Below are positions 1 to 51,004 of a stretch of DNA of 51,004 nt, in pieces. Position numbers and translations under genes: made by a program. Origin of the DNA: Thermoplasmatota archaeon (GTDB lineage Archaea > Thermoplasmatota > Thermoplasmata > Thermoplasmatales > Thermoplasmataceae); NCBI GenBank assembly GCA_023489435.1, contig JAMDCA010000046.1, positions 1 to 51,004 on the forward strand, written 5' to 3'. Position 1 is the stretch's first letter; every line of letters begins with the position of its first letter. The notes beneath the pieces were generated by a model. That model worked only from the letters and a program-made list of their open reading frames with translations, made no database searches and was not told the DNA's origin.

Positions 1-72
1 GCTGCCCAGTACGGTTCCGGCTTGATGAAAAAGCTAAAAATGCTGCCAGTCTGGAACACTTTCCCTCAATAG
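1..72 (+). CDS. 3' end of an upstream CDS cut by the window edge (AAQYGSGLMKKLKMLPVWNTFPQ*)
   Basis: Open frame from base 1 to TAG at 70-72; product not identifiable. Confidence 0.35.
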   Translation, partial: AAQYGSGLMKKLKMLPVWNTFPQ

Positions 73-154
73 TGCAACTATCAATCCATGATTGCTACGG
101 GAATTATTTATAGAATTATCAAATAGCCAAAAAACCTGAAATTGCAGTGATAAC

Positions 155-928
155 ATGGCTTACATCGGTATAATAGGCGGTAGCGGGCTCTACAATCTTC
201 TGGAAAATCCAGAATCGCTGGACATTGAAACACCATTTGGCAAACCATCTGGAGTTATTGAAGTTGGAAAGATCAACAATGTTGAAGTGGCATTTCTGCC
301 GAGGCATGGGAAGAAACACACAATACCTCCGCACAAAGTGAACTACAGGGCCAATATATGGGCTCTTGACAGCATTGGTGTAAAGAGGGTCCTGGCAGTC
401 AATGCTGTTGGCTCCCTGAAAGAAGGTCTTGCGCCCGGAACCATTGTAATACCGGATCAGTTCGTCGACAACACAAGAAGAAGGGAACTTACCTTTTACG
501 ATGGGCCGGAAGTTTATCACATTTCTGCAGCAGACCCGTTCTGCCCTCACATGAATAAGGAACTCCATGAAGTGGCATCTAAGATTACTGAAGACGTCCA
601 TCTTGGAGGCACATATGTTACGGTGGAGGGTCCGAGATTTTCCACAAGGGCCGAGTCAATGATGTTCAGGCAGTATGCAGACATCATCGGCATGACACTG
701 GTTCCAGAGGTCAACCTTGCGGACGAAAAATCCATGTGCTACTCAGTCATCGCAACCGTAACAGATTACGATGTCTGGGCAGACAAGCCCGTGGAAGCTG
801 CAGAAGTTTTCAAGACCATGAAGGAAAATGAGGAAAAGGTAACTGAGCTCATCAGGAATGTTCTTCCCAAAATCAGCAGGGAGAGAGCATGCCACTGCAA
901 AGACAGGCTCAATGACGCAAAAGCATGA
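155..928 (+). CDS. mtnP: S-methyl-5'-thioadenosine phosphorylase family (PNP/MTAP)
   Basis: [13 protein letters not shown] start; [25 protein letters not shown] and [23 protein letters not shown] motifs typical of MTAP. Confidence 0.9.
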
Positions 929-937
929 GGAAATAGA

Positions 938-2167
938 ATGAAAGTCAAATTTTTAGGCGGAGCCGAGGAAGTCGGCAGACTTGCAATAAAGATACACGAA
1001 AGCAACACGAACATAATGGTGGATTACGGTGTAATTCCGGAAAAACCTCCAGAATACCCACTCCCGTATGAGAAAGTTGAGGGGATATTTGTCACACACG
1101 CACATCTTGACCACATTGGAGGCCTTCCAATGTGTTACCAGTCCCACAGGCCGGACCTGTATGCAACCACCCTTACAGCAAGCAGCATGAGGCCTATGCT
1201 GGAGGATTCAATCAAGATCATGGATATTGAGGGATACCCAAAGAGATTCGCAAGGGATGACATCAACACGCTCTACGAAATGGTCCTCACTTCAAGGTAC
1301 GGCGATTCCTCGCAGGTTGGGGAAATGATCGCTACACCATACTCAGCGGGGCATATCCCGGGCTCATCCATGTGGAAATTCGAGAATAACATGGATCTTC
1401 TGGTAACCGGTGATCTATACACTGGAGACACTTACCTGCTCAATGGAGCCAAACCGGTCAAGGCAGAGAATCTCATAATTGAATCCACATATGCGGGCAA
1501 GTTGCACGAGGATAGGCAGCAGGTTGTCAACAGATTCAGGGAAAGGGTAAGAGAAGTGGTTGACAACGGAGGGAAGGTTATCCTTCCTGCATTTGCCATG
1601 GGAAGATCCCAGGAACTCCTGATGATTCTTGCAACCATGGACCTGAAGGTGGCATCTGATGGAATGGGAAACACCATCACAAATATCTACCTGGACACTC
1701 CAGGAGGTTTTCTGAGGTCAAGGTCTGAACTCAAGAGGGCTGTTGGCAAAGCAAGGCAGATCAGGAACAACAGAATGAGGGGTGCGGCACTTGAAGAGAA
1801 CGACGTCATTGTGACCACTTCAGGAATGATGGATGGTGGACCCGTTCTCAGATACGTGCAGGAACTTGCCGACGATCCCAAGAGTGCCATCTTTCTTACT
1901 GGATACCAGGTTGAGGGTACAAACGGAAGAAGCCTCATTGAGACGGGTATCCTGAACATAGCCGGTGCACCGGTAAAGCCAAGCATGCAGCTGGAATTCT
2001 TCGATATGTCCGCCCACGCCGGCCACGATGACCTTGTTTCATTCATAAAGCAGGTGGATCCCCAGAGGGTAATACTCTGCCATGGAGAACAGAGGGAAAA
2101 ACTGATTGAGGCCCTCCCGGACTATGAAGTAATCCTTCCAATGAACGGACAGGAATTCGAGTTTTAA
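938..2167 (+). CDS. Beta-CASP metallo-beta-lactamase ribonuclease (archaeal CPSF/RNase J-like)
   Basis: HAHLDHIGG metal-binding motif, GDLYTGD, ESTYAG, PAFAMGRSQE, SAHAGHDDL beta-CASP motifs. Confidence 0.85.
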   Translation: MKVKFLGGAEEVGRLAIKIHESNTNIMVDYGVIPEKPPEYPLPYEKVEGIFVTHAHLDHIGGLPMCYQSHRPDLYATTLTASSMRPMLEDSIKIMDIEGYPKRFARDDINTLYEMVLTSRYGDSSQVGEMIATPYSAGHIPGSSMWKFENNMDLLVTGDLYTGDTYLLNGAKPVKAENLIIESTYAGKLHEDRQQVVNRFRERVREVVDNGGKVILPAFAMGRSQELLMILATMDLKVASDGMGNTITNIYLDTPGGFLRSRSELKRAVGKARQIRNNRMRGAALEENDVIVTTSGMMDGGPVLRYVQELADDPKSAIFLTGYQVEGTNGRSLIETGILNIAGAPVKPSMQLEFFDMSAHAGHDDLVSFIKQVDPQRVILCHGEQREKLIEALPDYEVILPMNGQEFEF

Positions 2168-2181
2168 AGGGCGTTCCCAAA

Positions 2182-2206
2182 GCCCCTTCAACGGGGCCCT
2201 TTTTTT
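2182..2206 (+). terminator. Hairpin plus T-tract downstream of the beta-CASP gene
   Basis: GCCCC-TTCAAC-GGGGC stem followed by a T7 run. Confidence 0.5.
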
Positions 2207-2297
2207 ACGGGGAATCGCACAATTTTTCTCATTTCGGGTATTGCAACGGAGCCGTGGCGCAAGAAATATACCTATATATAATCATGATACCAGAACC

Positions 2298-3053
2298 ATG
2301 GAAGAGCTACTGTCTGTGAAAAATGTCCATATGGAATATTCCACAGGCAAGAGCAAGCTTATTTCAATTCAGGACGTTTCATTCAACATTCACAAGAATG
2401 AATTTGTTTCGCTCATTGGTCCTTCAGGCTGCGGCAAGTCGACTATACTTAAAATGGTGCTCGGCCTGATCAACCCCACGTCCGGAACCGTGCTTATGGG
2501 TGGAGCACCCATTGGTGAGGACAACAGCAGGGTATCCGTGGTCTTCCAGAATCCGGCTCTCTTCCCGTGGCTTGATGTGCAGAAGAATGTGGAGATCGTC
2601 CTGGAGCCCATTATGCGTGACAGGGAAATGAGGAAAGAGACTGCCCTCAAATACATCAAGATGGTGGGAATTGACGGTTTTGAGGGTGCTTATCCAAGGG
2701 AACTTTCCGGCGGGATGAAGCAGAGGGTATCCATCGCAAGGGCAATATCCACTTCTCCTGAATTGCTGTTGCTTGACGAGCCTTTTGCAGGCCTTGATGT
2801 CTTTTCAGCCCAGGCACTCAGGGAGGAATTGCTGGACCTGTGGCTTCCACCGGACAAACCACCCCATGCAGTGCTTCTTGTCACGCACAACGTTGATGAA
2901 GCAGTTCAACTGAGCGACAAGATCGTTATACTGAGCAGGAGGCCAAGCACGGTCATCGACGAGCATCCTATAACGCTGGAGCGGCCAAGGAATACAAGAA
3001 GCGATGAATTCTACCAGACAGTGGATGAAGTGGTCAGGACCATGTCCCCGTGA
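2298..3053 (+). CDS. ABC transporter ATP-binding protein, nitrate/sulfonate/taurine (SsuB/TauB) type
   Basis: Walker A GPSGCGKST, Q-loop, LSGGMKQR signature, LLLDEPFAGLD Walker B; internal ATG at 2298 (MEELLSVKNV) favoured over ORF start 2241. Confidence 0.85.
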   Translation: MEELLSVKNVHMEYSTGKSKLISIQDVSFNIHKNEFVSLIGPSGCGKSTILKMVLGLINPTSGTVLMGGAPIGEDNSRVSVVFQNPALFPWLDVQKNVEIVLEPIMRDREMRKETALKYIKMVGIDGFEGAYPRELSGGMKQRVSIARAISTSPELLLLDEPFAGLDVFSAQALREELLDLWLPPDKPPHAVLLVTHNVDEAVQLSDKIVILSRRPSTVIDEHPITLERPRNTRSDEFYQTVDEVVRTMSP

Positions 3054-3680
3054 TTACGGTATTGCAACACCAAGTGCAATAATTGCATTGATAAAGTACT
3101 GAATTGCAAATCCTGCAACAAGAAGCCCGAATATCCTGGTCAGAGCCTTCAGGGCCTTTTCCCCCATTATCCTCGTAATCTTGGCTGAATAGATGAAGAA
3201 GACATAGATGATCAGCATAACCATAATAATGGAAGCAAGGGTGAAGATATCGGTGATGTAATTGGTCAGGAAGCTTCCTTTGATCAAAATTATGACTAGG
3301 GATATTGCACCTGGGCCCGCGATAAATGGGGTTGCGAAGGGAACTATTCCCAGATCCGGGTCTGTCTGGCCTCCGCCCATGGACTTTGGTCTGTCGCCCT
3401 CCCTCACCATTTCAATACCCATTATCAGGAGAATGATGCCTCCTGCTATCTCCAGCGCTTCAATGGATATTCCGAAGAAATAGAGAATGTACGAGCCAAG
3501 GATTGCGAAGAAAACCAGAATAAGGCCGCCATAAAGGGCTGCGTCCACAGTAATGGTTCTTCTCGTTTTTACGTCTGTGCTTGCAGTCATGGCAATGAAG
3601 AGCACCAGGCAACCAAATGGGTCTATGACTACAAAGAGCCTGATGAATATATTCAGAAACTCCAGCAGCTGGGTTGCCAT
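3054..3680 (-). CDS. MarC family integral membrane protein
   Basis: MATQLLEFLNIFIRLFVVIDPFG N-terminus, multiple TM segments, NxxGxxPF-like ATPFIAGPGAIS motif; start re-set from 3743. Confidence 0.8.
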   Translation of the reverse strand: MATQLLEFLNIFIRLFVVIDPFGCLVLFIAMTASTDVKTRRTITVDAALYGGLILVFFAILGSYILYFFGISIEALEIAGGIILLIMGIEMVREGDRPKSMGGGQTDPDLGIVPFATPFIAGPGAISLVIILIKGSFLTNYITDIFTLASIIMVMLIIYVFFIYSAKITRIMGEKALKALTRIFGLLVAGFAIQYFINAIIALGVAIP

Positions 3681-3819
3681 GCTATCCCGTACCTGATAAA
3701 CTTGATGAATATGAGACCTCGCATTTCTGGACTGAAACACCATTGCGTCTTACAGTTTAGGCTCCCTGATGAATAGTTCTGATCATTGCAGCCAAGTCTT
3801 TTATAAAAAGCAATAATCT

Positions 3820-4521
3820 GTGATCATGCAGTTTAACCTGGCGATTATGCTCGCGGCGCTGGGTATCACTTTACTTGAAATGTCGGAGGCTTCCGCCATG
3901 GGAATGGCACTCTATGCAGATTCCAAGCGGATTGGAGCCTACGGTGCAGTGGTCCTCGGCGTAATCACAGTCTTTATTCCAACAGTTGTGGCAGGGAACT
4001 ATATGGCCCTTCTTCCCATAACCTATGTAAGGATTGCATCAGCCACTCTCCTCCTCTACTTTGGAATCAGGCTTATCAGGAGTGCCCGGAGATCTTTCAG
4101 GTTTCAGAGGCTTGGCCCGCCCACAGGTGGAGGAAAACATGAGGAACCGGAAAGGGGAATTATGGCCACTGGTTATTCTGTGGGGGTGGTGGAAGCTTTT
4201 GAGGCTGCAATTGTTCTTATTGCCCTTTTTCCCCAGAATTTCGATTCCACGGGCATCGGCGTAATAGTTGGATGCCTGACCGTAGTCGTGGCAGCCTATG
4301 TTCTAAGGTCACAGATAAGGAAGGTAAAACAGGCTACTGTGAAGACGGCGGTATCCTCCCTTCTGCTGAGTTTTGCTCTGTTCTGGTACATTGAGACTGT
4401 GTATGCCATCAATGACGTATTCCTCATTCCAATGTTTGCTGCATTCTATCTTCTGGTGTATAGCATAGCCACAAGAGGCATTCCCCGCAAAGAGAAAGAG
4501 CCACTCGCAGCCGATTCCTAG
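3820..4521 (+). CDS. Polytopic membrane protein, COG4280/GDT1-like
   Basis: LGITLLEMSEASAM and GVVEAFEAAIVLIAL repeated E-containing TM motifs. Confidence 0.55.
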   Translation: MIMQFNLAIMLAALGITLLEMSEASAMGMALYADSKRIGAYGAVVLGVITVFIPTVVAGNYMALLPITYVRIASATLLLYFGIRLIRSARRSFRFQRLGPPTGGGKHEEPERGIMATGYSVGVVEAFEAAIVLIALFPQNFDSTGIGVIVGCLTVVVAAYVLRSQIRKVKQATVKTAVSSLLLSFALFWYIETVYAINDVFLIPMFAAFYLLVYSIATRGIPRKEKEPLAADS

Positions 4522-5157
4522 AATAAGCCCGAATGAAGAATATGGGAAACCTGGACCCGGCTATTCGTGCCACAGGTAGACTCTTTTTACGAAGATTATC
4601 CTCCCTTAACGGAAAAATTTCCCAGATTCCTCATAATTTCGGCAATTTTATTATGAATTGGTCAAGGGAACAGAAAGGGGAGCAAGTGCAGTAATAACTG
4701 GCATTATTATGGTCAAGTGGTTTCCTAACCATTTATGTTTACCGTTCCAATAACCGGTTCTCAAAAAAAGCATATGACGGAAATAACAGGAAGAGTAGTT
4801 TCAGAGCGTTGAGCCTGTTGCAAGCATAGTATCAGGGAAATCAGAGGGGTGGTATAACGTTCTTTCTCTTTATTATAGTCAGGGAGGCACGTCTTTTCCC
4901 GGGTCTATTGGAGTTGTATCCTCAAATTCCTTGCCAAGAACAAGGAAGTAATATTCCAGTATCTTGAGGGTGATAATATGGTGAAGAGACAGACTTTGTC
5001 TTATAATAACGCTCATTCATTGGGCCCGAAATACTCAAGACGTGATTCTGGATAGTTGACGGCCTTACAAGGAAAACATACTATTCTGCAGATTATCCAT
5101 GGGAGTTGATAGTTTCATTAGTGCGTAAAATTTTATACTGTCAAGTTTTAAATTCTC

Positions 5158-5943
5158 ATGGCAAAATTTTGTTCAAAATGTGGATCCGAGAACGATGACT
5201 TCGCACAGAATTGCATTTCATGCGGGTCACCATTGACGATTTCTGCTGGCAGTATCACTGACACGCCAGAAAAGAAACGCCTATACCTGCAGGGAATGAT
5301 GAACTTAAGATACTATACGATAGTCGGGTTTCTGGCGCTCGTTGCGGGAATCGTGCTGGATTTCGTGTTTATGAGGACCTTGTCCTATGGGTACCTCGTG
5401 GGCCCAATAGGCGCTGCTTTCGGTGGTGTATCTCTCAATACCGCAAATGTTGGGGCATTGCTTGTCTATTCCGAGATAACGCTCATAGTTTCTGCAGTAT
5501 TGACACTTATTGGCGTTTTTATGCTTTACAGGGGCTTTGCTGTCCTAAAATCACTGGATCCGGAATTCTCTGTCGGGAGAACCGGCGCTATGCTTGAGTT
5601 CATTGGCATGATCCTCGTAGTTCTTGGCGTAATAGCCCTTCTTGCAATAGTACTGCCTTCTATAAACCTGGGAAGCGCTACCACTACTGCAAGTATTTCC
5701 CCATCAGAAATTGGGACCTTGCTAGGAATTGCGCTTCTAGTCCTGATAGCTGCTATTCTTCTCCTTATCGGAGTGATAATGGTCCTTATTGGGCTGTTCA
5801 GAGTCGGCAGCCACTTCAACAACTCACTGGTTAAGATTGGTGCAATTCTTACCATCTTCCTTGGAATAGTTGGAACAATATTGCTCTTCATAGGATTTAC
5901 AGATATAATCAAACAGCTGAAAAAGAGCATAGGAGAGTCATAA
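5158..5943 (+). CDS. Zinc-ribbon membrane protein (DUF973-like)
   Basis: N-terminal CSKCGSENDDFAQNCISCGSP zinc ribbon followed by several TM helices. Confidence 0.6.
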   Translation: MAKFCSKCGSENDDFAQNCISCGSPLTISAGSITDTPEKKRLYLQGMMNLRYYTIVGFLALVAGIVLDFVFMRTLSYGYLVGPIGAAFGGVSLNTANVGALLVYSEITLIVSAVLTLIGVFMLYRGFAVLKSLDPEFSVGRTGAMLEFIGMILVVLGVIALLAIVLPSINLGSATTTASISPSEIGTLLGIALLVLIAAILLLIGVIMVLIGLFRVGSHFNNSLVKIGAILTIFLGIVGTILLFIGFTDIIKQLKKSIGES

Positions 5944-6335
5944 GAAGGTAACTCATTTGCAGGAAACCTGAAAGCTGTTTATAAATTGCCCATGCAAATA
6001 TGGGCGCATTTACTTTTAACTTTTATGAACGGCAAATTCCTTCCTATACAGTAGATCAAGATTCAACTCCTGACATTTTGTTTTTCAGTCGAAGTTTGAT
6101 TATGAACTGATTCTCCTCCTGTGGATTTAGAGTCTGATTTTCTTGGGGAGAACTTTTGACTGATCTGTCTAATGAATATTTCATAGCAATGAGTTATCAA
6201 AATTGTGCAAGAAATGAATGAAAAAAATTAACTGTGAGTGGGCAAAATTTTATCCTTCTCGATCAGAAGAAAATTGCATTAGTTACAAAACTGAGTTGAA
6301 CTAAATTTCAAGGATCAAAAATACCACCTGGGGGA

Positions 6336-7214
6336 ATGAAAGTTTGCTCTTGTCGTGGTGATTGTGATGGCCATCTAAGAAACATACACTTAAACTTTAT
6401 AAGAGAAAAAGAAGTTATTTATTTGAGACACTTGGTAAGCGACTACAACCAAGCACCTAAATCGCCTGCAGTACGATTGAAAGTGCTGAAAGCCGGTGAG
6501 ATTGGCCTCTCCTCTTTGGGGTTATCGTTCCTTTTCTGGGCAATCTTAATGGGAGGGTCCATGGGTGATGGGGGCCCAATGGTGTTCATGAACTCAATAT
6601 TGGGGCAGATTCTCGGCATATCCAGTATTGGTCTGACCATTGCTGGAATCATTCTAATGTGCTCTATGGTGACCAAGATTTCTCTTTCAAGAAAGTATCT
6701 ACTCCTAACATCCTCATTCGCATTTGCAATCTTAAATCTTGCAGGATATTACTTTTTCATTCATTCAATATATCGCGGAATAGCCATCCCCTATACGTCA
6801 AATTCGTTTGTAATTTATCTCTCCATTGGCTCCTTGATTTATTTCACGTTTATACTCATTTTCAATTTTTTCATCTGGTCTTTTCTTAACAAATCCGGAA
6901 GGAGACTTCTTTTAGTTGCGTCCCTATTTGCAGTATTGTACCTTGTAGCAATAACAATTTCTACAGTGTATGCTCCAAATAATTTCTCAACATCATCAAT
7001 TCCAACAATGCCTGGGGACAACATGCTTTCAAGTGTTTCTTTTCTTAGCCCCTTTTTTGGCATTCCAGGGTTTCTGTTGAATGATGGCGTGCTGAATCAA
7101 CCTAGTTGGGCAATGGTCTTTCCAATGGTTTCAAACCTGATTTATGCTTTGCTCTTTTTTTCCAGCAGCAAGGCCTTGAAGTTAAGTGTCACAAAGATTG
7201 GTGTATTCGATTGA
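6336..7214 (+). CDS. Hypothetical multi-TM membrane protein; true start uncertain and probably internal
   Basis: Long open frame with repeated hydrophobic segments; no recognised family. Confidence 0.5.
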   Translation: MKVCSCRGDCDGHLRNIHLNFIREKEVIYLRHLVSDYNQAPKSPAVRLKVLKAGEIGLSSLGLSFLFWAILMGGSMGDGGPMVFMNSILGQILGISSIGLTIAGIILMCSMVTKISLSRKYLLLTSSFAFAILNLAGYYFFIHSIYRGIAIPYTSNSFVIYLSIGSLIYFTFILIFNFFIWSFLNKSGRRLLLVASLFAVLYLVAITISTVYAPNNFSTSSIPTMPGDNMLSSVSFLSPFFGIPGFLLNDGVLNQPSWAMVFPMVSNLIYALLFFSSSKALKLSVTKIGVFD

Positions 7215-7289
7215 GATGGGCCATTTTTCTGTAGGCTGGTACAGATCAGATTTACAGAAGCGTGGTAATGTGCACAGAGAGGCTTTTAA

Positions 7290-7646
7290 CCCATAAAGGT
7301 CACAAACAAAAGTTACGGAAACGTCATCAATGCACCAAAATACCGTTCAAAACTGGATTGGATCACTGTAGCCCCGGATGGATCTTTCGCATCATATTGG
7401 CTTATCCGGTACGACAAGAATTCAAAAATAGATCTTATAGAATCCGTAGGCGCATAATCTGGATTCATAAGGCTGGGTTTTTCCAAAGTAGTGTGCATCG
7501 CGGTTTTAATGGAGCTGAAGAAAATGGGTGGAAAAGGAGCAATTGTGAATTCACGAGGAGGCCAAGGGGATCCTGTACCAGCTTTACTTTACCACTCTAT
7601 GGGCTTCAATGAAATATCCCGCACTAGATCATTCGTTAAAGAATAA
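7290..7646 (+). pseudogene. Degraded GNAT-family acetyltransferase with in-frame TAA
   Basis: One frame reads PIKVTNKSYGNVINAPKYRSKLDWITVAPDGSFASYWLIRYDKNSKIDLIESVGA*SGFIRLGFSKVVCIAVLMELKKMGGKGAIVNSRGGQGDPVPALLYHSMGFNEISRTRSFVKE*; GNAT-like V.P..R..G and LYHSMGF blocks; lacks a normal N-terminus. Confidence 0.55.
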
Positions 7647-7766
7647 TAAAAGAGAAGTACCTGAAGAAATTTTTCTGTAGACGGGACAGCAGTTTTATGG
7701 TCACTCCAACCACGGATTAAATTTACTTAAGGAAGTATATTTATTGGCATATCTGTTAAACTATTT

Positions 7767-7930
7767 ATGAAAATAGAAGGGAATGGTACTCCTGCAGGTA
7801 CGCCGATTTGGATCGGATACAAAAGCTATAGCGTTTCAACAACAGACGGTAGAAGTATTTATGTGGTTATCCAAAAAAAGTGTTAGCGAAAACTCCTGAA
7901 AGGATTAAGGTCACAATTGAGTGGGATTAG
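7767..7930 (+). CDS. Small ORF split at A_AAA_AAG; 39 aa in frame 0 or 54 aa after a -1 shift
   Basis: Frame 0: MKIEGNGTPAGTPIWIGYKSYSVSTTDGRSIYVVIQKKC*; -1 continuation: VLAKTPERIKVTIEWD*. Confidence 0.4.
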
Positions 7931-8275
7931 GAACTGTATTTATTTAAATCAGCTTGTTCGCCTTAAAAACGATTAGAATCTAATAGTGTAAAGTCCTTAT
8001 TCGAGCAGACTGTTGTATTATTGTCCCTCTAACAAATTAAGTAATGATTACATTAGGATCTTCGCCGATAATGCTTGAATTTACTTCCTCTGCATGGATG
8101 CGAAGCCTTTATTACTGAAATCGGGTGAACTCTTTATTTGATTTCATCTAAGATTAATAACCCATCTTCTTTCAAACTGTCCTTATCATGAGTTCTTCTG
8201 TGATACAGACTGAAAGAAGCATCAAATCCTCACACGCATCAAAAAGTTAACAATGAAAAAGCTCTCAGAAGTAAA

Positions 8276-8321
8276 CAGGTATGGGGGATTCGAACCCCCG
8301 ACCTATGGATTAAGAGCCCAT
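8276..8321 (-). tRNA. Partial tRNA-Lys(CUU)-like 3' half (anticodon arm, variable loop and T-arm only)
   Basis: Minus strand ATGGG-CTCTTAA-TCCAT anticodon arm, AGGTC, GGGGG-TTCGAAT-CCCCC T-arm, ATACC; no D-arm or matching 5' acceptor upstream. Confidence 0.6.
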
Positions 8322-8330
8322 TTAATCCAT
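8305..8330. repeat. Perfect 9-bp inverted repeat with 8-nt loop at the tRNA fragment edge
   Basis: ATGGATTAA GAGCCCAT TTAATCCAT. Confidence 0.85.
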
Positions 8331-8379
8331 TTTAATCAAATCCGGCAATCTTTTTAGCCTTTTGGGAAATGCGGATAAA

Positions 8380-9549
8380 ATGAAGGTAATGATTCTAGGT
8401 ATTGATGGCTATGTTGGCTGGCCCCTTGCTTTAAGAGAGTTAATGAAAGGAAATGAGGTTGTTGGGGTCGACAATTTCTTTACCCGCAAGAGGGTGAAGG
8501 AAGTCAGTTCACAATCCATAACACCAATACCATCCTTCCAGCAGAGACTGACCAGACTCAAGGAAAAGACTGGCAAAACAATCTCTTTCCACCAGGGAGA
8601 TGTTGCAGATCCGAAGTTTTTCCTTGAAGTCATGAAGAAAGAAAAGCCGGATGCAATAGTGCACTTGGCTGAACAGAGATCTGCACCTTATTCCATGAGG
8701 GGTCTAAGGCAGGCTACCGATACAATGGTGAAAAACATTGTCAGCACTCTTAACCTCATTTATGCAGTAAAGGACTATGTTCCAAATGCCCACATACTGA
8801 AGCTGGGCACCATGGGTGAATATGGGACTCCGAACATTGACATTCCGGAAGGCTTCTTTGACATTGAGTACAACGGCAGGAGAGATTATTTGCCATTCCC
8901 AAAACAGGCTGGTTCCTGGTACCACTGGACAAAGGTCCATGATTCAAACAACCTCATGTTTGCAAACAGACTCTGGAAACTCAAGATCACCGATGTCATG
9001 CAGGGAGTTGTTTACGGGACAAGGACAAAGGAAATAGATCAGATAGGCCTGTTTTCCAGATTTGACATTGATGAAGTCTGGGGCACAGCGCTGAACAGGT
9101 TCTGTGCACAGGCCACGGTAGGTCTTCCCATCACACCCTACGGAAAGGGCGGGCAAACAAGAGGGTTCCTTTCCCTTGAAGACAGCATTACCTGCCTGGA
9201 CCTGGCATTGAACAACCCCCCCAAGGAAGGAGAGTACAGGGTGTTTAACCAGTTCGATGAGCATTATTCGGTCAATGAACTGGCCAGCAAGGTCCAGAGC
9301 ATATATTCAGAAACATATGGAAAAACACCCGAGATCAGAAGTGTCCCCAATCCTAGGCTTGAAGCTGAGGAACACTACTATAACCCTGCACATGAGAAAC
9401 TCGCAAAGCTTGGCTACACGAAATCCAAGGAACTTGGGGATGAATTAAGGATAATTCTAAGGGACCTCAGATCATACAGAAGAAGGATTGAGAAGCTCAA
9501 GGAAGTCATAAATCCAAGAACTATCTGGAAAGACAGCCCTACGAAATAA
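8380..9549 (+). CDS. UDP-sulfoquinovose synthase-like SDR (SQD1/Agl3 family)
   Basis: ILGIDGYVGWPLALRE Rossmann start, LGTMGEYGTPNIDIPEG, YHWTKVHD (YxxxK-type), QGVVYGTRT typical of SQD1/Agl3; alternative TTG start at 8362. Confidence 0.85.
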   Translation: MKVMILGIDGYVGWPLALRELMKGNEVVGVDNFFTRKRVKEVSSQSITPIPSFQQRLTRLKEKTGKTISFHQGDVADPKFFLEVMKKEKPDAIVHLAEQRSAPYSMRGLRQATDTMVKNIVSTLNLIYAVKDYVPNAHILKLGTMGEYGTPNIDIPEGFFDIEYNGRRDYLPFPKQAGSWYHWTKVHDSNNLMFANRLWKLKITDVMQGVVYGTRTKEIDQIGLFSRFDIDEVWGTALNRFCAQATVGLPITPYGKGGQTRGFLSLEDSITCLDLALNNPPKEGEYRVFNQFDEHYSVNELASKVQSIYSETYGKTPEIRSVPNPRLEAEEHYYNPAHEKLAKLGYTKSKELGDELRIILRDLRSYRRRIEKLKEVINPRTIWKDSPTK

Positions 9550-10282
9550 CTTTCCCTCTGGCTTTTTCAAGGGTGGCCATTAACACATCAACATAGCTCT
9601 CGGCCTTTCCCACACTTACCCATTCTTTTCTTTCTAGAAAATCGGAAAATATGGGGCTTCCTTTCCTGATAACCCTGTCGATTGCAGGTGTAAGCTCTAT
9701 ATTTTCACTGGATGCATCTATCTCGTTGAAAATTTTTGGAGTCAACCGGTACAGGGCACATAGTGCAAAATTTGACGGCGGGTTGCGGGGTTTTTCAATC
9801 ACTCCCTTAACGACAAGATTTCCATTTTCTCGGGCAATGACGGGGCATCCGTAATTCTCAGGATTTGGAACTGGAATCAGTGCAAGGTATATACTGGACT
9901 CACTGGCAGAAACCATGTTTTTGATGGTATAATCATTGAGGACAAGTCCATCTCCTGCGTTAAGAATAAAATCATCAGTCCCGATGAAATCCTTAGCCAT
10001 GAGGACCGCATGGCCATAGCCACGCCTCTCTTCCTGTAAAAGAAGAGTGGCCTCAGGAAAATTTGATTCAAGATATTCCATGGTCCACCTGTCATCGGGT
10101 TCAACCACAACAGCGACCTCTTCGATGTCATTTCTTGCAAATTCAGTGAGAATGACATCAATTATGGGCCTCAAGGCGATCTTCCCATTCCTGATATCAT
10201 AAACGGGAAGCATTTCTTTCCTCAATTTCCCGTCCAGGCCGGATCTTGTCCCAAGTCCGGCTGCCGTAATCAGCCCCTTCAT
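9539..10282 (-). CDS. Sugar-1-phosphate nucleotidyltransferase (UTP-glucose-1-phosphate uridylyltransferase-like)
   Basis: MKGLITAAGLGTRSGLDGKLRKEMLPV nucleotidyltransferase signature. Confidence 0.75.
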   Translation of the reverse strand: MKGLITAAGLGTRSGLDGKLRKEMLPVYDIRNGKIALRPIIDVILTEFARNDIEEVAVVVEPDDRWTMEYLESNFPEATLLLQEERRGYGHAVLMAKDFIGTDDFILNAGDGLVLNDYTIKNMVSASESSIYLALIPVPNPENYGCPVIARENGNLVVKGVIEKPRNPPSNFALCALYRLTPKIFNEIDASSENIELTPAIDRVIRKGSPIFSDFLERKEWVSVGKAESYVDVLMATLEKARGKVIS

Positions 10283-10373
10283 TGGGAAGAAATTAACAGG
10301 GCTATTATCTTATTTTCCATCTGTTGCGGCATCATTCGAAATGAATATATGTTGTATATACGATAACCTAGAA

Positions 10374-11645
10374 ATGGCTTCATCTCCGGCTAAGTTTTTC
10401 ACCCTCGACAGCTTCGATCTTGAGGGGAAGAGGGTATATTTGAGGGTGGACATCAACTCGCCAATCAACCCAATTTCAGGCGAAGTGATGGGGCTCAACA
10501 GATTCATGTCCCACCTGGATACAATCAGGGAACTTCACAATTCAAAACTGGTCGTGGTCGCACACCAGAGCAGGCCTGGTAAAGACGACTTTACTTCACT
10601 TAAGACCCACGCGGAACAGATGGAGAAGATCACCGGAAGGCCAATTGAGTTCATCGATTCCCTGTTTGGGTCAGAGGCCAGGAACAAAATCAGGCATATG
10701 GAAGACGGGGAGATCATTATGCTGGAAAACACCAGGTTCTACACTGAGGAAACAGATATTGATCCCATGGACGCAGAACTTGCAGAATCCACTCATTTCG
10801 TCAAGAACCTCAGTGAGCTGTTCGATTACTATGTTATTGATGCATTCCCGACCATTCACCGGGCTCAGACTTCACTTGTTGGGTTCAGGAGAATAAGGCC
10901 AAATATAGCAGGCAGGCTGATCGAAAAGGAAGTCTCCATGATAGACCGGTTCACTTTTGGCAACGACCATCCCAAACTTGCAATTCTCGCTGGCGCAAAG
11001 ATAGATGACAGCATTAACGTTTCAAGCAGTTTTCTCAAGAATGGCACAGTAGACAGCATAATTGCCGGTGGTGTGGTAGCGAATGCTTTCCTATGGGCAA
11101 AGGGCATGGATATCGGGAAGAAGAACAGAGAGTTCATCATGAAGAATAACAAGAATCATTCAGAGATCATTGATCAATGCAGGAAAATACTTGAGAAATA
11201 TCCTGGCAAACTAATGCTCCCGGATGACTTCGTCCTTAACCCCACAGGAAGGAACCTTTCAGTTAAAGACAAAGTCCCCGATGACCAGATTCTTGCGGAT
11301 ATTGGACTCAACAGCATTTCTCGTTTTGTGGAGGAAATCAGAAAATCCAGGGCAATATTCCTTAATGGCCCTATGGGAATGTACGAGATCGAAGAGTTTT
11401 CTGTGGGTACGAGGGAAATCCTGGAGGCAGTGGCCGATTCTCATGGACTGACCATTGCGGGAGGAGGGCACACATTGAATGCGCTGGAAAAGCTGAGGCT
11501 TATGGACAGGATATCACATGCTTCAACTGGCGGGGGTGCACTGATAAGCTATTTATCAGGTGAACGAATGCCTGTATTGCAGGCTCTTGAAGAGAGTCTG
11601 AACATCTTTCAGGGACAAGGTTATGGAAAACGAAGGAAAAATTAA
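10374..11645 (+). CDS. pgk: Phosphoglycerate kinase
   Basis: KRVYLRVDINSPI, AHQSRPG, LAGAKIDDS, GGGHT motifs; start at ATG 10374 (MASSPAKFF). Confidence 0.88.
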   Translation: MASSPAKFFTLDSFDLEGKRVYLRVDINSPINPISGEVMGLNRFMSHLDTIRELHNSKLVVVAHQSRPGKDDFTSLKTHAEQMEKITGRPIEFIDSLFGSEARNKIRHMEDGEIIMLENTRFYTEETDIDPMDAELAESTHFVKNLSELFDYYVIDAFPTIHRAQTSLVGFRRIRPNIAGRLIEKEVSMIDRFTFGNDHPKLAILAGAKIDDSINVSSSFLKNGTVDSIIAGGVVANAFLWAKGMDIGKKNREFIMKNNKNHSEIIDQCRKILEKYPGKLMLPDDFVLNPTGRNLSVKDKVPDDQILADIGLNSISRFVEEIRKSRAIFLNGPMGMYEIEEFSVGTREILEAVADSHGLTIAGGGHTLNALEKLRLMDRISHASTGGGALISYLSGERMPVLQALEESLNIFQGQGYGKRRKN

Positions 11646-12042
11646 CATTTCAGAGGAACTGGATTACCTCAGGTCGCTTATGGAGTCTCTCGATTCCCAA
11701 CTTTCAGTCCTGGTAAGGGGTATGGACGAGATCCGGAAGGCCTATGCAGTTTTGAAGGAGGAAGGCCTATCAGCATCAAAGGATGTTCGGGTTTCCATAG
11801 GAGCAGGAATTTTTGCAAAGGCAAAAATAGACTCCAAAGACAAGCTTTTTGTCCCCATCGGCTCAGATCTCTATGTGGAAGAGGATTCAATTAAGAGCAT
11901 TTCCAGGCTTGACCAGAACCTGAAGGAACTTGATTCCTCCATCCAGAATGTTCAGGGCAGGAGATCAGAGATTTCCAGCAGGTACAATTCACTTGTTTCA
12001 GTGCTCCAGCAGGCACAGGAACAGCAGAGGTCCAAGAATTGA
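11623..12042 (+). CDS. pfdA: Prefoldin alpha subunit
   Basis: Coiled-coil/beta-hairpin/coiled-coil layout; VSIGAGIFAKAKI...VPIGSDLYVEE. Confidence 0.8.
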   Translation: MENEGKINISEELDYLRSLMESLDSQLSVLVRGMDEIRKAYAVLKEEGLSASKDVRVSIGAGIFAKAKIDSKDKLFVPIGSDLYVEEDSIKSISRLDQNLKELDSSIQNVQGRRSEISSRYNSLVSVLQQAQEQQRSKN

Positions 12043-12043
12043 T

Positions 12044-12916
12044 ATGTTTGAATCATTCAAGAAGAAATTTGGAAAAGCGCTGAATGAAGAAAACGGCCAG
12101 GAAATAAGGAAAACAGAAATAGAGGACAACATCAGGACAATTCTTCTTGAATCTGATGTTTCATTTGATACAGCTGAACGGATTATAAGCGATCTGGAGA
12201 ATTTTATTTCAGGCAGCAAGAAGCGCGTAAGCATGAAAGATGTCAAACACGAACTGAGGGCATCTGTGGAAGAGATTCTCAGAGAAAATGAGACGGACAT
12301 TGATTTGCTCAACCCTCCAAAAAAACCGATGGTCATACTTTTCCTCGGCATAAACGGCACGGGAAAGACAACCACAGTGGCAAAAATCGCCAATTACCTT
12401 AAAGCCAACAACAAGAGGGTTGTTGTTGCAGCTTCCGATACATTCAGGGCAGGCGCAATTGAGCAACTCAGCATACTCTGCGACAGAATTGGAGTTCACC
12501 TCATAAGACACGAAACTGGGAGCGATCCAGCTTCAGTTGCATTTGACGCAATTGAGCACGCTCACGCAAGAAATCTTGACTTTGTCCTCATTGATTCTGC
12601 GGGAAGAATGCAGACAAACAAGAATCTCCTTGAAGAAATGAAGAAAATGAAAAGAGTCGCAAAACCCGACCTGACAGTTCTCGTGCTGGATGCTATGATT
12701 GGCCAGGATGCTGTCCACCAGGCTGAGACTTTTAACAAAGAGACACCATTCGACGCAGTCATTCTAACGAAACTTGATACTGATGCACGTGGAGGGGCAA
12801 TTCTCACCATATCTGACCAGTTGAAGAAGCCCATTCTGTTTGTGGGTGTTGGCCAGGAGATGGGAGATCTCCAGCCGTTTGACTACAACTGGTACCTCGA
12901 AAGAATAATGCCGTGA
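12044..12916 (+). CDS. ftsY: Signal recognition particle receptor FtsY
   Basis: MFESFKKKFG start; GINGTGKTTTVAKIA, DTFRAGAIEQL, DSAGRMQTN, TKLDTDARGGA motifs. Confidence 0.93.
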   Translation: MFESFKKKFGKALNEENGQEIRKTEIEDNIRTILLESDVSFDTAERIISDLENFISGSKKRVSMKDVKHELRASVEEILRENETDIDLLNPPKKPMVILFLGINGTGKTTTVAKIANYLKANNKRVVVAASDTFRAGAIEQLSILCDRIGVHLIRHETGSDPASVAFDAIEHAHARNLDFVLIDSAGRMQTNKNLLEEMKKMKRVAKPDLTVLVLDAMIGQDAVHQAETFNKETPFDAVILTKLDTDARGGAILTISDQLKKPILFVGVGQEMGDLQPFDYNWYLERIMP

Positions 12917-12967
12917 CCTCTTTTCATATTTCCAGGAAAGAGCACTCCCGCTTGGGATAGTTAAATC

Positions 12968-13396
12968 CTACTCCGATGTGTCCGCCTCAAATTCATTCCC
13001 ATGGTTGTCAGAGACTTCCATGGAATCAACAAATTCTGGGCCATGGGGCTTCTTCTTGAAATCATCGGAAATCGGCTTTACATCGAATTTTATTCCAACC
13101 CTCGTGTTGAGCATTTCCAGGTTCTTGCGCACCATCTGGGAGAATTTCTGGGTCTCCGCCATGAAGCGGGTTTCCCACTGTATCTGCTGCTCCAATATTT
13201 TGAGCTGGTTTTCTTGCTTTACCAGGTCTGGCATGGTCTGGCTCTCCTGTTTTGGGGAAACTGTTTCATGAGAGGCTTCGGGTTGTTCCTCTATGGTTTT
13301 CTTAACTGGTAGCTTCGCCTGGAAAAAGAAAGTGTAAAGCCACAGGAGAATGGCTATTATGGACAAAGCAAGGGCCACAATAGATACTGGATTCAT
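12968..13396 (-). CDS. Hypothetical protein: N-terminal TM anchor plus charged/coiled-coil domain
   Basis: MNPVSIVALALSIIAILLWLYTFFF TM segment followed by a polar helical region. Confidence 0.6.
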   Translation of the reverse strand: MNPVSIVALALSIIAILLWLYTFFFQAKLPVKKTIEEQPEASHETVSPKQESQTMPDLVKQENQLKILEQQIQWETRFMAETQKFSQMVRKNLEMLNTRVGIKFDVKPISDDFKKKPHGPEFVDSMEVSDNHGNEFEADTSE

Positions 13397-13412
13397 GTCC
13401 TTCCATCATAAC

Positions 13413-14216
13413 CTATTTCTTATGGTTTTTCCTCTCATCCCTCTTCATGAATTTAGAATATGGGAATAATACGAGGGAAATAATGGCTAACATTGATATC
13501 CCGAGGTATTCATAGCTGAAGTTTGGCACGTCATTTGAATACTGCCAGGTACCCTGCAGCCTCATGATGTTGAGCTTTATGAGCCCGAACCATGGTATCT
13601 GGCCCTGGGCTTCACCAACTATATCAGAAGCGGTGACAGGATGCCCGATTATGCCTACATTCTCATCCGCAGCAAGATATGCCTTCATTGAGGAATTGTA
13701 AAAAAACTGGGATGCAGTGGCAAGATTGTGGTCTCCCATTGTAATGAAACCGCTCTCGTTCTTGAAACCCCCTATCTTGACGAGGAGATTGCGGTGGGCA
13801 TATCCCACATCCTTTATCAGCACATAAGACTGGGTAACTGTGATCCAGCTCTGGTTACTGGCGCCTGAAACAACAGGGTTTCCGTTTGACCAGGAAAGGT
13901 AGAACATAGCTCTGTGTATCACAACAAGGTTTTGCGGGGCATTATAGAGAATTACGTTCCCGAAGTCTCCATATGTGGAAAAACCCGTCTCCCTGCCCTG
14001 CACATATGTTACAATATTTTTCTGTGGGTCACTGACTTTCTTGACAATTACTATGTCACCGGTATTGATAACGCCAAATTCCCAGTTGTTCGAATGCTGC
14101 ATGCTTCCAGATTCAACAACCGATGCGGGTGGAAATATGCCGGAATAAATCGTAACGCCTGCTATGGCTACAATTATGACAATGACGGCAATTACTGGGG
14201 CTGATAGGACCTTCAT
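13413..14216 (-). CDS. Archaeal signal peptidase I-like (S26)
   Basis: N-terminal TM, VVESGSMQH catalytic-Ser-type motif, GDIVIVKK, C-terminal TM. Confidence 0.8.
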   Translation of the reverse strand: MKVLSAPVIAVIVIIVAIAGVTIYSGIFPPASVVESGSMQHSNNWEFGVINTGDIVIVKKVSDPQKNIVTYVQGRETGFSTYGDFGNVILYNAPQNLVVIHRAMFYLSWSNGNPVVSGASNQSWITVTQSYVLIKDVGYAHRNLLVKIGGFKNESGFITMGDHNLATASQFFYNSSMKAYLAADENVGIIGHPVTASDIVGEAQGQIPWFGLIKLNIMRLQGTWQYSNDVPNFSYEYLGISMLAIISLVLFPYSKFMKRDERKNHKK

Positions 14217-14294
14217 GTCAAATGGGGATATGGTTATACCCTATTATTATTGTGTAGGCTTTATCCAGCCAATTTCTCCATGCTTACATGCGCC

Positions 14295-14969
14295 TCATTT
14301 AAGTGAAGACATGATCTTCGAGAGTTCCTGTACATCAAGTTCCGTCACTATGAGCGGGATGTTTTCGACATCTGCAAGTTTTATTGCCAGGTCGTCTATC
14401 CTGTCGGGTTTGATGTAAACCACGGCTGCAGGTTTCAGTGGATGGACTCTAATGGCAATCATGGGGCTTCTTCCAAGTTTTACCTCTGTGAAGAAGATAA
14501 TTCTCTGGCTGGACCAGCCATAAAGCTTACTGTACTCTGAATAAGAGAATGAAAGGATTGCCTTAATTCCGTCTACAATCGTGTATCCGCGAATGTACCT
14601 GTTAAGTCCCACGGAAGAGTAGTTGGTACCGCTGATCAACCTTATAACGCGTTCCAGTGAAATGTCATGGTTATAGTCGCTGATGTCTATCACTGCATCT
14701 GAAGGCATGCCACTATTGTATCGCCTCAGAACCTGTCCTCCCCTCTTTAGGTCGAGCTCCACAAGCGCGTGGACAATTTTTTTGATTGAAGACACGCCCG
14801 GGGACTTTCTTCTGCCAGATTCATAATCACTGATTACTGAAGGTGAAATCTCCAGGTACTTTGCAAGATCCAATTGCGATACCTGAAACTCTTCCCGCCA
14901 TTTCCTGATAGTTTCACCAGGGTTCTCAGCAATGGTGATTTCTCCCGCAATCTTTTCCTGTATATCCAC
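14295..14969 (-). CDS. HTH (XRE-type) transcriptional regulator, COG1709-like
   Basis: ETIRKWREEFQVSQLDLAKYLEISPSVISDYESGRRKSPG helix-turn-helix. Confidence 0.8.
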   Translation of the reverse strand: MDIQEKIAGEITIAENPGETIRKWREEFQVSQLDLAKYLEISPSVISDYESGRRKSPGVSSIKKIVHALVELDLKRGGQVLRRYNSGMPSDAVIDISDYNHDISLERVIRLISGTNYSSVGLNRYIRGYTIVDGIKAILSFSYSEYSKLYGWSSQRIIFFTEVKLGRSPMIAIRVHPLKPAAVVYIKPDRIDDLAIKLADVENIPLIVTELDVQELSKIMSSLK

Positions 14970-15076
14970 AAAGCAGGAATTTATCTTTGTTTAAAAATAT
15001 GTCGAGACTATCTGTCGTGAAATGCCGATTTAACATTCTAGTCAATAATAAAATACATCCGCATTATCAAAGTGCA

Positions 15077-15751
15077 ATGCACTATCCGGAGTTGGTTGAT
15101 CCAAGAGTGTTAAGGGCACGAAAAGGAGTGTCCGCTGCATTTCTGATCCTGGCTCTTGGTGCTCTGCTTGACCTGAATACATACCTTTCTGTGGTGAGCG
15201 TTTTCCTTTCCATAATTGCCATATTTTTACTTCTCGTGTTCAGGGATTATTTCTCAAGAAGGCAGAAGAGGGCAGTCTATGGGAGCATCACACTATACGT
15301 GATTATCTCATTCATAGTCATTGGCGGACTTGTTGCAGTTACTTTCACATTCATACAGGGCCTTCTGGCACAGGGCTTCTCGGTAGTTATACCTCCTCAG
15401 TACATAAACAGCGTATTCAACGAGATTTTTCCACTTCTCATACTCAATGCAGCCGCTTCAGAAGGTTTATGTTACTACCTTCTTGTAATGAGGCTCCTGC
15501 ACAGGGTCGACCATGCTATCTATATTGGCGCACTGGCTGTATCAGTAAGTCTCAGGATACTCCTGCTGGTGCTCACCCATCAGGGCTCTCTGCCAATACC
15601 TCAGCAGGTGGGCGGTTATCTTTCGCTCATCAGGACGGACTTCTACGATCCGTACCAGGCTGTGCTGTCTATTTCAGCTAGTGTGATCCTCGGATTGCTG
15701 CTCATTTATGTTGCCGCCCAGATTTCCAGGGGAAAAGTCCTCCACAATTGA
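15077..15751 (+). CDS. Hypothetical multi-TM membrane protein
   Basis: Several hydrophobic segments; internal ATG 15077 (MHYPELVDPRVL) favoured. Confidence 0.55.
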   Translation: MHYPELVDPRVLRARKGVSAAFLILALGALLDLNTYLSVVSVFLSIIAIFLLLVFRDYFSRRQKRAVYGSITLYVIISFIVIGGLVAVTFTFIQGLLAQGFSVVIPPQYINSVFNEIFPLLILNAAASEGLCYYLLVMRLLHRVDHAIYIGALAVSVSLRILLLVLTHQGSLPIPQQVGGYLSLIRTDFYDPYQAVLSISASVILGLLLIYVAAQISRGKVLHN

Positions 15752-15818
15752 AATTTAAGGAAATGTTACGATTGGGAAGATTGGCAATAATTTATCCGCT
15801 TACTGACATGAATTTTCA

Positions 15819-16172
15819 GTGGAAAGACGAATCAGAGTCATCAAAGATTATGCCAGAGAATTTGAGAATCCAATATCCATGAAGAAGGGATCGCACATCA
15901 AGGTCATAAGGAAAAATGAGGGAAGGTACAAGGAATGGTTCTGGTGCAAAAATGAAGAGGGAATCGAAGCATTTGTTCCCTCGGAAATTCTGGAAATTGA
16001 CGGCTCATCCGCTGTTTTTCTGCAGGACTATGATTCAAGGGAGCTCACAGTCTATGAGGGAGACATTTTAATTTTCATTTCTGAGATGGGTGGATGGGCA
16101 TGGGTCAAAAAGTCCTCTGGGGAGTACGGATGGGTACCCAAAGAGAATACAGAGCCATATGACTCGTTATGA
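15819..16172 (+). CDS. Small cytoplasmic protein with two tandem SH3-like repeats
   Basis: VIKDYAREFENPISMKKGSHIKVIRKNEGRYKEWFWCKNEEGIEAFVPSEIL and FLQDYDSRELTVYEGDILIFISEMGGWAWVKKSSGEYGWVPKENTEPY both follow the DY...L...GD.I.....W......G..VP SH3 pattern. Confidence 0.65.
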   Translation: MERRIRVIKDYAREFENPISMKKGSHIKVIRKNEGRYKEWFWCKNEEGIEAFVPSEILEIDGSSAVFLQDYDSRELTVYEGDILIFISEMGGWAWVKKSSGEYGWVPKENTEPYDSL

Positions 16173-16235
16173 GCTCATTTTCTCATTTTTATGCATTACC
16201 AATACTCTTAGGTACGGGTCTCCCCATGATAATTT

Positions 16236-16418
16236 ATGGTAGAGTTTATCCAGAAGGAAAGAGGTTATGTTTCAGGTTTCAGAGATGGTAAAATGGAGCA
16301 GTTGAGGACAGATATTTCCCTCATTCGGGAACTTGCTGTTGAGGCAAGTAACTTCGAGGATTTCAAGCTCCGCCTCAGGGACCAGATTAAAAAAATGGAC
16401 AGGAAGAGCTGGTTCTGA
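16236..16418 (+). CDS. Small hypothetical protein (60 aa)
   Basis: ATG-initiated short ORF directly after the SH3-like gene; highly charged. Confidence 0.4.
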   Translation: MVEFIQKERGYVSGFRDGKMEQLRTDISLIRELAVEASNFEDFKLRLRDQIKKMDRKSWF

Positions 16419-16590
16419 TCAGTATATCCACTTTAATGGTCATTTAGTGAATAAATTATTTACGTCAGTATAATTTACAAACGTTTTTTATTGATTTTGG
16501 CATATCTACCGAATCCAAGATTTGATCTGGTTCTTGTAGTATGGGAACCTTGCCGCAGATGAGAAAATCTTCGAGTTCGAGTGAAAATAA

Positions 16591-18042
16591 ATGGAGTACA
16601 AATGGGTTGCATTGAGCAATACCACAATCGGCATTCTGATGGCGTCATTAGACATCAATATAGTACTCATCGCCCTGCCAACAATAGGCAAGGACTTGAG
16701 CGGTATGAACGCCTTCAACGTTCTCTGGGTTATTCTGGGTTACCAGCTTGTCATCGCAAGCGTACTTGTGAATTTTGGCCGGCTGTCTGATATCTTTGGC
16801 AGAGTCAGGCTTTACACAATTGGATTTGCCCTCTTTACAGTAGGATCCGCCCTTTGCGGTTTTTCCATGAATGCAGACCAGTTGATTTCATTCAGAATAA
16901 TACAGGCAACTGGTGCCGCTTTCCTGTTCTCCAACAGCGCTGCAATCATAACGGATGCATTCCCAATCAATGAAAGGGGAAAAGCACTGGGCATCAATCA
17001 GATTTCCATAGTGGCAGGTTCGGTGACAGGTCTGATCCTGGGAGGTGCCCTGACAACTATTGTCGGTTGGAGGTGGATATTCTGGGTCAATGTTCCAATT
17101 GGCATATTCGCTTCTACATGGTCGTTCTTCAAACTCAGGGAACTCTCTGCACTTTCCTCTGACCACAGGCTGGATGTGGGTGGCAACATCTCATTTGCGT
17201 CTGCACTTCTCCTTCTGCTGCTCGCCATAACAATAAATGCGATTATAGGGCTTCCACTTTATGCCACAGCTTCAATGGTTCTTGGGGCAATGGCACTTTT
17301 AGGATTATTTGTGTTCATCGAAAGAAAGAGCCCTAATCCCATGTTTGATCTATCACTCTTCAAGAACAGGGTTTTCAACGCTGGCAACATGACAATATTC
17401 CTTAACTCCCTGTCGAGAGGGTCTTTCACCCTGGTTATGGTTTTCTACCTTCAGGGCCCCCTTATGAACCTTACCCCTCTGGAGGCCGGAATTTTCCTCA
17501 TACCAATGTCAATTTCCCTGTCAATAATGGGTCCAATAAGTGGTTCTATTTCGGACAGGATAGGATTCAAGAAACCTGTAATCGTTGGTCTCCTTGTATC
17601 TGCGGCCGGGTTCCTGATTATGGCTAATATTGGAACCCACATTACAGAGATCCAGATGATTCTCCCTCTTGTGCTCATAGGTGGAGGAATGGGCATTTTT
17701 GCGTCCCCAAACAGGTCCTCCATAATGAATGCGGTTCCCGGGCCAAGGAGGGGAGTGGCATCTGGCATCAGTTCAACGCTGGTCAATGTAGGAAACACTA
17801 TGAGCATTGGGCTAGCGTTTCTCTTTATGGAATTCGCAACACCGAAATTCGTTCTGGACGGGATTTTTGCCGGAACCGGGGCTACACTGAAGACCTTCTC
17901 AGCAAGCAGCTTTGTGGACTCAGTGCACCTTGTGTTCTACATATCCGCTGTTTTGCTGTTACTGTCTATACTAATCTATTTGGCAATATCGGTGCGTAAA
18001 AGGATTGAGAACCAGGCGCTGCCATCCAATACAAAGGCATAG
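16591..18042 (+). CDS. MFS drug-resistance transporter (DHA2-like, 14 TM)
   Basis: LDINIVLIALPTIGKDL, GRLSDIFGRVRLY, multiple TM segments. Confidence 0.88.
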   Translation: MEYKWVALSNTTIGILMASLDINIVLIALPTIGKDLSGMNAFNVLWVILGYQLVIASVLVNFGRLSDIFGRVRLYTIGFALFTVGSALCGFSMNADQLISFRIIQATGAAFLFSNSAAIITDAFPINERGKALGINQISIVAGSVTGLILGGALTTIVGWRWIFWVNVPIGIFASTWSFFKLRELSALSSDHRLDVGGNISFASALLLLLLAITINAIIGLPLYATASMVLGAMALLGLFVFIERKSPNPMFDLSLFKNRVFNAGNMTIFLNSLSRGSFTLVMVFYLQGPLMNLTPLEAGIFLIPMSISLSIMGPISGSISDRIGFKKPVIVGLLVSAAGFLIMANIGTHITEIQMILPLVLIGGGMGIFASPNRSSIMNAVPGPRRGVASGISSTLVNVGNTMSIGLAFLFMEFATPKFVLDGIFAGTGATLKTFSASSFVDSVHLVFYISAVLLLLSILIYLAISVRKRIENQALPSNTKA

Positions 18043-18257
18043 GTTTCATCTTAAGAGGAAGTTGTTGATTGCGTTCTCATAATGGCCTTTTACAGGTTCA
18101 GTCTGTGAGAATTGTTTATACCCTTTCATTGCAATTCATACATGCTGGTAGTCTTCCTCTCAATGGTAATGCGCCCTCTAGGAACAGAATGGAGGAGTGA
18201 TGTTGGCATAATAATCATGAGCCCATTTATGCCTGCATCGAATTGCATATTCCAGTT

Positions 18258-18848
18258 TCAGCTCGTATTGTTTGATTCCAGGTGCTCCATTATTTGCAAT
18301 GCACACTCTTCTGCGGTGTTTTTCGAACTATCAACTTCAAAGCTCTCAACAAATGCTATTTTGCTTGTAATATCGCTCTTGTAGAGCAATTCCTTCATTT
18401 GATCAGGATCTAAGATCTTGCCTTTCCCTTCTCTGGATTTCTCTGACACCCTCTTCAATAAAACACCCTCAGCACACTTCACCCTGACAAAATGAATTTT
18501 ACCACCTTCGCCAGTTACTGCATTTATGAGTTCTTTTATGTAATTGTCATCTTCCCCGGCAAGATAAACTAGCGATGTGATGAGATCCACATTATGGGTG
18601 GCAGCTTCCCTGCATATATCCAATCTTAGTCTACCAGTTATGCGCTTGAACACAGGGGTTCCAAAGGGGAAAACCTGTAATGGTGCCTTATTTATGGCAT
18701 TTTTCTCTAGAAATCTGTAACCGGTCAGTTTTTGCAACTCTTTGCCAATTGTAAGCTTTCCCGAAGCAAACGGCCCGTAAATGAGCACAAGATTCATGTG
18801 TCCATTCAAGGCTGTCAGATCATTTAAGTCTGTCGCATTCTGGATCAT
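18258..18848 (-). CDS. P-loop ATPase/kinase-like protein (AAA_33/shikimate-kinase-like fold)
   Basis: LVLIYGPFASGKLTIGKELQKLTGYRFLEKN Walker A and following helix. Confidence 0.6.
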   Translation of the reverse strand: MIQNATDLNDLTALNGHMNLVLIYGPFASGKLTIGKELQKLTGYRFLEKNAINKAPLQVFPFGTPVFKRITGRLRLDICREAATHNVDLITSLVYLAGEDDNYIKELINAVTGEGGKIHFVRVKCAEGVLLKRVSEKSREGKGKILDPDQMKELLYKSDITSKIAFVESFEVDSSKNTAEECALQIMEHLESNNTS

Positions 18849-19010
18849 TTGTCTTGTTATATGGCCGGCTTTATTCTGTCAGAAATATGGGAATAATGTA
18901 ATTGCTGACAAATTGAACAAAAATTAGTTTGCCTTTCCAATAATTGCCTGAGCAGAAGGTCTTCAAGAACCAATAATGTGAAATCACGCGGAATGGATTT
19001 TTTGAAAATG

Positions 19011-19091
19011 CGCCGAGGGAGAGATTCGAACTCCCGATCCACAAGGGAACCAGATCTCAAGTCTGGCGCCGTACCGCTGGGCCACCTCGGC
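19011..19091 (-). tRNA. tRNA-Ser(UGA), class II with long variable arm
   Basis: GCCGAGG...CCTCGGC acceptor with G discriminator; anticodon arm CCAGA-CTTGAGA-TCTGG; TTCGAAT T-loop; extended variable arm. Confidence 0.9.
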
Positions 19092-19102
19092 TTAGAAAGA
19101 AA

Positions 19103-19699
19103 TTATCTCCTGAGCCTGCCGTTTGCTCTTATGGACGGGCGGCTCTTTGAGCTACCTGTTCTTCCTGTCATGAGTCCCCTGCTCTTGTATCCGGCTGAGG
19201 TAAGACCTCTGTAGACTCTTCCGGTATTCTGTGGTTCTGCAATCCAGGAAATGGTTGGGTCATGGGTAATTTCAGGCTGGTTCTTGTCCACGAGTATCAC
19301 TTCGTAATACTTGTAGTATCCATCCTCTCCAACATAATACGAGTTAAGGACTTCCATGTTCGGGTATTTATCAGCAGTTCTTTCTTCGGCGATCCACTGG
19401 ATGCTTTTCTTGGGGGTAAGTTTGGAAATACCCTTTCTTCTGGGCCTTCTTCCTCCCATTATGTGCTCCTTGTTTCTGCCTCCGCGCCTGACCTTCGACC
19501 TGACAATAACAAATCCTTTCTTGGACTTGTATCCAAGTGCCCTTGCTCTGTCAATTCGTGTAGGGAATTCAACTCTCTCTAGAGCAGGGCCGTTTCTCCA
19601 TGAGATCATTCTCTGCTTGTGAAGATTGTAAATTTCAGACTTTTTGAGACTTTTCCATGCGTCCCTGACTACTGTGGTGGTGCTCTGTATTTCTGGCAT
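19103..19699 (-). CDS. rpl15e: 50S ribosomal protein L15e
   Basis: [58 protein letters not shown]. Confidence 0.93.
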
Positions 19700-19875
19700 C
19701 TAAATCTAACCTCTATCTATCGTGAATGATGCTGTAGACTAACTGCCTATAAATATGTTAGCAGAACGCATGCAATGTTGTTTATCACGGTCTCTGTGTG
19801 ACGCTGCCAATTCTATTCAAATGGCAATTCCCCATATGGCGATACATAAATTAGGGGGATTTTAATCCAACCTCG

Positions 19876-20184
19876 TTGAAAGGATCAGAGCTCAGGAAGA
19901 GATACATCGTACTGCATTCCCATAAATTATCATCATTGCTTCCAGATCTTGAAAAGAACCTTTCCCGAATGTTCAGGGCCAGAAGAAAATTCCTTAACGG
20001 CACATATGCAATTTTCCTCACCAATCAGTTCCAGAAGGATCAGGTCATTTCTTACATCGGAGAAAATTACAGGGACGTTGAAACCCTTGTGACAAGTGGC
20101 ACCATTAAGAAATGCAAGAAGTTTATTGATCTTCACAGGGAATTTACCGGGAAAGAGGAAAAAGAGATTTCAGCGCTTTTTTAG
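19876..20184 (+). CDS. RNase P protein component 2 / Pop5-like
   Basis: KRYIVLHSH N-terminus and VETLVTSGTIKKCKKFI C-terminal motif; weak first codon. Confidence 0.55.
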   Translation: MKGSELRKRYIVLHSHKLSSLLPDLEKNLSRMFRARRKFLNGTYAIFLTNQFQKDQVISYIGENYRDVETLVTSGTIKKCKKFIDLHREFTGKEEKEISALF

Positions 20185-21456
20185 AATGTTGATTTCCTTA
20201 TCCGAAAGATCAAGCCTGAGGGTGAGTTCCTCAAGATTCTTCCTGTCCTTTATGAATCTGGAGAAGAACCAGAGGTTGTCATTTGTCCTCTTCCTGCCGC
20301 TGTGTGTCAATTTTGAGAATTTCGTCATGAGCGACTTCCTCGCTTCCCGGGTTTCCCTCATTCTTGACATCTTCATAATATAGGATGGAAATTCGTATTT
20401 TACGTAACTCTGGTTCTGGTTTTCCAGTTTCGTGTATATTCCCGCTGCAATCTCCTCAGCAAAACCCTTGAAAGCGTAGTGCTGTTTCTTTATGACCCTT
20501 CCAATGAACCTGTCCGACTGGGACAGCATGTCAAATGCTTCCGACAGGTCTTTGAGGTCAGGGGCCTCTGCAGGGAGGTTCTTATCTATCCACATGAGGT
20601 AATCCTCAGTGGTAAAATCCTTGTCCATCAGCTCAGACAGTGTTTTCTCGTACCGGTGATCCTTGAAAGTCGTGTGGATTGTGTTGTAAATGTTGGTCTG
20701 GATGTCTCTGTATGTCAGTTCAGAAGAAATTTCAGGCTCATCGGTGTAACTGAATGCGCTCAGGGAATCATTTATAGTGCCCCTGATATCATCTGAATTT
20801 TTTTCCATGATCCTGTCCACGAGTTCCTGCGAATATCTAAGTCCTTCAGTCGTTGCAATTTCCCTGAGGCGTTGTGAAAGCCTTGTCCTGAACATCTTGT
20901 GGTCACTGTCGCCGCGCCGCTTGTATTGGCGGTATTCAAGCACCACTGAATTATTGATAATATCCCTGGCTGCTGATTTTCTCCGGAATGCGTAGAAATC
21001 GTTCATGGTAAGTATGATGGGGTTCTGCGTCCTGCCTATTATCTTGGAAAGTTCGGTTATGCCTCCGGAATCTCCACCAGTTGCCCTGCTTCTGCCTTCA
21101 AAGATATTGTCTGCCTCATCGATGAGTATGATTTTGGCAAACCCGGCTTCGTTTGTGGAACCTATGTTCATAAGATCACCGTACTGGGATGCCATCAGCG
21201 CAATACGCTTCATTGCGTCCGCATTTCTTTCATCGGAAGCGTTCATTTCAATAAGCGGGACTCCAGCCTCTTTGGCAAGAACTACTGCAGTGGTTGTCTT
21301 TCCAGACCCAGGTGGGCCGTAAAGGATAAGGGCCCTCTTTACCGGTGTGCCTTCCTTCCAGAGGTTGATCCAGCTCCTGATCTCCTGGAGTATCTTCTGG
21401 CTCACAATTAGATCGGATGTGTTCTTTGGCCGGTATTTCTCAATAATTGCAGTCAT
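20170..21456 (-). CDS. rfcL: Replication factor C large subunit
   Basis: EKYRPKNTSDLIVSQK, LYGPPGSGKTTTA, LIDEADNIF; diverges from RfcS. Confidence 0.88.
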   Translation of the reverse strand: MTAIIEKYRPKNTSDLIVSQKILQEIRSWINLWKEGTPVKRALILYGPPGSGKTTTAVVLAKEAGVPLIEMNASDERNADAMKRIALMASQYGDLMNIGSTNEAGFAKIILIDEADNIFEGRSRATGGDSGGITELSKIIGRTQNPIILTMNDFYAFRRKSAARDIINNSVVLEYRQYKRRGDSDHKMFRTRLSQRLREIATTEGLRYSQELVDRIMEKNSDDIRGTINDSLSAFSYTDEPEISSELTYRDIQTNIYNTIHTTFKDHRYEKTLSELMDKDFTTEDYLMWIDKNLPAEAPDLKDLSEAFDMLSQSDRFIGRVIKKQHYAFKGFAEEIAAGIYTKLENQNQSYVKYEFPSYIMKMSRMRETREARKSLMTKFSKLTHSGRKRTNDNLWFFSRFIKDRKNLEELTLRLDLSDKEINILKKR

Positions 21457-21457
21457 A

Positions 21458-21793
21458 TCAGGAAACTCTCAATCCCGAAGGCACTTCCCTGTCTGTTGTG
21501 AGTAAGGAAAGCAGGTCGTCCCTCTCTACAGCAAGAAGCATCCCCTGGCTTTCAAGTCCCATGAATTTTGCTTTTTTAAGGTTGTTGACAATGACAATGG
21601 TTTTGCCAACAAGTTCAGACGGTTCATAATATTCGGAAATGCTTGAGACAATCTGCTTTTCATTTCCGTCAACATCCACAAGTATCTTGAGAAGGCTTCT
21701 AGACTTCTCAACCTTTTCACAGTGAGTAACCTTTACTGCCCTGAGATCAAGCTTCCTCACTTCATCTATGCTAATTTCATCAGCTTCAGACAT
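21458..21793 (-). CDS. Stand-alone EMAPII/MetRS-beta-like tRNA-binding domain
   Basis: IDEVRKLDLRAVKVTHCEKVEKSRSLLKILVDVDG, VIVNNLKKAKFMGLESQGMLLA OB-fold motif; start at ATG 21793. Confidence 0.8.
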   Translation of the reverse strand: MSEADEISIDEVRKLDLRAVKVTHCEKVEKSRSLLKILVDVDGNEKQIVSSISEYYEPSELVGKTIVIVNNLKKAKFMGLESQGMLLAVERDDLLSLLTTDREVPSGLRVS

Positions 21794-21804
21794 CGATATT
21801 GCAC

Positions 21805-23001
21805 CTAAGATTTCATGAACTCTTTTCCAAGGGCTTCCCTTGCTATAATGGTTTTCATTACTTCCCTGGAACCCTCTGCAAGCTGGAAAGACCTTATTCC
21901 CCTGAGGGCAAGTTCCTGTGGGTTGTATTTGGTGTAACCGTAGGCGCCATGCCACTGGAGTGCGTCGTTGATTGCGTCAAAGGCCCAAACTGTGGAAAGA
22001 AGTTTTGCTATTGCAACCTCCTTGGAAACTTCAAATCTTGAGAACTTGCCATCCTTCTGCTCCATGTCATACATCCAGAGTGCTTTGTATCCAAGTGTTC
22101 TTGCGGCCTCCATCCTTGCCACATGGTCTGCAAGCTGGAACTGGAGCCCCTGGAATTTTCCTATTGCCTGGCCGAATGCCTTTCTTTCCTTCATGTATTC
22201 CATTCCGTTCTCCAGTGCAGTTGTTGCTGAAGCAGCAGAAATGACTGCAATCATGGCTCTTGCGAATTCAAAACCGAGATGCACAATCTTGAAACCTCCG
22301 TTCAATGGGCCAAGGAGATACTTCTCTGGAACCGGGTAATCCTTGATCCTGATTGAACCCCAGGTTGAGCCTTCTCTTCCCATTTCCTCAAGAGGAGTCA
22401 GTTCAAGGTATTCATCGCTGTGTGGAACATAGAAAAGCGATACGCCAGAAGTTCCCCTGGATCTGTCTGTTTTTGCAACGGTGACATATCCTCCGCCCAT
22501 CTCCTTGATGTCCTTGACTAGGCTGATATACGCCTTCTCCCCGTTTATGATGTAATTGGTGCCTTTCCTGTCGGCCACAGTGGTCATTGACCCGATGTCT
22601 GAACCAAAGTTGGGTTCTGTGGACGCAATTCCTGTAAGGATCCTGCCTGCCGCGACCTGAGGGAGTATCTGCTCTTTGAGCTCTTCCGTCCCAAATCTGC
22701 CCAGGAGATAAGACCAGGCGTTGTCAACAAGGAACATGACAGGAATGGATGCCGTTGGATCAACACGGGCAATCTCTTCCACCGCAATTCCAGTGGTAAC
22801 AGCATCTGCCCCCATCCCTCCGTATTTCTCAGGCACGGTCATTCCAAGAAGGTTCAACTTCCTGAGGCCATCCATTATTTCCTTGGGAATGCGCCTTTTC
22901 TGGATCATTTCAGGCAGCCTGGGGGCAATTTCCTTTTTCGCAAATCTCCTAACAGAATCTCTCAGTATTTCCTGTTCTTCTGAAAAGGTAAAATCCAACA
23001 T
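21805..23001 (-). CDS. Acyl-CoA dehydrogenase
   Basis: FSEEQEILRDSVRRFA, PEKYGGMG, GSDIGSM, RKAFGQAIGKFQGLQFQLADH. Confidence 0.92.
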   Translation of the reverse strand: MLDFTFSEEQEILRDSVRRFAKKEIAPRLPEMIQKRRIPKEIMDGLRKLNLLGMTVPEKYGGMGADAVTTGIAVEEIARVDPTASIPVMFLVDNAWSYLLGRFGTEELKEQILPQVAAGRILTGIASTEPNFGSDIGSMTTVADRKGTNYIINGEKAYISLVKDIKEMGGGYVTVAKTDRSRGTSGVSLFYVPHSDEYLELTPLEEMGREGSTWGSIRIKDYPVPEKYLLGPLNGGFKIVHLGFEFARAMIAVISAASATTALENGMEYMKERKAFGQAIGKFQGLQFQLADHVARMEAARTLGYKALWMYDMEQKDGKFSRFEVSKEVAIAKLLSTVWAFDAINDALQWHGAYGYTKYNPQELALRGIRSFQLAEGSREVMKTIIAREALGKEFMKS

Positions 23002-23106
23002 ATATGCACCGTTTCAGTATCCAGTACACATATAATTCAATTCTTCATAGGTTATTTTTCAAAAATCGTGAAGAAAAAAGGCAGTAAACAATGCCTTGGT
23101 GGCTCA

Positions 23107-24060
23107 TTACAGGGAATTTGAGCCAATGGCTTTAAAATCGATTTTTGCCATAGACGGATCTTTTGCGAGGAGCGTAACTCTACTGTCCCTTCTTTCAGAG
23201 GTAAGCTCGTAGCCTAAGTTTTCACCAAGCTGTCTGCTGAATTCCAGAATAAGGTCATGGGAAGGCATATTGTCAATGCCCAGCCTGTTTATCGACTGGC
23301 CCACATGCACATAGCCCTTTGACTCTATGAAATGTGGCTCAGCAATTCTGTCCATTCTGGTATATTCCTCTATATAGGGCATGTTGACGTCCTTCACAAG
23401 CGTGTGCCTTATGACTTTCCTGGTATCAAGTGAAGGAAGCAGTTCCAGAGTGCGGTTGAAGTTCTCCCACGCATTTCCTATGGACGGGTTCAGGAGATCA
23501 AAGAAAATCTCTTTTGTGGGTCCAGCTGTGGTAACGTAAAGCTGTGTGGGCAACGGGTCAAGTTTTTCCAGCACCATTGGAAGCGTACCGTTAGTAACCA
23601 GAAAAGTCGATATCCCTCTCCTTTTTGCAAGTTCGATGAATTCTCCAAGCCTGGTGTAGAGGGTTGGCTCTCCAGTCAGGGAGATGGCAATATGTTTCGG
23701 GTCTTCCGCTTCTTTCCACTTCTCTTCTGTTACTTTCGGATTTCCCTTGAAACCTGAAATGAGTTTTTTATGTGCCTTTATAGATTCCTCAAGAATAAAT
23801 TCCGGATCGTCCTCATCAGAAATATGCATGCTGTCAAAACCCTGAAATCTCCAGCAGAATGAGCAGTTCTCTGTGCATGAGCTCAGTGCAGGGGTCATCT
23901 GGACGCACTGGTGGGACTTTATTCCGTAGAAATCTCCCTTGTAGCATCCGCGGCCACCCGTCAGTTCGTTCTTGGTCCAGTGGCAGACCTTGACGGCGGA
24001 GTGTTTCCCTACGAGACCGTAGTGTTGCTTCTTGTAGATTTCTACATATGGGGTTTCCAC
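23107..24060 (-). CDS. taw1: tRNA 4-demethylwyosine synthase (radical SAM)
   Basis: GKHSAVKVCHWTKNEL, CTENCSFCWR radical-SAM cysteines, ISLTGEPTLY. Confidence 0.92.
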   Translation of the reverse strand: METPYVEIYKKQHYGLVGKHSAVKVCHWTKNELTGGRGCYKGDFYGIKSHQCVQMTPALSSCTENCSFCWRFQGFDSMHISDEDDPEFILEESIKAHKKLISGFKGNPKVTEEKWKEAEDPKHIAISLTGEPTLYTRLGEFIELAKRRGISTFLVTNGTLPMVLEKLDPLPTQLYVTTAGPTKEIFFDLLNPSIGNAWENFNRTLELLPSLDTRKVIRHTLVKDVNMPYIEEYTRMDRIAEPHFIESKGYVHVGQSINRLGIDNMPSHDLILEFSRQLGENLGYELTSERRDSRVTLLAKDPSMAKIDFKAIGSNSL

Positions 24061-24135
24061 GAGGCAACAGAATTTGAGCTTATATAATCTTTATCTTATC
24101 TTCAGTGTCACAAAACCACAGAGGATCAGCATTAA

Positions 24136-24978
24136 TTGGATGTTTCCATACATAAATTGATGGCTGAATTCACCATTGAACCATTATCAGCTGATATGGA
24201 AACAAAGTTCAGGGACTTCCTGAGAGAATATCAATTTGCATCCTCCGATGAAAATATATTCAGGTGGTACCGAAGTCTTAGGGGAACCACCATGTTTTTC
24301 TCCGCAGACAGAGGAAAAATCATAGGGACGGGAATGTCAATATCAATGGGCAGGAGTGGTTGGATTGGATCTATTTGTGTCCACAGGGAATTCCGTGGAA
24401 TTGGCCTCGGAATGGCACTAACACAGTGTACAATTGATCGGCTGAAAAGCCAGGGTGCAGTATCCATTCTATTGAGAGCAAGCGAGGATGGTGCTAAATT
24501 GTACAGAAAAATGGGTTTTATGGATACAGCAAGTTATGAGAATTTCTCCGTGGCGAATGGTGATATCAAACCTTATGAAAGAAAAAATTTCAGGAAAATT
24601 GGCCAACTGTCTGGGCGGCACTTTTCAATGGATATGGAATTCTCCGGTGAAGAAAGAGGTTCAGCGCTCTCTGGTCTCCCTGTTTCAAATGGTTATGAAA
24701 TTGTAAATGGAGAAGAACTCGAGGCATTCGTTTACCCGTCAATCGGGGAAGGAATTGTGGGAATTTCCCGAGATGAGAGCTACATACCAGAAATAGTTTC
24801 CAAGATAATGTCAGGAAGGGCCGGCAAAATACGAACCCTGAAAGGAACAACCCTGAACAGGTATATGCACGAACTTGGTTTTGAAACAAAAGATGGTGCA
24901 AAAAGAATGTCGCTTGGGGGAGATCCGGTAATAAACAAAAATGGGATTATTGGAACCTTAAGTTCCAGTATTGGTTAG
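24136..24978 (+). CDS. GNAT family N-acetyltransferase
   Basis: SICVHREFRGIGLGMALTQCTIDRLKSQGAVSILLRASEDGAKLYRKMGF. Confidence 0.85.
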   Translation: MDVSIHKLMAEFTIEPLSADMETKFRDFLREYQFASSDENIFRWYRSLRGTTMFFSADRGKIIGTGMSISMGRSGWIGSICVHREFRGIGLGMALTQCTIDRLKSQGAVSILLRASEDGAKLYRKMGFMDTASYENFSVANGDIKPYERKNFRKIGQLSGRHFSMDMEFSGEERGSALSGLPVSNGYEIVNGEELEAFVYPSIGEGIVGISRDESYIPEIVSKIMSGRAGKIRTLKGTTLNRYMHELGFETKDGAKRMSLGGDPVINKNGIIGTLSSSIG

Positions 24979-24983
24979 AAAGT

Positions 24984-26612
24984 TTAATCCTCTCCGCCAC
25001 CCATTCCGCCTGGTGGCATTCCGCCGGCTGGTCCTCTTGATCCTTTTGTGGCGATTACATCGTCAATCCTCAGGATCATGACAGCGGCTTCAGTTGCTGC
25101 TTCTATTGCCTGTTTCCCTACCCTGACAGGCTCAATGACGCCAACTTTGTCCATTTCCTCGACTTTTCCGCTGTATACGTTGATTCCCGCGGTCTTCTTT
25201 CCCTTTGCGTGCTCGTTCCTTATCTTTATGAGTATATCGATGGCATCGAGGCCAGCATTCTCAGAAAGGGCTCTTGGTATTTCTTCCAGTGCGTTTGCAA
25301 ATTTTTCTATTGCAAGCTGCTGCCTTCCGCCAACTTTCGAGGCATATTCCCTGAGTTTCAGAGAGATTTCTGCTGCGGTTGATCCTCCACCTGTGACATA
25401 TCCTCCATCCTCAACAGCTGCTGCCACAACATGGGTGGAGTCAGTTATTGACCTGTCAATCTCGTCCACAACATGGTCGGTTCCGCCTCTGACAAGTATG
25501 CTCACTGCCTTGGGATTCTTGCAACCCCTTACAAATGTAAGGTAATCTTCACCGATCTTTACCTGCTCCACTTCATCAGCAGAGCCCAAGTCCTGTGGGC
25601 TGAGTTCATCCACCGACGATGCAATGGCTGCACCAGTGGCCTTGGATAGCTTCTCAACATCGCTCTTCTTGACTCTCCTGACTGCGTAAATTCCTTCTTT
25701 TGAGAGGTAATGCTGGGCCAGGTCATCGATTCCTTTCTGTGTGATGAGCACGTTTGCCCCGCTTTCCTTTACTTTCCTGACCATGTCCTTGAGGACCGTC
25801 TCTTCCTGGGTAAGGAATTTCTGGATCATTGACGGGTCATCTATCCTGATGTTTGTGTCAAACTCAGGCTTCTTGATTTCAAGTGCGGCATTGAGCAGCG
25901 CAATCTTTGCTCCCTTGACGAAGTCCGGCATGCCGGGGTGGACTTTTTCCTTGTCCACTATGATGCCGTATATGAGCTGTGTGTCCTCGATGTCTCCTCC
26001 CTGTTTCTTCACGATCTGGATGTTGTCGAAGTCCACAGAATAGCCGTTTTCAGTTTTTTCTGCAACTGCCCTGATTGACTCGTACGAAATTTCAGAAAGT
26101 TTATCCTTGCTTGAGGAAGCGCTCTTGCTGCTCAGGGATGTGGCTGCCATCTTCATCAGCAGTTCCTTGTCTGTGAACTTCACCGGCTTCTTAATCTCTT
26201 CAAGAATCTTCTTGGCCTGATCTGCGGCCATTCTGTAACCTGCAGAAATAACTGTCGGGTGGACATTCTGGTTAATAAGGCTCTCTGCTTCCTGTAGAAG
26301 TGCTCCTGCCACAATAACGGCAGTGGTAGTCCCGTCACCCACAAAGGTGTCCTGGGTCTTCGAAACTTCCACCATCATCTTGGCAGCAGGGTGTTCCACG
26401 TCCATTTCCTTGAGAATAGTAACTCCATCGTTTGTTATTACAATGTCACCGAGGGAGTCGACCAGCATCTTGTCCATTCCTCTTGGGCCAAGACTTGACC
26501 TGACCGCATTTGCAATGCTCTTTGCTGCGTCAATATTGTTTTTCATGGCGTCTTTGCCGGTTTCTCTTCTCGTACCTTCCTTTAATATGAATATTGGTTG
26601 GCCACCTATCAT
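24984..26612 (-). CDS. Thermosome subunit (group II chaperonin)
   Basis: [53 protein letters not shown]-terminal [13 protein letters not shown]. Confidence 0.96.
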
Positions 26613-26762
26613 AAGTCCTCAGCAAGTAAAAATAAACTTCTATATAACCATTTCTAATCTTTATTAGTTCAAAAACGCTTTGTTTTACAAGCTTTTTACA
26701 TAATAATCTCATGCCGCTTTTGCAGTGCAAAATTCCTTTATTTCAGCATAACATGTAGGAGA

Positions 26763-27053
26763 ATGATCGAAGCAGACACTGTAGAAATTTCAGGCTCTAA
26801 GTACGAATACATTAGGGTACCAATGTCTAAAGCGCCACTCCTTCTCCTGAAGGGCAGGAAGGGTTTCGTGATGTGCGGATATCTTAACCTGGAGGCCGCA
26901 AATAAACTCGGGGACTGTGCTGTAAGGGTTTCCGGAGTGAACGATTTGAAAACACTATTAGACAGCAAAGCTGCTGGTGTTTCAGAAGAAGCCAAGAAAT
27001 TAGGGATAACTGAGGGCCAGAAAGTATCAGATTTCATACATCTTCTATCTTAG
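26763..27053 (+). CDS. DUF1805 family protein
   Basis: PLLLLKGRKGFVMCGYLNLEAANKLGDCAVRVSGV motif. Confidence 0.7.
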   Translation: MIEADTVEISGSKYEYIRVPMSKAPLLLLKGRKGFVMCGYLNLEAANKLGDCAVRVSGVNDLKTLLDSKAAGVSEEAKKLGITEGQKVSDFIHLLS

Positions 27054-27059
27054 TATGAT

Positions 27060-27515
27060 ATGATTGACGGAAAGGCTGCAGTTGGCATTCTAAGGAACGG
27101 GGACCTTTCTCTGCTCATAAAGAGGAGGGAATATCCCGGTGATCCGTGGTCCGGCAACATAGCATTCCCGGGAGGCCACATTAAGAATGGTGAATCCATT
27201 GAACAGGGCCTTCTCAGGGAGATCAGCGAAGAAGTAAACCTGGAACTGTTGGAAAACCAGATCGTGAAAGCGCTCCAGATGGTAACCTCCTTCAGGGCAC
27301 CGGACCTGTCAGTCTATCCATTTGTTCTTGATGTGGAGGACCTGTCCAACGCAAGACCGGGGCCGGAGGTGGCTGAGATCAAGACTGTCAACCTTCTGGA
27401 CTACAGGAGAGCCTCTCATCCGCAAAACGGTTTTCCAGCTTTGGATTATGGCGGATGGATTGTCTGGGGCTTGACCTACAGGATTATAACCGAATATCTT
27501 GGCATCAAGCCCTAG
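27060..27515 (+). CDS. Nudix hydrolase (CoA pyrophosphatase-like)
   Basis: PWSGNIAFPGGHIKNGESIEQGLLREISEEVNL Nudix box. Confidence 0.88.
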   Translation: MIDGKAAVGILRNGDLSLLIKRREYPGDPWSGNIAFPGGHIKNGESIEQGLLREISEEVNLELLENQIVKALQMVTSFRAPDLSVYPFVLDVEDLSNARPGPEVAEIKTVNLLDYRRASHPQNGFPALDYGGWIVWGLTYRIITEYLGIKP

Positions 27516-28126
27516 GCTAAACGCTCCACAAACTCCTGTTGAGCTGACTTTCCCATTTCAAGGCCAGCTTCCAGTGCCTTGAGATTGATTTCAAGAGACT
27601 TTTTTGAGAAAATAGTGCGGATCTGGTTTCTTGTACATTCAAGTGAAAGGTTAAGCCAACCAGTTCCAATGGCGAATCCAAGAATGGCTATATTTGCCGC
27701 CCTGAAACTGCCGGATTTTCTCGCAACTGAAACGGCATCTATAGTTCCCAGGTGGAAATTATCTGAAATCGATTCAGTCAAAACACGCAGATCAGGGTAT
27801 TCCTCATGCCTGATGCTTAAAGACACAGGCGCAAGTTTCTCGGTGCTCATAATAACCCTGGATCCCGTTGGGGCCCTTGACAGGGAACGCATTGTTTCAA
27901 GCGGTTCCATGCCAATAGTGAGGTCCACATCGCCATCGGGTATGATTGGGGCACGGAAATTCCCAATTCTGACTTCAACTGTCACAGAACCTCCTCTCTG
28001 AGCGAGGCCGTGTATCTCTGACATGATTACATTTTCTCCCTGTTCAAGCGCAGCCCGGGATATTATGAGGCCCAGTGTCAACACTCCCTGCCCTCCCACT
28101 CCTGCAAGCAGTATGTTAGTTTTCAA
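27512..28126 (-). CDS. iorB: Indolepyruvate:ferredoxin oxidoreductase beta subunit
   Basis: NILLAGVGGQGVLTLGLIISRAAL, EIHGLAQRGGSV. Confidence 0.88.
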   Translation of the reverse strand: MKTNILLAGVGGQGVLTLGLIISRAALEQGENVIMSEIHGLAQRGGSVTVEVRIGNFRAPIIPDGDVDLTIGMEPLETMRSLSRAPTGSRVIMSTEKLAPVSLSIRHEEYPDLRVLTESISDNFHLGTIDAVSVARKSGSFRAANIAILGFAIGTGWLNLSLECTRNQIRTIFSKKSLEINLKALEAGLEMGKSAQQEFVERLA

Positions 28127-30008
28127 CGTTGCTCACCTCAATGGCTTTGAAGGGACACACGTAAGGCTGGGAACACACACCGCATCCATCACAGAGCACG
28201 GGATCAATGGTTACTTTTCCATTGGATATCGAAAGTGCAGGGCACGCGAAATTCTCAACACAGTTGAAACAGGATGAACAGCTCTCAGGAACTACGTGGT
28301 ACTTCACTTCGTGCCCTTCTTTCCTCATTCTGTTGTCACGGAGGATTGCACATTCGCGCTTTGCAATAACTACTGACACGCCCTCATTCTTCAGGCCTTC
28401 CATTATTGCCCCCAGTGTTTCCTTCAAATCGTAAGGGTCCACTGTCTTGAGGCTGTCAACACCGAGTGACCTGACTATATTTTCTATGGACTGGCTTTTC
28501 TGCCTTCCTGCAGTTTGCGAAACAGGAGTCCCGGGATTTGGTTGCCGGCCTGTCATGGCTGTGACGTCATTGTCCATAATCACCACAAGCATCCGTGAAT
28601 TGTTGTTTACAGCATTTACCAGTGCAGGAATTCCTGCATGGAAGAAAGTGGAGTCGCCAATAAATGAGATCACCCTCTGGTCGGTCGCCCTTGTGAACCC
28701 TGATCCAACGCCAATAGATGAACCCATTTCAAGCATTATGTCTGCCTCACTGAAAGGCTCGTAATTGCCAAGAGAGTAGCAGCCTATGTCTGTAGAATAT
28801 ACTGGATCGTCCAGTTTGAGCATCTTCACTGCCCTTTTCACCGCAAAATATGTGGCCCTGTGTGGGCATCCCGCACAAAGTACAGGGGGTCTTGGAGGCA
28901 GTTCCTGTTCCTGTTTGTATGGTTTTCTGTCTGTAATATTGAAGTCAAGAATACCGGCAAGTGCTTCTTCCAGTGTGTTGGGGGATGTCTCATGGCTCAT
29001 TGGCACTGTACCATCCATCTTACCAAGGACAGTCACTTCAGGAAAACCAACATCTGCAATTGCCCGTATATCTGATTCTATAATTGGGTCAACTTCCTCA
29101 ACAACAATGATGGTTCCATGCCTCGAAAGGAATTCTCTGGCTATGTTTTCTGGCATAGGGTTTGTAATGCCAAGTTTCAGTACTTCAGCATTAACCTGGT
29201 GCTTGTCGAGCACGTCCCTGAGGACGTTGTAAGCTTCTCCCGAGCTTATGAATCCGATCCTGGATTCCCGGTCTCCTTCACTTCTGTTCAGGATTCCCTG
29301 GAAATCATGCGTGCCAATGCGTCTCATTTTATCGATAAGCTCGTCTTTATAGTCATATGAGTTTGAAGGTAGTGATACAAAACTCCTGCCTCCTTTCGCG
29401 AATCTTCCCTTTAAGTTTGGTGCAGAAACAGGTGAAAGTGTTACCGTACCCCTCATATGGCTTATCCTTGTGGTAGTCCTGAATATCACTGGAAGGCTCT
29501 CCATTTTGGAAATCTCGAAAGCTACTTTGAGGAAATCCTTTGCTTCCTGAGGGTTTGAAGGTTCAATTAGAGGGACATGTGCAAAATGTGCGTAATAACG
29601 GTTGTCCTGTTCATTCTGCGAGGAGAACATTGATGGGTCATCTGCAGACATGATGACCATTGGGCCACGGATTCCCGTATAAGATATGCTCATCAACACA
29701 TCCGAGGCAACGTTAAGTCCCACATGCTTCATGAAAACAAAGGATTTCAGCCCTGCCAGTGAGGCAGCGAATGCCGATTCCATGGCCACCTTTTCATTGA
29801 CGGAAAATTCGAATTTCATCCCTGCTTCTGCCCCTATTTCATAGAGAATGTCACCAACTTCGCTGGACGGGGTTCCAGGATATGTGGTAGCGACAGCCAC
29901 TCCCGCCTCAATTGCTCCACGAGCTATAGCTTCGTTTCCAAGCAGGAACAATTTATCACCGGGTTTGCCGGAAAGCAGGGTCTCATATGCAGACATAAAT
30001 AATCTCAT
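28116..30008 (-). CDS. iorA: Indolepyruvate:ferredoxin oxidoreductase alpha subunit
   Basis: ATTYPGTPSSEVGDILYE, TPP-binding GDSTFFHAGIPALVNAV, C-terminal ferredoxin cysteines. Confidence 0.93.
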   Translation of the reverse strand: MRLFMSAYETLLSGKPGDKLFLLGNEAIARGAIEAGVAVATTYPGTPSSEVGDILYEIGAEAGMKFEFSVNEKVAMESAFAASLAGLKSFVFMKHVGLNVASDVLMSISYTGIRGPMVIMSADDPSMFSSQNEQDNRYYAHFAHVPLIEPSNPQEAKDFLKVAFEISKMESLPVIFRTTTRISHMRGTVTLSPVSAPNLKGRFAKGGRSFVSLPSNSYDYKDELIDKMRRIGTHDFQGILNRSEGDRESRIGFISSGEAYNVLRDVLDKHQVNAEVLKLGITNPMPENIAREFLSRHGTIIVVEEVDPIIESDIRAIADVGFPEVTVLGKMDGTVPMSHETSPNTLEEALAGILDFNITDRKPYKQEQELPPRPPVLCAGCPHRATYFAVKRAVKMLKLDDPVYSTDIGCYSLGNYEPFSEADIMLEMGSSIGVGSGFTRATDQRVISFIGDSTFFHAGIPALVNAVNNNSRMLVVIMDNDVTAMTGRQPNPGTPVSQTAGRQKSQSIENIVRSLGVDSLKTVDPYDLKETLGAIMEGLKNEGVSVVIAKRECAILRDNRMRKEGHEVKYHVVPESCSSCFNCVENFACPALSISNGKVTIDPVLCDGCGVCSQPYVCPFKAIEVSNVEN

Positions 30009-30165
30009 ATGTTCAAAGAGATTTGACTATATGAAGTGTTACCCAGAAATATGTAGCATGTCATTGTTTGTCAGGGCTTATTTTCAAGGTTCTGTGAATA
30101 AGTGTCATGCAATGCTTAAAAAACATTTTCCATGATAAAGAGTGTCATGGTAGATTGTTCCACTC

Positions 30166-30816
30166 TTACCTGTAAAATGAGATTTTTGCATCTGCTGCAA
30201 CAGCTCCAGATGCAGATACGATTACTGGATTGAGGTCCAATGACAGAATATCCACTTTCCCCCCGGAAATCATGCCATTCACCTTAAGAAGAAGGCCAAC
30301 TATCTCTTCACAATCTATCCTTGTTCCCCTGAACCCTTTGCAGAAAATTCCTGATCTTATTTCCTGAATCATGTCAAGTGCATCTTCCCTGCCAATTGGC
30401 AGCTTCCTGAATGCAACGTCCTGATACAGTTCGGTGTATATTCCGCCGGTTCCAAGCATGATCACAGGTCCGAACACCGGGTCACGCGTCACTCCAACAA
30501 TGAATTCAACACCCTTTTGAGCCATCTCTTCCAGAAGGAATTCTGAATTGGGGAACCTCTTTTTCATTGCGACGTATTCTTCAATGAGATCGTAAAGTCC
30601 CACTATTCCCGCCTTTACCCCGCCGACGTCGCTCTTATGGATGATGGAAGCGTCAGAGACTTTCAGAACAAGCGGAAATTTGAGCTCAATTTTATCAGGC
30701 AATGATTCAAAGACTATCCCTCTCGGGGTCACTATTCCGTATTCCCTGAGAATTGCCTTGGCTTCAAATTCAGTAATATTCCTCATTCCCGGTTTAAGCC
30801 CGGTCTCAGTGGTCAT
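30166..30816 (-). CDS. ADP-forming acyl-CoA synthetase beta subunit (ATP-grasp)
   Basis: EFEAKAILREYGIVTPRG, HKSDVGGVKAGI, EEMAQKGVEFIVGVTRDPVFGPVIMLGTGGIYTEL. Confidence 0.88.
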   Translation of the reverse strand: MTTETGLKPGMRNITEFEAKAILREYGIVTPRGIVFESLPDKIELKFPLVLKVSDASIIHKSDVGGVKAGIVGLYDLIEEYVAMKKRFPNSEFLLEEMAQKGVEFIVGVTRDPVFGPVIMLGTGGIYTELYQDVAFRKLPIGREDALDMIQEIRSGIFCKGFRGTRIDCEEIVGLLLKVNGMISGGKVDILSLDLNPVIVSASGAVAADAKISFYR

Positions 30817-32197
30817 TTGACAGCCTCCTCAAATACATCCTCCTCAGGTAAAGGGCCTTCATCGCAGACACAGTCCTCGGCACAGATGGGTATGCGGGTA
30901 TCTTCGCCTTTTCAAGATCAACCATCAGATCCCTGGTGAGCCTGTTTCCAATCACTCCCACCACAACGGTCTTTTTCCTGGCTGCGTTAACAATTGGCCC
31001 TATTACTGATGTATCTATTTTCGGGGTCTGTGGCAGAGCATAGGCGATAATTCCGTCCACATTACCGGATTCAGCCAGTATCTCAAGGATGGAAGCATAC
31101 GACTGGGTGCTCCCGTCTGCTGTCAGGTCAATTGGGTTGTTTAGGGACGCAATGGGAAGTGCGTGCTCTTTCAACTGGCCTATTTCTTCCTGGCTGAATC
31201 TTGCCATTGAAAGTGCAGGCCTCGAATCTTCAGTTGTAAGCAGGTCGGTGGTGAGGACTCCAACTCCGCCTGCTGTGGTCAGCACTGCAATCCTCTTCCC
31301 TTCAAGTGGCCTGGCATATGCCAGTGCCCGGCCGAAGTCAAGGAGTTCAACCTCACTATAGGCACGGACCACTCCTGCCTGCCTAAGAATTCCGTCAAGA
31401 ACCCTGTCATCAGTGGCAAGCGCCCCTGTATGGAATGACGCTGCTGCTGATGCCTCACTTGTCCTACCGGTTTTCAGGATCGTTACGGGCTTCTTCATGT
31501 TTACGTCCCTAACGGTCCTGAAAAACTTTTCACCATTGGAGATGCTCTCCAAATATGCAACAATTGACCTGGTTTCATCATGTTCGAGGAACATTTCCAT
31601 CAGGTCATCCTCATCTATATCCGCACGGTTTCCAATATTCACAAACCCCGATATCCCTGTGCCATTTTCTGCCAGGGAATCCATAATAAGAAGCCCCAGG
31701 GCACCACTCTGGGATATGAAACCTATCTGGCCCTCGCCCGGGAACCAAATTCTTTCCCCGGGTGTCAGTGCAGTATTTACCTTGGAATGAGGGAATATGA
31801 TGCCTACAGTGTTTGGTCCGATTAGCCTTGTTCTTGTCCCCTTTAGCTTTTCCTTCAGGCTGTCTTCAAGTTTCCTGCCCTCCTCTCCCAGTTCAGAAAA
31901 GCCTCCGGCAACTATTATGACAAATTCAACATCCTGCTTGATGCATTCCTGCAGGACGGAAGGTGCGAGCTTTGCTGGAAGTGCAATGACTGCGAGATCC
32001 ACTTTTCCCGGGACTGAAGAAATTTCAGTGTAGCATTTTAGCCCAAGGATCTCATCACAGGACGGGTTGATGGGGTAAATCTTACCATGGAACCCCTGAT
32101 TCACGAGATTTTGCAGCACTGCATGGCCAATCTTGGAACGGTCAGGGGATGCGCCGATAACGGCAATTGCACTGGGGCTGATAAGATTATTAAACAA
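30806..32197 (-). CDS. ADP-forming acyl-CoA synthetase alpha subunit
   Basis: SPSAIAVIGASPDRSKIGHAVL, RLIGPNTVGI, GFISQSGALG, SFHTGALA catalytic-His region. Confidence 0.9.
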   Translation of the reverse strand: MFNNLISPSAIAVIGASPDRSKIGHAVLQNLVNQGFHGKIYPINPSCDEILGLKCYTEISSVPGKVDLAVIALPAKLAPSVLQECIKQDVEFVIIVAGGFSELGEEGRKLEDSLKEKLKGTRTRLIGPNTVGIIFPHSKVNTALTPGERIWFPGEGQIGFISQSGALGLLIMDSLAENGTGISGFVNIGNRADIDEDDLMEMFLEHDETRSIVAYLESISNGEKFFRTVRDVNMKKPVTILKTGRTSEASAAASFHTGALATDDRVLDGILRQAGVVRAYSEVELLDFGRALAYARPLEGKRIAVLTTAGGVGVLTTDLLTTEDSRPALSMARFSQEEIGQLKEHALPIASLNNPIDLTADGSTQSYASILEILAESGNVDGIIAYALPQTPKIDTSVIGPIVNAARKKTVVVGVIGNRLTRDLMVDLEKAKIPAYPSVPRTVSAMKALYLRRMYLRRLSNDH

Positions 32198-32312
32198 GTT
32201 CTAACATAATTCTAGTTGCTTATGGCGTATTAAACCCGCACCTAATATTTTCATGATTTGCCCATTTGGGTAATGAAAGAGTTTGAATGAGCAACTCCCA
32301 TTGTCGTGAAAG

Positions 32313-33326
32313 TTATTCTGCTTCGCTCGACTGGAATGCCCGTGTGCCATTCCTGTCAAATGATACCCTGACGACAAAATTTGATGAATCCATCAGAGCT
32401 TTCTGCAGTTGCTGAACACTTCCATGCCTGCTAATTACCAGAAGGAACCCGTCTGAGCCACCGCCCATAAGTTTTGCTGCCTGGGCACCGTTTTCCAGTG
32501 CGAATGAGATGAGGGAATCAATTCTTTCATTGGAAACCTTCTTTCCAAGCTGTTTCTTTATGTCCCAGCCTGCATTAACAGCAGAGGAGAAGCCTTCAAA
32601 GTTTCCTGAAAGTACGGAATTCTTCATTTCGGTTGCAAGATTCTTCATGACTTTCAGGTTCGAAACTATGTCACTGTCGCCGTGACGGGATTTTTCCACC
32701 TGTTCCTGGAGTACCGAAGTGCTTTCCCTGGTGTTGCCTGTGTACACGAGAAGGGTCCTCTTCTCAAGTTCCGCCATAAAATCCGGGTATCGTGAAAGAT
32801 CTGTTGACAGTTCCTTCCCTGAGGCAAATTCCATATACTTGAAATTGCCAAGGCTCACTGCGAACGGGTCCTGTTTTCCCAGTGTAATGCCGAAATAGTC
32901 GTGTTCAAGGCTGAAAGCCTCCCTTGCAAGGTTCCATGGGTCCACGCTCTTCCCCTGGATAAGGTAAATGAGTTTAAGAAGTGCGGTGGTAAGGGCACTG
33001 GACGATCCCAGGCCTGATCCTGGCGGCACGCCGCTGTTTATGGCGATCCTGCCCTTGGAGATTCCCTTGCTTTCAAGGAGTTTTGTCATCTTGCTCAACA
33101 CTTCATTGTCGCCGGTGTCCTTTCCTATGAGAACGCTCTTTAGGAAATCCCGTGAAGATATCTCCAGATCATAATCATCCGGTGTGTAAATGACGGTAAC
33201 TCCCCTGTCTATGGTAGTGTTGACCACTGCTCCCCCGTAATTGTCGCAGAAGGGGGAAATATCAGTGCCTCCACCGCCAAAGCTTACCCTGAAAGGACTG
33301 TAGGCAGTGAATCTTTTTCCGGGCAT
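32313..33326 (-). CDS. GHMP-family sugar kinase (D-glycero-D-manno-heptose 7-phosphate kinase-like)
   Basis: YSPFRVSFGGGGTDISPFC, PPGSGLGSSSALTTALL, AAKLMGGGSDGF; start re-set from 33671 to ATG 33326 because the long ORF overlaps the pyrophosphatase gene. Confidence 0.8.
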   Translation of the reverse strand: MPGKRFTAYSPFRVSFGGGGTDISPFCDNYGGAVVNTTIDRGVTVIYTPDDYDLEISSRDFLKSVLIGKDTGDNEVLSKMTKLLESKGISKGRIAINSGVPPGSGLGSSSALTTALLKLIYLIQGKSVDPWNLAREAFSLEHDYFGITLGKQDPFAVSLGNFKYMEFASGKELSTDLSRYPDFMAELEKRTLLVYTGNTRESTSVLQEQVEKSRHGDSDIVSNLKVMKNLATEMKNSVLSGNFEGFSSAVNAGWDIKKQLGKKVSNERIDSLISFALENGAQAAKLMGGGSDGFLLVISRHGSVQQLQKALMDSSNFVVRVSFDRNGTRAFQSSEAE

Positions 33327-33418
33327 TGCAGCATGCACATGATCTGCTATCTCATAAATGTGAAGCATGAAGGTTTCCCCGAAATAATGGATATATATTC
33401 TTGTGGCATGTTGTAGCA

Positions 33419-33961
33419 ATGGAAAAAAACAACAGCTTCTGGCATACAATTTCTGCTGGGCCCGAACCACCTGAGCACCTTTACGTAATAGTTGAGACTC
33501 CAAAGGGCAGCAAGAATAAATTCGAGATTTCAAAGAAGTTCCCCATGGTTGTCCTTGACAGGGTGCTGCACTCATCTGTAATGTACCCCATAGAATATGG
33601 TGCAGTTCCACAGACCCTTTATGCAGATGGCGACCCCCTGGATGCGATGGTTCTGACCAGTGAGCCAACATACCCTGGAATAGTCATTGAGGCCAGGCCG
33701 GTTGGAGTTATGAAGATGATTGACCAGGGTGACCAGGACAACAAGATCCTCATGGTTGCAGAAGGCGACCCAAGATACAGACACGTAAAGAGCTACAGTG
33801 ATCTGCCTGAGCACACGCTCAAGGAAATAGCCAACTTCTTCCAGACTTACAAGATTCTTGAGAAAAAGAAGACTGAAGTTCTGGGATGGGAAGGCATGGA
33901 TTTTGCCATAAAGGAAATAAAAGAATCCATGGAAACCTACCGGAAGAAATTCCCGCAGTAA
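33419..33961 (+). CDS. ppa: Inorganic pyrophosphatase (family I)
   Basis: IEYGAVPQTLYADGDPLDAMVLTSEPTYPG, DQDNKILMVAEGDPRY. Confidence 0.95.
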   Translation: MEKNNSFWHTISAGPEPPEHLYVIVETPKGSKNKFEISKKFPMVVLDRVLHSSVMYPIEYGAVPQTLYADGDPLDAMVLTSEPTYPGIVIEARPVGVMKMIDQGDQDNKILMVAEGDPRYRHVKSYSDLPEHTLKEIANFFQTYKILEKKKTEVLGWEGMDFAIKEIKESMETYRKKFPQ

Positions 33962-33963
33962 GT

Positions 33964-34293
33964 ATGGACAGCAACACAACCATTCCTGTTGGAAAAGGAA
34001 AAGTCACCATCGAACGATCCCTCAGGGAGTACGGTGAAAAGGGGTACTACATAATCCTCAGGATGGAGACTGTCCCCGGCCCCTGCAATGATGTTGACTG
34101 CGAAAGGATTCCCGTTGGAGTCGTTGAGGTTGCACAGGTGCCTGACCAGTCATACAGGATCTATGCAGGAGACGGATATTTCCTGGCAATTGAACCACCG
34201 GTCCAGATGTACATAGACAGGGACAGGCTCTCGGTAGTCCTTAAGAAAAGTCCCCTTGGGAAACTTGTTGCCAAGGGGCTCAATTTCTCCTGA
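33964..34293 (+). CDS. Hypothetical conserved-looking small protein
   Basis: ATG 2 nt after the pyrophosphatase stop, suggesting transcriptional coupling; no recognised family. Confidence 0.6.
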   Translation: MDSNTTIPVGKGKVTIERSLREYGEKGYYIILRMETVPGPCNDVDCERIPVGVVEVAQVPDQSYRIYAGDGYFLAIEPPVQMYIDRDRLSVVLKKSPLGKLVAKGLNFS

Positions 34294-34419
34294 ACTGCGC
34301 TGCACTATTACTCCAGAGTGAACTACAGCCAATGTTTTTAATGATTCCTGCGGTACCCCCATACGCCGTTTGAAGAGCTGAGGGAGAGGTTCCAGATTGG
34401 GAACAGAGAACTATGGGGA

Positions 34420-35616
34420 GTGAGTATAGCTTCAGGCATACGTTCAATCGGCTTCGGGGCCACCTGGCCATATATGGCCATATTTCTCAACAGAACCCTT
34501 GGCGTTCCGGTCTATTTTGTTGGTGTAATTTTCACTCTCGGGTCTATAGTGTCCATTGTCTTCAGCATTGGCGGCGGGGCCCTTGCGGACTTGATTGGAA
34601 GGAAGAAAGTGCTAATGCTGGGGAGCGGCATTTCAGGAGCACTGTTCCTGACAGTTGCAATCCTGCTCCATTCTTCAGCTCCCACCATCGATATAGTTGC
34701 TGTTTTCATTTTTACGTCTGCCGGTGGGTCGCTTATATTCCCATCGGCAAACGCCCTTGTAGCAGACGTAACTTCTCCGGCGGATAGAACAAATGGTTAC
34801 GTTGTTTACAGGATAATGTCAAACCTTGGATGGGCCATAGGGCCCCTAAGCGGGGCATTCATCTATGACACTGGAATATTCTGGATTTTCATGCTCATCA
34901 CTGCATGCAGCGTGATCCAGGGCCTTATGGTCCTCTTCATGGTGAAGGACAGGTGGAAAGAGAGAAGAAAGAAAGAGAGCCTTATGAAAACAGGCAAAAT
35001 CAGCATTCTTTCCTACGACAGGTTCCTTATAGTCTTCACCGTGGGCACATTTTTCCTCACACTGGTTTCATCCCAGTTCGCTGTCACCCTGCCGGTTTAC
35101 ATAAAGGGTAGTGTGTCTTTTCCCACGAGCTATATCGGTTATATTTACGCAGTGAACGGGATTGTCGTGGTAATCGGCCAGTATCCAATCACAAATCTCA
35201 TGAAAAAGTACCCGGAGATCATCTCAATGATACTGGGCACAGTTGCCTATGCCATAGGTTATCTTTTTGTTGGTTTTTCCTCGAACCTGCTGGATCTCAT
35301 GGGAGACATGCTCATCATAACAATTGGTGAGAACCTTGTATCGCCGGTAATGAACAGCATTGTTTCAAAGATAGCGCCAGGTGACAAGCTTGCCCGATAC
35401 CTCGGGTTCATGGGCATGATGAACTCATCAGGAAGGGCATTTGGCCCATCAGTTGGAACATTCCTTATCTCGCTTTACGCATTCAATGGCCTGAAGCTGT
35501 GGTCCACAATGGACCTTTTTGGAATTGCTGGAATAGCAATGTTCCTTGTTTTTTCCAGGATGCTGGCCCGAAGGGTGCCTGCCACTAAACAGGATGCCCT
35601 GAATCAGAGTGCCTGA
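34420..35616 (+). CDS. MFS transporter
   Basis: GGGALADLIGRKKVLMLG, ~12 hydrophobic segments. Confidence 0.85.
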   Translation: MSIASGIRSIGFGATWPYMAIFLNRTLGVPVYFVGVIFTLGSIVSIVFSIGGGALADLIGRKKVLMLGSGISGALFLTVAILLHSSAPTIDIVAVFIFTSAGGSLIFPSANALVADVTSPADRTNGYVVYRIMSNLGWAIGPLSGAFIYDTGIFWIFMLITACSVIQGLMVLFMVKDRWKERRKKESLMKTGKISILSYDRFLIVFTVGTFFLTLVSSQFAVTLPVYIKGSVSFPTSYIGYIYAVNGIVVVIGQYPITNLMKKYPEIISMILGTVAYAIGYLFVGFSSNLLDLMGDMLIITIGENLVSPVMNSIVSKIAPGDKLARYLGFMGMMNSSGRAFGPSVGTFLISLYAFNGLKLWSTMDLFGIAGIAMFLVFSRMLARRVPATKQDALNQSA

Positions 35617-36479
35617 GAGCCGACCGATAGAAGCACCCCAATGAGGAAAATAAATCCGATAAAAGTGTTGGAATTCTGGAATGATACCTTGATGCTTCTG
35701 GGGTCGTCCGGGTTCACTATGTAATGCTGGTAGAAGATCAGTATGGAAATGGGTATAAGCGAAAGGAAGTAGAACACCGACCTGAGGTAGAAGCCGAGGA
35801 TAAGGAAGAAAGTAAAGGTCAGTGCATGGATAAGGTTTGAAAGGAGCAGCCCCCTCTTGATTCCATAATCCGTCATCACTGTCCTGAGGCCAAGAGTCCT
35901 GTCATGCTCCATGTCCGGTATGGTGTAGATCATGTCAAACCCTGCAATCCAGAGGGATGAAGCGAAGAATATGAGGTAAAGGGGCCATGTGACAGGGAAG
36001 GCTGGCGTGATTGCCAGGTACCCCGCAAGCACCCCCACTCCAATTGTAAGGCCCATGTAGATGTGCCTCCACGGGGTTATTCTCTTCAGGAATGGGTCTG
36101 TAACAAAGAGGAAGAGGACTATTGGTGAAAGGATAAAGACGAATCTGTTGAGAAGGAATGCTGAAATCTCGAATATTGCACCGAATATGATTGTAAGGGC
36201 GAAAGCTGTCCTGACCCTCATCTTTCCCGTGACAAGGAGCCACTCTTTCTTCCGGGGGTTGAGCCTGTCAAACTTGAGGCCCTCAATTCTGTTTACAGAC
36301 ATTGCGGTAGCCCTGGCAAATGTTGTTGCAACCAGTATGAGCAGCAGCTTCACATAGTTATACTGTCCCGCCGAAGCGAGCACTGCCCCGCTGAATACAA
36401 ACGGAAGGTCAAAAACTGTGTGTTCCAGCTTTATGTAATCCACAATGTCCTTCAACTTCATAGTCCGTATTCTCTCCAT
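35604..36479 (-). CDS. UbiA-family prenyltransferase (menaquinone-pathway candidate)
   Basis: MSVNRIEGLKFDRLNPRKKEW (NRxxDxxxD-like), GFDMIYTIPDMEHDR. Confidence 0.85.
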   Translation of the reverse strand: MERIRTMKLKDIVDYIKLEHTVFDLPFVFSGAVLASAGQYNYVKLLLILVATTFARATAMSVNRIEGLKFDRLNPRKKEWLLVTGKMRVRTAFALTIIFGAIFEISAFLLNRFVFILSPIVLFLFVTDPFLKRITPWRHIYMGLTIGVGVLAGYLAITPAFPVTWPLYLIFFASSLWIAGFDMIYTIPDMEHDRTLGLRTVMTDYGIKRGLLLSNLIHALTFTFFLILGFYLRSVFYFLSLIPISILIFYQHYIVNPDDPRSIKVSFQNSNTFIGFIFLIGVLLSVGSQAL

Positions 36480-37897
36480 CTTTTCCTGACTGTATCTTTT
36501 ATTTCTTCGGGCACATCCATTACTTCAGGCCATTTCCTGGTAAAACCTTCGGCTTGCCCCTTTCGGGTGGCATCTATGCCCATTTTTGACCCATAATTAA
36601 ACTGTTGGGATGCATGATCCAGGCTGTCAGTTACTGTTCCAGACACAATAAACACATCCCTCTGCGGATCTATCCTGGTACTCAGTGCCCATATCACCTG
36701 TTTCCTGTCATGAACATCAATGTCTGAATCCACGACAACAATTATTTTAGAAAACATCAGCTGGCCAAGCCCCCACAGTGCAAACATTACTTTCTTGGCC
36801 TGTCCCGGGTACCTTTTCCTTATGGAAACTACAACCATATTGTGGAAGACAGCCTCTTCCATGGTGTTCATATCAACTATCTCAGGTATCTGGAACCTGA
36901 TGATGGGCAAAAACATCCTTTCTATGGCTTTTCCAATGATTACATCTTCATGCCACAGCTTACCAACTATGCTTGTTGGGTAGATGGGGTTCTTCTTCTC
37001 TATGACTCTCTTTACATGGAAAACAGGAAACTGCTCCTCAAGGGAATAGTAGCCAGTGTGGTCCCCAAATGGTCCTTCAAGCCTCGTTTCAGACGGATCA
37101 ACATACCCTTCCAGGACAATTTCAGCGTTCCTTGGGTACTGCAAATCAACAGTCTGCCCCTGTGCAAGTTCCATCTTTTTCCTGGAAACAAGTCCTGCAA
37201 AGGAGAATTCATCAAGCCCATTTGGAAGGGGGGCCACAGCGGAGAAAATTGTAAGGGGATCTGTTCCCAGGACTACCGCGACTTCCATGGGCTTCTTCTT
37301 TTCCGAGTAATCGTGATAGTGTTCTGCACCGCCTTTATGGATCTGCCAGTGCATACCGAGGGTCTCGTCATCGTACACCTGTAGCCTGTACATGCCAACA
37401 TTCCGGTGTCCAGTTACGGGATCACGTGACACAACAACCGGTAATGTGATAAATCTGCCAGCATCTCCCGGCCAGGTTTTGCAGATAGGGTACCTGGAAA
37501 GCTCGGGTTTTTCCATAACCGTGTGTGATGTTCCTATGGAGGAGGAAACCTTTGGTTTTATGCCTCCCAGCTCTTTCATCATCTGAAGGCCTTTGGATAA
37601 AAGTGAATCTGTGTCGCTGGGAACCTGAACCAGGCTGAGAAGCCTGTTTCCTATATTCTCAGGTTCGTCCCCGAGAACCATTTTCATTCTTTCCCAGTCG
37701 GAGAAAAGGTTGCCAACGGCTGGTATTTCTGACCCCCTGACTTTGTTGAAGAGAATGGTCATCTTCTTTCCAATCCTCTGTTCCTCACTTAATATATGGG
37801 TCAGTTCCAGTTCGGGATCCACAGGGACATTTACATCCCTGAGCAAAGATCTGGTTTGAAGTGCATCCAGATATTCCCTCAGGTCAGCGAAAACCAT
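36458..37897 (-). CDS. UbiD-family decarboxylase
   Basis: DLREYLDAL N-terminus, GPFGDHTGYYSLEEQFPVFHV, EIVDMNTMEEAVFHNMVVVSI. Confidence 0.88.
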   Translation of the reverse strand: MVFADLREYLDALQTRSLLRDVNVPVDPELELTHILSEEQRIGKKMTILFNKVRGSEIPAVGNLFSDWERMKMVLGDEPENIGNRLLSLVQVPSDTDSLLSKGLQMMKELGGIKPKVSSSIGTSHTVMEKPELSRYPICKTWPGDAGRFITLPVVVSRDPVTGHRNVGMYRLQVYDDETLGMHWQIHKGGAEHYHDYSEKKKPMEVAVVLGTDPLTIFSAVAPLPNGLDEFSFAGLVSRKKMELAQGQTVDLQYPRNAEIVLEGYVDPSETRLEGPFGDHTGYYSLEEQFPVFHVKRVIEKKNPIYPTSIVGKLWHEDVIIGKAIERMFLPIIRFQIPEIVDMNTMEEAVFHNMVVVSIRKRYPGQAKKVMFALWGLGQLMFSKIIVVVDSDIDVHDRKQVIWALSTRIDPQRDVFIVSGTVTDSLDHASQQFNYGSKMGIDATRKGQAEGFTRKWPEVMDVPEEIKDTVRKRWREYGL

Positions 37898-38008
37898 TAT
37901 GCCTCCCCATTGCAACTTTAAATATCATCTTTTGTACGAATTTCTTTCGATAATTAAAAAAATTGGGGAGGGGCACTCCACATACCGGTTAAGGTATTCC
38001 GCGGGCTT

Positions 38009-40687
38009 TCAGCGTTTTCCATCCTCGAGGAAAGCCCTGGCCGCGGAGAGCCTTGCAATGGGTATCCTGTATGGGGAAGCTGAAACATAGTCCAGCCCGA
38101 TCCTGTTGCAGAAATGTATGGTTGAAGGATCGCCTCCCTGTTCGCCGCAGATTCCGACTTCCAGATTCCGGTTGGTTTTCCTGCCTCTCTCAACAGCCAT
38201 TTTCATAAGTTCCCCCACGCCTTCCTCATCCACTGTGGCAAATGGGTCTGTTGGAAGTATCCCCTCTTCGACATAGTTAGCCAGGAATTTCCCTTCAGCA
38301 TCGTCCCTGCTGTATCCAAATGTCATCTGTGTAAGGTCGTTTGTTCCAAATGAGAAGAAATCTGCAAATTCTGCAATTTTGTCAGCAGTGATGCAGGCTC
38401 TCGGGATTTCAATCATGGTACCGAACTTATAGTCAATGTCCTTGTCGCCTGCGGCCTTTCTGGCTACCTCCTCAAGCCTCTCCCTGAGGCGTTTAAGCTC
38501 GTTCATGTGCCCAACCAGGGGGATCATTATTTCAGGGAGAATGGTGTGCCCCTGCTCTTTGACCTTGATGGCTGCGGTTATTATTGCCTTGACCTGCATT
38601 TCATAAATTTCCGGGTAACTCAGGCCAAGCCTGCACCCCCGGAAACCGAGCATGGGGTTGAATTCTTCAAGATTCTTGACCGTCTGCAGCAGCGTTCTCA
38701 GATCAGAAAGCTTGCCTATTATGTCATCAAGCTCCTTGGATTCCTTGGTGTTCCCCAGTTTGAGCTTCAGATCAAATATTTCGGAAAGAATTTCCTCCTT
38801 GTTCGGCAGGAATTCGTGCAATGGCGGGTCCAGGAGCCTTATAATCACAGGGTATCCGTCCATTGTTCTGAGGAATTCAGTAAAATCCGCAACCTGCATA
38901 GGCAGAAGCTGGTCCAGGTATTTCAGCCTGTCAGCAAGAGTGGTGCTCATGATCATGGCCCTCATTATCTGGATTCTTTCATTTCCAAGGAACATTCTTT
39001 CTGTTCTTGCAAGGCCGATACCTTCTGCTCCGTTCTCCCGGGCAATCCTCGCTTCCAGCGGGGTGTTCGCGTTTGCCCTGACTCCAAGTTTCCTGTATGA
39101 ATCGCACCATTTCAGGAGAACCTGTGCCTCAGGTGTAATTGATGCAGTTTCAAGGGAAGTCTCGCCGAGGAGGAACTGGCCATTTGTTCCGTCCACAGTT
39201 ATGGTGTCGCCTTCCCTGTAGACCTCATCACCAATTCGGAGGGTCTGTTCCCTGAGGTTTACAGTCATGCTTTCCACTCCTACCACCGCAGGTTTCCCCA
39301 TAGCTCTGGCTACAACTGCTGCATGCGAGGTCATGCCTCCTTTCTGGGTAAGGAAACCCTGGGAAACCGACATCCCCCTCACATCATCGGCAGTGGTTTC
39401 TGGCCTCACCAGCACGAGTTTTTTCTTCTCCTTGGCGAGTTCGACAGCTCTCTCTGATGAAAATACTATGGTTCCCGATGCAGCCCCCGGGGATGCAGCA
39501 AGGCCTTTGCCTAACACCCTTTCTGAGCCGTTATACTTGACCTGCGGATGCAGCAGGGTGTCAAGGACCTGCGGTGTTATTCTCAGAATTGCCTCCTTGT
39601 TATCAATGAAACCCTCATTGACGAGGTCTACTGCAACTTTGACAGCTGCCTTTGCACTCCTCTTTCCGTTCCTCGTCTGGAGCAGGAAGAATGTTCCCTT
39701 CTCAATTGTAAATTCTATATCCTGCATATCCCTGTAGTGTTTCTCCAGGGTATCCGCGGATTTGATCAGTTCATTGTAGGCATGTGGCATTTCCTTCTGG
39801 AGATCCTTTATTTCCCGGGGGGTCCTGATTCCTGCAACAACATCCTCACCCTGGGCGTTGGTCAGGTATTCCGCAAATATCTTTTTCTCTCCATTGTTGG
39901 GGTCCCGTGTGAAGGCAACTCCTGTGGCAGAGTCATCCCCCATGTTCCCAAATACCATCGAAACGACACTCACTGCAGTCCCAAGTGTTTCAGGTATGTC
40001 ATTGAGCTGCCTGTAGGTTTTGGCGCGTTCTGAATTCCAGGACTTGAACACTGCCTCCACTGCCACCCGGAGTTGCATCATAGGGTCCTGTGGAAACTTC
40101 TCCCTGAATTTTCCGTAAATTTCCAGATATTCCTTGATTAAATCTTTCAGGGCTGTTGTGCTGAGTTCATTATCCCCCCTGACTCCATTGCGCTTTTTTG
40201 CCTCAGAGATCTTTTCTTCGAATTCATCGTGAGAAATGCTCAGAACCACTTCTCCGAACATCTGGATCAGCCTTCTGTAAGAATCATATGCGAATCTTTC
40301 GTTATTTGTCAGATCCGAAAGTGCCTTTACGGTATGGTCGTTCAGACCCACATTGAGTATAGTATCCATCATACCTGGCATGCTGATTGCTGCTCCAGAT
40401 CTCACTGAAACCAGAAGCGGGTTCTGCGTCCCTCCGAATTTTTTCCCTGAAGTTTTCTCCAATGCTGAAAGATGGTCTAAAATTTCGGCCCATAACGTTT
40501 CCTTGACTTTGCCAGTCTTAAGGTATTCGACACAAGCCTCAGTAGAGACCGTGAAACCCGGGGGTACATTGAGCCTGATCCTGGCCATCTCAGCCAGTCC
40601 AGCTCCCTTGCCTCCAAGGATATCAACCATTTCGCGGCTTCCTTCGCTAAAATCATACACCAATTTTCTGGGGCTGTTCACGAACAA
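38009..40687 (-). CDS. ppdK: Pyruvate, phosphate dikinase
   Basis: GGKGAGLAEMARI, GGMTSHAAVVARAMGKPAVVG phospho-His motif, SFGTNDLTQMTFGYSRDDA, C-terminal CGEQGGDP. Confidence 0.96.
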   Translation of the reverse strand: MFVNSPRKLVYDFSEGSREMVDILGGKGAGLAEMARIRLNVPPGFTVSTEACVEYLKTGKVKETLWAEILDHLSALEKTSGKKFGGTQNPLLVSVRSGAAISMPGMMDTILNVGLNDHTVKALSDLTNNERFAYDSYRRLIQMFGEVVLSISHDEFEEKISEAKKRNGVRGDNELSTTALKDLIKEYLEIYGKFREKFPQDPMMQLRVAVEAVFKSWNSERAKTYRQLNDIPETLGTAVSVVSMVFGNMGDDSATGVAFTRDPNNGEKKIFAEYLTNAQGEDVVAGIRTPREIKDLQKEMPHAYNELIKSADTLEKHYRDMQDIEFTIEKGTFFLLQTRNGKRSAKAAVKVAVDLVNEGFIDNKEAILRITPQVLDTLLHPQVKYNGSERVLGKGLAASPGAASGTIVFSSERAVELAKEKKKLVLVRPETTADDVRGMSVSQGFLTQKGGMTSHAAVVARAMGKPAVVGVESMTVNLREQTLRIGDEVYREGDTITVDGTNGQFLLGETSLETASITPEAQVLLKWCDSYRKLGVRANANTPLEARIARENGAEGIGLARTERMFLGNERIQIMRAMIMSTTLADRLKYLDQLLPMQVADFTEFLRTMDGYPVIIRLLDPPLHEFLPNKEEILSEIFDLKLKLGNTKESKELDDIIGKLSDLRTLLQTVKNLEEFNPMLGFRGCRLGLSYPEIYEMQVKAIITAAIKVKEQGHTILPEIMIPLVGHMNELKRLRERLEEVARKAAGDKDIDYKFGTMIEIPRACITADKIAEFADFFSFGTNDLTQMTFGYSRDDAEGKFLANYVEEGILPTDPFATVDEEGVGELMKMAVERGRKTNRNLEVGICGEQGGDPSTIHFCNRIGLDYVSASPYRIPIARLSAARAFLEDGKR

Positions 40688-40822
40688 TTATAGGGGGGGT
40701 TTAAAAAGGTTTTACCAGACTTCTAATAGATTCTGATCGAAATCCGTAACACTATTGGCAAATTTCAGCCAAGAATGTTCTGGAACCTGTTTTTTTATCC
40801 AATGCTGCAATAAGCTTTTAAT

Positions 40823-41539
40823 ATGGAACGTTCATACCTGCCGCTCACCAGTGGCGGGATTTCCTATCTGGAACGCAAGGGGCAGTATCCTGTCATCTTT
40901 CTTCATGGCCTTGGAGGCACCGGCAACAACTGGTTGAAACTTGCAGCCCATCTTCCTGAAAATACCAGGATGATCATGCCTGACCTCTGCGGCCACGGGC
41001 GCACGGACATCCCTCTGTTCGAGTTTTCCATAAAAGAGCAGGTTGGGGCTCTCTTTGAATTCATCGCTGCGCTTGGCATAGAAAAGTATTCCCTCGTGGG
41101 AAACTCTTATGGCGGCTGGGTCTCAATGAAATTTTGCATTTCCGGCGGAAATCCGGACAGGCTCATACTGGTAGATTCAGCAGGGATCAATCCAACCGTT
41201 GGGGAAGACTTGCCAGAAAATGAGGAAAACTTCGTTCAAAGGGTCATGGCAATGAATCCCCGGAACAACATCGACTTCATCAGGAAGTTTGTTAAGGAAA
41301 ATGCCACAGGGAAGGAAAAAGTGACCATGGAAGAGCTTAAGTCAATCAGGGCAGACACACTCATCATATGGGGTAGGAAAGACAGGCTCATACCATTGAA
41401 GTACGCAGATGAGCTCAACCGTAATATCCCGGGGAGCAGGCTTGAAATACTTGAGACTGCTGGGCACACTCCGCACGCTACAAATGCCGATGAAGTTGGA
41501 AGCCTGATTTCCTCTTTTCTTGACCAGCAGAGGTTCTGA
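40823..41539 (+). CDS. Alpha/beta hydrolase
   Basis: VIFLHGLGGTGNNW oxyanion motif, LVGNSYGGW nucleophile elbow, TAGHTPHA. Confidence 0.9.
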   Translation: MERSYLPLTSGGISYLERKGQYPVIFLHGLGGTGNNWLKLAAHLPENTRMIMPDLCGHGRTDIPLFEFSIKEQVGALFEFIAALGIEKYSLVGNSYGGWVSMKFCISGGNPDRLILVDSAGINPTVGEDLPENEENFVQRVMAMNPRNNIDFIRKFVKENATGKEKVTMEELKSIRADTLIIWGRKDRLIPLKYADELNRNIPGSRLEILETAGHTPHATNADEVGSLISSFLDQQRF

Positions 41540-41541
41540 AG

Positions 41542-42297
41542 CTATCTTTTCTTCAGGTTATAAATCCCCGGGTCCTCTGCCTGGCGCGAATCTATGTATT
41601 CTCTCATGTCTTCGGGGTTGGTTTCCACGATCCTTGCCTCGTTTGTTCCCAGCAGTTCCTCTTCAAGGAAAATTCCTCCATTCCGGGGTCTCATCCTGGT
41701 TACAATTGATCCGCCGAGAAATGGATTGGACAGGGAGTTTATGGATATTACGGGCAACCTTGTTTCAAGGGATCTCCCTTTTACATATATGTGCCACATT
41801 TCCTTAAACTCTGAGGTTATAAGCGAAGGATTCACAATCAAAGACCCGCCGTCTCCCGCTACCATCTTAGCGAAATATGGAAAGTCAAGATCGTAGCAAA
41901 CAGCTATGGATATCTTGAGGCTGCCTGAGTTAAAAAGCCCAATCTTGCCACCGCTGGAATACTTCCCGATCTCTCCCTTGAACAGTGAAATCTTGTCCTG
42001 AAAGCCCATAACTTTTCCTCCTTGTATAAAGGGGGAGGAATTGTACATTTTCCCGTTGCGTTCCAGAGAAAAACTTCCCGGAATCACGTCGCAGTTATAT
42101 TTAACAGAAACTTCCCTGAATGCGTCAATTAGGTCTTGAAAAACCGGATCTTTTTCATCCAGGCTATCGATGATCCACTTTTCCGGAAGAACCATTATCT
42201 GGAATTCATCATCAGCGTATTTTTCCAGTACCCCTTCCAAATAAGTTTCAGCATCGCCAGCAGGAATTCTTGGGGCCTGTACGCACAGAACCTTCAA
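41542..42297 (-). CDS. Carbon-nitrogen hydrolase (nitrilase superfamily)
   Basis: MVLPEKW (Glu), FKGEIGKYSSGG, SIAVCYDLDFPYF (Cys). Confidence 0.88.
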   Translation of the reverse strand: MKVLCVQAPRIPAGDAETYLEGVLEKYADDEFQIMVLPEKWIIDSLDEKDPVFQDLIDAFREVSVKYNCDVIPGSFSLERNGKMYNSSPFIQGGKVMGFQDKISLFKGEIGKYSSGGKIGLFNSGSLKISIAVCYDLDFPYFAKMVAGDGGSLIVNPSLITSEFKEMWHIYVKGRSLETRLPVISINSLSNPFLGGSIVTRMRPRNGGIFLEEELLGTNEARIVETNPEDMREYIDSRQAEDPGIYNLKKR

Positions 42298-43511
42298 ATC
42301 TTATCATTCCTCAATATTTTCGATACCTCCATTAAAAGATTCCAGGCCAATTTGGGCTTGTACAACTTCCCTGCCCTAATTGTATCACTCTCTGTAATGA
42401 ACGTGTACTCGTTGCTCACAGATCCAAACGGGAGTTTTTCGTCTGTAAATGGATTGAAGACTATTATGTCAGGTTTCACGTCCCTGAATCCAATTCGGAT
42501 TTCTCGAGGTTCCTTTTCTCTGGACAATTTGAACACCACAAGAATCCCCTTGTGGTGTTTCCTGATCTCAGAATTGAGTTTCTTTCCAGTTACAAGTTTA
42601 AGCTCAACCGGACCTGAGCTGTCTAGCTTCTCCTTGAAAGATTTTTCGAGCTTGTAATCCGGCAGCGAAGCTGAATTTATGACAAAGTCGAAGGAATCAC
42701 CCGAAAATCCTTCAACGGTATGTTTTTCATACTGTTCCATGGTGGAGGCGGGATGATATTCAACATAATCTGGCAATGCCTGCTGGCTGTTCCCGATGAA
42801 AACAATCCTTTCAGCCCCCATGCGGAATGCGCTTCTCACCAGCCAAAATGCCGTAGTTCCTGTGCCTGAGTTAGTTATGGTCCTGACAGGGTCAATTTTC
42901 TCCTCTCCCTTGCCGCCTATGATCATTGCTCTCCTTCCCGTGAGAATGTGCCTGTTCAGAGACCTGATAGCATAGTCAACAAGCTTCTCAGTTTCAGATA
43001 TTTTCGCCTTGTCTGAGTGCATTTTAGGGGGAACGATTGCAACTCCTGCTCCCTCAAGCTTTTGGAGGTTTGCCTGGTTTATGGGATTCACCATCATGCC
43101 TTCATGCATTACAGGGACAATGAGGACTGGGTTTCCATTTCCCAGGGCGAAGGAAAAGAAAAGGGAGGGTACATCATCTGAGATACCGGAGGATGCTTTT
43201 CCTATGAAATTATAGGAAGCGGGGCAGACCATCAGGAGAGTGTCATGGGGATCACCATCAAAGCAGCTTATGTGCTCAATGTAACCTGTGATTTCTGTAA
43301 CAACTTCCTGTTCTGAAGCCCACTTCATGATGTTGGGGTTGATCATTGATGCGGCTTCCCTTGACATCCCGACAGTAACTGCAGCCCCTTCCCGTCTCAA
43401 GTCACGAATGAGATCTGGAATCCTGTAAATGGAAATGCTTGCGGTTACAGCAAGGACTACTTTTTTCCCGGAAAGGGCTCCTGCAAATCTTGTTTCATCT
43501 ATGTCTATCAT
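42294..43511 (-). CDS. coaBC: Bifunctional phosphopantothenoylcysteine decarboxylase / phosphopantothenate-cysteine ligase
   Basis: LAVTASISIYRIPDLIRDLRREGAAVTV, PASYNFIGKASSGISDD, PVMHEGMM, TNSGTGT. Confidence 0.85.
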   Translation of the reverse strand: MIDIDETRFAGALSGKKVVLAVTASISIYRIPDLIRDLRREGAAVTVGMSREAASMINPNIMKWASEQEVVTEITGYIEHISCFDGDPHDTLLMVCPASYNFIGKASSGISDDVPSLFFSFALGNGNPVLIVPVMHEGMMVNPINQANLQKLEGAGVAIVPPKMHSDKAKISETEKLVDYAIRSLNRHILTGRRAMIIGGKGEEKIDPVRTITNSGTGTTAFWLVRSAFRMGAERIVFIGNSQQALPDYVEYHPASTMEQYEKHTVEGFSGDSFDFVINSASLPDYKLEKSFKEKLDSSGPVELKLVTGKKLNSEIRKHHKGILVVFKLSREKEPREIRIGFRDVKPDIIVFNPFTDEKLPFGSVSNEYTFITESDTIRAGKLYKPKLAWNLLMEVSKILRNDKI

Positions 43512-43912
43512 ATATCCCCTGGTTTAATTATAAGCCATGATCCTGTGGCTTCGGCACAGAGTTTCCTGTCTCCATCATGCAATTCAATCTTGCAGAATAT
43601 TATTTTTCTTCCTCTCTTGGTTACCTGGGCAGTGATTTTAAGTGGGCCCTTTTTCACCGCACGAAGGAAATTGGTGTTCATGTTTATGGTAACTTCATTG
43701 GCAACATCACCAAACGTCATAACGCAGAGGCCACCCGCGGCATCAAGCACAGTCATTACCGCACCACCGTTCATGAAATCGCCAGGCCTCATCAGCTTCT
43801 CATCAAGTGGAACGGAAAGTTCCAGGTGGCCAGGTTCGGCACTTTCCACTGCAAAATCAAAGTTGGCAAGAAAGTTGTCCGATTTCAGAAGGTTGAGAAT
43901 AGCCTCTTTCAT
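43508..43912 (-). CDS. PaaI-like hotdog thioesterase
   Basis: PGDFMNGGAVMTVLDAAGGLCVMT hotdog motif. Confidence 0.85.
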   Translation of the reverse strand: MKEAILNLLKSDNFLANFDFAVESAEPGHLELSVPLDEKLMRPGDFMNGGAVMTVLDAAGGLCVMTFGDVANEVTINMNTNFLRAVKKGPLKITAQVTKRGRKIIFCKIELHDGDRKLCAEATGSWLIIKPGDI

Positions 43913-44103
43913 TCACTACAGGTATTATGGAATGATTAAAATATTGCATGATCTGATTGAATAACAACTCATTTTATAGTTATCATCGCAACAAAATCAA
44001 CACATTTGAGTAGATTAATATTTTACATCTAAACAGAAAATCATTGTCTTCAGGGGTGCATATCTTAAAGAAAATCATATAAACAATCAGGCTATTATTA
44101 GCT

Positions 44104-44817
44104 ATGGAAGCTAATGCTGAGCAACTCAGCAAAATAGCAGAAATGCTCAAGCTACTGGGTCTTTCATCCTACGAGGCTCAGGGCTTTGTTGCGTTGGTAT
44201 ATCACGGCGTCGCCAATGCAGATACGGTAGCTGATACCGCAAATATACCCCGAACTTCTGCATATAAGGTAATGGAATCCCTTGTTCAGAAGGGGTTTGC
44301 AAAGGAGACTGACGGCAGGCCGAGGATGTTCAAGCCAGATGACATGAACCGAATCAGGTCTGATTTCCAGGAGAAATTTGACAAATTATTCAGGAGCCTC
44401 AAGGACCTTCAGGATATGCTTCCATCCAAAGGTGAACCCCAACTCGTTTACACAATTTACGGAAATCAGCAGGTGATGAGCAAGCTGGCGGAGATGATCA
44501 ACCTCACCGAGAAGGAACTTATAATATGCACTCCAAAGGTGAAGGAGATCAGGACAGACCTGAAAAAATACATAGATAATGCAATAAAGAGGGGTGTGAA
44601 AGTAACTTTCGTCACACCTCCAAACAAGAGGATACCTCCAAACACACAGGTGTTCAGGAAGGAGGGTCTCATTGCCACCGACGTAGTCAGTGACCAGATA
44701 AGGGCGATGCTGGCTGGCCCTGAGATGGATGCCTGCGGCTATACTGACAACCCTGCACTTGCTCTGCATGTTTACCAGTTCATTAACATGATAATAGAGA
44801 GCGAGAAATCAGCGTAG
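44104..44817 (+). CDS. TrmB-family transcriptional regulator
   Basis: LKLLGLSSYEAQGFVALVYHGVANADTVADTANIPRTSAYKVMESLVQKGF wHTH. Confidence 0.88.
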   Translation: MEANAEQLSKIAEMLKLLGLSSYEAQGFVALVYHGVANADTVADTANIPRTSAYKVMESLVQKGFAKETDGRPRMFKPDDMNRIRSDFQEKFDKLFRSLKDLQDMLPSKGEPQLVYTIYGNQQVMSKLAEMINLTEKELIICTPKVKEIRTDLKKYIDNAIKRGVKVTFVTPPNKRIPPNTQVFRKEGLIATDVVSDQIRAMLAGPEMDACGYTDNPALALHVYQFINMIIESEKSA

Positions 44818-44818
44818 G

Positions 44819-45685
44819 ATGTTTGAAATGGCCGTTACGAAAAAGATGCTGATTGGCGGGCACATATCAACTGCTGGGGGGATTTACCTCTCGCCAGAGC
44901 GCGCTTTCAATTTCTCCTTCAGGACGTTTCAGATTTTTTCAAAGAACCAGATGCAGTGGAAGGCTAAGCCACTGTCTCTGGAAGATGTTGATAAATTCCG
45001 AAGTGAAGTGCAGGAAAGGAAAATGAAAGGAATAATGGTTCACGCCTCCTACCTGCTTAACATGGCAACTCCTGATCAGGAACTTAAGGCAAAGGTGCTG
45101 GATGCGTTCAGCGAGGAGATCAGGCGCGCCGATCTGCTGGGAATCGATTACCTCACATTCCATCCTGGCTCTTCTACAGGAACCACTGAAAAGAATGCGC
45201 TCAAGAATATTGCAGATAACCTGAACTCCCTCATTACCAAAGAACAGGGGTGCACTATACTTTTAGAAACATCAGCAGGGCAGGGGAAAACCGTTGGTCA
45301 CACATTCGAGCAGCTTGCTGAAATAATAGATCAGGTCCAGATAAAGGAAAAAGTGGGGATATGTTTTGATACCTGCCATGTTTTTGCCGCTGGATACGAT
45401 ATAAAGAGCCGGGCGGGATACGGCGAAACCATGGACAAATTCAGTTCTGCTCTTGGCCTGGACAAATTAAAAGGTTTCCATCTGAACGACTCCAAGAAAG
45501 GGCTGAACAGCCGGGTGGACAGGCATGAACAAATTGGGGACGGAATGCTCGGGATTGATGGCATCTCCAATTTTATCAGGGACCCCAGGCTTTCTGAAAA
45601 GCCAATGAATCTAGAGACTCCGCTTGGAGAAGGCGGATATGAGAAGGACCTTGCAGTCATGAATGCAACTCTAAACGAGGACTGA
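44819..45685 (+). CDS. nfo: Endonuclease IV
   Basis: IGGHISTAGGIYLSPERA, FHPGSS, LLETSAGQGKTVGHTFEQL, GICFDTCHVFAAGYDI, FHLNDSK. Confidence 0.95.
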   Translation: MFEMAVTKKMLIGGHISTAGGIYLSPERAFNFSFRTFQIFSKNQMQWKAKPLSLEDVDKFRSEVQERKMKGIMVHASYLLNMATPDQELKAKVLDAFSEEIRRADLLGIDYLTFHPGSSTGTTEKNALKNIADNLNSLITKEQGCTILLETSAGQGKTVGHTFEQLAEIIDQVQIKEKVGICFDTCHVFAAGYDIKSRAGYGETMDKFSSALGLDKLKGFHLNDSKKGLNSRVDRHEQIGDGMLGIDGISNFIRDPRLSEKPMNLETPLGEGGYEKDLAVMNATLNED

Positions 45686-45689
45686 ACAT

Positions 45690-46877
45690 TTGATAGTAAA
45701 AGCATTTCAACCTCTTGTTTTTCGCCGTGACATCAAAGATGTCACTTCTCCGCCATTTGATGTCATAACGAAGGATCAGGAGGCAGCATTGAAGGAAAGC
45801 AGGTATAACATAACTCACCTAACACTGCCTGAACTCGGGGTCCCTGGAAAATCAAGAGAATTATTGATGGAATGGCACGGGCAGGGAATAATTGCAAAGG
45901 AAAGCGAACCCTGCCTGATTGTCATAACTCAGGATTTCAGGGGAAACGGCAAGGATTACAGCAGGATTGGGCTTATCGCACCAGTTGAGACTTCCCCTCC
46001 AGCAGGCATAGTTATGCCTCATGAGGACACTTTTGACTGGGCCGTAAAAGACAGGCGGAACCTGATGGAAGCGACAGGTTGCCAGCTTGAACCAATATTT
46101 CTCGCGGTCAATGGCATCAGCTTTGAGAGAATGCTGAGGGCTGCTATCAGGGAAAGAGAGCCTTTCAGGAAATTTGAGGAACCTACAGGAGTCAGCAATA
46201 CCTGTTATGTAATCAGAGATGAACATTCCATCGAATCAATTATCAAAGCCGTAAGCAAGGAAACTGCTGTGGTTGCAGATGGCCACCATCGGCTGAAGGC
46301 AACCATGGAACTTTTCAGAGAATCAGGCGAAGAAGCCAGGGATTTCTGGAAATACAGTTTTTCCTACGTGACCTCGCTTCAGCAGGAATCCCTTATGATA
46401 TCAGGAATCCACCGACTTATGAACAATGAATTCTCATTCCCGAAAATGCGGGAGTCAATCGGGGAATATTTCACAGTTGAAGATTCTGCCCATTATGATT
46501 TCCCGGATCGAATTACCATCTACGATGGGAAGTACCATTCCCTGACTCCAAAGGACAATGCGTTTCATGAAAACGCGGAGTTGGGCAAATACGAGTTTAG
46601 GGCTGATCCCGGACTTGTGAATTATCTGATTTTTAATAAAGTGATGAACATGGGGATCGATGACGTTGCAAGAAAGGTATCCTACACTCAGAGCGTACCA
46701 TTTGCAGTTGAGGAAGTGGACAAGGGAAGATCTGGCTTTGCAATTCTTATGCCTGAATGGGAAAAAAGCGTATTCCTGTCAATGATAGAGAAGGGTCGCA
46801 TAATGCCGCAGAAATCCACCTATTTCTATCCGAAAATTCCGTCCGGGATTGCAATTTACTGCAAGGATTTCCAGTAA
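45690..46877 (+). CDS. DUF1015 family protein
   Basis: VTSPPFDVITKDQEAALKESRYNITHLTLPE, VVADGHHRLKATMEL. Confidence 0.85.
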   Translation: MIVKAFQPLVFRRDIKDVTSPPFDVITKDQEAALKESRYNITHLTLPELGVPGKSRELLMEWHGQGIIAKESEPCLIVITQDFRGNGKDYSRIGLIAPVETSPPAGIVMPHEDTFDWAVKDRRNLMEATGCQLEPIFLAVNGISFERMLRAAIREREPFRKFEEPTGVSNTCYVIRDEHSIESIIKAVSKETAVVADGHHRLKATMELFRESGEEARDFWKYSFSYVTSLQQESLMISGIHRLMNNEFSFPKMRESIGEYFTVEDSAHYDFPDRITIYDGKYHSLTPKDNAFHENAELGKYEFRADPGLVNYLIFNKVMNMGIDDVARKVSYTQSVPFAVEEVDKGRSGFAILMPEWEKSVFLSMIEKGRIMPQKSTYFYPKIPSGIAIYCKDFQ

Positions 46878-46920
46878 TGCCAACATTTTTCTAATCCTGT
46901 ATTTATGCCTAAGCTACATT

Positions 46921-47478
46921 ATGGCTGCAATCACCCTCTCCATTCCTTCTCTGGAAGCTTTGTTCTATTTTTACCTCTTCACATATAAGATCGAATTTTT
47001 TACAGCTTTCGTGGGGATTTTTGTAGGGAGGAAAGTAATTAGGGCTACTGCAGGAGGTAAATACACTAGGTCTGGACTCGTGATCTCCCCCCTGATGTAT
47101 CTTGCCTTTACGGCTTCAACATTCATCGACCTTAACTTGGTCGGCCTTCTAGTATGCGCCGTATTCTTTGCCATTGGGATTGGCCTTTCCGGTCCATTGA
47201 GGGGACAGTTAAAGTTCTTCGAGAAAAATGGTCAACTGTATTACAGGAGGTCTATTTGGGTCACTATGGGTTGGACAGTTGCATTTGTCCTTAGATTGTA
47301 TATGCTTATTTTCTTTGACATAACAGTTGGGCTGATACTGAGCGCAATACTGTCATACATTACCGGACTCATCATCGGAGAAGCATTCCAGATTGCAGTG
47401 CAGAAACGTATGTTTGACTTCAAAAAGAAACATCTTGAAGAGAGAAAGGAACTAAAGGATGAACTTGATGTTTTCTGA
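46921..47478 (+). CDS. Multi-TM membrane protein, CcdC/DUF1453-like
   Basis: Hydrophobic segments; LKFFEKNGQLYYRRSIWVTMGWTVAFVLRLYM; start re-set to ATG 46921. Confidence 0.5.
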   Translation: MAAITLSIPSLEALFYFYLFTYKIEFFTAFVGIFVGRKVIRATAGGKYTRSGLVISPLMYLAFTASTFIDLNLVGLLVCAVFFAIGIGLSGPLRGQLKFFEKNGQLYYRRSIWVTMGWTVAFVLRLYMLIFFDITVGLILSAILSYITGLIIGEAFQIAVQKRMFDFKKKHLEERKELKDELDVF

Positions 47479-47529
47479 AGATGCTTTTATTAGGGTTCCA
47501 AATATCACAACTTTCATATGCATAACCAT

Positions 47530-47602
47530 GCCACTGTAGCTCAGCAGGTAGAGCAGCTGATTCGTAATCAGCAGGTCGGGGGTTCAAATCCCTCCAGTGG
47601 CT
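47530..47602 (+). tRNA. tRNA-Thr(CGU)
   Basis: GCCACTG...CAGTGGC acceptor stem, D-loop AGCAGGTAGA, anticodon arm CTGAT-TCGTA-ATCAG region with CGT, TTCAAAT T-loop. Confidence 0.93.
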
Positions 47603-47804
47603 TTATTGCTGAAAATATTGTATTTCCAAAATATTATGCACGGTTATTTTTGATGTGTTGCAAAATCTATATTCTCGTGCTTTTATTGTGGAATGTTTAA
47701 ATTAATTGTTGAATTTAACTCTTGTAAAAACAAAAGTCTCAATTCAATAATGCCTGTTACTAATTTTGTGGTATCAAAGAATTGAAGGTTTTTATCAAAC
47801 CTCT

Positions 47805-48161
47805 TTATTCTTGAGGAGGTCTATGAAGTTGTCGATCCATCATCTGATAGGATTGCAACTCCCCATAAACTGCTTTCATTGATTCAGCTGCGCCAGAAAA
47901 TTCATAGCTTTTGTTGCCCATCTCAATGGTTATAAATGCCTTTTTTCTTGCGAGACCCTTTTCTTGGTAGCCGATGTTCTTAACCTGTTCTATTGGTACG
48001 CCTACAAAGTTGTTTTTCTTAAAAAGCAGTCCCTTTGTTTTGTGCCACAGAATTCTTCTATCCGTGATTAGCAAGGTATAAACGTCCCCTTGAAAACTTA
48101 CTGAAGTTGGAGAAGTGTACCTTACGTTTTCCCCCGGTGCTAAAAACTGTTCTACGCCCAT
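47805..48161 (-). CDS. Small PH/GRAM-like domain protein
   Basis: LAPGENVRYTSPTSVSFQGDVYTLLITDRRILWHKTKGLLFKKNNFVGVPIEQVKNIGYQEKGLARKKAFITIEMGNKSYEFSGAAESMKAVYGELQ: pattern of bacterial/archaeal PH-like domains (G.....TDRRI.......I....I........I........F.F......). Confidence 0.65.
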   Translation of the reverse strand: MGVEQFLAPGENVRYTSPTSVSFQGDVYTLLITDRRILWHKTKGLLFKKNNFVGVPIEQVKNIGYQEKGLARKKAFITIEMGNKSYEFSGAAESMKAVYGELQSYQMMDRQLHRPPQE

Positions 48162-48257
48162 TTACTATCATGACTATCATTCATATAAGCATATAAATTC
48201 ATGCAAGATATAATGTATAATAAATAAATTTATTCAATAAATCATTAAGACGGAATA

Positions 48258-49370
48258 TTATCGAATAAACTGATTGTACTTTTGTATAATTGTCTTGTTG
48301 GAACTTGGTTTTATTCTAGAGATAGAATCCAAAATATCTTCCTTAGTGATCTTTCTCTTTATTCCAGAGCCAACTGCTTCGTAAAACACTTTTTCTGCTG
48401 ATTGTCTGATAATAAAATCCACATCTGATACTGAAAATCCATCAGTTAGGTCTGCAATTTCTCTTGCACTGATATCTTTAGAAAAAGCAGTTGATTTCAA
48501 TAGTCTTTCTAACAAAGCTTCTCTATCTCCTCTGTTTGGTAAAGGCACATATATTTTGAGGTCAAATCTACCTGGTCTTAACATTGCAGGATCAATATCC
48601 CATGGTAAATTCGTAGCTGCAACCAAGTAGGTTTTGCTTTGTTCTTCACTCATCAACTTGTTGATTTCTATTAGCAGTTGAGTAACACCTCTTTTTACAA
48701 CGCTATGGTCTGTATTCTCCCTTTTGGGAATTAATGTTTCAACTTCATCAAAAAATAATATATTCGGAGCGGTCTCTCTTGCAAGTTTAAAAATTTCTGA
48801 TATATTTTTCTCGTATTTGCCAAAATATTCATTGTATAGAAATGCTGGATTCAATTCAAGAAAGCTTATGCCTGCTTCCCCAGCTAAAGATTCGGCAAGA
48901 TAGGTTTTTCCATTTCCAGGGGGACCATAAAACAGAATGCCCCCATTTGTCTTTAAGCCAAATTCCTCAGATAGCTCTCTGAATTGCAATGGGTATATCA
49001 CATTTGTCTGCAGGGATTTTTTAATTTCGTCCATGCCCATTACGTCTTTAAAATTTCTAGTGGGATGTTTGACGTATCTGACTCCCAATTCATTAAACCG
49101 TTTTACATGGTCTATTTCGCTGCCATCTTCCGCAGTAGTCGATTTCAAATATTGGATTCTTGTCTGAATTAGGTCTGTAAGAGTGCTTATCTTATCTTCA
49201 AAAATATTTTTGTGAGTTTTCTTAAATTCTTGGAGCTCACCCAGAACATTCTCTAAACAAGGTAGGTTATGGAAGCCAGAGGATCCTTCATTCTCTGAAG
49301 CACATTTTAAAAATGACGAATATATTGATTGTATCTCAGTTTCCATTGATTCTTTTGGTTTTGGGGGCAT
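48258..49370 (-). CDS. Single-domain AAA+ ATPase, Vps4/CdvC/Cdc48-like, with helical (MIT-like?) N-terminus
   Basis: Walker A GPPGNGKT, Walker B ILFFDEVE, ATNLPWDIDPAMLRPGRFDLKIYVPLP, preceded by ~95 aa helical region ending ISTLTDLIQTRIQYLKS. Confidence 0.85.
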   Translation of the reverse strand: MPPKPKESMETEIQSIYSSFLKCASENEGSSGFHNLPCLENVLGELQEFKKTHKNIFEDKISTLTDLIQTRIQYLKSTTAEDGSEIDHVKRFNELGVRYVKHPTRNFKDVMGMDEIKKSLQTNVIYPLQFRELSEEFGLKTNGGILFYGPPGNGKTYLAESLAGEAGISFLELNPAFLYNEYFGKYEKNISEIFKLARETAPNILFFDEVETLIPKRENTDHSVVKRGVTQLLIEINKLMSEEQSKTYLVAATNLPWDIDPAMLRPGRFDLKIYVPLPNRGDREALLERLLKSTAFSKDISAREIADLTDGFSVSDVDFIIRQSAEKVFYEAVGSGIKRKITKEDILDSISRIKPSSNKTIIQKYNQFIR

Positions 49371-49375
49371 CCTGA

Positions 49376-49795
49376 TTAGTCCTCATTGTCATAAACTTGG
49401 GCCTGTGGGTATACTTTTCTTGCAAACAAGCCACTTTTTACGGTCTCTATCTCTACAGTTAGGGCAAATTCATTAGGAATTATGCCTACTTTGCTCAATT
49501 GTTTAGTAGTGCGTTTAGTTAGATAGAGAAAATCTTTGTGTTCATAAGCTGGATGGAAGATCATGAATATGGGTAACCCTCCAACACTCTCGTACATGGT
49601 ATTGTAAGTTTCAAATTCCCCACTTTTGCCAGACGGTTCAGCGGAAATAATTTTCCCGAAAACTCCATTTAATGATTTTAATGCATAAGGGTTTTTGAGC
49701 TTATTCGGATGTACGTACAAGAACAGATTCGATGCATTTTTATCGCCAATAACGCCATCTGTGAAGTGTATTGTTGATTTCAGTGTCAAACTCAT
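49376..49795 (-). CDS. Hypothetical beta-rich protein of unknown family in the AAA cassette
   Basis: ORF with good Shine-Dalgarno (AAAGGTGAAGCATG); stop codon 5 nt before the AAA start. Confidence 0.65.
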   Translation of the reverse strand: MSLTLKSTIHFTDGVIGDKNASNLFLYVHPNKLKNPYALKSLNGVFGKIISAEPSGKSGEFETYNTMYESVGGLPIFMIFHPAYEHKDFLYLTKRTTKQLSKVGIIPNEFALTVEIETVKSGLFARKVYPQAQVYDNED

Positions 49796-49812
49796 GCTTC
49801 ACCTTTTTACTG

Positions 49813-49823
49813 TTTTTATATAG
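49813..49823 (-). promoter_or_regulatory. TATA-box-like element upstream of the beta-rich gene
   Basis: Minus strand CTATATAAAAA about 20 nt upstream of the ATG at 49795. Confidence 0.4.
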
Positions 49824-49858
49824 TTAATTTGGAACGTAGATTTGATAGGTTTTAATTA

Positions 49859-50473
49859 TTATTCCTTCTGTCCGGATTTTTCTTCATTAGTCTCCAAGCT
49901 TTTCTTCGCTTCACTTATCATTTCATCGATCTTTGATTCGGTATCATTAGTCATTTTTTCTTTATTTGACACGAATCTCCCTATTATATCTTCGACGTTC
50001 TTATCTGAGATTCCTTTAGAATCAACAGATCGAGTAATCATTTCAAGTTGTCCAGATAACCGGTCCTCTATTTGCTCAGAAACTGACACAATGCTCTCTA
50101 TATTCTGTTGAACTTGAGACATCTGGGATTCGGATAGTTGACTTTCTGCTAAATCTTTGGCACTCTGTTTCAAAGATGCCCAAATATCTTTGGTTGTCTT
50201 GGCGAATTGTAAACTGAGATCAACATTTTCCAAAAAAAGTTTATAATCTTTCAGACCCTTGATGGCCCCTTCCAAGTTAGCTATATTGGAAGCAAATAAT
50301 TTAGCTTTCGGAGAATTCTCACTGTCTATCGCAACTTTTAAGTTTTGCACATTTTTCTCGTAATTCCGTTCATATTGACGTATGGCTCTGTCAATATCCC
50401 CTTTCCACTTTGAAATTTTGGACCTTTTCTCAAAATTTTTTTCCTCTTCAGATTTTCTAAGTTTTATAGCCAT
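49859..50473 (-). CDS. Charged helical protein, ESCRT-III/Snf7 (CdvB)-like candidate
   Basis: Basic N-terminal helix, helical hairpin KAKLFASNIANLEGAIKGLKDYKLFLENVDLSLQFAKTTKDIWASLKQS reminiscent of Snf7 (A+.YA..+......L......++.V...+Q.A.T.K), acidic C-terminal tail. Confidence 0.55.
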   Translation of the reverse strand: MAIKLRKSEEEKNFEKRSKISKWKGDIDRAIRQYERNYEKNVQNLKVAIDSENSPKAKLFASNIANLEGAIKGLKDYKLFLENVDLSLQFAKTTKDIWASLKQSAKDLAESQLSESQMSQVQQNIESIVSVSEQIEDRLSGQLEMITRSVDSKGISDKNVEDIIGRFVSNKEKMTNDTESKIDEMISEAKKSLETNEEKSGQKE

Positions 50474-50503
50474 TGATCCTCTATCTAAAATAAGGTACAG
50501 GAA

Positions 50504-50515
50504 TTATTTAAATTT
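50504..50515 (-). promoter_or_regulatory. TATA-box-like element upstream of the ESCRT-III-like gene
   Basis: Minus strand AAATTTAAATAA, followed by SD-like GAGGATCA before the ATG at 50473. Confidence 0.45.
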
Positions 50516-51004
50516 GCATATTGCAAACTATCTCTTTGTTTTCCAATTTAAACAACGATCCAGTGAAAACAACGCCAGGGATAATGATATGGATCATAAA
50601 GGGGATATTGGCAAAGTCGCACCAGTGCCTGAAAAAGTAACATCTTATTATTCTTCATAAAAATCAATGTAAGTTAAAGTGAAAAACACTGTAGACATAA
50701 GGAAGGTGAGTCTATTTCTCAAGTGTTAATTGGAGGGAAAATGGATGTTCTGGGTAGCATTCAGCATTGAATTTCACTATTATCGACGAACCACAATTTA
50801 ACAATTAACATCGGGGAACAGATGATTTCAAATAGCACTAAAGAAGATAAAATTCGTTCACCAAGCGTCGGTGTGAACTATAGATATTGGCTGTTCGGAG
50901 AGGAGAGAAGGCATTACCGAAACTGCATCCAATAATAGGGGCATTCTGAAGAACCCATTGAATTGAGTTCATGAACTACTTACCGTCCTCGATCTCGTTA
51001 AGAA

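Follow-up and report, generated by a model that had tools for sequence, protein, structure and literature searches.

The closest described relatives of the locus analysed here are the archaeal ESCRT systems of the 'Thermoplasmata clade', defined by Makarova et al. (2024) as Vps4, ESCRT-III and the beta-barrel protein arCOG07400 (PMC10936438). According to the available part of that survey FtsZ and SepF coexist with ESCRT in Thermoplasma and Cuniculiplasma, and PH domains occur in an ESCRT context in eukaryotic Vps36 and in the Asgard Znr_PH_CC_SB protein (PMC10936438). The same part of the survey mentions neither a PH component for Thermoplasmata nor a tRNA or island location, and a PH neighbour could be listed in its supplementary tables (PMC10936438). 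The better known crenarchaeal Cdv system (CdvA, CdvB and CdvC) has in common with the present locus the pairing of an ESCRT-III protein with an MIT-bearing Vps4.

The window, meaning the whole stretch of 51,004 nucleotides that was analysed, is contig 17 of a genome of 1.35 Mb in 52 contigs that is 82% complete. It carries four genes for an ESCRT-III subunit, a beta protein, a Vps4-type AAA ATPase and a PH-like protein (Table 1), with coordinates, minus-strand orientation and order that agree exactly with those in the sequence-only reading, and the four open reading frames are judged to be real genes because each has homologues in other genomes. That reading had presented the cassette as undescribed, which does not hold as three of the four genes make up the minimal Thermoplasmata ESCRT already defined in the part of the survey available (PMC10936438), with the same three core genes lying next to one another and Vps4 belonging to the same clade. 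Compared with that minimal system, the cassette adds an adjacent PH gene and sits in an island at a tRNA-Thr gene. As far as the available part of the survey goes, what is new is the PH gene beside the ESCRT core in three genera, which appears undescribed there, and the setting of 35% GC that starts at the 3′ end of the tRNA-Thr gene. Compared with the crenarchaeal Cdv system the cassette has a beta protein, with no CdvA among its four genes and no CdvA or PRC barrel identified, while the ESCRT-III protein is without the extra C-terminal domain needed for a winged helix of the CdvB type. Taken together the locus is best read as an accessory, horizontally acquired ESCRT of the Thermoplasmata type with a PH membrane adaptor, to which a probability of roughly 0.6 is given.

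Table 1. Coordinates of the cassette, its surroundings and ESCRT-related loci on other contigs.
Feature	Contig or locus	Coordinates	Strand	Basis
ESCRT-III (Snf7-family) subunit, 204 aa	window	49859..50473	-	Pfam Snf7
C-terminal MIM-like motif SKIDEMISEAKKSL of ESCRT-III	window	49895..49936	-	alignment with relatives
Beta-barrel-type protein, 139 aa, very likely arCOG07400	window	49376..49795	-	homologues adjoin vps4; AlphaFold2 model
Vps4-type AAA ATPase, 370 aa	window	48258..49370	-	Pfam AAA; tree
Three-helix MIT-like N-terminal domain of Vps4, residues 6-83	window	49122..49355	-	AlphaFold2; PDB fold match
AAA ATPase domain of Vps4, residues 145-277	window	48540..48938	-	Pfam PF00004
PH-like protein (bPH_3), 118 aa, proposed membrane adaptor	window	47805..48161	-	Pfam bPH_3
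tRNA-Thr (CGT), intact, apparent integration site bounding island	window	47530..47602	+	ARAGORN; synteny
AT-rich genomic island, cut by contig end	window	47603..51004	.	GC
GTPase-linked ESCRT locus	L071 (G245)	466-7526
GTPase-linked ESCRT locus, Vps4 too	L072 (G409)	2-8164
GTPase-linked ESCRT locus, Vps4 too	L073 (G410)	6838-13008		DO-GTPase1 9e-13, GAP1-N2 2e-7
GTPase-linked ESCRT locus	L083 (G392)	164-5586		DO-GTPase2 1e-10
GTPase-linked ESCRT locus, Vps4 too	L080 (G180)	3555-8737		GAP1-N2 only, 0.01
ESCRT-III/Vps4-like genes binned as Chloroflexi	JACQUA010000074.1 (L119)	192-845 and 4371-5507		Vps4_C over cut-off; archaeal Snf7 profile 2e-12
ESCRT-III/Vps4-like genes binned as Clostridia	JAAWDP010000001.1 (L147)	4997-5623 and 5738-7825		archaeal Snf7 profile 6e-8
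Vps4-like AAA gene binned as Phycisphaerae	JALHOX010000317.1 (L110)	3740-4873		Vps4_C over cut-off

The helical protein is a predicted ESCRT-III subunit, as had been proposed from its Snf7-like appearance, matching Pfam Snf7 with an E-value of 5.9e-10 (39.5 bits against a curated cut-off of 27.3), a profile also matched by 16 of its 21 relatives. In the alignment most of these relatives end in (E/D)xx(L/V/I)(D/N)xL(I/L)xxL, with which the degenerate SKIDEMISEAKKSL of the window protein can still be aligned. This C-terminal motif looks like an MIT-interacting motif, such that the protein may bind MIT domains.

The ATPase matches Pfam AAA (1.2e-34) with a single AAA domain in which Walker A, Walker B and the arginine region are intact, the match to Vps4_C (PF09336) lying below the cut-off (E 0.0075, 16.7 bits against 21.3). 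In a PMSF tree of AAA proteins that left out named CdvC and eukaryotic Vps4, it groups with the ESCRT-linked AAA proteins of its relatives, the Thermoplasmata Vps4 clade, set apart by a branch with 96/94 support from D1 and D2 of archaeal Cdc48, with the protein of G391 as its sister (support 100/100). The N-terminal 90 residues are predicted to fold as an MIT domain, modelled by AlphaFold2 as a three-helix bundle (pLDDT 80) for which the best PDB match by Foldseek was the MIT domain of an archaeal Vps4, 2w2u (probability 0.97, TM ≤0.69, E about 0.4), followed by 2v6y and eukaryotic MIT structures. The weak E-values of these matches are expected because only 90 residues are compared. Pfam MIT was matched by 14 of 21 Vps4 relatives and had no match in the Vps4 sequence of the window itself. 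The earlier proposal of an MIT-bearing ATPase of the Vps4 type is thus supported by the predicted fold and by the clade, with no grouping among the Cdc48 or PAN proteins.

No Pfam family is matched by the beta protein, which also lacks a significant relative in PDB by fold or by sequence, with weak likenesses limited to V-ATPase and helicase barrels. The AlphaFold2 model (pLDDT 84, pTM 0.79) consists mostly of strands and is barrel-like, and homologues adjoin vps4 in several genera, such that the protein is very likely arCOG07400 as that family is described in the part of the survey available (PMC10936438). The role proposed for it as a CdvA-like recruiter is unsupported, the PRC-barrel being absent among its 50 best fold matches.

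The PH fold claimed for the fourth protein was borne out by a match to bPH_3 (8.8e-5, 23.3 bits) barely above the cut-off of 23.0, with a better score for the homologue in G391 (1.2e-5, 26.1 bits), while a profile search of PDB with the protein found nothing. Among the PH relatives there were sub-threshold matches to bPH_1, GRAM and Vps36_ESCRT-II, the last in the G419 homologue (0.0036, under the cut-off), with no match to Vps36_ESCRT-II in the PH protein of the window. The comparison once drawn with the GLUE domain therefore stands as far as the PH fold is concerned and falters on Vps36 itself, for which matches are sub-threshold and confined to relatives. In common with Vps36 GLUE and with Asgard Znr_PH_CC_SB, as these appear in the available part of the survey, the cassette ties a PH-fold protein to ESCRT-III and Vps4 (PMC10936438). 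In contrast to Vps36 GLUE the cassette protein is a stand-alone PH of 118 residues in which neither a winged helix nor a steadiness box nor a link to ubiquitin was seen, and in contrast to bacterial bPH_3 proteins (PF14470), the profile of which it matches just above cut-off, it is archaeal and adjoins ESCRT genes.

The first alternative to be weighed is that the locus is the known three-gene minimal Thermoplasmata ESCRT with the PH gene as an unrelated passenger of the island. The triad is found without PH in most relatives, the commonest arrangement in the family (77 genomes) being beta-vps4 with snf7 adjoining or a few kb away and PH absent, and the PH gene is set apart from vps4 by a gap of 96 nt and by a TATA-like stretch of its own. 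In a family-wide search the PH gene was found in six of the 77 genomes, of which only three show adjacency to vps4 and three have PH elsewhere (G183, away from the ESCRT genes; G419, with PH and ESCRT on separate contigs and a PH protein 55% identical to that of the window; and G413, with no ESCRT detected). Against the passenger reading, in three genera PH immediately follows vps4 and has the same orientation, with an order identical to that of the window (snf7-beta-vps4-PH) in G391 (genus g5) and with beta-vps4-PH followed by a coiled-coil/zinc-ribbon gene in G230 (genus g13), where snf7 is close by and faces them. Co-occurrence of the four genes in another genome, as had been predicted, is therefore found in G391. 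Five of the six PH genomes have ESCRT, giving PH in 5/30 ESCRT-bearing genomes against 1/47 others in the family (Fisher p 0.03, with no phylogenetic correction and with absences affected by MAG incompleteness). The PH proteins moreover form two subtypes with about 36% identity between them, and both include members encoded immediately after vps4, indicating that the association of PH with ESCRT either dates far back or was formed repeatedly. With some 1600 genes per genome, the probability that the two genes became neighbours by chance in two separate lineages is estimated at about 1e-5 to 1e-6. We take the link, as judged from gene neighbourhoods, to be real but optional, and an unrelated passenger to be unlikely.

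In two genera a gene for a coiled-coil and zinc-ribbon protein follows directly after PH (genomes G230 and G413; loci L074 6409-6918 and L222 3306-3797), with 21% identity between the two proteins (E 3e-7), paralleling the Asgard Znr_PH_CC_SB protein and making this protein a candidate PH partner. Tentatively, PH may be a genuine fourth component that would serve as a free-standing, minimal counterpart of the GLUE/PH membrane adaptor of ESCRT-II and travel with ESCRT-III, Vps4 and the beta-barrel on a mobile island, with the coiled-coil/zinc-ribbon partner in one lineage as in Asgard Znr-PH-CC. The vps4 gene of G419 (L075 5485-6510) is apparently split into two frames, for which a sequencing error is likely as the core gene tested in that genome also has in-frame stops.

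The gaps within the cassette are 63 nt between snf7 and beta, 5 nt between beta and vps4 and the 96 nt already mentioned before ph, and TATA-like AT-rich stretches were read by eye upstream of snf7, beta and ph. The four genes are probably not a single operon, only beta-vps4 being tightly spaced, and the PH gene is likely to have its own promoter.

The AT-rich island described past the tRNA-Thr gene is confirmed, the 3.4 kb from the tRNA gene to the contig end having a GC content of 35.3% against 45.8% elsewhere in the window, a value reached by none of 885 windows of the same size, and the GC3 of the four cassette genes being 0.29-0.40 against 0.46-0.57 in neighbouring genes. DNA synteny with the congeners G407, G408 and G245 (73-77% identity) starts at 45.4 kb in the window and breaks off close to the final base of tRNA-Thr (to within about 55 bases in the case of G245), and a core gene of the window is 90-95% identical to its copies in G407 and G245. 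In two congeners the 3′ 45-46 bp of tRNA-Thr(CGT) are repeated 1.2-2 kb onward (G408, L212, C74; G245, L213, C40), with pairs resembling toxin-antitoxins of the ribbon-helix-helix/PIN type, by domains read by eye, near the repeats; in G245 the pair is enclosed by the repeat, and in G408 it lies between the first two copies. The synteny break and these repeats of the tRNA 3′ end suggest that tRNA-Thr is an integration hotspot for small cargo, with the cassette very probably carried as cargo. No integrase or direct repeat was found in the 3.4 kb up to the contig end, the far end of the island being unseen because the contig stops at 51004; the last 525 bases of the window have no match in five congeners, and the right flank in G407 has no match in the genome of the window, such that the far junction was not found. 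No beta protein was detected in G245, although the phmmer search used misses distant members, that of G230 having been found only by local survey.

An island-borne function in defence or for a mobile element, such as repairing membranes or releasing vesicles under viral attack, or letting viruses out of the cell, draws on the VapBC-like cargo at the tRNA-3′-end site in congeners, on the pair of an OLD-like AAA and a DUF4276-like protein that adjoins the cassette in G391 and on the DO-GTPase/GAP1 conflict-system genes that adjoin other Thermoplasmata ESCRT-III genes. Such a function is improbable, as PADLOC gave no defence family apart from generic AAA matches (IetA/TRIP13), on which a known family was rejected, and viral contigs, phages and plasmids gave no relative of the cassette proteins searched, on which a virus or plasmid origin was likewise rejected. 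The pair in G391 (L076 3774-5492) comprises an OLD/HEC-01-like AAA_21 ATPase and its DUF4276-like partner beside the four-gene cassette, and pairs of this kind are typical of defence islands.

More doubtful again is a role for the cassette as the machine that divides the cell, an idea raised for Ferroplasma and Acidiplasma, which have no FtsZ. Division by ESCRT is proposed for FtsZ-less Thermoplasmata in the available part of the survey (PMC10936438), and the triad is carried by the FtsZ-less genera g3 and g12. By inference from the same source, g3, g12 and g2 are Ferroplasma, Acidiplasma and Picrophilus (PMC10936438), and in these three a divisome role for ESCRT is more plausible. Assignment of the genomes to Thermoplasmata is based on their gene families and on the agreement of their pattern of FtsZ presence and absence with that survey. 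The genome of the window encodes FtsZ (two full copies and one divergent) together with SepF, which makes it unlikely that the cassette is the sole divisome and ESCRT probably accessory. The island location also argues against a division machine, as does the finding that no Snf7 or PH was detected in the close congeners G407 and G408, the core enzyme of G407 being 95% identical. Least credible is a Cdc48/PAN-type unfoldase with no relation to ESCRT, since the VCP/Cdc48 proteins that are the best phmmer matches of the AAA protein in PDB have scores inflated by their two AAA domains, and the tree position outside Cdc48 D1 and D2, the single AAA domain with its MIT-like N-terminus and the adjoining snf7 gene speak against it; it was rejected on the tree and the MIT fold.

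Within the favoured reading of an accessory ESCRT with a PH adaptor, we infer a mechanism, and with it every interaction among the cassette proteins, in which ESCRT-III subunits would polymerise on the cytoplasmic membrane and the PH protein, perhaps together with the beta protein, would anchor or nucleate the filament at a lipid or at a site on the membrane. The MIM-like C-terminal helix of ESCRT-III would recruit Vps4 via its MIT domain, and Vps4 would thread and disassemble the filament, leading to constriction or scission. As FtsZ and SepF are present and close congeners are without the cassette, it probably serves in the budding of vesicles, in membrane repair or as an aid to abscission, and not in the essential step of division. 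The membrane-remodelling role first suggested from the sequence is plausible, and the Snf7, MIT-Vps4 and PH identities are supported. The interpretation built on the sequence had overlooked the integration hotspot at the tRNA gene, the presence of FtsZ and SepF in the genome and the uneven distribution of PH.

A different, second type of ESCRT locus was observed in congeners and other relatives, with ESCRT-III beside genes for DO-GTPase1/2 and/or GAP1-N2/GAP1-M (Table 1), often also holding TPR- or HEAT-like proteins. ESCRT, Vps4 and Snf7 are unmentioned in the paper on GTPase conflict systems (PMC7159879), as is a link between ESCRT and DO-GTPase/GAP1 in the available part of the ESCRT survey (PMC10936438). 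An ESCRT system under the control of GTPases may be a greater novelty than the four-gene cassette. Vps4-like AAA proteins with MIT-like N-termini, as read by eye, were also seen on contigs binned as bacterial, and in the tree these group beside the Thermoplasmata Vps4 clade. The genes of L119 and L147 that match an archaeal Snf7 profile did not match Pfam Snf7. Either the contigs have been misbinned or they bear ESCRT-III/Vps4-like loci of bacteria, in which such loci are not found according to the part of the survey available (PMC10936438).

ESCRT systems outside the Asgard archaea offer a view of what the ancestral machinery could do. If the reading proposed here is true, a PH adaptor tied to Vps4 and ESCRT-III outside Asgard, within a small mobile cassette found alongside FtsZ, would represent a compact four-protein system for siting filaments on archaeal membranes, and ESCRT would be able to spread as an accessory and not solely as inherited division machinery.
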